Positions 1-22,064 of a stretch of 22,064 nucleotides of DNA are shown here, piece after piece (position 1 is the first letter of the stretch; each line of letters opens with the position of its first letter). The position numbers and the translations under genes were made by a program. The stretch is from a virus: positions 1 to 22,064 of the IMG/VR virus record IMGVR_UViG_3300025131_004465. The stretch is one strand, 5' to 3'. Under the pieces are notes generated by a model. The model saw nothing but the letters and a program-made list of their open reading frames with translations. It had not been told where the DNA came from and made no database searches.

Positions 1-207
1 GTAAAGGAGTTACAGAAGATTTTGAAGGCAGAGGGACTGTTTCCATCTAATATCGACTGTACGGGCTATTATGGGTCGATTACGTGCCGTTCGGTGTATA
101 AGTGGCAGGTAAAACACAAGGTTGCTGACATTTCTGAGTTAAATTCTTTGGGCGGACGTTCATGTGGTCCAAAGACTATTAAAAAGTTAAATGATTTGTA
201 TGCTTAA
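1..207 (+). CDS. C-terminal part of a peptidoglycan-binding (PGBD) protein, probable endolysin
   Basis: The reading frame is open from base 1, so the gene starts outside the window. The 68 visible residues match a PG_binding_1 domain: VKELQKILKAEG, then GYYGSITCRSVYKWQ, then GPKTIKKLNDLY. This is the usual helical repeat with a YYG-x-IT turn and a GPKT motif. Such domains anchor wall hydrolases to murein. It is followed immediately by a holin-like gene, so the most likely role is the wall-binding end of a phage endolysin; the catalytic domain is not visible. A virion-associated lysin is the alternative. The TTG at 22 is only an internal codon. The domain style resembles wall-binding proteins common in Patescibacteria, which is weak host evidence. 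Confidence 0.75.
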   Translation, partial: VKELQKILKAEGLFPSNIDCTGYYGSITCRSVYKWQVKHKVADISELNSLGGRSCGPKTIKKLNDLYA

Positions 208-448
208 ACAATATTTAATTAAAGTATTAACCAAAGTTAATATGCCTAGTAAAGAAACATTAAAGCGTGGTGCATACCGTGCTATATATGGCTTAATTGC
301 AGGTGCTCTAGCTGCATTTGTAGCTATTCCAGTTGACATAGCAGAGCCTAAGTTGTATCTTAAAGGACTAGTAGTTGGTATGGTTGCTGGTGCTTTAATG
401 GGACTTCAAAAGGTAGTCTCAGGTTATATTCGTTACGATAGACAATAA
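191..448 (+). CDS. Small two-helix membrane protein, holin-like
   Basis: The 85-residue product has two hydrophobic segments separated by a short charged loop: roughly AIYGLIAGALAAFVAIPV and then LKGLVVGMVAGALMGL. The N-terminus is basic and the tail polar (YIRYDRQ). Size, topology and position right after a wall-binding lysin fit a phage holin or spanin-like lysis factor. I recognise no specific family. Three starts are possible: ATG at 191 (overlaps the lysin by 17 bases), ATG at 200, and ATG at 242, which removes the first 17 residues and has an AT-rich leader (GTTAATATG) like most genes here. Either choice keeps both membrane helices. Confidence 0.55.
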   Translation: MICMLKQYLIKVLTKVNMPSKETLKRGAYRAIYGLIAGALAAFVAIPVDIAEPKLYLKGLVVGMVAGALMGLQKVVSGYIRYDRQ

Positions 449-476
449 TAATTTGTAGATACGACGGTAATTAATC

Positions 477-548
477 TATAGCTTCCTTTATCTGTAAGGT
501 GTTTAGCCTGAAAAGTTTACTCACTGCACTACGTTAGAGGAGGCTATA
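477..548. other. Long imperfect inverted repeat between convergent modules
   Basis: Bases 477-490 pair with 535-548 as 14 consecutive pairs, two of them G-U if transcribed rightward. They enclose 44 bases that contain a small hairpin (497-500 with 506-509). The element lies between the holin-like stop and the bidirectional terminator, so both converging transcripts could contain it. The length is tRNA-like, but there is no T-loop or anticodon arm. Confidence 0.4.
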
Positions 549-577
549 AAAAATCACCCATTACAGGGTGGTTTTTT
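548..577. terminator. Bidirectional rho-independent terminator
   Basis: A-run 548-553, TCACCC, six-base loop ATTACA (560-565), GGGTGG, T-run 572-577. The stem is 12 bp with one T-G pair. A's on the left and T's on the right make it work on both strands. It separates the rightward lysis genes from the leftward early operon, whose last stop codon lies inside the T-run. Confidence 0.9.
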
Positions 578-983
578 ATTTCAACTTACAGGTATAACTT
601 GCAATAGACTGTGCCTCTATTTCAGTTATAGACTTGTGAGTCTTTTTAAATTTGACGATGTCTTCAACATTTATCATATAGAATACTTTAGGCTGTCGTG
701 GTTTGTACCACAAAAAAACAGCATAAGCATCTGCATGACAAACTTGTACCCCGTCAAAAGGCTTACGCCCTATATCCAAGTCTGACAATTTATGATAGAC
801 GCAACCCTCTTGGGACATCTCTAACATTGGTATCTGGTGCTCTCTAAAATCGCTTTTAAAATTAACTCTATTTTTTTTAGCTACTTTGTGTTCGAACGTC
901 ATTGTCCAACAAAATTCTCCCTGTTTTCTTTTATTTCTTAACCATTTACAAAAGTCAGCTGTAAATGATTTCTCGTTGTACAT
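576..983 (-). CDS. Putative PD-(D/E)XK-type nuclease (RecU / Holliday-resolvase-like)
   Basis: The 135-residue product carries FEHKVAKKNRVNF (E31-x-K33), then FREHQIPML (H49-Q50), then KLSD and KPFDGV (D68, D77), then alternating hydrophobic strands around AYAVFLWY and VFYMI. An E-x-K strand followed by a HQ motif is typical of RecU-like resolvases and related phage nucleases, which cut branched DNA during recombination or genome maturation. Here the expected acidic residue lies after E-x-K rather than before, so the assignment is tentative or the fold is rearranged. It is the last gene of the leftward operon, downstream of the helicase, which fits recombination or DNA processing. The ATG at 983 has no Shine-Dalgarno. 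Confidence 0.45.
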   Translation of the reverse strand: MYNEKSFTADFCKWLRNKRKQGEFCWTMTFEHKVAKKNRVNFKSDFREHQIPMLEMSQEGCVYHKLSDLDIGRKPFDGVQVCHADAYAVFLWYKPRQPKVFYMINVEDIVKFKKTHKSITEIEAQSIASYTCKLK

Positions 984-1000
984 GTTATTGTTGTTTCATA

Positions 1001-1264
1001 TTACAAACACCTAAATCTCTCTGGCTCTTGTTCTAATCCGAAGTCGGTGGATGAAGAACCAGTAAGTTTTTTTAAAGTCTTAACAATAAGATCTCTCTCG
1101 TCTTTAGTCACAGTCCCCTTGCCACTTAGTTTATTAGTCCACTGTGTTTGCACATCACTAGCTTTTAATCCTAGAGACTGAATAAATGCGTATGGTTTTA
1201 TCCCCTTATGTTTTAATATTGAGGTTGCTTGGCTGTCTCCCCATCTTCTTTGGCTATAATTCAT
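1001..1264 (-). CDS. Small HTH-like protein, function unknown
   Basis: The 87-residue product has a central stretch, ILKHKGIKPYAFIQSLGLKA, followed by WTNKLSGKGTVTKDERDLIVKTL. The pattern of helices and turns resembles a Cro/CI-type helix-turn-helix (short helix, GLKASDV turn, recognition-like helix, then an E-x-x-x-I helix). I do not recognise a family. It starts one base after the helicase stop (helicase ends at 1266) and is followed 17 bases later by the nuclease gene, so it is co-transcribed with both. It could be a small DNA-binding regulator or a recombination accessory factor. Confidence 0.4.
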   Translation of the reverse strand: MNYSQRRWGDSQATSILKHKGIKPYAFIQSLGLKASDVQTQWTNKLSGKGTVTKDERDLIVKTLKKLTGSSSTDFGLEQEPERFRCL

Positions 1265-1265
1265 A

Positions 1266-2633
1266 TTAGTTAATATATTTAATCTCCCACTTCTTCTGTC
1301 TATATAGACTCTGCCTCGACAAAGCTTGTCTATTAAGGATTGGGTTGTAGTTATCTACAATGTCTATTATTTTTGGGTCATTTTTACCTTTAAATATTCT
1401 TAGTATTCTTCCTGCACTTTGGGTGGTAAGTATCTTGCTCTTTAAATCACAGGCAATGATTAACGTATCAAGTGTAGGAATATCAGTACCTTGAGCAAGT
1501 AGATTTGTTGTGCCGAATATTACATTAAAATCCATTAGTCCTTGCTTCATCATCATAAGTTTATCATTTCGTTCGGGGTCTTTACTGTCGATGTAGTATA
1601 CACCATCTACTGTACACATTTGTTTTTCTAAGTTTCTATAGTGTTGGATTCTTTTTGTTAAAACTAATATCTTTTTTCCTTGTAAAATCTCTCCAACTAT
1701 CAAACCATTTATTAAAGTATTTCTACTTTTGTTATCAATCATCTCGTCAATCATCTCGTTGTACTGTGCTAACACGGGTATCTTGGTTTTACTTTTCATT
1801 ATCTCTACCAGTGGTTTTAGTTGTTGAGCTTCGTGGCGTGCAACTGTGTTTCCAAAAAAGAAATTAATTGCCTTACCTTGACCATCTTCTCTATCGCAAG
1901 TTCCGCTACAACCGTAAATATGTTTGGGATTAAATCTACTTATTACTTTTTTATTTTCTTTTGTTATTGTTCCATGAGCTTCGTCGCAAATTAGAATTGA
2001 CGTGTTGTTGACAAGTTGGTTGACAACTTTCTTTTTCTGAGTTGACAAGTTAGTTGTATACAAGCTCTGAAACGTGCTAATCGTTATGTCCTTAACTTCT
2101 TTGTAGCCACCGTGGATTAAGCCAGGTTGATAGTCTAAGAATTTCTTGCACTCCAGCTCCCAGTTAGCTAGTAAGGTTTTATTCGGAACTAAGATTGTTG
2201 CAGTCAGCCCTAAGCGGTGAATCACCTCCAACATTATTATGGTTTTTCCTGATCCAACTGTTGCATCTAGCATTCCTTCGGTACTTTTGCACAGGTTTTT
2301 TACAAGTGGAGCTTGGTAGGGTCTGAGCAGTATGTTATTACTCATTTTTTTTTGTTCAGCTTGTGTTTCTACATAATCTTCCTCTAACTCGTATTGAACA
2401 CTATTTTTGTTCAAGTAAGTTATTAACCTAGTTTTCATGCCCCTAGGGATTTCAAATACTCCATCTTTATCAGAGTAGTATTTTATCTCTGGCTTCATAC
2501 CCCAAATACTCTTTCCCATCCGCTTCATCATGTGGAATTTAGGATTATTCAGCCGTAAGGTCTTCTTAATTATGTTCTTGTACTTCAACGGCAGTCCTGT
2601 GATTTTAATTGTGTTATTTATTTCTATTTTCAT
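1266..2633 (-). CDS. SF2 DEAD/DEAH-box DNA helicase (UvsW/XPB-like)
   Basis: The 455-residue product has all core SF2 motifs: ATVGSGKT (Walker A, residues 124-131), DEAH (217-220), SGT (243-245, motif III), FGTTNLLAQGTDIP (motif V, near 373-386) and QSAGRILR (motif VI, near 405-412). About 100 residues precede the RecA-like core (LLRPYQAPLV is the Q-motif-like region), like the small N-terminal domain of phage UvsW-type helicases. Such enzymes use ATP to move along DNA, remodelling forks or branched recombination intermediates. The start overlaps the upstream stop as ATGA, implying translational coupling. The clustering with a resolvase-like nuclease and an SSB-like protein supports a recombination/replication role. 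Confidence 0.9.
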   Translation of the reverse strand: MKIEINNTIKITGLPLKYKNIIKKTLRLNNPKFHMMKRMGKSIWGMKPEIKYYSDKDGVFEIPRGMKTRLITYLNKNSVQYELEEDYVETQAEQKKMSNNILLRPYQAPLVKNLCKSTEGMLDATVGSGKTIIMLEVIHRLGLTATILVPNKTLLANWELECKKFLDYQPGLIHGGYKEVKDITISTFQSLYTTNLSTQKKKVVNQLVNNTSILICDEAHGTITKENKKVISRFNPKHIYGCSGTCDREDGQGKAINFFFGNTVARHEAQQLKPLVEIMKSKTKIPVLAQYNEMIDEMIDNKSRNTLINGLIVGEILQGKKILVLTKRIQHYRNLEKQMCTVDGVYYIDSKDPERNDKLMMMKQGLMDFNVIFGTTNLLAQGTDIPTLDTLIIACDLKSKILTTQSAGRILRIFKGKNDPKIIDIVDNYNPILNRQALSRQSLYRQKKWEIKYIN

Positions 2634-3190
2634 CTTTTTCTTCTAACAACTATTGAAGATTCTTGATATGTCTCCACCCATTCAGGGCAACTACTATGTT
2701 CTAAATCCCATTCTTTCATTTTGTTCTGCTTGATAGTCACGACATCTCTTAGTGTCGGGTCTTTAGTTCGATACTTGGTAGTAGTTTTTTTGGTATTACT
2801 AGAGTGCTGTGCTTTTTTAATGTTAGCAACCTTATCTTCTACTATTAAATGCGATTCCTGGGACTCACTCATGGCTTTCTGCTCAAGCAATAATTGCTCT
2901 CTCTCCTGTTTTTTGTGGAAAGTGAGCATAGATGCCTTAATTTCATCTAAAACGGCCTTAGCGGACGAAATATGAGGCCTGAAGGCATTATTTATTTCCT
3001 TTTGACGTGCTACCAGAGGCTTAGTCATGGTCTGACGCACCGAATCTATTTCTTTTACTGTTTTATTTATGAATGCAACAGAATCTGAAGCATTGGAATA
3101 GTCCATTTCGGATTCTATTCTAGGTATGTTAACCTGTTCAATCTTGGTTAGCAAAACCTCTGCCTTTGCTGTTTGATGAGCTAAATTCAT
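2630..3190 (-). CDS. Coiled-coil phage protein of unknown function
   Basis: The 186-residue product is highly charged and helical. Residues 1-110 follow the pattern of a widespread phage family: AEVLLTKIEQVNIP, then paired helices with IDSVRQTMTKPLVARQ and INNAFRPHISSAKAVLDEIK, ending in FHKKQERE. The C-terminal third is basic, with TLRDVVTIKQNKMKEWDLEH and a VVRRKR tail. Members often sit beside recombination or SSB genes, suggesting a DNA-metabolism scaffold, but I know of no proven activity. The stop overlaps the helicase ATG by four bases. The ATG at 3190 is preceded by AATAATT and no Shine-Dalgarno. Confidence 0.55.
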   Translation of the reverse strand: MNLAHQTAKAEVLLTKIEQVNIPRIESEMDYSNASDSVAFINKTVKEIDSVRQTMTKPLVARQKEINNAFRPHISSAKAVLDEIKASMLTFHKKQEREQLLLEQKAMSESQESHLIVEDKVANIKKAQHSSNTKKTTTKYRTKDPTLRDVVTIKQNKMKEWDLEHSSCPEWVETYQESSIVVRRKR

Positions 3191-3192
3191 AA

Positions 3193-3375
3193 TTATTCTA
3201 AAACTTCAACTACTAAACCACTTTGCACCTTGCCGTTAGTGATAACCACTTGTGGGCTAAGTGTACAACCGTGTTTTGTGATTAGAGCTTTTAATTCTTC
3301 TCCAAATGCTTCTATCTTTTTCTCTCTCTCCTCGTCTGTTAGTTTTGGTTTTTCTTCTTTTTTTTCTTTTGTCAT
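3193..3375 (-). CDS. Small conserved-style phage protein, unknown function
   Basis: The 60-residue product has a lysine/glutamate-rich N-terminal half (TKEKKEEKPKLTDEERE), a short helix (AFGEELKALITKHG) and a C-terminal beta-like segment (LSPQVVITNGKVQSGLVVEVLE). This layout is familiar from many phage early operons, but no function is established that I can name. It ends 2 bases before the coiled-coil gene and starts 5 bases after the zinc-ribbon gene, so it is part of the same transcript. Its leader is TTTTAAAATAT immediately before ATG. Confidence 0.55.
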   Translation of the reverse strand: MTKEKKEEKPKLTDEEREKKIEAFGEELKALITKHGCTLSPQVVITNGKVQSGLVVEVLE

Positions 3376-3380
3376 ATATT

Positions 3381-3566
3381 TTAAAATGGTACTTTCTGAT
3401 TAATATTAATTATTTGTTTTCGATAAGGGGCGTCGACTTCTTTGCAAGCGGGGCAACGCTTGCGCCACTTCTCGGTGGTCTCAAATTCTTCAAAACATGA
3501 TTGGCAGCTTTTACGCACCGGCATGTAGACAGATTTGAGTTTATTTTTTTCATCATATAATCCCAT
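3381..3566 (-). CDS. Small zinc-ribbon protein starting MGLYDE
   Basis: With the start at 3566 the product is 61 residues: MGLYDEKNKLKSVYMPVR, then a zinc ribbon CQSC ... CPAC (cysteines near residues 21, 24, 38, 41). The frame is open upstream to 3638, but that stretch runs through the structured element at 3577-3667. The MGLYDE start is also shared with the neighbouring OB-fold gene, so 3566 is the better start. Zinc ribbons of this size usually bind nucleic acid or protein. Its position between an SSB-like gene and a conserved small gene fits a replication accessory role, which is inferred. Confidence 0.6.
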   Translation of the reverse strand: MGLYDEKNKLKSVYMPVRKSCQSCFEEFETTEKWRKRCPACKEVDAPYRKQIININQKVPF

Positions 3567-3576
3567 AGATATTTGC

Positions 3577-3667
3577 TTATTGGGGCAGGCAACTGGTTTG
3601 CGGTGGGGGGGCATCGAACCCAGTCCTTCATCACACACACCAGGTTACCACACCACTGCCCCAATAA
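3577..3667 (-). repeat. 12-bp perfect inverted repeat enclosing a tRNA-like remnant
   Basis: TTATTGGGGCAG (3577-3588) is perfectly complementary to CTGCCCCAATAA (3656-3667), enclosing 67 bases. Read on the minus strand, the enclosed DNA has a T-loop-like GGGTTCGATGCCC, a D-loop-like TGGTAACC, and an alternative tRNA-style acceptor (GCAGTGG 3659-3653 with CCACCGC 3606-3600, one mismatch). There is no room for an anticodon arm. A further hairpin, GCAA-ACCAG-TTGC, lies next to the right arm. It may be a degraded tRNA, a processing element or a protein-binding site. Confidence 0.5.
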
Positions 3668-3725
3668 ATTAAAATCATTATTGCCTGCTAGAGCAAAAGC
3701 GTAAACTCTAGCAGAATAAATAATC

Positions 3726-4139
3726 TTAAAGTTCCTCTTCTAAAGAATTTTCTTCATCAAATAGTTTACCTTGGTATTTTTCCAATACATCCATACGAAC
3801 ATCTGTTGGTTTACCATTCTCATCTTTTTCACAGAATACACAGACACTCTTCGCTGGATTTTGTCCTGGTTTTGGGTCAGAGTCCCCAGTGTATTTTACA
3901 CCAACAAAAGTACCTAGTGGTGTATTTTTAAATTGTCCCAGGCTTCTATTTCCTGGACCAACTACATTCCAAGATGCTCCATCTTCATCAACAAGTACAT
4001 AAACATCTTGCATTTCGCCAGGCTTGTATTTGCTTGGCTTTTGATATGTCTCGACATACACACCTTCGTATGTTTTTCCAACTTCGTCCCATTTGGCCCA
4101 ATTGCCTTTTACAATGTTATCTTCATCGTATAAACCCAT
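3726..4139 (-). CDS. OB-fold, SSB-like DNA-binding protein
   Basis: The 137-residue product has a beta-rich core (GKTYEGVYVETYQ, MQDVYVLVDEDGASWNVVGPGN, GTFVGVKYTGDSDPKPGQNPAKSVCVFCE) in the strand order of an OB fold. It ends in an acidic tail, FDEENSLEEEL, like the protein-recruiting tails of single-stranded-DNA-binding proteins. No sequence signature proves SSB identity. The probable role is coating ssDNA and recruiting the helicase, nuclease or primase encoded nearby. It is the first gene downstream of a consensus promoter (4201-4230) and of a hairpin leader (4159-4182), so strong early expression is likely. The N-terminus MGLYDED is shared with the zinc-ribbon gene at 3381. Confidence 0.5.
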   Translation of the reverse strand: MGLYDEDNIVKGNWAKWDEVGKTYEGVYVETYQKPSKYKPGEMQDVYVLVDEDGASWNVVGPGNRSLGQFKNTPLGTFVGVKYTGDSDPKPGQNPAKSVCVFCEKDENGKPTDVRMDVLEKYQGKLFDEENSLEEEL

Positions 4140-4158
4140 AGTGTTAGGATTATTATTA

Positions 4159-4182
4159 CTTAGGTCGAGTGGTCGTCCTAAG
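4159..4182 (-). promoter_or_regulatory. Palindromic hairpin in the leader of the SSB-like gene
   Basis: CTTAGG (4159-4164) and CCTAAG (4177-4182) flank CGA-GTGG-TCG with a single mismatch on each side. That gives a 10-pair hairpin with a four-base loop, lying 20 bases before the ATG at 4139 and about 12 bases after the likely transcription start. It could be an operator for a dimeric repressor or an mRNA-stabilising or translational-control hairpin; the sequence alone does not decide. Confidence 0.5.
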
Positions 4183-4200
4183 CACGCTTTGTTATATTGA

Positions 4201-4230
4201 ATTATAGCACAATATTGGTAGTCTTGTCAA
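4201..4230 (-). promoter_or_regulatory. Consensus sigma70 promoter for the SSB-like/helicase operon
   Basis: On the minus strand, TTGACA (4230-4225), an 18-bp spacer, and TATAAT (4206-4201) are both perfect matches. It lies inside the 3' end of the methyltransferase gene and points at the gene starting at 4139. Just upstream is TTATCCACT (4240-4232), one base from a DnaA box; the promoter at 9107-9135 has a perfect box in the same relative place. Confidence 0.85.
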
Positions 4231-5374
4231 TAGTGGATAACTTTTTCATTATAGCTTCAATTACATTTACAGTCACTGCATTACCTAGACACTTATATCT
4301 TTGTGTGTCACTTACTCCCTCTGTCCAACCATCAGGAAAACCTTGTAGTCTTTCACATTCAGTTGGGGTTAGTCGTCTTATCCTCCTATCATACATAGAT
4401 GTTAAGACGCTCTTACCATTGACTACTTTTCTTTTACCGCTTGTTAGATACGCATCTGGTGTTACAGCATTAGATATCTCCATCTCTACTTCCATACCAT
4501 CGTTTCTTGTTGCTACAAATGGCTGTCTATTGCCACCTTGCATTGTATTAAGTGTTGGGCTTATTCCATCTGTGCCATACACTCTATCGTTGCTGTGTTT
4601 TGGTTTATTTATTTGAATCAAATCCCATGCGTGCTTTTTTGTTAAACTTTTACTGCCCCCCGTTCTGATGGTTTTAGAGAAAGTAGTCGCTCTGTTTGTT
4701 GCTTCGATAGGAAATACTTCTGGTCTACTTGTTCCTCTAAGATGTCCGACAATGAACACTCGCTCTCTGTTTTGGGGGACACCGAAATTTTTGCTGTTAA
4801 GCACTTGCCATTGGATGTCATACCCCAATTCATCAAGCGTGGAGACGATGGTAGTAAATGTTCTCCCTTTGTCGTGAGATAATAACCCTTTGACGTTTTC
4901 AAGCAATAAAAGGCGTGGTTGCTTTTTCCTAATAATCCTAGCGATTTCAAAGAAGAGCGTACCTCTGGTATCGGCAAAACCCCCTCGTTTTCCAGCGATT
5001 GAAAAACTTTGACAAGGAAACCCCCCAACGATAAGGTCGAAGTCTGGGAGTTCTTCTTCGTTGATTTTTGTAATGTCTCCATAGTTTTTGTGGTTAAAAT
5101 GTTTTTGATAGATTTGGATTGCGTATTTATCGATTTCGGAGTAACCCACGCAAGTAGGTTGTCCTTCGTCAGACTCGTCCCCAACGTGTTCGCTAGATTG
5201 TCTGGTCGAGGCTGAAGAACCTTCCCCCTTCGTGGTGAGAAGTCCCTGTCCTTCGTTTCTCTCCGTATCTTCTTGCCCTCTTCGCTCCTGACTTCTCGTA
5301 GTTGTTTCCACATAAGATTGTTTTATTCCTAATTCAAATCCCCCTATACCACTAAATGTTGAAAAGTATTTCAT
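4202..5374 (-). CDS. DNA (cytosine-5) methyltransferase
   Basis: The 390-residue product has the ordered C5-MTase motifs: FSGIGGFELG (motif I, SAM binding), GGFPCQSFS with catalytic Cys121 (IV), ENVKGLL (VI), FGVPQNRERVFIVG (VIII, about 197-210), then the target-recognition stretch, RRLTPTECERLQGFPDGW (IX) and LGNAVTVNVI (X). It transfers a methyl group from S-adenosylmethionine to cytosine and probably protects phage DNA from host restriction. No cognate endonuclease is visible, so it appears to be an orphan. Residues about 22-74, between motif I and CVGYSEID (motif II), form a charged, low-complexity insertion. The start overlaps the upstream stop by four bases (5371-5374). Confidence 0.95.
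   Translation of the reverse strand: MKYFSTFSGIGGFELGIKQSYVETTTRSQERRGQEDTERNEGQGLLTTKGEGSSASTRQSSEHVGDESDEGQPTCVGYSEIDKYAIQIYQKHFNHKNYGDITKINEEELPDFDLIVGGFPCQSFSIAGKRGGFADTRGTLFFEIARIIRKKQPRLLLLENVKGLLSHDKGRTFTTIVSTLDELGYDIQWQVLNSKNFGVPQNRERVFIVGHLRGTSRPEVFPIEATNRATTFSKTIRTGGSKSLTKKHAWDLIQINKPKHSNDRVYGTDGISPTLNTMQGGNRQPFVATRNDGMEVEMEISNAVTPDAYLTSGKRKVVNGKSVLTSMYDRRIRRLTPTECERLQGFPDGWTEGVSDTQRYKCLGNAVTVNVIEAIMKKLSTIDKTTNIVL
4642..5313 (-). other. Long alternative-frame ORF wholly inside the methyltransferase gene
   Basis: A second minus-strand frame, starting at ATG 5313, stays open for 223 codons within the methyltransferase gene. It includes SPKTESECSLSDILEEQVDQ, the other-frame reading of methyltransferase motif VIII, and begins inside the motif I-II insertion. 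Such a long overlapping open frame is unexpected in AT-rich DNA. It could encode a second protein, or it could be a by-product of codon constraints on the methyltransferase. No ribosome-binding signal is seen. Confidence 0.2.
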
Positions 5375-5835
5375 AGTAACTTCTTCATAATTGAATAATT
5401 TACTAGGTCTAGCATCTCATCGTAGATTTCTTTTTCATAATCTATTTTAGAGATGTCCTCATTATGTTCTTTTCTGCCTTTGTCGAACTTAGCAAGGCAG
5501 TCTTGTTTGAATTTATCTAATTGTTGTTCTAGTTTTTGGCGATGAGTTACGCAGTAGTCAATTTCATTAGTATAGTCTAATTTTACTCGTTTTTCTTTGT
5601 AGTTCTTTACAAAAACATTTCCTTTGTGGAAACCAAACCTGGTTGTCCACCTATGCCCTGATTCACAAAACATTGTAATTGTAACCGAGTAGCCACCACC
5701 ATCCCAGTGTTTATGGGTTGTGTGTTGCTTAATTGATTCAATATGGGTACATTCAAACCCGCACTCAGGGCATTTAACTTCTTCACCCCACTCAGGGAGA
5801 ATAGACTCCCCGAACATTTTACTTACTTTCTTCAT
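5371..5835 (-). CDS. Zinc-binding phage protein with a helical C-terminal domain
   Basis: The 154-residue product opens with a zinc-ribbon-like part: CPECGFEC, then HTTHKH, then beta-like YSVTITMFCESGHRWTTRFGFHKGNVFV. Repeated Cys/His pairs and the HKG ending recall a phage protein family of unknown activity. From about residue 90 it becomes helical: KLEQQLDKF, then DKGRKEHNEDIS and YEKEIYDEMLDLVNYSIMKKL. The second part resembles small phage helical domains with an E-x-x-D-E-x-x-D pattern as in MazG-like pyrophosphohydrolases, but the match is weak. It starts 6 bases downstream of the primase-like gene and is coupled to the methyltransferase. The leader is AT-rich (ATTAAAATATATG). Confidence 0.5.
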   Translation of the reverse strand: MKKVSKMFGESILPEWGEEVKCPECGFECTHIESIKQHTTHKHWDGGGYSVTITMFCESGHRWTTRFGFHKGNVFVKNYKEKRVKLDYTNEIDYCVTHRQKLEQQLDKFKQDCLAKFDKGRKEHNEDISKIDYEKEIYDEMLDLVNYSIMKKLL

Positions 5836-5840
5836 ATATT

Positions 5841-6485
5841 TTAATAGTTAATTAACTCGCTTAATGCGGTTTTAAAATCACAATTATAAAGTTTCATATA
5901 GACGGCAATGTTATCGCCGTGGAATCCACAACCAAAGCAGTGGGCTTTGTTGTCTTTGAAGACAAAGAACGATCCGTTTTTTTCGTTATGAAAGGGGCAG
6001 GGGTAGGTAGTGTATTTGTATTGCTTGTTTACCTTTGAGATTCCCATGTGTGCAAGGATGTCATTTATTTGGACATCTGCTATATCTTCCTTGTCTATGT
6101 TTTTATTTGACTTAGGCTTGCCAATAAATTTATATAGGAATCGTTTAAATTTGTTTAGCTCTACTTTAGGCACGCCGTCTTTCTTTTTTTGTTCGTAGAT
6201 ATTCATTATCTCCTCGACGCTATCCATATCTGAAAAAGCATTTATTGCTTCTCTTTCTATCCTCTCACGTTCATCAAGGCATTTTTCACAAGCCGGAAAT
6301 GGGTGGTATTGAGCCAAGCCGGTGTTGCCACAAATTTCACAAACTGTTTTTGTGTCAACCTCAATCGGTGAAAGATTGCGAGCTGTTGGGTCGTATGTGC
6401 CGATTAAAGGGTAGCGTTTATTTTTAGTTCGCATCAATTGCTCGCATTCTTCCTTGAAGCTGAGTTTTTTTGTCTGCGTCGTCAT
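5841..6485 (-). CDS. Primase-like protein with CHC2 zinc finger, no TOPRIM domain
   Basis: The 214-residue product ends with a clear DnaG-type CHC2 zinc domain (residues 160-214): PCPFHNEKNGSFFVFKDN, then HCFGCGFHGDNIAVYM, with ligands C163, H166, C183, C186. An N-terminal zinc knuckle (C49-xx-C52 ... C66-xx-C69) precedes it. In DnaG the zinc domain recognises the primer start site, but the TOPRIM catalytic domain is absent, so any catalysis must come from another protein. The start at 6485 overlaps the DUF3987-like gene by 62 bases. An internal ATG at 6434 (residue 18, MRTKNKRYPL) would cut the overlap to 11 bases and may be the true start. The two genes are probably translationally coupled and act together in priming. 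Confidence 0.7.
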   Translation of the reverse strand: MTTQTKKLSFKEECEQLMRTKNKRYPLIGTYDPTARNLSPIEVDTKTVCEICGNTGLAQYHPFPACEKCLDERERIEREAINAFSDMDSVEEIMNIYEQKKKDGVPKVELNKFKRFLYKFIGKPKSNKNIDKEDIADVQINDILAHMGISKVNKQYKYTTYPCPFHNEKNGSFFVFKDNKAHCFGCGFHGDNIAVYMKLYNCDFKTALSELINY

Positions 6486-7845
6486 AAGATATTATCTTAA
6501 ATGTTTGTTTATTATATTTGCCAACATTTTTTTCAAGTATGTCACCACGGTCGGAGCAAAGCGTTTCGATAGCATCAATAGTGTTGTCTAACCAGAAGGT
6601 TTTTTTATTTGAGTTGGTTGGGGCAAGTGGTAATTCACCAATCTCACCTTTTGACATTTCTTTTTTCTTTAGTAAGTCATAAATTCTTGTTGCGTCGGAA
6701 GGAGCTTTGCGCTCATAAAGTGCTTTGAACTGTTGGCTATAAAATTCTACTTGCTCTCGTGCCAACTCAAAGTCTTCGGCGGTAATGTTGTATTTACCGT
6801 CCATATCCACATCATCGGGGCGAGAGAAAATAGCTATAATCGCCGCCATTCTTAAAGATTTTCTATGCCTGTCCATAAGCTCAGAACGCTTAGCCTCGTA
6901 TTCGTAATCTTTTATTTTTGAAGCCATCTCAAAGTTGTATTCTTCGTAAGCTCGATATGTGTTAACAACATCTTGTGGCACTCCGATAATATTATTTTTC
7001 TGTGTGTTTTTAAAGACTTTACTAAACAACTGTTGTGCTTTTAACAAATGTTCTGAATAGTCAGAGGTGTTGCGTATAAGTTTTGCTTTAGAGATGTTTG
7101 GGTAACAAACGAAAGAACGTCTAGCCAAACCACGGTTGAAAAAGTCTTTTAAGGTTTGGTTCGCACCCTCGTTTTCTAAAAGCCCAGAAAGACTAGAGTG
7201 AACGAGCATTGTTTGGGGTACACCGCTAACAGCGTTGTTTACTTTGGAGCTTTTAATCATTTTGTGAGGGTTGTTACCTTCTTCAAAGGCGTCTTTCAGT
7301 AATGAAATCATATAGATTTTATTTGCGTCTTTGGTACAGATGTAGTCAATGAACTCTGAGTTGGAGAAATGGAGCGAACCAAATTCAGCTTTTTCAAACT
7401 CTTTTCTTAAAGACAGCAACCCCTCGGGGGTGGCATCGCCTATAGTATCGGATAAGTAATAAGGAGTGTTATCAGCGATATAGCCTCTTACTCTTTTAGC
7501 ACTCCAGTCTTGATTCTCAGCGTGTTGGGTATTTGTTTCTTCTGTGTCAGTAATGTAACCTTCCACCCTTGTTTCGATACTGGCTGAAACTTCTTCAAAG
7601 CATTTTTTCATATAGAACAACGCCCTGTCTTTACCAAATCCAGATGGCATAAAAACCATACCATAGATGTTTGGGAAGAGATTTATATCATAGCCTTCTT
7701 TTATTTTAACCCTATTATAGCAAAGAGCTCGTGAGCAAAATGAGTTGAGGGTTAGTAGCAAAACCTCATTTGGAGTAGTGCTATTAGTGGGTTTGAGGTA
7801 ATTTTCTATGATGTTGCTAGCATATTTTGGTAGAGGTATATCCAT
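6424..7845 (-). CDS. DUF3987-like replication ATPase/helicase
   Basis: The 473-residue product has an N-terminal helical part (LLLTLNSFCSRALCYNRV), then NLFPNIYGMVFMPSGFGKDRALFYMKK, a Walker A-like loop with K72 followed by D rather than T/S. The size and the SGFGKD loop fit DUF3987-type phage replication proteins, which often sit beside primase zinc domains and are thought to be helicase/primase-associated ATPases. Residues 360-473 look like C-terminal DNA-binding or winged-helix material (ATRIYDLLKKKEMSKGEIGEL). It is the first gene after the promoter at 7987-8015 and the three-way-junction leader, next to the candidate origin, suggesting loading at the origin. The exact family is uncertain. 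Confidence 0.6.
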   Translation of the reverse strand: MDIPLPKYASNIIENYLKPTNSTTPNEVLLLTLNSFCSRALCYNRVKIKEGYDINLFPNIYGMVFMPSGFGKDRALFYMKKCFEEVSASIETRVEGYITDTEETNTQHAENQDWSAKRVRGYIADNTPYYLSDTIGDATPEGLLSLRKEFEKAEFGSLHFSNSEFIDYICTKDANKIYMISLLKDAFEEGNNPHKMIKSSKVNNAVSGVPQTMLVHSSLSGLLENEGANQTLKDFFNRGLARRSFVCYPNISKAKLIRNTSDYSEHLLKAQQLFSKVFKNTQKNNIIGVPQDVVNTYRAYEEYNFEMASKIKDYEYEAKRSELMDRHRKSLRMAAIIAIFSRPDDVDMDGKYNITAEDFELAREQVEFYSQQFKALYERKAPSDATRIYDLLKKKEMSKGEIGELPLAPTNSNKKTFWLDNTIDAIETLCSDRGDILEKNVGKYNKQTFKIISYDDADKKTQLQGRMRAIDAN

Positions 7846-7859
7846 AATTTTATACTAAA

Positions 7860-7935
7860 AAACCAGCAGGAGAGAATTCATAAGGCAAACAATGGCCTTA
7901 CCTAGCATCGCTGCTTCGGTCTCTTCTGCTGGTTT
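7860..7935 (-). ncRNA. Three-way-junction leader RNA upstream of the replication operon
   Basis: Read on the minus strand: P1 is 16 pairs (7935-7920 with 7875-7860, one C-A mismatch). P2 is AGCA-GCGA-TGCT, a GNRA-capped hairpin (7915-7904). P3 is GTAAGGC with GCCTTAT, with an 8-base loop (7901-7880). P1 is followed by six T's, then AGTATAAAATT and the ATG at 7845. It is therefore the 5' leader of the operon. The T-run after P1 allows an attenuator or riboswitch role. No known class is recognised. Confidence 0.6.
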
Positions 7936-7986
7936 CTGTTTATAAATTTTGGTGGACATATCGATTGTTTTTTTATGAATAGGTAT

Positions 7987-8015
7987 ATTATACTTGTTTT
8001 TTAAGGTCTAGTCAA
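7987..8015 (-). promoter_or_regulatory. Sigma70 promoter for the replication operon
   Basis: On the minus strand, TTGACT (8015-8010), a 17-bp spacer, and TATAAT (7992-7987), the -10 being perfect. Transcription would start near 7980, giving a leader of about 135 bases that contains the three-way-junction RNA before the ATG at 7845. No DnaA-like box precedes the -35, unlike the other two leftward promoters. Confidence 0.85.
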
Positions 8016-8037
8016 GCTGGAGACAAAATGCTGTTTT

Positions 8038-8361
8038 TTGGCTAACTCTTGTAGTTTCACCATGTTGATAAAACTACTTTTGCCCTTTTTTAAGCTAAGG
8101 TTAGCACAGAAAGGGGTAAATCTTAGTTTCACCAACTGATGGGGTCTATTTTATAAAAAATGAGAAATGGCTAAAAATGGTATATATATAATATAATAGG
8201 TATATATATAGATATATAGATATAACTATATAACTTTTACCTTTTTTTTATGTGTAGTTAGCCAAGAATTTAGTTTCACCAACTGTTGATAAAACTAGGT
8301 GAAACTAGGTGAAACTAAACCCATTTTGCATCACAGACTGTACAGTGGTTGATAAAACTAC
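8038..8361. repeat. Iteron-like repeat cluster, candidate replication origin
   Basis: Eight half-sites of TAGTTT(C/T)A(C/T)C lie here: forward at 8053, 8124, 8271; reverse at 8066-8076, 8285-8297, 8298-8307, 8308-8317 and 8348-8360. Forward/reverse pairs form imperfect palindromes at 8051-8077 and 8271-8297. GGTGAAACTA is repeated in tandem with a 10-bp period (8298-8317). TTGGCTAACT (8038-8047) is exactly inverted as AGTTAGCCAA (8256-8265). GCTAAGGTTAGC (8094-8105) is another short palindrome. Between them, 8180-8236 is almost pure A/T. Repeats plus an AT-rich core beside primase and ATPase genes are typical of an origin or operator array. The last half-sites run into the end of the gene at 8315. 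Confidence 0.6.
8180..8236. other. Very AT-rich stretch, candidate DNA-unwinding element
   Basis: A run of TATATA/GATATA units with only a few G or C residues, lying between repeated elements on both sides. Such stretches melt easily and are common at replication origins. Alternatively it may simply be low-complexity spacer. Confidence 0.45.
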
Positions 8362-8509
8362 CATCTTCGTCTATTTTTCTGATTTGAGGTGATTTACAGA
8401 ACTTACAAATAGCCTCTTGTAATTGTCTGTCGTCTTGTTCGTTTTCTTCTCTGGCAAAATTCTCTTCTGCCTGTTGGGATTCTAAAGCCCATTCTGATGA
8501 TTTACTCAT
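8315..8509 (-). CDS. Small zinc-ribbon protein
   Basis: The 64-residue product has an acidic/glutamine-rich N-terminal helix (residues 1-33) followed by a four-cysteine ribbon: CKFCKSPQI ... CTVCDAKWV. The paired C-xx-C motifs indicate zinc binding, probably to nucleic acid or a protein partner. It starts with a four-base overlap with the upstream zinc-ribbon gene (ATGA at 8506-8509). The coding end runs into the GGTGAAACTA repeats, and an iteron-like GTTGATAAAACTA (8348-8360) encodes part of the ribbon. The function is unknown. Confidence 0.6.
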   Translation of the reverse strand: MSKSSEWALESQQAEENFAREENEQDDRQLQEAICKFCKSPQIRKIDEDGSFINHCTVCDAKWV

Positions 8510-8697
8510 AGAAGTTCCCCTCCTTTCGTTTGAGAGAACTCAGCATCACAATCCGGATTATCACATTTTAGATCACCAGTATCGTATGACTCATCTGAGG
8601 AGGTATCAAATATTTTTATTTCTTCTAATTCAAACTCATTGCAAACTGGGCATTGTAGTTTGCCGTCTTCGTTTGTTTTTATGTTTTTGATATTCAT
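8506..8697 (-). CDS. Small zinc-ribbon protein
   Basis: The 63-residue product contains CPVCNEFELEEIKIF, then LKCDNPDCDAEFSQ, a classic ribbon (C-xx-C ... C-x4-C). The central loop is acidic (DTSSDESYDTGD). It resembles short transcription-factor-like or primase-associated ribbons, but no family is certain. It overlaps the 45-codon ORF upstream and the next ribbon gene downstream, each by ATGA, so three small proteins are translated in a coupled series. Confidence 0.6.
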   Translation of the reverse strand: MNIKNIKTNEDGKLQCPVCNEFELEEIKIFDTSSDESYDTGDLKCDNPDCDAEFSQTKGGELL

Positions 8698-8831
8698 AAG
8701 AATTTACTTAGTATTTTATTAAAACGTTCTATTAGTTTATGTCTTCTTTCACTGAACTTTCCTTGCAGTCCTCTAATTATTTGTGTGTTGTTGTACCACT
8801 TGAGATATAGTTTGATGAAGTGTCTACACAT
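8694..8831 (-). CDS. Putative 45-residue basic protein
   Basis: This short frame starts at ATG 8831 and encodes MCRHFIKLYLKWYNN ... KFSERRHKLIERFNKILSKF, stopping at TGA 8694-8696, which overlaps the next ATG as ATGA. The product is basic, with an amphipathic second half (LIERFNKIL). It overlaps the end of the membrane-protein gene by 55 bases in another frame. An in-frame TAA lies four codons upstream, so this ATG is the only one. Support: the coupled overlap fills a gap in an otherwise gapless operon. Against: it is short and unfamiliar. Confidence 0.4.
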   Translation of the reverse strand: MCRHFIKLYLKWYNNTQIIRGLQGKFSERRHKLIERFNKILSKFL

Positions 8832-9001
8832 ATTATTTGATGGTTATAGTGGTCTTGTACCCAACGCATACTAAATAGACTAGCGATGATTAGGAGGCCC
8901 CAACCAATTGTTTTGATTACTTCGTAGGTAGAACAGGCTGGAACTTCATTATCTTCATCATATTTTTTCCAAAACTTCCACCCAAATTTCCTTTTATTCA
9001 T
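8777..9001 (-). CDS. Small single-pass membrane protein
   Basis: The 74-residue product has a basic N-terminus (MNKRKFGWKFWKKYDED), one hydrophobic helix (TIGWGLLIIASLFSM, about residues 31-45) and a polar, Ser/Thr-rich tail. With positive residues before the helix, the N-terminus is predicted inside the cell. It is the first gene after the promoter at 9107-9135, hence early. Small early membrane proteins in phages often act in superinfection exclusion or host takeover, but nothing in the sequence fixes this. Confidence 0.5.
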   Translation of the reverse strand: MNKRKFGWKFWKKYDEDNEVPACSTYEVIKTIGWGLLIIASLFSMRWVQDHYNHQIICVDTSSNYISSGTTTHK

Positions 9002-9028
9002 AAATATTTTGTTAAGAATTATTTATGA

Positions 9029-9072
9029 GGAGCTAGCCAAGTGCCAGCCGTAGCCAGCCAAGTGTTAGCTCC
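9029..9072 (-). promoter_or_regulatory. Inverted repeat with internal direct repeats in the early leader
   Basis: GGAGCTA (9029-9035) and TAGCTCC (9066-9072) pair perfectly. The enclosed 30 bases carry GCCAAGTG twice (9036-9043, 9057-9064) and a GCC-rich centre. The element is in the 5' leader of the gene starting at 9001. It may be an operator or a structured leader; a smaller hairpin (TAAAAC-GCTTT-GTTTTA, near 9081-9097) lies next to it. Confidence 0.45.
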
Positions 9073-9106
9073 CCCCCTGCTAAAACGCTTTGTTTTAACT
9101 ATTGAT

Positions 9107-9135
9107 ATTGTAATACAGTACCAATAGTCTGTCAA
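9107..9135 (-). promoter_or_regulatory. Sigma70 promoter for the leftmost-reading early genes
   Basis: On the minus strand, TTGACA (9135-9130), a 17-bp spacer, and TACAAT (9112-9107). It directs the membrane protein and zinc-ribbon genes. Its -35 lies close to a perfect DnaA box and 33 bp from the -35 of the rightward promoter, so the two start points are probably regulated together. Confidence 0.8.
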
Positions 9136-9143
9136 TAGTCAAC

Positions 9144-9152
9144 TGTGGATAA
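9144..9152 (-). promoter_or_regulatory. DnaA box TTATCCACA between divergent promoters
   Basis: TGTGGATAA on the plus strand is the exact complement of the DnaA-box consensus TTATCCACA. It sits between the leftward (-35 at 9130-9135) and rightward (-35 at 9169-9174) promoters. A near copy, TTATCCACT, precedes the promoter at 4201-4230. It may let the host DnaA protein affect transcription or a local origin; a chance match is possible. Confidence 0.5.
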
Positions 9153-9168
9153 CTTTTATATTTGTTTC

Positions 9169-9197
9169 TTGCATGGGTATTAAAAATGTGTTATATT
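9169..9197 (+). promoter_or_regulatory. Candidate rightward sigma70 promoter for packaging/virion genes
   Basis: TTGCAT (9169-9174), a 17-bp spacer, then TATATT (9192-9197): four and five of six matches to consensus. Transcription would start near 9204, just before the short leader ORF. It is weaker than the leftward promoters, as expected for a regulated late promoter. Confidence 0.5.
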
Positions 9198-9224
9198 AGC
9201 AGTATTAATATTATTGGAGGTAGT

Positions 9225-9260
9225 ATGCAATGCTTGTCAAACAATTTAATAAAAGGATAG
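9225..9260 (+). CDS. Possible 11-residue leader peptide with Shine-Dalgarno
   Basis: GGAGG (9216-9220) lies four bases before ATG 9225, followed by codons for MQCLSNNLIKG and a TAG stop at 9258-9260. This is the only strong Shine-Dalgarno seen at an ATG in the window. The stop codon overlaps the first pairs of the terminator hairpin (9259-9283). That arrangement is the classic geometry of a transcription-attenuation leader. The peptide has no run of a single amino acid that would suggest a sensed metabolite. Confidence 0.4.
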   Translation: MQCLSNNLIKG

Positions 9261-9283
9261 CCTGCTTAACGCACGGCTTTTTT
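9259..9283 (+). terminator. Rho-independent terminator / attenuator
   Basis: AGCC-TGC, loop TTAAC, GCA-(bulged C)-GGCT, then a run of six T's (9278-9283). The hairpin has seven pairs. It lies about 55 bases after the rightward promoter and before any large gene, so transcripts must pass it (antitermination or ribosome effects) to reach the packaging genes; alternatively it ends a short stand-alone RNA. Confidence 0.7.
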
Positions 9284-9292
9284 GTTTGTAGA

Positions 9293-9415
9293 GCTATTGG
9301 TGTTGAACCCGCTGTCCCCTCCTTCAGTGGTGGCAACATCAATAGCCTTGCAAGATAAAATCCAGCGTATAGCGAGAGACTGCTGTCTCTTGAACCAGAA
9401 AGCTGGTCGTGCACG
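9293..9415 (+). ncRNA. Run of strong hairpins upstream of the packaging genes
   Basis: Hairpin A: 9293-9305 pairs with 9334-9346 (13 pairs, one G-U), inside which CCGCTG (9309-9314) pairs with CAGTGG (9325-9330, one G-U) and leaves the pyrimidine loop TCCCCTCCTT. Hairpin B: CCAGC (9362-9366) with GCTGG (9402-9406), enclosing an 8-pair hairpin (9373-9380 with 9385-9392, loop TGCT). The palindrome CGTGCACG (9408-9415) follows. The stretch is richer in G/C than its surroundings and has no convincing coding potential. It could be a leader RNA or a cos/pac site beside terS. Confidence 0.55.
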
Positions 9416-9428
9416 TAAATTTTTGGTT

Positions 9429-9647
9429 ATGACTATTAAGAAAAAGTGTTTTAAGTGTAAAAAATATCACACTATCGAAGCTGAAGGTAAAACATTAGTA
9501 GAGTTAGAAGCTATTTTTGAGCAAGAATTCAAGAATTGTAAGGGTAGAAAATGCTACGGAATGGAACTAGACCCTAAATACATTGATGTAATAATAGAAA
9601 GATGGGAAAATTATACAGGAGACGAAGCAATAAAAGTAAACGAATAA
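9429..9647 (+). CDS. Short protein ending in an adenine-methyltransferase-like C-terminus
   Basis: The 72-residue product from ATG 9429 begins with a lysine/cysteine-rich stretch (KKKCFKCKKYHTIEAEG) and a helix (LVELEAIFEQEFKNC). It ends with CYGMELDPKYIDVIIERWENYTGDEA. The latter closely resembles the extreme C-terminus of phage N6-adenine/N4-cytosine methyltransferases (GxELDPxYxDxxxxRWxxxTGxxA). All catalytic motifs (DPPY, FxGxG) are missing, so this is either a remnant left by recombination or a small protein that reuses this segment. The frame is open back to 9282 (TTG), but that runs through the hairpin region, so ATG 9429 is preferred. Full-length methyltransferases often precede terS in phages. 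Confidence 0.55.
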   Translation: MTIKKKCFKCKKYHTIEAEGKTLVELEAIFEQEFKNCKGRKCYGMELDPKYIDVIIERWENYTGDEAIKVNE

Positions 9648-9653
9648 AAACGT

Positions 9654-9995
9654 ATGGAAACGTACACAGACCCTAAAACGGGAAAATTTACAAAAGGAAA
9701 TCCTGGAGGAGGTAGACCAAAGGGCTCTGGAGTTAGCATAACTACAGCAATTAAAAGAGAACTAGAAAAAATACCACCGGGACAAGATAAAGCTACATAC
9801 CTAGATTTATTAGTTAAAAGAATAATGAAAAAGGCAATTCAAGAGGGTGACCAACAGACTATCAAGCAAATGTGGAATTATGTCGATGGAATGCCACAGC
9901 AAAGCACAGACATCACCACCAACGGGGAGAACATTAACGTAGCATTAGTCCAATTTATAGATGAAAAACCAACAAATAATTCAGATACCGATTGA
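9654..9995 (+). CDS. Terminase small subunit (TerS)
   Basis: The 113-residue product opens with TDPKTGKFTKGNPGGGRPKGS, the G-F-x-x-G-N-x-G-G-x-G-R-P-x-G-S signature found at the start of many phage small terminases (DUF5681-like). Helical segments follow (TTAIKRELEKI, YLDLLVKRIMKKAIQEGD, IKQMWNYVDGMPQQ). TerS recognises the packaging site and regulates TerL. The gene lies directly upstream of terL and overlaps it by 35 bases, as usual. The leader AATAAAAACGT before ATG has no Shine-Dalgarno. Confidence 0.75.
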   Translation: METYTDPKTGKFTKGNPGGGRPKGSGVSITTAIKRELEKIPPGQDKATYLDLLVKRIMKKAIQEGDQQTIKQMWNYVDGMPQQSTDITTNGENINVALVQFIDEKPTNNSDTD

Positions 9996-11181
9996 ATACA
10001 AACCCCTATTTGACACTGATTGGCGTGAAGCTGCAGTGTATGGTGGTAGGTTTTCGTTAAAATCACACACAGTAGCAAGAGTTTTACTGGTTAGAGCAAG
10101 GCAAAACAAGATAAGAGTAGCGTGTTTCCGTGAGTTTCAGAACAGTATAGCGGAAAGTTCACATCAATTACTGGCTGATTTGATTAAAAAGTACAAAATG
10201 AACGAGTTTAAGGTTACTGATAAGACCATCATTAACACAATAACAGGTTCAGATTTTATATTTAAGGGGCTATGGCACAACGAGCAGAGTATTAAATCCA
10301 TTGAAGGGATTGATATTGCCTGGACAGAAGAAGCCCAAACAGTTTCAAACAAAAGTTTAGAAGTTTTAACACCGACTGTCCGTAAGGATGGTTCACAATT
10401 GATTTATACCTATAACAGATTGCTAGAAGATGACCCAGTACATAAGAGATTAGTGCTAGAGGGTAGGCCAAACACACTGGTTATCAACGAGAATTACGAT
10501 ATTGCAGAGAAATATGGCTTTATGCCACAGGAAATTAAGAAAGAAATTGAGGATGATAAGGCAAACAGACCAGCATTATACAAACATAAATGGCTAGGAG
10601 AGCCAAGTAGTGTAGAAAGAAAGGTATATAAAGACTGGAATATCATTGATGAGATACCACACGAAGCAAGATTAGAGCGTAGAGGGTTAGATTTCGGCTA
10701 TAGTAATGACCCGTCAGCGATTGTAGACATCTACAAACACGATGGTGGCTACATATTAGACGAACAATTATACCAAAAAGGTTTATCAAATAAACAATTA
10801 GCAGATTTTATTAAAAATTTAGGTGATCCGAGCATTCTAGTAATGGCTGATAGTGCAGAACCAAAGAGTATTGACGAGATAAAGATGTACGGAATCACAA
10901 TACTACCAGCGATTAAGGGGGCTGGAAGTATCAATCAGGGCATACAATATGTCCAAGACCAACGAATAAGTATAACAAAACGAAGTTATAACATACTCCA
11001 AGAGTATAGAAACTACCTTTGGAAGACAGATAAGGAAGATAAAATACTTAATATCCCTGAAGATATGTGGAATCACGCACTCGATGCATTACGGTATGGG
11101 CTGAGTGAATACTACATGAATGTAGATACAATTACTAAAAAAAGAAGAAAACCAAAAACTAAAGCAACCATATATGGATAA
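9961..11181 (+). CDS. Terminase large subunit (TerL), Terminase_3-like
   Basis: The 406-residue product has an ATPase domain with YGGRFSLKS (27-35; a variant of GGRGSGKS), a Walker B-like IDIAWTEEA (117-125, E123/E124) and a TPTVRK coupling-type segment. The nuclease domain has GLDFGYSNDPSAIV (D244), VMADSAEP (D297) and HALDALRYGL (D375), the RNase H-like acidic triad. It pumps DNA into the procapsid and cuts concatemers. The length matches the family. The Walker A has F and L where G and G are commoner, but K34-S35 are kept, so activity is expected. It overlaps portal by 8 bases. Confidence 0.95.
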   Translation: MKNQQIIQIPIEYKPLFDTDWREAAVYGGRFSLKSHTVARVLLVRARQNKIRVACFREFQNSIAESSHQLLADLIKKYKMNEFKVTDKTIINTITGSDFIFKGLWHNEQSIKSIEGIDIAWTEEAQTVSNKSLEVLTPTVRKDGSQLIYTYNRLLEDDPVHKRLVLEGRPNTLVINENYDIAEKYGFMPQEIKKEIEDDKANRPALYKHKWLGEPSSVERKVYKDWNIIDEIPHEARLERRGLDFGYSNDPSAIVDIYKHDGGYILDEQLYQKGLSNKQLADFIKNLGDPSILVMADSAEPKSIDEIKMYGITILPAIKGAGSINQGIQYVQDQRISITKRSYNILQEYRNYLWKTDKEDKILNIPEDMWNHALDALRYGLSEYYMNVDTITKKRRKPKTKATIYG

Positions 11182-13216
11182 AATTTTAGCAAAAAAATTA
11201 GTAACTAAGGCTATTGAGCAATTATCAGAAGGCTTAGATGCTAAGAAAGACAGGATGGCTACTGTCAAAACCATTATTGATTTGTATAACAATAAACAAA
11301 TCAACCTTAGTGAGAATGACGAGAACCAGACTGATGTAATGAACATCCCTTTTGCTATTATGGCAAAACAGATTGATAGTTATTACTCAAAGATAGATGA
11401 ACCACCAACTTTGAATTTTAAGATTCCTAATAGAAAAAACCTATCAGAGAAAATTAAACAAGCATGGATTCAAGAAAGTAGTTCAACTAGGGGTGGATGG
11501 GCAAGAAAAGATAGAGCAGAAAAGAAAGGTGCGTTACTATCTGGCCGTGGAATTGCCCAGATATACTCAACATCAGTAAAGAATAAGTACAATTCACATT
11601 ATGATGTGGTTGATGTATACAATTTTATAGCTGATCCAGGTCGTGGAGACCTTGAGGCAGGCAAATATCACGGTGAAGTAAACATAGTTAAAACCAAGAC
11701 TTGGCTGAAGAAGATGGTTAAAAAAGGTATTTATGACTCAAAACAAGTAGAGCAGTTATTTAACTGGAACATGAGTACAGCCGAAGATGGTGTTAAAGAA
11801 GCTATTGATAAACAAAAAGAGAGACTTAGTTCATTGAATGTAAAATCAACCAAGAATTTAAATGATGGCTACAACCTAGTCCAATGGATAATGAAACACG
11901 AAGAAGTCTGGTATTACTTGCTATTTGATATGGGTACAGGTATTTATGTCAGATGCGAAGAGCTAAAAGAAGTAACTGCTAGCGGTAAAACACCTTATGT
12001 ATCATGGGCAGTTAACTATGATGAGTACGCTTTCTGGACTAAGGGTGTAGGTGATGACATATTGCCAAGTGCAGAAGCTATTAAATTCCTACTTAACAAT
12101 GCACTTGAAAACGAGAAACGTAGGTCAAGACCAATGAGAATGATAGCTGCAAATGCAGTAGATGATATAAATGAATTGATTGATTATGTACCAGATAATG
12201 TAATTGTAAGTAGAGCTGGGGCAGAAAACAGTATAGTAACAATTGATACTCCAGAGATTAAAACAACAATCCAACTAGCAGAGTTCTTTAATAATTTCAT
12301 GGAAAGTAAATCTGGTGTAGGCGGTCAAGGGACTGATAAACCAGATACTAAAGTAGGAATCTACTATGGAGAACTTGCCCAAGACGCTGATTTGATTGGT
12401 ACAGTGAATAAAGAATACTCAGAAAGTTACGCTGGTAAAGGTTATCGCTTCTTCTGGGGATTGAAAAAAGACCTAACAGAAGTAATGTCACTAGAGATGT
12501 TGGGCAAAGGTGGAATTAAATTGATGGAACTTTCACGAATGGAACTGTCTGATGTTGGTGATGTGGACGATGTAGAAGTAAGTGGAGGAGCTAGAGAACA
12601 AGAAGTTGATGCGGTTAAAAGTGAACGACAAGCCAAAGCTATCGCCGATCTTTCAGGTGCTTACCCAAGCAAACTTAGTCCAGATTGGGTTATAAAGACT
12701 AGATTAAAGAGTGAAGAGTTTACAGACGAGGATATTCAACAGGCTTTAGATGTAGATAGTGTGTTCGATCAAGAACTAATGAACGAAGCTGATGAAGCAA
12801 TCCAACAAATCTTGTTAGGTAACACACCAAAGCTTAACAACGGAGCTACTGTCGCTTTCATGGAAAGAATCCTTAATTATGCAACTAGCAACCTAGATTG
12901 GGTTAAGCTCGATAAGAAAGGAAATGAAACGGGCATTGATCGCAGAAAGAAAGAACAGTTTGATAATTTACTTGCCTATATGGCAGCTCATCAACAGGTT
13001 GCAATAGATAATGGACAAAAGAATTTAAGAGAGCTAGAGGCAAAACAAATGATTTCGGAAGTAGGTGGTAATCCAGGTGGAGTAGATCCACAGCAAACAA
13101 CCATCCAAGAACAGAGACTTGCACTAGCACGGCCTGGTGAAACTACTATTCCACAAGGTACATTACCTGGAACAGCACAAGCAAGCGCACGAATAGCTGA
13201 AACAGTAACTCCTTAA
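11174..13216 (+). CDS. Portal protein
   Basis: The 680-residue product directly follows TerL and has portal-like character. It is mostly helical at the start (LAKKLVTKAIEQLSEGLDAKKDRM), followed by a stretch with HYDVVDVYNFIADPGRGDLEAGKY (near residue 140; the D-P-x-x-x-D-x-x-x-A-x-Y pattern is common in portals of this type). The C-terminus is Gln/Thr/Pro-rich (QQTTIQEQRLALARPGETTIPQG). The portal forms the dodecameric ring at one capsid vertex through which DNA passes and to which the connector attaches. Length and position support the call more than any single motif. Confidence 0.8.
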   Translation: MDKILAKKLVTKAIEQLSEGLDAKKDRMATVKTIIDLYNNKQINLSENDENQTDVMNIPFAIMAKQIDSYYSKIDEPPTLNFKIPNRKNLSEKIKQAWIQESSSTRGGWARKDRAEKKGALLSGRGIAQIYSTSVKNKYNSHYDVVDVYNFIADPGRGDLEAGKYHGEVNIVKTKTWLKKMVKKGIYDSKQVEQLFNWNMSTAEDGVKEAIDKQKERLSSLNVKSTKNLNDGYNLVQWIMKHEEVWYYLLFDMGTGIYVRCEELKEVTASGKTPYVSWAVNYDEYAFWTKGVGDDILPSAEAIKFLLNNALENEKRRSRPMRMIAANAVDDINELIDYVPDNVIVSRAGAENSIVTIDTPEIKTTIQLAEFFNNFMESKSGVGGQGTDKPDTKVGIYYGELAQDADLIGTVNKEYSESYAGKGYRFFWGLKKDLTEVMSLEMLGKGGIKLMELSRMELSDVGDVDDVEVSGGAREQEVDAVKSERQAKAIADLSGAYPSKLSPDWVIKTRLKSEEFTDEDIQQALDVDSVFDQELMNEADEAIQQILLGNTPKLNNGATVAFMERILNYATSNLDWVKLDKKGNETGIDRRKKEQFDNLLAYMAAHQQVAIDNGQKNLRELEAKQMISEVGGNPGGVDPQQTTIQEQRLALARPGETTIPQGTLPGTAQASARIAETVTP

Positions 13217-13218
13217 TT

Positions 13219-13533
13219 ATGGACTTATCAGAATACAAAAATAAACATCCTAAACATTCTGACAGGCTTACCAAGATTGAGAGGATGGGCAAAAAAGCTG
13301 AAATAATATTGGATCTGAAGAATCACGAAGGTATCAAAATATTATTACAAGACCTAGCTAATGCAGTAAATGATATAAATACTAAGCTACTTACCTATAA
13401 GAAGTTGGGAGAAGTAGAGAGAGAAATATTACTTACTGATAAAGAAAGGTGCATGTGGTTATCGAGGGAACTAAACATACAAGAGGAAGTTATTAATAAA
13501 ACTAATTCATTTTTAAAAAAATTAAAAATATGA
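13219..13533 (+). CDS. Small helical protein, unknown function
   Basis: The 104-residue product is charged and predicted all-helical: MGKKAEIILDLKNHEGIKIL, LLTYKKLGEVEREILLTDKERCMWLSRELNIQEEVI. Heptad-like spacing in the second half suggests a coiled coil. It begins two bases after the portal stop and overlaps the next gene by ATGA. Location between portal and scaffold suggests a minor head or assembly factor; nothing in the sequence confirms it. Confidence 0.5.
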   Translation: MDLSEYKNKHPKHSDRLTKIERMGKKAEIILDLKNHEGIKILLQDLANAVNDINTKLLTYKKLGEVEREILLTDKERCMWLSRELNIQEEVINKTNSFLKKLKI

Positions 13534-13946
13534 GTGAAGTAGAACTAACAAGAGAAGAGGTCAAGATTAAATTGACCGAACTAGGCGTACCCCACAAAGG
13601 TAATGCTAGTAATGAGGTTTTAAATACACTATTGGCAGCCAAGATGGCTGAAGTAGAAGAAGGGGTAGTGGTTGTTGAAGAAGTTGTAGAGGTTGAAGCA
13701 AAACCTGCTGAGGTTGTTGAAGAAGTTGTAGAGGTTGAAGCAAACCCTGCTGAGGTTGTAGAAGAAGAAAAGGTGGATCGCCCAGTTTTGGAGGAAGTTA
13801 ACCCAGATCTTTACATTTCTGAGTGTGGTGAAGCAGAATGTGTAATTTATAAAGGTGAAGAAGAAGTAAGGACATACAGCCTAGAAGTACATGGAGAGAA
13901 ATATAAAGAATTAGCAGAAAGTTTTCTTACTAAAATGAATAAATAA
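13530..13946 (+). CDS. Acidic repeat protein with a HeH/SAP-like N-terminus
   Basis: The 138-residue product begins with LTREEVKIKLTELGVPHKGNASNEVLNTLL, a helix-extended-loop-helix (HeH/LEM/SAP-like) pattern often found in phage head-region proteins. Residues about 48-76 are two 14-residue repeats (VVEEVVEVEA-K/N-PAE), encoded by a 42-base tandem repeat (13671-13712, 13713-13754) with one base difference. The C-terminal part (VNPDLYISECGEAECVIYKGEEEVRTYSL) is beta-like. The function is unknown; it may bind the capsid or DNA. Confidence 0.5.
   Translation: MSEVELTREEVKIKLTELGVPHKGNASNEVLNTLLAAKMAEVEEGVVVVEEVVEVEAKPAEVVEEVVEVEANPAEVVEEEKVDRPVLEEVNPDLYISECGEAECVIYKGEEEVRTYSLEVHGEKYKELAESFLTKMNK
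13671..13754 (+). repeat. 42-base tandem repeat inside the acidic-repeat gene
   Basis: Bases 13671-13712 are repeated at 13713-13754 with a single substitution (A to C near the end, Lys to Asn). A partial third unit (GTTGTAGAAGAAG) follows. The high identity points to a recent duplication or slippage, so length may vary among relatives. Confidence 0.85.
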
Positions 13947-13947
13947 T

Positions 13948-14253
13948 ATGGAGAAAATAATTCAAATAATTGAAGGTAGAACAATCACAGCTTTAACCGA
14001 AGATGGCAAAGTATACCATTGGATGAATTACTATACTGATGGTAAAATAAAAGTATTCAAGCCAACCGAGGAAGAAAAGAAAAAGAAATTTAAGAAAGTT
14101 AGAGAGTGGGTTCAATTAGAAGATACTGAAGGCATAAAGTTTTATACTGACGCTAAAGTAAAAGAAATGGAAGAGGAAGAAGAAGCATTGAAAGTAGAAA
14201 ACAAAACAGCCAACGATGTTATAACTGAAGATCAAGAAGAAGTAAAAGAATAA
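13948..14253 (+). CDS. Small protein with SH3-like start and charged tail, unknown
   Basis: The 101-residue product starts with beta-like strands (IIQIIEGRTITALTEDGKVYHWMNYYTDGKIKVFKP), continues with a lysine-rich helix (EEEKKKKFKKVREWVQ), and ends in a strongly acidic tail (MEEEEEALKVENKT...). It sits between the acidic-repeat gene and the scaffold, with a single-base gap. I do not recognise it; a minor head component or scaffold helper is possible. Confidence 0.45.
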   Translation: MEKIIQIIEGRTITALTEDGKVYHWMNYYTDGKIKVFKPTEEEKKKKFKKVREWVQLEDTEGIKFYTDAKVKEMEEEEEALKVENKTANDVITEDQEEVKE

Positions 14254-14268
14254 CAAATTACAATTTAA

Positions 14269-14394
14269 TACCCCTACAACACTTGGTGGCAGTTACGTAA
14301 GCCACGAAGGCGATTTCTGTAGGGGTAATTGTCTTCTGACTTACGAACACTGCTACCCAGCAGTGTCTTATTCCGTGGCAACAGTCAAGTTGTT
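14269..14394 (+). ncRNA. Structured, pseudoknot-capable intergenic RNA before the scaffold gene
   Basis: TACCCCTACA (14269-14278) pairs perfectly with TGTAGGGGTA (14318-14327). Inside, GTGGC (14286-14290) pairs with GCCAC (14301-14305). Downstream is an 8-pair hairpin ACACTGCT-ACCC-AGCAGTGT (14347-14366). GCCACG (14301-14306) can alternatively pair with CGTGGC (14374-14379), forming a pseudoknot. A further helix is possible between 14278-14285 and 14386-14394 with one bulge. The gap is 207 bases, unusually long for this arm. No T-run follows, so it is not a simple terminator. Confidence 0.55.
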
Positions 14395-14460
14395 AAAATC
14401 TTCTCGTAAACAGCGAGGATAAATAATTCATAGGTTAGTCAAAACCTTAACAAATCTTAT

Positions 14461-15303
14461 ATGTCTGAAGAAGACAAAGTTGAAGCTGACAACGAAACAC
14501 AGCCAGAGGAAACTGTAAATGACGACGTAGAGGAAACTACCGAGGAAGAACCCGAGGTTGAAGTTGAAGAGACTGAACCAGAGGACGAACCAGAAAAAAC
14601 TGAGGAAGAACCCGAGGCCGAAGAGCCAGAGGAAGATCCAAAACCTGAGAAGCAGGAGCGTAAAATCTTTACAATGACCGTTTCAAAAGCCCAAAAGGAA
14701 AAGAAACGAGCAGTAGAGAAAGCCACTAAGGAACTTGAAGCTACACACAAGGCAGAGATTGAAGAGCTTAAAGCTAATCAATCCAAATCTGAACCTGAGG
14801 ACGACAGCGAGCTGATAAAGTTTGCTGAAGACCAAGGAATGGACCTTGATGCTGTAAAGAAATTAGTTGGTTTCGTTCAAAAGCCCTTAGAAGGGAAACT
14901 TTCTAAGTTAAATGAGCTTACTGCTGAACAGGAAAAAGAAACAGAGATTGCCAAAGTCCATAAGGAATTTGACGATCAAGTTTCTTCCTTAATTCAGAAA
15001 GACTTCCCTTCTGCTACGGCGGAACACATCAGTAAGGTCAAAGAAGAAGTTGCCAAACTGGCTTTTACAGAGGAATATCACACTTACAAACTCGCAGACA
15101 TTTACAAAGTAAATAAAAGTGAATTTGAATTTAAGGATAACTACTCAGTAGAACCTAGCGACGGTAATGGAGCTGAGATTATCGACTTTAGCAAGATTAC
15201 TCCTGCTGAAGAACATAAACTGGCTCAAAATGACCCCGAACAGTTTGCTAAATTGGTTAAATACCAAGAAGCAAATCAAAGTAGGTATATTGATGTTGAC
15301 TAG
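14461..15303 (+). CDS. Capsid scaffolding protein
   Basis: The 280-residue product has an extremely acidic first 65 residues (runs of E, D, P with almost no hydrophobics), then a basic helical segment (TVSKAQKEKKRAVEKATKELEATHKAEIEELK), then further helices and a C-terminal FSKITPAEEHKLAQNDPEQFAKLVKYQ. This composition and its position immediately upstream of the major capsid gene are typical of phage scaffolding proteins, which template capsid assembly and then leave. The leader ends in AAATCTTAT before ATG; the structured RNA just upstream may control it. Confidence 0.75.
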   Translation: MSEEDKVEADNETQPEETVNDDVEETTEEEPEVEVEETEPEDEPEKTEEEPEAEEPEEDPKPEKQERKIFTMTVSKAQKEKKRAVEKATKELEATHKAEIEELKANQSKSEPEDDSELIKFAEDQGMDLDAVKKLVGFVQKPLEGKLSKLNELTAEQEKETEIAKVHKEFDDQVSSLIQKDFPSATAEHISKVKEEVAKLAFTEEYHTYKLADIYKVNKSEFEFKDNYSVEPSDGNGAEIIDFSKITPAEEHKLAQNDPEQFAKLVKYQEANQSRYIDVD

Positions 15304-15309
15304 CCAGGC

Positions 15310-15325
15310 AAGGGATTTAACCCTT
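15310..15325 (+). promoter_or_regulatory. Short hairpin in front of the capsid gene
   Basis: AAGGG (15310-15314) and CCCTT (15321-15325) flank a six-base loop, four bases before the ATG at 15330. It may protect or process the capsid mRNA or tune initiation; a full terminator is unlikely so close to the start. Confidence 0.4.
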
Positions 15326-15329
15326 TTAT

Positions 15330-16604
15330 ATGGCTAATACACATGTATTTGAGACAAAGATGTCAGACCGAATGCAGGTTACACGTTTTAGCGTTCCTGT
15401 ATGGGCTGGACAAGCCTCTTTTGAGGAAAGAGCCAAATTGAAAAGTGGTCAGTCTGTAACACGTCCTTACACAGATTTTTCTCGTGAGGATATGGGTTTC
15501 TATACCCGTGGTACTGATTTGACTGCAATTGATGTGGCTGAAACAAACGAAACATTGACAGTGACTACTATTCCAGCAGCTGCTCTACCTATTGATGATT
15601 TCGATGAGATTCAAAGTAATTTTGCTTTGCAATCAGAATACGCTAAAAGATTGATGAGTGCTGTTAATAGTATGATTGACATGGATTACCTAGCTGAAGT
15701 AGAGAATGCTGCCAGTTATGTAGATGGTGCTGATGTTGGTGGTTCTGCTGGTGGTATCGCTCTTACTACTTCTAACGTTCTTAATGTTTATAGTGCTGCC
15801 TTACGCAAACTACAAGCTCAAAACGTAGCTATTGCTGGTATCGGTGATCCAAGAATAGACACAACTTCTATTAAAAAAGGAAACATGAAACCTGGTGGTT
15901 CATCTGGTTTTGCTAACATAGATCCTCATTTTAACGAAATATTAAATCTAGCTGTTAGTGGAAGAGCTACTGAACGTGGAGACATGGTAGGTAAACATGG
16001 TTATGTTAATACTTACTTTGAATTTGATAACTTTGTTTCTACCAACACTTGGTGGGAAGGTGTTATCGGACTGGCAACTAACCCAACAGCTAATGACACT
16101 GTTGTTATCAATGGAGTAACATTTACTTTCGTTGCTACTCTTGGTTCTGCTGGTGATTTACACATCGCTTCATCTGCTGATGCTACTCGTGCTAATATGG
16201 AAAACGCTTTGAACGCACCTGGTACATCTATCGCTGAAGCTACTGACACTGGTTATACCGCTGTTAGTGCAGCCAATCAAAAGCTATTAAAGTGGACAAC
16301 TGCTACTGATGATGCTACTGCAAACACTCTAACAGTTTCTATGAAAGGTAGAGACTACGTGTTAGTTTCAGAAACCTTTACTGATGGAAGTGATGCTTGG
16401 GATAGTGAAATATCTCATTTGATGTTCGGACAAAAGGGTGCTGTCGATATGGTTATACAAAAAAGTATAAACCTAAAAGTATCTGACATACCTTTGCAAT
16501 TCGGTAAATATCTTAAACCAAACGCTTTGTATGGTAAAAAGACATTTGCAGAAGGTGCTAAAGCCTTAGTTGATGTTAGAATTGACACATCAGGTCGTAC
16601 CTAG
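15330..16604 (+). CDS. Major capsid protein, HK97-like, with an inserted domain
   Basis: The 424-residue product follows the scaffold gene and is the expected size. The N-terminal part has an extended arm and an E-loop-like segment (FEERAKLKSGQSVTRPYTDFS), then P-domain-like helices (DEIQSNFALQSEYAKRLMSAVNSMID). The C-terminal strands (AVDMVIQKSINLKVSDIPLQ) resemble HK97-fold capsids. Residues about 251-360 look inserted: they contain NDTVVINGVTFTFVATL and repeats rich in Ala/Thr, a pattern known from Ig-like or decoration-type domains in other phage virion proteins. The product builds the icosahedral shell. The fold call rests on position and general pattern, not on a signature motif. Confidence 0.8.
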   Translation: MANTHVFETKMSDRMQVTRFSVPVWAGQASFEERAKLKSGQSVTRPYTDFSREDMGFYTRGTDLTAIDVAETNETLTVTTIPAAALPIDDFDEIQSNFALQSEYAKRLMSAVNSMIDMDYLAEVENAASYVDGADVGGSAGGIALTTSNVLNVYSAALRKLQAQNVAIAGIGDPRIDTTSIKKGNMKPGGSSGFANIDPHFNEILNLAVSGRATERGDMVGKHGYVNTYFEFDNFVSTNTWWEGVIGLATNPTANDTVVINGVTFTFVATLGSAGDLHIASSADATRANMENALNAPGTSIAEATDTGYTAVSAANQKLLKWTTATDDATANTLTVSMKGRDYVLVSETFTDGSDAWDSEISHLMFGQKGAVDMVIQKSINLKVSDIPLQFGKYLKPNALYGKKTFAEGAKALVDVRIDTSGRT

Positions 16605-16610
16605 ATATTA

Positions 16611-16636
16611 AAAGTCCTCTCTTCGGAGGGGACTTT
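16611..16636 (+). terminator. UUCG-capped hairpin after the capsid gene
   Basis: AAAGTCCTCTC - TTCG - GAGGGGACTTT, an 11-pair stem (one T-G) closed by a C(UUCG)G tetraloop, an especially stable loop. The stop codon of the capsid gene is 7 bases upstream. Only a short T-run follows, so it may be a partial terminator or an mRNA-end stabiliser that raises capsid expression over downstream genes. Confidence 0.75.
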
Positions 16637-16659
16637 AATATATTTAACTACAAAATTAT

Positions 16660-17250
16660 ATGACTGGAGCACAAATAATTACAAAATTTATAAACATGGT
16701 TGATGATGAGTTGGATGAGGATTACATGTACCAACTTATGAACGATGCCAAAGATGAAATTGAGACAGATAATGCTTGGGAGCAGACTAAAACATCAACA
16801 TCAATTACAGCATCTAGCACAGCCCTTCCTACTCGTTTTAATGTAGATATTTTACTTACGGACGGATCAAGTAAGTACACTAAGATAAAAAAAGAAGATC
16901 AAGATGTACGTAGTTACGATGTTTATACTTATTATTTAGATATAAATGGAGATACAATTGAGATTATCAATTATAACAGCGCTACTTTAACACTTTATTA
17001 CACAGCAACTTCTGCTGATTTAATAAGCACAACATCATGGAGCTTTCCAGCTAGATTCCACAGCATATTGCCTTATAAGATGGCTCAACTTTATTATGCT
17101 TCTGACGCTGGTGAAAAGAGCAGAGCCTGGGACGGTAGATGGGAAAAATACTATACGCAGAAATGGAATAGTATGATAGCTTGGGATAATAGGTTAAAAT
17201 CAAAGAATAGAATGCCACTTAATTACGGTAAAAGCCCAACTCAAATATAA
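16660..17250 (+). CDS. Head-tail connector / adaptor-like protein
   Basis: The 196-residue product has a helical start (GAQIITKFINMVDDELDEDYMYQLMNDAKDEIE), a beta-rich middle (STALPTRFNVDILLTDGSSKYTKI ... DTIEIINYNSATLTLYYTATS) and a helical end with many aromatic residues (FHSILPYKMAQLYYASDAGEKSRAWDGRWEKYY). This helix-strand-helix layout is usual in connector proteins (gp6/gp4-adaptor type) that bind under the portal. Its position after the capsid gene and before the nozzle-like gene supports the call. No conserved motif is decisive. Confidence 0.6.
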   Translation: MTGAQIITKFINMVDDELDEDYMYQLMNDAKDEIETDNAWEQTKTSTSITASSTALPTRFNVDILLTDGSSKYTKIKKEDQDVRSYDVYTYYLDINGDTIEIINYNSATLTLYYTATSADLISTTSWSFPARFHSILPYKMAQLYYASDAGEKSRAWDGRWEKYYTQKWNSMIAWDNRLKSKNRMPLNYGKSPTQI

Positions 17251-17252
17251 AT

Positions 17253-19106
17253 ATGGTACGTCAATTTGTAGTTAAAAATTTTGATAAGGGGATAATCGAT
17301 ACTATCGAGGATTTTTCTATTCCTGAAATGGCTGCATCAAAATCACTTAATTGGCTTACTAAGGGTGATAAGATAGAATTGAGTGGTGGTTACACTATGG
17401 TTGATGGTGATAATGCAATTGCAGGTACAGGAAAGGTAACTGGATTACAAGTATCAAGCCTAGCTGATGGAACTAAACAGGCTTTCTGCACACACGGCAA
17501 AAAAGCAAAATATTTAGATAGTAGCGACGAATGGCAAGAAATTGGTACTGACATATTAACTACTGCTGCTGATGGAGAAGATGTATCATTAGCTGAATAT
17601 GTTAGTGTGGCAGGCTATCAAACATGGCTTTCGAGTCCAAATTCAGGTTTGTTTAAAATCATGACAGCAAATCCTGGTGATTATGTTGACCTTTTCGATA
17701 GTGAACACAGGGGTTATATTGATACACAGAATAGTAGGCTGCACCTCTGGTATAATAAACTTGCCAGAAATTATCTATATGGAAGTTATAAAGATACACA
17801 AAATTATACAAATAATTATACTAAAATAACTTCTGAAGCAATTGGGATTTCTGGCTCTACTAATTACACTGGCATACTAGCTTTTAAAGCAGGTGATGCT
17901 AACAGAACATGTTTCACAGTAAGCTTCACAGACGGGACACAAGATGCACAAGATGATAATAAGGGTGCTTTTACTGGCGATGCTACAGGTACAATAAATT
18001 ACATGACTGGAGCTTATAATATTACTTTTGATACAACTACAACGGGGTCAGTTACAGCAACATATAGTTGGGAAGATAGTTCGACAAAAGGAATAGCAGA
18101 TTTTTCATTTTCAGGCACAAGACTGGCAACAGAAGGTTATTTTTTACCACAAAATACTGGTGGAGACTTATTAAATGTTCTGCCCTATGGTACAAATTTC
18201 TATTGTATTCACGAAGATAATGCTTATTTATTCTCAATGCCAGTAGATGATTTAGCTCCGACTAATCAAATATGGAGAAGAAAAGTTGGTATGAAAAACT
18301 GGAGGGCTGCGATAGCTACAGGAGAGGGTATTTATTACATTGATACAGGTGAACAAAGTGCTCCAAGGTTTAAACTTTTAACCCTAGGACAATATAATGA
18401 TGAAGTAGTCCCAGTAACAATTTCATATAATTTAGATTTAACTGGCTATGACTTCTCAAACGGAGCAGCTACTGAACAGGGTGATTATATTATATTCACT
18501 GGTTCTTCGACTGCAACAGATAACGACAGAGTATTTGCTTTTCATAAAATATGGAAAAGTTTTGACACATTAAAATACTTTACTTCTGCTTTAGCAAATA
18601 ATGATGGTGAGCTATGGGCAGGGGATAGTATATCAAATAATGTTTATAAAATATTCTTTGGCTTTAGCGCAGATGGTAGCTTGGTTGAGAATTATTGGGA
18701 AGGTAAACTTTCTCAAACAGGTGTAGATGGATTAAAGAAAACAAAAAGATTAACAATTGAAGGTGAAATTAGTACAACACAACAAATAAAAGTTTTCGCA
18801 GCCTATGATAGAGGAGCGTATATAGAACTTGGGGAGATAGACGGCACTGGAAGCTATGTTAATGCAGCAACTGGTGTGACTGTAGGGCAGAATCAGATTG
18901 GTATTAAACAAATTGCTGGTGGTGGATTGGGTACTATAAAATATCATTATAGATATGAAATGAGAGTGAGAACACAAAAATTTGATGAAGTGAAGTTGAA
19001 ATTTGTAGCTCAAGATGTTGGTTATGCTAGCGTAAGTACAATTGACTGGTATGATATTCAAACTTATGGACAAAAAAATCTAAAAAGATATAGACAAACA
19101 TTATAA
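17253..19106 (+). CDS. Tail nozzle / tubular-protein-like virion protein
   Basis: The 617-residue product begins with NFDKGIIDTIEDFSIPEMAASKSLNWLTKGDKIELSGGYTMV, a pattern (GG-ended strand after a poly-charged turn) seen at the start of podovirus nozzle or stabilisation proteins. The rest is almost entirely beta: repeated turns with GDGE, TGDA and SSTATD, and blade-like segments (GIYYIDTGEQSAPRFKLLTLGQ; VYKIFFGFSADGSLVENYW) that fit a beta-propeller-like nozzle. It would form the tail tube tip through which DNA is ejected. Siphovirus tape-measure genes are absent here, consistent with a short tail. The family assignment is inferred. Confidence 0.55.
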   Translation: MVRQFVVKNFDKGIIDTIEDFSIPEMAASKSLNWLTKGDKIELSGGYTMVDGDNAIAGTGKVTGLQVSSLADGTKQAFCTHGKKAKYLDSSDEWQEIGTDILTTAADGEDVSLAEYVSVAGYQTWLSSPNSGLFKIMTANPGDYVDLFDSEHRGYIDTQNSRLHLWYNKLARNYLYGSYKDTQNYTNNYTKITSEAIGISGSTNYTGILAFKAGDANRTCFTVSFTDGTQDAQDDNKGAFTGDATGTINYMTGAYNITFDTTTTGSVTATYSWEDSSTKGIADFSFSGTRLATEGYFLPQNTGGDLLNVLPYGTNFYCIHEDNAYLFSMPVDDLAPTNQIWRRKVGMKNWRAAIATGEGIYYIDTGEQSAPRFKLLTLGQYNDEVVPVTISYNLDLTGYDFSNGAATEQGDYIIFTGSSTATDNDRVFAFHKIWKSFDTLKYFTSALANNDGELWAGDSISNNVYKIFFGFSADGSLVENYWEGKLSQTGVDGLKKTKRLTIEGEISTTQQIKVFAAYDRGAYIELGEIDGTGSYVNAATGVTVGQNQIGIKQIAGGGLGTIKYHYRYEMRVRTQKFDEVKLKFVAQDVGYASVSTIDWYDIQTYGQKNLKRYRQTL

Positions 19107-19120
19107 ATAATTAAAAAATT

Positions 19121-21160
19121 ATGACTTTAACAAAAATTATAGCCAATTTCGAGACAAGTCTTGCTACTAAAATATCAAGTACAGCAACTACTTTGTCATT
19201 AGCTACTAGTACCGATCCTGATGGTGGTACTCTTTCTGGTGTGTATATCCTTACTATAGACGAAGGAACTAACAGTATGGAACACGTAAGGGTAACTATG
19301 ACTGGTTCTTCGGGAGCTGTAGTAACTCGTGGCTTGTCTAAGGTAGACATGACCACCAATAAATCGGCTAATCAATTCGAGCATGATCGTGGTGCTAGTG
19401 TAAAGATTACAAATGCTAACTTGGTTAAACACCAAAGAGTATTTGCTGGTGTAGAAGAGACTGGATTTCAAGATTTTAAAATTGGTGATGGAACAGATCA
19501 AGATGGTGGTTTTGAATTTGCAACTGGAGGTACTACTAATCCACGTTTTCAATATGACAAATCATTAAACCAATTACAATTCAGACGTAGAAATGAAACT
19601 AGTTATTCAACTATACCGATTTCAATTAGAGGTTCTTATGCAAACTTTGCCGCTTTACCATCCTCTGGTAATAGTGCAGGTGATATTGCTACAACTTCTG
19701 ACGATGATAAACTTTATGTGTACGATGCAGACGGGGTTAGTTGGGTATTAGGTGGTAGTTCTTCTGGAGCAGGTACAATTTACAAAACTGAAAAATTAGG
19801 TAGTGAAGCTACTGGTGCAGATAATAGAACATTCGATCTATCTTCTGGTTCTTGGCCAGATAGTGACTTCTTGCAAGTGTTTCAGAATGGTCAATTAATG
19901 AGAGAGGGTGCAACCGAAGATTATACAGTTTCTGATTCAAATACAATATTATTTAATTATAATGTAGCTGATACTTCTCTAGTAACAATGTGGGTAGCTT
20001 CAATTGATTTTTACAATCCAGCTTTGACTGCCATTACTACTGATATTATTCCTGATTTGGATGATACAAGAGATTTAGGCTCTAGTTCAAAAACTTTTGC
20101 TGAATTACATATTAAAGATGCAGCTGCTTTGAATATGGCTACCGCAACTCCAACTGCTAGTAGGATTCCTATTGCTGATGGGACTGGTAAATTAGATAAC
20201 GATTGGGTTTCTACGAATGGTTCTTTTGGTGGCGATGGTTCAGATGGGGCTTTAGACACTACAAGCACCCCAGTAGCAATAAACTTGGGTAGTGCGGCTT
20301 ATGTAGTTAAGAATTATACATCAATCACTGTAGCGACAAACAATCTTACGTTTACTAACCCTCACGCAAATGGTACTAATATAGTTTTGAGGTCTCAGGG
20401 TGGGGTGACCATATCAGCCACCATAGACGCCTCAGGAATGGGTGCAGCTGGTGGAGCTGCAATTACCGCTGGTACTGACGGACACGGAAGTATTTCAGTA
20501 GCCGATGAGGGCGAAAGTGGGAGTAATTCCAGTGGTAATTCTGGCGGTAGTGGTGCTTCCGCGACAGTAGCACAGACTTATAGTTTAAATATTTACGGAA
20601 GATTTATTAAGGTTGGTCCTGGCGCTGGTGGCGGCGGCGGTGGTAACTCAACTGCTGGTACTGGGGGGGCTGGATCAAGAGGTGGAGGCGGATTGATAAT
20701 TGAATGTGGTGGAGCTTTAAATCTTACTGGTACAATAACAACAGCTGGTGTAGTTGGCGTAGTCGGTGGAACTTCAGCATCTGGCAAAGGTGGTGCTGGT
20801 GGCGGTGGCGGTGGCGCTGGTGGTGTTATGGCAATTATCTACAATTCTTTAACAGCAAATGCAGGCACTTTGACAGTCAGCGGTGGTGCTGGCGGTGGAG
20901 GCGGTGCAGGTGGCGCTAGTTCTGGTGATACTGGCGGCGGAGGCGGAGGCGCTGGTGGAGGCAATAGATACGCTGGTGGGGCTGGTGGAAACGGTGGTAG
21001 TGGAAATGGGGCAGGTGCTAGTGGTTCAGCTGGTAGTGGTACTGGTGGTGGAGCCGGTGGAGCAAATGGTGCAGGTGGCGCTGGCTCAGCTGGCGGCGGA
21101 GGCGGAGGCGGAGGTTCTGCTGGAGATAGTTATGTAATGCTTAATACTGAATTTTTCTAA
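19121..21160 (+). CDS. Tail fibre / adhesin with glycine-rich C-terminal domain
   Basis: The 679-residue product has an N-terminal virion-binding part (TKIIANFETSLATKISSTATTLSLATS), fibre-type modules such as FLQVFQNGQLMREGATEDYTV (about 250-270) and a DLDDTRDLGSSSKTFAELHIKDA segment typical of fibre shafts (about 312-335). From about residue 436 it becomes glycine-rich, with many stretches of GG/GGG mixed with A and S (for example GAGGGGGGNS, TGGGGGGAGGGN). It ends in YVMLNTEFF. Glycine-rich domains of this sort form polyglycine-II bundles in phage receptor-binding proteins such as the S16 adhesin. Probable role: host-surface recognition. It follows the nozzle gene by 14 bases. Confidence 0.7.
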   Translation: MTLTKIIANFETSLATKISSTATTLSLATSTDPDGGTLSGVYILTIDEGTNSMEHVRVTMTGSSGAVVTRGLSKVDMTTNKSANQFEHDRGASVKITNANLVKHQRVFAGVEETGFQDFKIGDGTDQDGGFEFATGGTTNPRFQYDKSLNQLQFRRRNETSYSTIPISIRGSYANFAALPSSGNSAGDIATTSDDDKLYVYDADGVSWVLGGSSSGAGTIYKTEKLGSEATGADNRTFDLSSGSWPDSDFLQVFQNGQLMREGATEDYTVSDSNTILFNYNVADTSLVTMWVASIDFYNPALTAITTDIIPDLDDTRDLGSSSKTFAELHIKDAAALNMATATPTASRIPIADGTGKLDNDWVSTNGSFGGDGSDGALDTTSTPVAINLGSAAYVVKNYTSITVATNNLTFTNPHANGTNIVLRSQGGVTISATIDASGMGAAGGAAITAGTDGHGSISVADEGESGSNSSGNSGGSGASATVAQTYSLNIYGRFIKVGPGAGGGGGGNSTAGTGGAGSRGGGGLIIECGGALNLTGTITTAGVVGVVGGTSASGKGGAGGGGGGAGGVMAIIYNSLTANAGTLTVSGGAGGGGGAGGASSGDTGGGGGGAGGGNRYAGGAGGNGGSGNGAGASGSAGSGTGGGAGGANGAGGAGSAGGGGGGGGSAGDSYVMLNTEFF

Positions 21161-21170
21161 ACAGTTCTTA

Positions 21171-21194
21171 ACCCTCATCTTCTGAGGTGGGGGT
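21171..21194 (+). terminator. Weak hairpin after the glycine-rich fibre gene
   Basis: CCTCA (21173-21177) pairs with TGAGG (21183-21187); a sixth pair (21172 with 21189) needs a bulge. ACCC and GGGGGT flanks may add further pairing. The stretch lies between the fibre stop and the next ATG, with a leader like that after the hairpin at 16611. It may be an attenuator or an mRNA-processing signal. Confidence 0.4.
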
Positions 21195-21220
21195 AATAGA
21201 AATATTTAACTAAAAAAAAT

Positions 21221-22064
21221 ATGGCAACAACAAAACTAGTATTAACAAATACAAACAACGTATCCGAAACAATATCTGCTACCGCAGGTGCTAATGTTAT
21301 TCCTCGTGCTGAAGCTGGTGGAACTTTGAATGATGGTTTTATAAATAGTTATATTACACCAATCAAAACAGCAAATGCAGGTGAAAATTTAGCAGGTGGT
21401 ACTTTACCTGAGCCAGTATACGTACCAGCGGCTGGTACTGTCTTTAAAGCAGATGCAAACGATAACACAAAATATAAATTTGTAGGTTTTGCAACATCAA
21501 CGGCAACTACAGGTAATCCTGTTTTTTTCCAAACCTTCGGTGTAGTGAATGGTTTTAGTGGACTTACCATAGGAAGTACATATTACGTTCAAGATACTGC
21601 TGGTACGATCGGAGTAACACCTGGAACTCAGGCAATTCCAGTTGGTAGAGCTGTAAGTGCAACTCAATTATTGATAGAGAAAAAACCGCTATACGCAACA
21701 GGAGTTGTAGCGGACTTATCTACAAGTGCAGCTGCGAATAATGATGTCACAGTGACTTGTGGGTTTAAACCGAGATTGATTGTATTGCACTACTTTATTC
21801 AAGGCCATAGTACCTCTGCTGGTACAGCTCAGTATTTAGGTGAAAAAGGAGTAGCACATTTTGAAGGAACAACTTTCAAATATAAATGTCAACAATGGCT
21901 AACCCCAGATAGTTCTGGTGATGGTTTGACTGGTGATAATGGTTATCCTGCTGATAATAATAATGTAGCTACATTATTAAATACGCCAAATTCAACTAGT
22001 GCTTTAGCAATCGGTGCTACTGGTTCTGGTGGTATACAGATAACAGTGACTGTTAATTCAATAT
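21221..22064 (+). CDS. Fibre-like virion protein, truncated by the window end
   Basis: The frame is open from ATG 21221 to the last base (281 codons), so the gene runs off the window. It begins MATTKLVLTNTNNVSETIS and contains VFKADANDNTKYKFVGFATS, then FGVVNGFSGLTIGSTYYVQDTAGTIGVTPGTQAIPVGRAVS. The G-F-S-G-L-T-x-G-S-x-Y-Y-V / T-P-G-T / V-G-x-A-x-S pattern is one I recognise from fibre or spike proteins in many environmental phages. The next part (NNDVTVTCGFKPRLIVLHYFIQ) is beta-rich and may be a second, receptor-binding domain. Location after the glycine-rich fibre gene supports a tail-associated role. Confidence 0.65.
   Translation, partial: MATTKLVLTNTNNVSETISATAGANVIPRAEAGGTLNDGFINSYITPIKTANAGENLAGGTLPEPVYVPAAGTVFKADANDNTKYKFVGFATSTATTGNPVFFQTFGVVNGFSGLTIGSTYYVQDTAGTIGVTPGTQAIPVGRAVSATQLLIEKKPLYATGVVADLSTSAAANNDVTVTCGFKPRLIVLHYFIQGHSTSAGTAQYLGEKGVAHFEGTTFKYKCQQWLTPDSSGDGLTGDNGYPADNNNVATLLNTPNSTSALAIGATGSGGIQITVTVNSI

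Follow-up and report, generated by a model that had tools for sequence, protein, structure and literature searches.

The SaPI and SCCmec mobile elements, the closest described parallels to the locus analysed here, carry a short-repeat origin directly beside their helicase gene. Their SaPI Rep and SCCmec Cch and Cch2 proteins join an ATPase, MCM-like in Cch or D5-like in Cch2, to a C-terminal double-stranded DNA-binding domain, and SaPI Rep and Cch2 bind the adjacent iterons through their C-terminal domain and are thought to be self-loading (PMC7581432). DUF3987 proteins, which are common in phages, have been listed together with VirE, RepA and MCM as interchangeable putative helicase ATPases, in which a C-terminal winged helix was proposed to serve origin recognition (Kazlauskas et al, PMC5862659). 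This earlier prediction of DUF3987 as a helicase came from domain swapping only (PMC5862659), and in the literature that we searched we found no paper assigning an origin to the family.

We analysed the whole 22,064-bp virus record IMGVR_UViG_3300025131_004465 (hereafter the window), which is probably a fragment of a tailed-phage genome. Its leftward genes (576-9001) include those of an SF2 helicase, a C5-methylase, a CHC2 zinc-finger protein and a DUF3987 protein, and its rightward genes start at 9282 with the terminase, followed by portal-, capsid- and tail-like ORFs, labels that rest on position and relatives. The region 8038-8361, with the DUF3987 gene on its left and a small zinc-ribbon ORF on its right, contains a repeat array that a preliminary description had proposed as a candidate replication origin. 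We conclude that this region is very probably a phage replication origin; that it is an iteron-type origin with the DUF3987 protein as its initiator, a reading in which we infer both the origin role and the binding, appears reasonably likely. The genes and transcription signals to the left and right of the array are:

4202-5374, minus strand: C5-cytosine methyltransferase (PF00145, 4e-90), in the replication-side operon
5841-6485, minus strand: CHC2 zinc-finger protein, primase-associated (PF01807, 3e-14)
6424-7845, minus strand: DUF3987 protein of 473 aa, proposed initiator helicase (PF13148, 6e-7; PHROG 2135, 3e-21)
7856-7939, minus strand: leader-RNA hairpin with a T-run at its end, an inverted repeat between the promoter and the helicase gene
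7987-8015, minus strand: sigma70-like promoter directed into the helicase gene, TTGACT-17-TATAAT (11 of 12 consensus matches)
8315-8509, minus strand: zinc-ribbon-like small ORF, containing S8 and part of S7 (see below)

The array had been described as lying beside primase and ATPase genes. The ATPase gene does adjoin it, whereas the presumed primase gene, the start of which overlaps the end of the DUF3987 gene (6424-6485), shows a CHC2 zinc finger alone, no Toprim domain being detected in its product by the domain scan. One relative of the window (L009, see below) encodes at 497-1444 (minus strand) a primase in which, contrary to the DnaG order, Toprim precedes the CHC2 zinc finger, and comparison of the window CHC2 protein with the C-terminal part of this primase gives 26%. 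For the zinc-ribbon-like ORF, neither a Pfam family above its cut-off nor a PHROG match was obtained.

The region 8038-8361 itself contains the following elements:

8038-8047, plus strand: left arm of a second inverted motif, TTGGCTAACT, exactly two copies in the window
8052-8062, plus strand: iteron site S1, TAGTTTCACCA
8066-8076, minus strand: iteron site S2, TAGTTTTATCA, forming an inverted pair with S1
8094-8105, no strand: GCTAAGGTTAGC palindrome that shares the GCTAA core
8124-8134, plus strand: iteron site S3, TAGTTTCACCA
8171-8250, no strand: A/T run with the lowest stability of any 80 bp in the contig, proposed DNA-unwinding element
8256-8265, minus strand: right arm of the second inverted motif, TTGGCTAACT, the other of the two copies
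8271-8281, plus strand: iteron site S4, TAGTTTCACCA
8287-8297, minus strand: iteron site S5, TAGTTTTATCA, forming an inverted pair with S4 and first of a triplet with a 10-bp step
8298-8307, minus strand: iteron site S6, TAGTTTCACC
8308-8317, minus strand: iteron site S7, TAGTTTCACC, overlapping the stop codon of ORF 8315-8509
8350-8360, minus strand: iteron site S8, TAGTTTTATCA, inside ORF 8315-8509

Eight copies of TAGTTTYAYC(A) thus occupy 309 bp (8052-8360), and the eight half-sites, palindromic pairs and 10-bp-spaced tandem copies of the preliminary description were all recovered by direct reading of the sequence, at a density beyond that of shuffled sequences. The inverted pairs S1/S2 and S4/S5 measure 11+3+11 and 11+5+11 bp, respectively, and S5, S6 and S7 follow each other head to tail with ends at 8297, 8307 and 8317, i.e. 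in exact 10-bp steps, close to one turn of the helix. All eight sites agree in TAGTTT, their first six bases, in the A at position 8 and in the C at position 10. One copy had been placed inside the zinc-ribbon gene; this holds for S8 and has to be corrected for S7, which reaches into the same gene at its stop codon. Over the whole 22 kb, TAGTTTYAYCA is found seven times against 0.22 expected, six of the seven in the array, and none of 100 shuffles reached seven matches. The remaining match (13135-13145, portal gene) is consistent with chance, given the 0.22 expected. A free 10-mer test, independent of the chosen word, gave the same picture: allowing up to two mismatches on both strands, the best word in 8038-8361 has eight copies, compared with a maximum of seven, seen three times, in 1000 Markov shuffles, and with up to one mismatch it has five copies compared with a shuffle maximum of three.

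The array brackets the A/T run, the stability of which (-75.2 kcal/mol) compares with a contig mean of -101.4 (s.d. 6.3); by our own arithmetic, the chance that the least stable 80 bp falls inside a 309-bp array is ~1.4%. With a GC content of 11.7% over 8172-8231, the stretch is indeed almost pure A/T, as first described. The TTGGCTAACT inverted repeats are also present, but they flank the left half-array plus the A/T run and leave the five right-hand sites outside; the GCTAAGGTTAGC palindrome may be due to chance. That the repeats are unlike standard DnaA boxes proved correct, since the consensus TTWTNCACA occurs at the chance rate in the window (four found, 4.0 expected) and, by pattern count, never inside the array, and we rejected a DnaA/oriC-type origin because the array holds no cluster of such boxes. 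A single perfect DnaA box, TTATCCACA, is located at 9144-9152 (minus strand) in the divergent intergenic region, near a promoter TTGACA-17-TACAAT (9135-9107). Three features of iteron origins are seen together at this locus: a clustered word beyond chance, an adjacent easily melted segment and a location at a helicase gene.

DUF3987 was the only one of the families considered, DUF927 and D5/Primase_Cterm included, to be recognised at its Pfam cut-off in the product of 6424-7845; the annotation of PHROG 2135 is DNA primase. In the predicted structure (mean pLDDT 83.7; model from 49 sequences), residues 7-379 form an MCM-type AAA+ core, for which all 50 listed structure matches are MCM helicases (Z 16.5-18.1, over about 255-289 residues), and the sequence-only match to MCM, at E 0.09, is a hint. 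Folded alone, the C-terminus gives a winged helix (about 384-453; pLDDT 76, best Z 8.5) with a match list of mainly winged-helix domains, and this C-terminal domain is predicted to be a DNA-binding winged helix. An alignment-based search gathered 137 distant DUF3987 relatives (80 kept). Among the invariant residues are S68, G69, K72, E164 and A241-R242-R243, which would correspond to P-loop, Walker-B-type and arginine-finger elements. The P-loop of the family ends in GKD instead of GKS/T. Direct protein scans returned no close relatives of the DUF3987 and CHC2 proteins in viral contigs, and none of the DUF3987 protein in genome contigs.

Judged from the predicted structure, the window follows the plan of SaPI Rep and of SCCmec Cch and Cch2, an ATPase with a C-terminal DNA-binding domain, and shares with these systems the setting in a mobile element and a candidate short-repeat origin directly beside the helicase gene. 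It differs in its ATPase, which is DUF3987 and not DUF927 or D5, in the position of the candidate origin, upstream of the helicase gene and not downstream, and in its neighbour, which is CHC2 and not an AEP primase or CCPol. The window replicon resembles theirs in plan, and its helicase is not a member of their helicase families. Lambda-type origins are alike in having iterons next to an A/T-rich segment within the replication module, and repeat-containing O genes are found in two terminase relatives of the window (L190 and L198); in contrast, the window array brackets the A/T run where lambda iterons lie to one side. We rejected a lambda O-type origin for the window, as the proteins scanned include no recognisable O protein (no PF04492, Phage_rep_O, match) and the array is mostly intergenic. 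Iteron plasmid origins of the RepE/RepA class and the PLE RepA_N origin (PMC7145576) share the clustered repeats, the A/T-rich segment and a self-encoded initiator gene, the last as proposed for the window, and differ from the window in that its scanned proteins gave no recognisable Rep_3 or RepA_N protein and no host DnaA boxes lie in the array.

The N4 gp43-like DUF3987 proteins of Schitoviridae and kin have a homologous core (~20% identity, individual matches at 16-24%) that keeps the P-loop SGxGKD and the ARR motif. They differ in being ~730 aa long, with an extra C-terminal region, from its motifs a putative primase domain, before which the window protein ends. Near the DUF3987 genes of these N4-type phages (L042-L125), no iteron array was found within the stretches examined, where only short repeats reached five copies; iteron binding is thus not a general property of the DUF3987 family.

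We then compared the array with those of relatives collected by terminase (about 57-76% identity), a comparison that covers few genomes and includes many contigs of insufficient length for a judgement. In L009 (TerL 70%), nine AGGTATGGCA-type sites, distributed over the two strands, surround an A/T run that is the second least stable 80 bp of that contig; the array lies ~350 bp from a VapE helicase gene. L030 (TerL 57%) has eight TTGGCARGTC sites just after the gene of an AAA_25 ATPase with a C-terminal HTH, and none of its six least stable segments falls inside the array. The L190 and L198 iterons lie inside lambda-O genes (PF04492, 2.6e-26 and 1.3e-25), and L023, L130 and L154 have related replisome-organiser genes: an 11-bp GGACAACAAAC iteron is common to L023 (8319-8356) and L130 (about 2800-2840), inside homologous organiser genes, and a looser version occurs in the organiser gene of L154 (about 7505-7555). 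Strong repeats in L025, L136, L150, L154 (at 1901), L171 and L174 were not counted as origins, being regular coding repeats, and the distant terminase kin Nitratiruptor NrS-3 and Manatee Spring ctGfd272 were set aside for their other gene layouts by annotation.

The repeat word therefore differs with the initiator class (DUF3987, VapE, AAA_25 with HTH, lambda-O or organiser) and is kept where the initiator is kept, a pattern predicted by cognate origin iterons and not by transcription operators or packaging sites. Each array stays at the helicase or initiator gene, at a variable distance from the terminase. These same-design arrays beside the relatives' own initiator or helicase genes support the original reading of the region as an origin, and the pattern of sequences suggests that related phages may exchange origin and initiator together while the terminase is kept. 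The checks named in the preliminary description came out mixed. One of them concerned conserved repeats in relatives: at this position the word is shared by none of them, and the analogous arrays of the terminase relatives, with their other words, are what swapped origin-initiator cassettes would give. Pattern scans of viral and genome contigs for a TAGTTTYAYC(A) array gave only chance matches in unrelated genes, and a blastn search with 7990-8520 found no match in phage or plasmid records.

Strong leader hairpins precede the genes adjoining each of the origin-like arrays of the window, L009 and L030. The 143-nt leader of the window helicase gene (7840-7982, minus strand) has an MFE of -41.6 (z -5.0), and the T-run that ends its hairpin resembles a terminator or attenuator; the others are found at 8995-9102 (minus strand, z -4.4) in the window, at 2690-2830 (minus strand, z -5.5) in L009 and at 1255-1398 (plus strand, z -3.5) in L030. 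No Rfam family matched the window leaders at a gathering score, and three miRNA-family scores at the window leader, weak and far below the cut-off, were dismissed.

The main rival to the DUF3987 protein as initiator accepts the origin and assigns its recognition to another protein, perhaps encoded outside the incomplete contig, which would bind the iterons and load the DUF3987 helicase, much as lambda O loads DnaB. The N4-type DUF3987 phages without such arrays near the gene, the lambda-O or organiser-type initiators used by several terminase relatives and the probable fragmentary state of the 22-kb record all speak for a separate initiator. We nevertheless regard it as unlikely, though not to be neglected, since the replication-side proteins scanned include nothing recognisable as O-like, DnaD-like or RepA_N-like, a predicted DNA-binding winged helix is already present in the DUF3987 protein, and no other long gene lies as close to the array as the DUF3987 gene.

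Less probable still is that the array provides clustered operators for a phage transcription regulator of the leftward replication operon, the A/T run being a promoter-region feature only. Inverted half-sites would suit a dimeric regulator, and the first array site is 37 bp away from the strong promoter (8015-7987); yet the promoter core is free of sites, the 309-bp spread of the sites extends into coding sequence, the window proteins scanned include no recognised regulator, and in the terminase relatives the equivalent arrays adjoin or lie within initiator genes, among them lambda-O genes, for which origin function inside the O gene is established in lambda. Operator and origin roles may coexist in the array, as iteron initiators often autoregulate. 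A packaging (pac/cos) or partition (parS-like) site, suggested by the terminase genes ~1.3 kb to the right of the array, is very improbable, given that the L009 and L030 arrays lie ~2.1 and ~2.9 kb from the small-terminase position and still adjoin the helicase gene, that no ParA/ParB was recognised among the window proteins scanned and that the array brackets an unusually unstable segment.

Under bidirectional replication, a strand-composition switch is expected at the origin as a supporting feature, not a defining one, and such a switch at the candidate origin was not borne out: the plus strand has a positive third-position GC skew by about 4-5 kb and keeps it up to 9.6 kb, with no change of sign at 8.2 kb. 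At third positions, the coding strands of the DUF3987 and CHC2 genes are C-rich (plus-strand skew of +0.32 and +0.35, respectively), and the far-left genes have a skew of opposite sign. Small, mosaic or unidirectionally replicating genomes may lack such a switch, and its absence here may reflect unidirectional replication, a recently acquired cassette or an origin elsewhere. Besides the skew, the lack of arrays at the N4-type DUF3987 loci examined, the failure to find this word in other sequences searched except by chance, and the L030 array without one of the least stable segments of its contig count against the proposed reading. Note that the CHC2 and DUF3987 genes (5841-7845) overlap and have their unusual skew in common, as if acquired as a cassette.

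Returning to the DUF3987 protein as initiator, the window, L009 and L030 have three alternative ATPases, each beside its own array, and on this ground we propose the DUF3987 protein as the recogniser of TAGTTTYAYC(A). The SaPI/SCCmec precedent (PMC7581432) and the winged-helix proposal (PMC5862659) further lead us to propose it as both origin recogniser and replicative helicase. Three binders had been suggested, zinc-ribbon, HTH-like and ATPase proteins; the ATPase appears the best candidate because its C-terminus is a predicted winged helix, and nothing found in this analysis supports the zinc-ribbon protein. The DUF3987 protein would assemble on the TAGTTTYAYC(A) sites through this winged helix, the sites on both sides of the A/T run positioning two ATPase rings that would melt 8171-8250 and move outward as replicative helicases, and the CHC2 protein would take part in priming; we infer the binding, the melting, the two-ring loading and the order of events. 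In its fullest form, which we put forward tentatively and hold at a little short of even, the proposal makes a stand-alone DUF3987 protein of a phage the self-loading MCM-like initiator helicase of its own palindromic iteron origin, recognised via the C-terminal winged helix, in a lineage that swaps origin-initiator cassettes (DUF3987, VapE, RepA-like, lambda-O, organiser) behind a conserved terminase.

If true, no origin would have been assigned to the DUF3987 family before this one, as far as our literature search found. The locus pairs a DUF3987 protein, with its predicted MCM-like fold and winged helix, with a compact candidate origin, and as its sites are defined to the base, binding, unwinding and loading are directly testable. 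The exchange of origin and initiator behind one terminase would provide a natural series for the evolution of initiator specificity.
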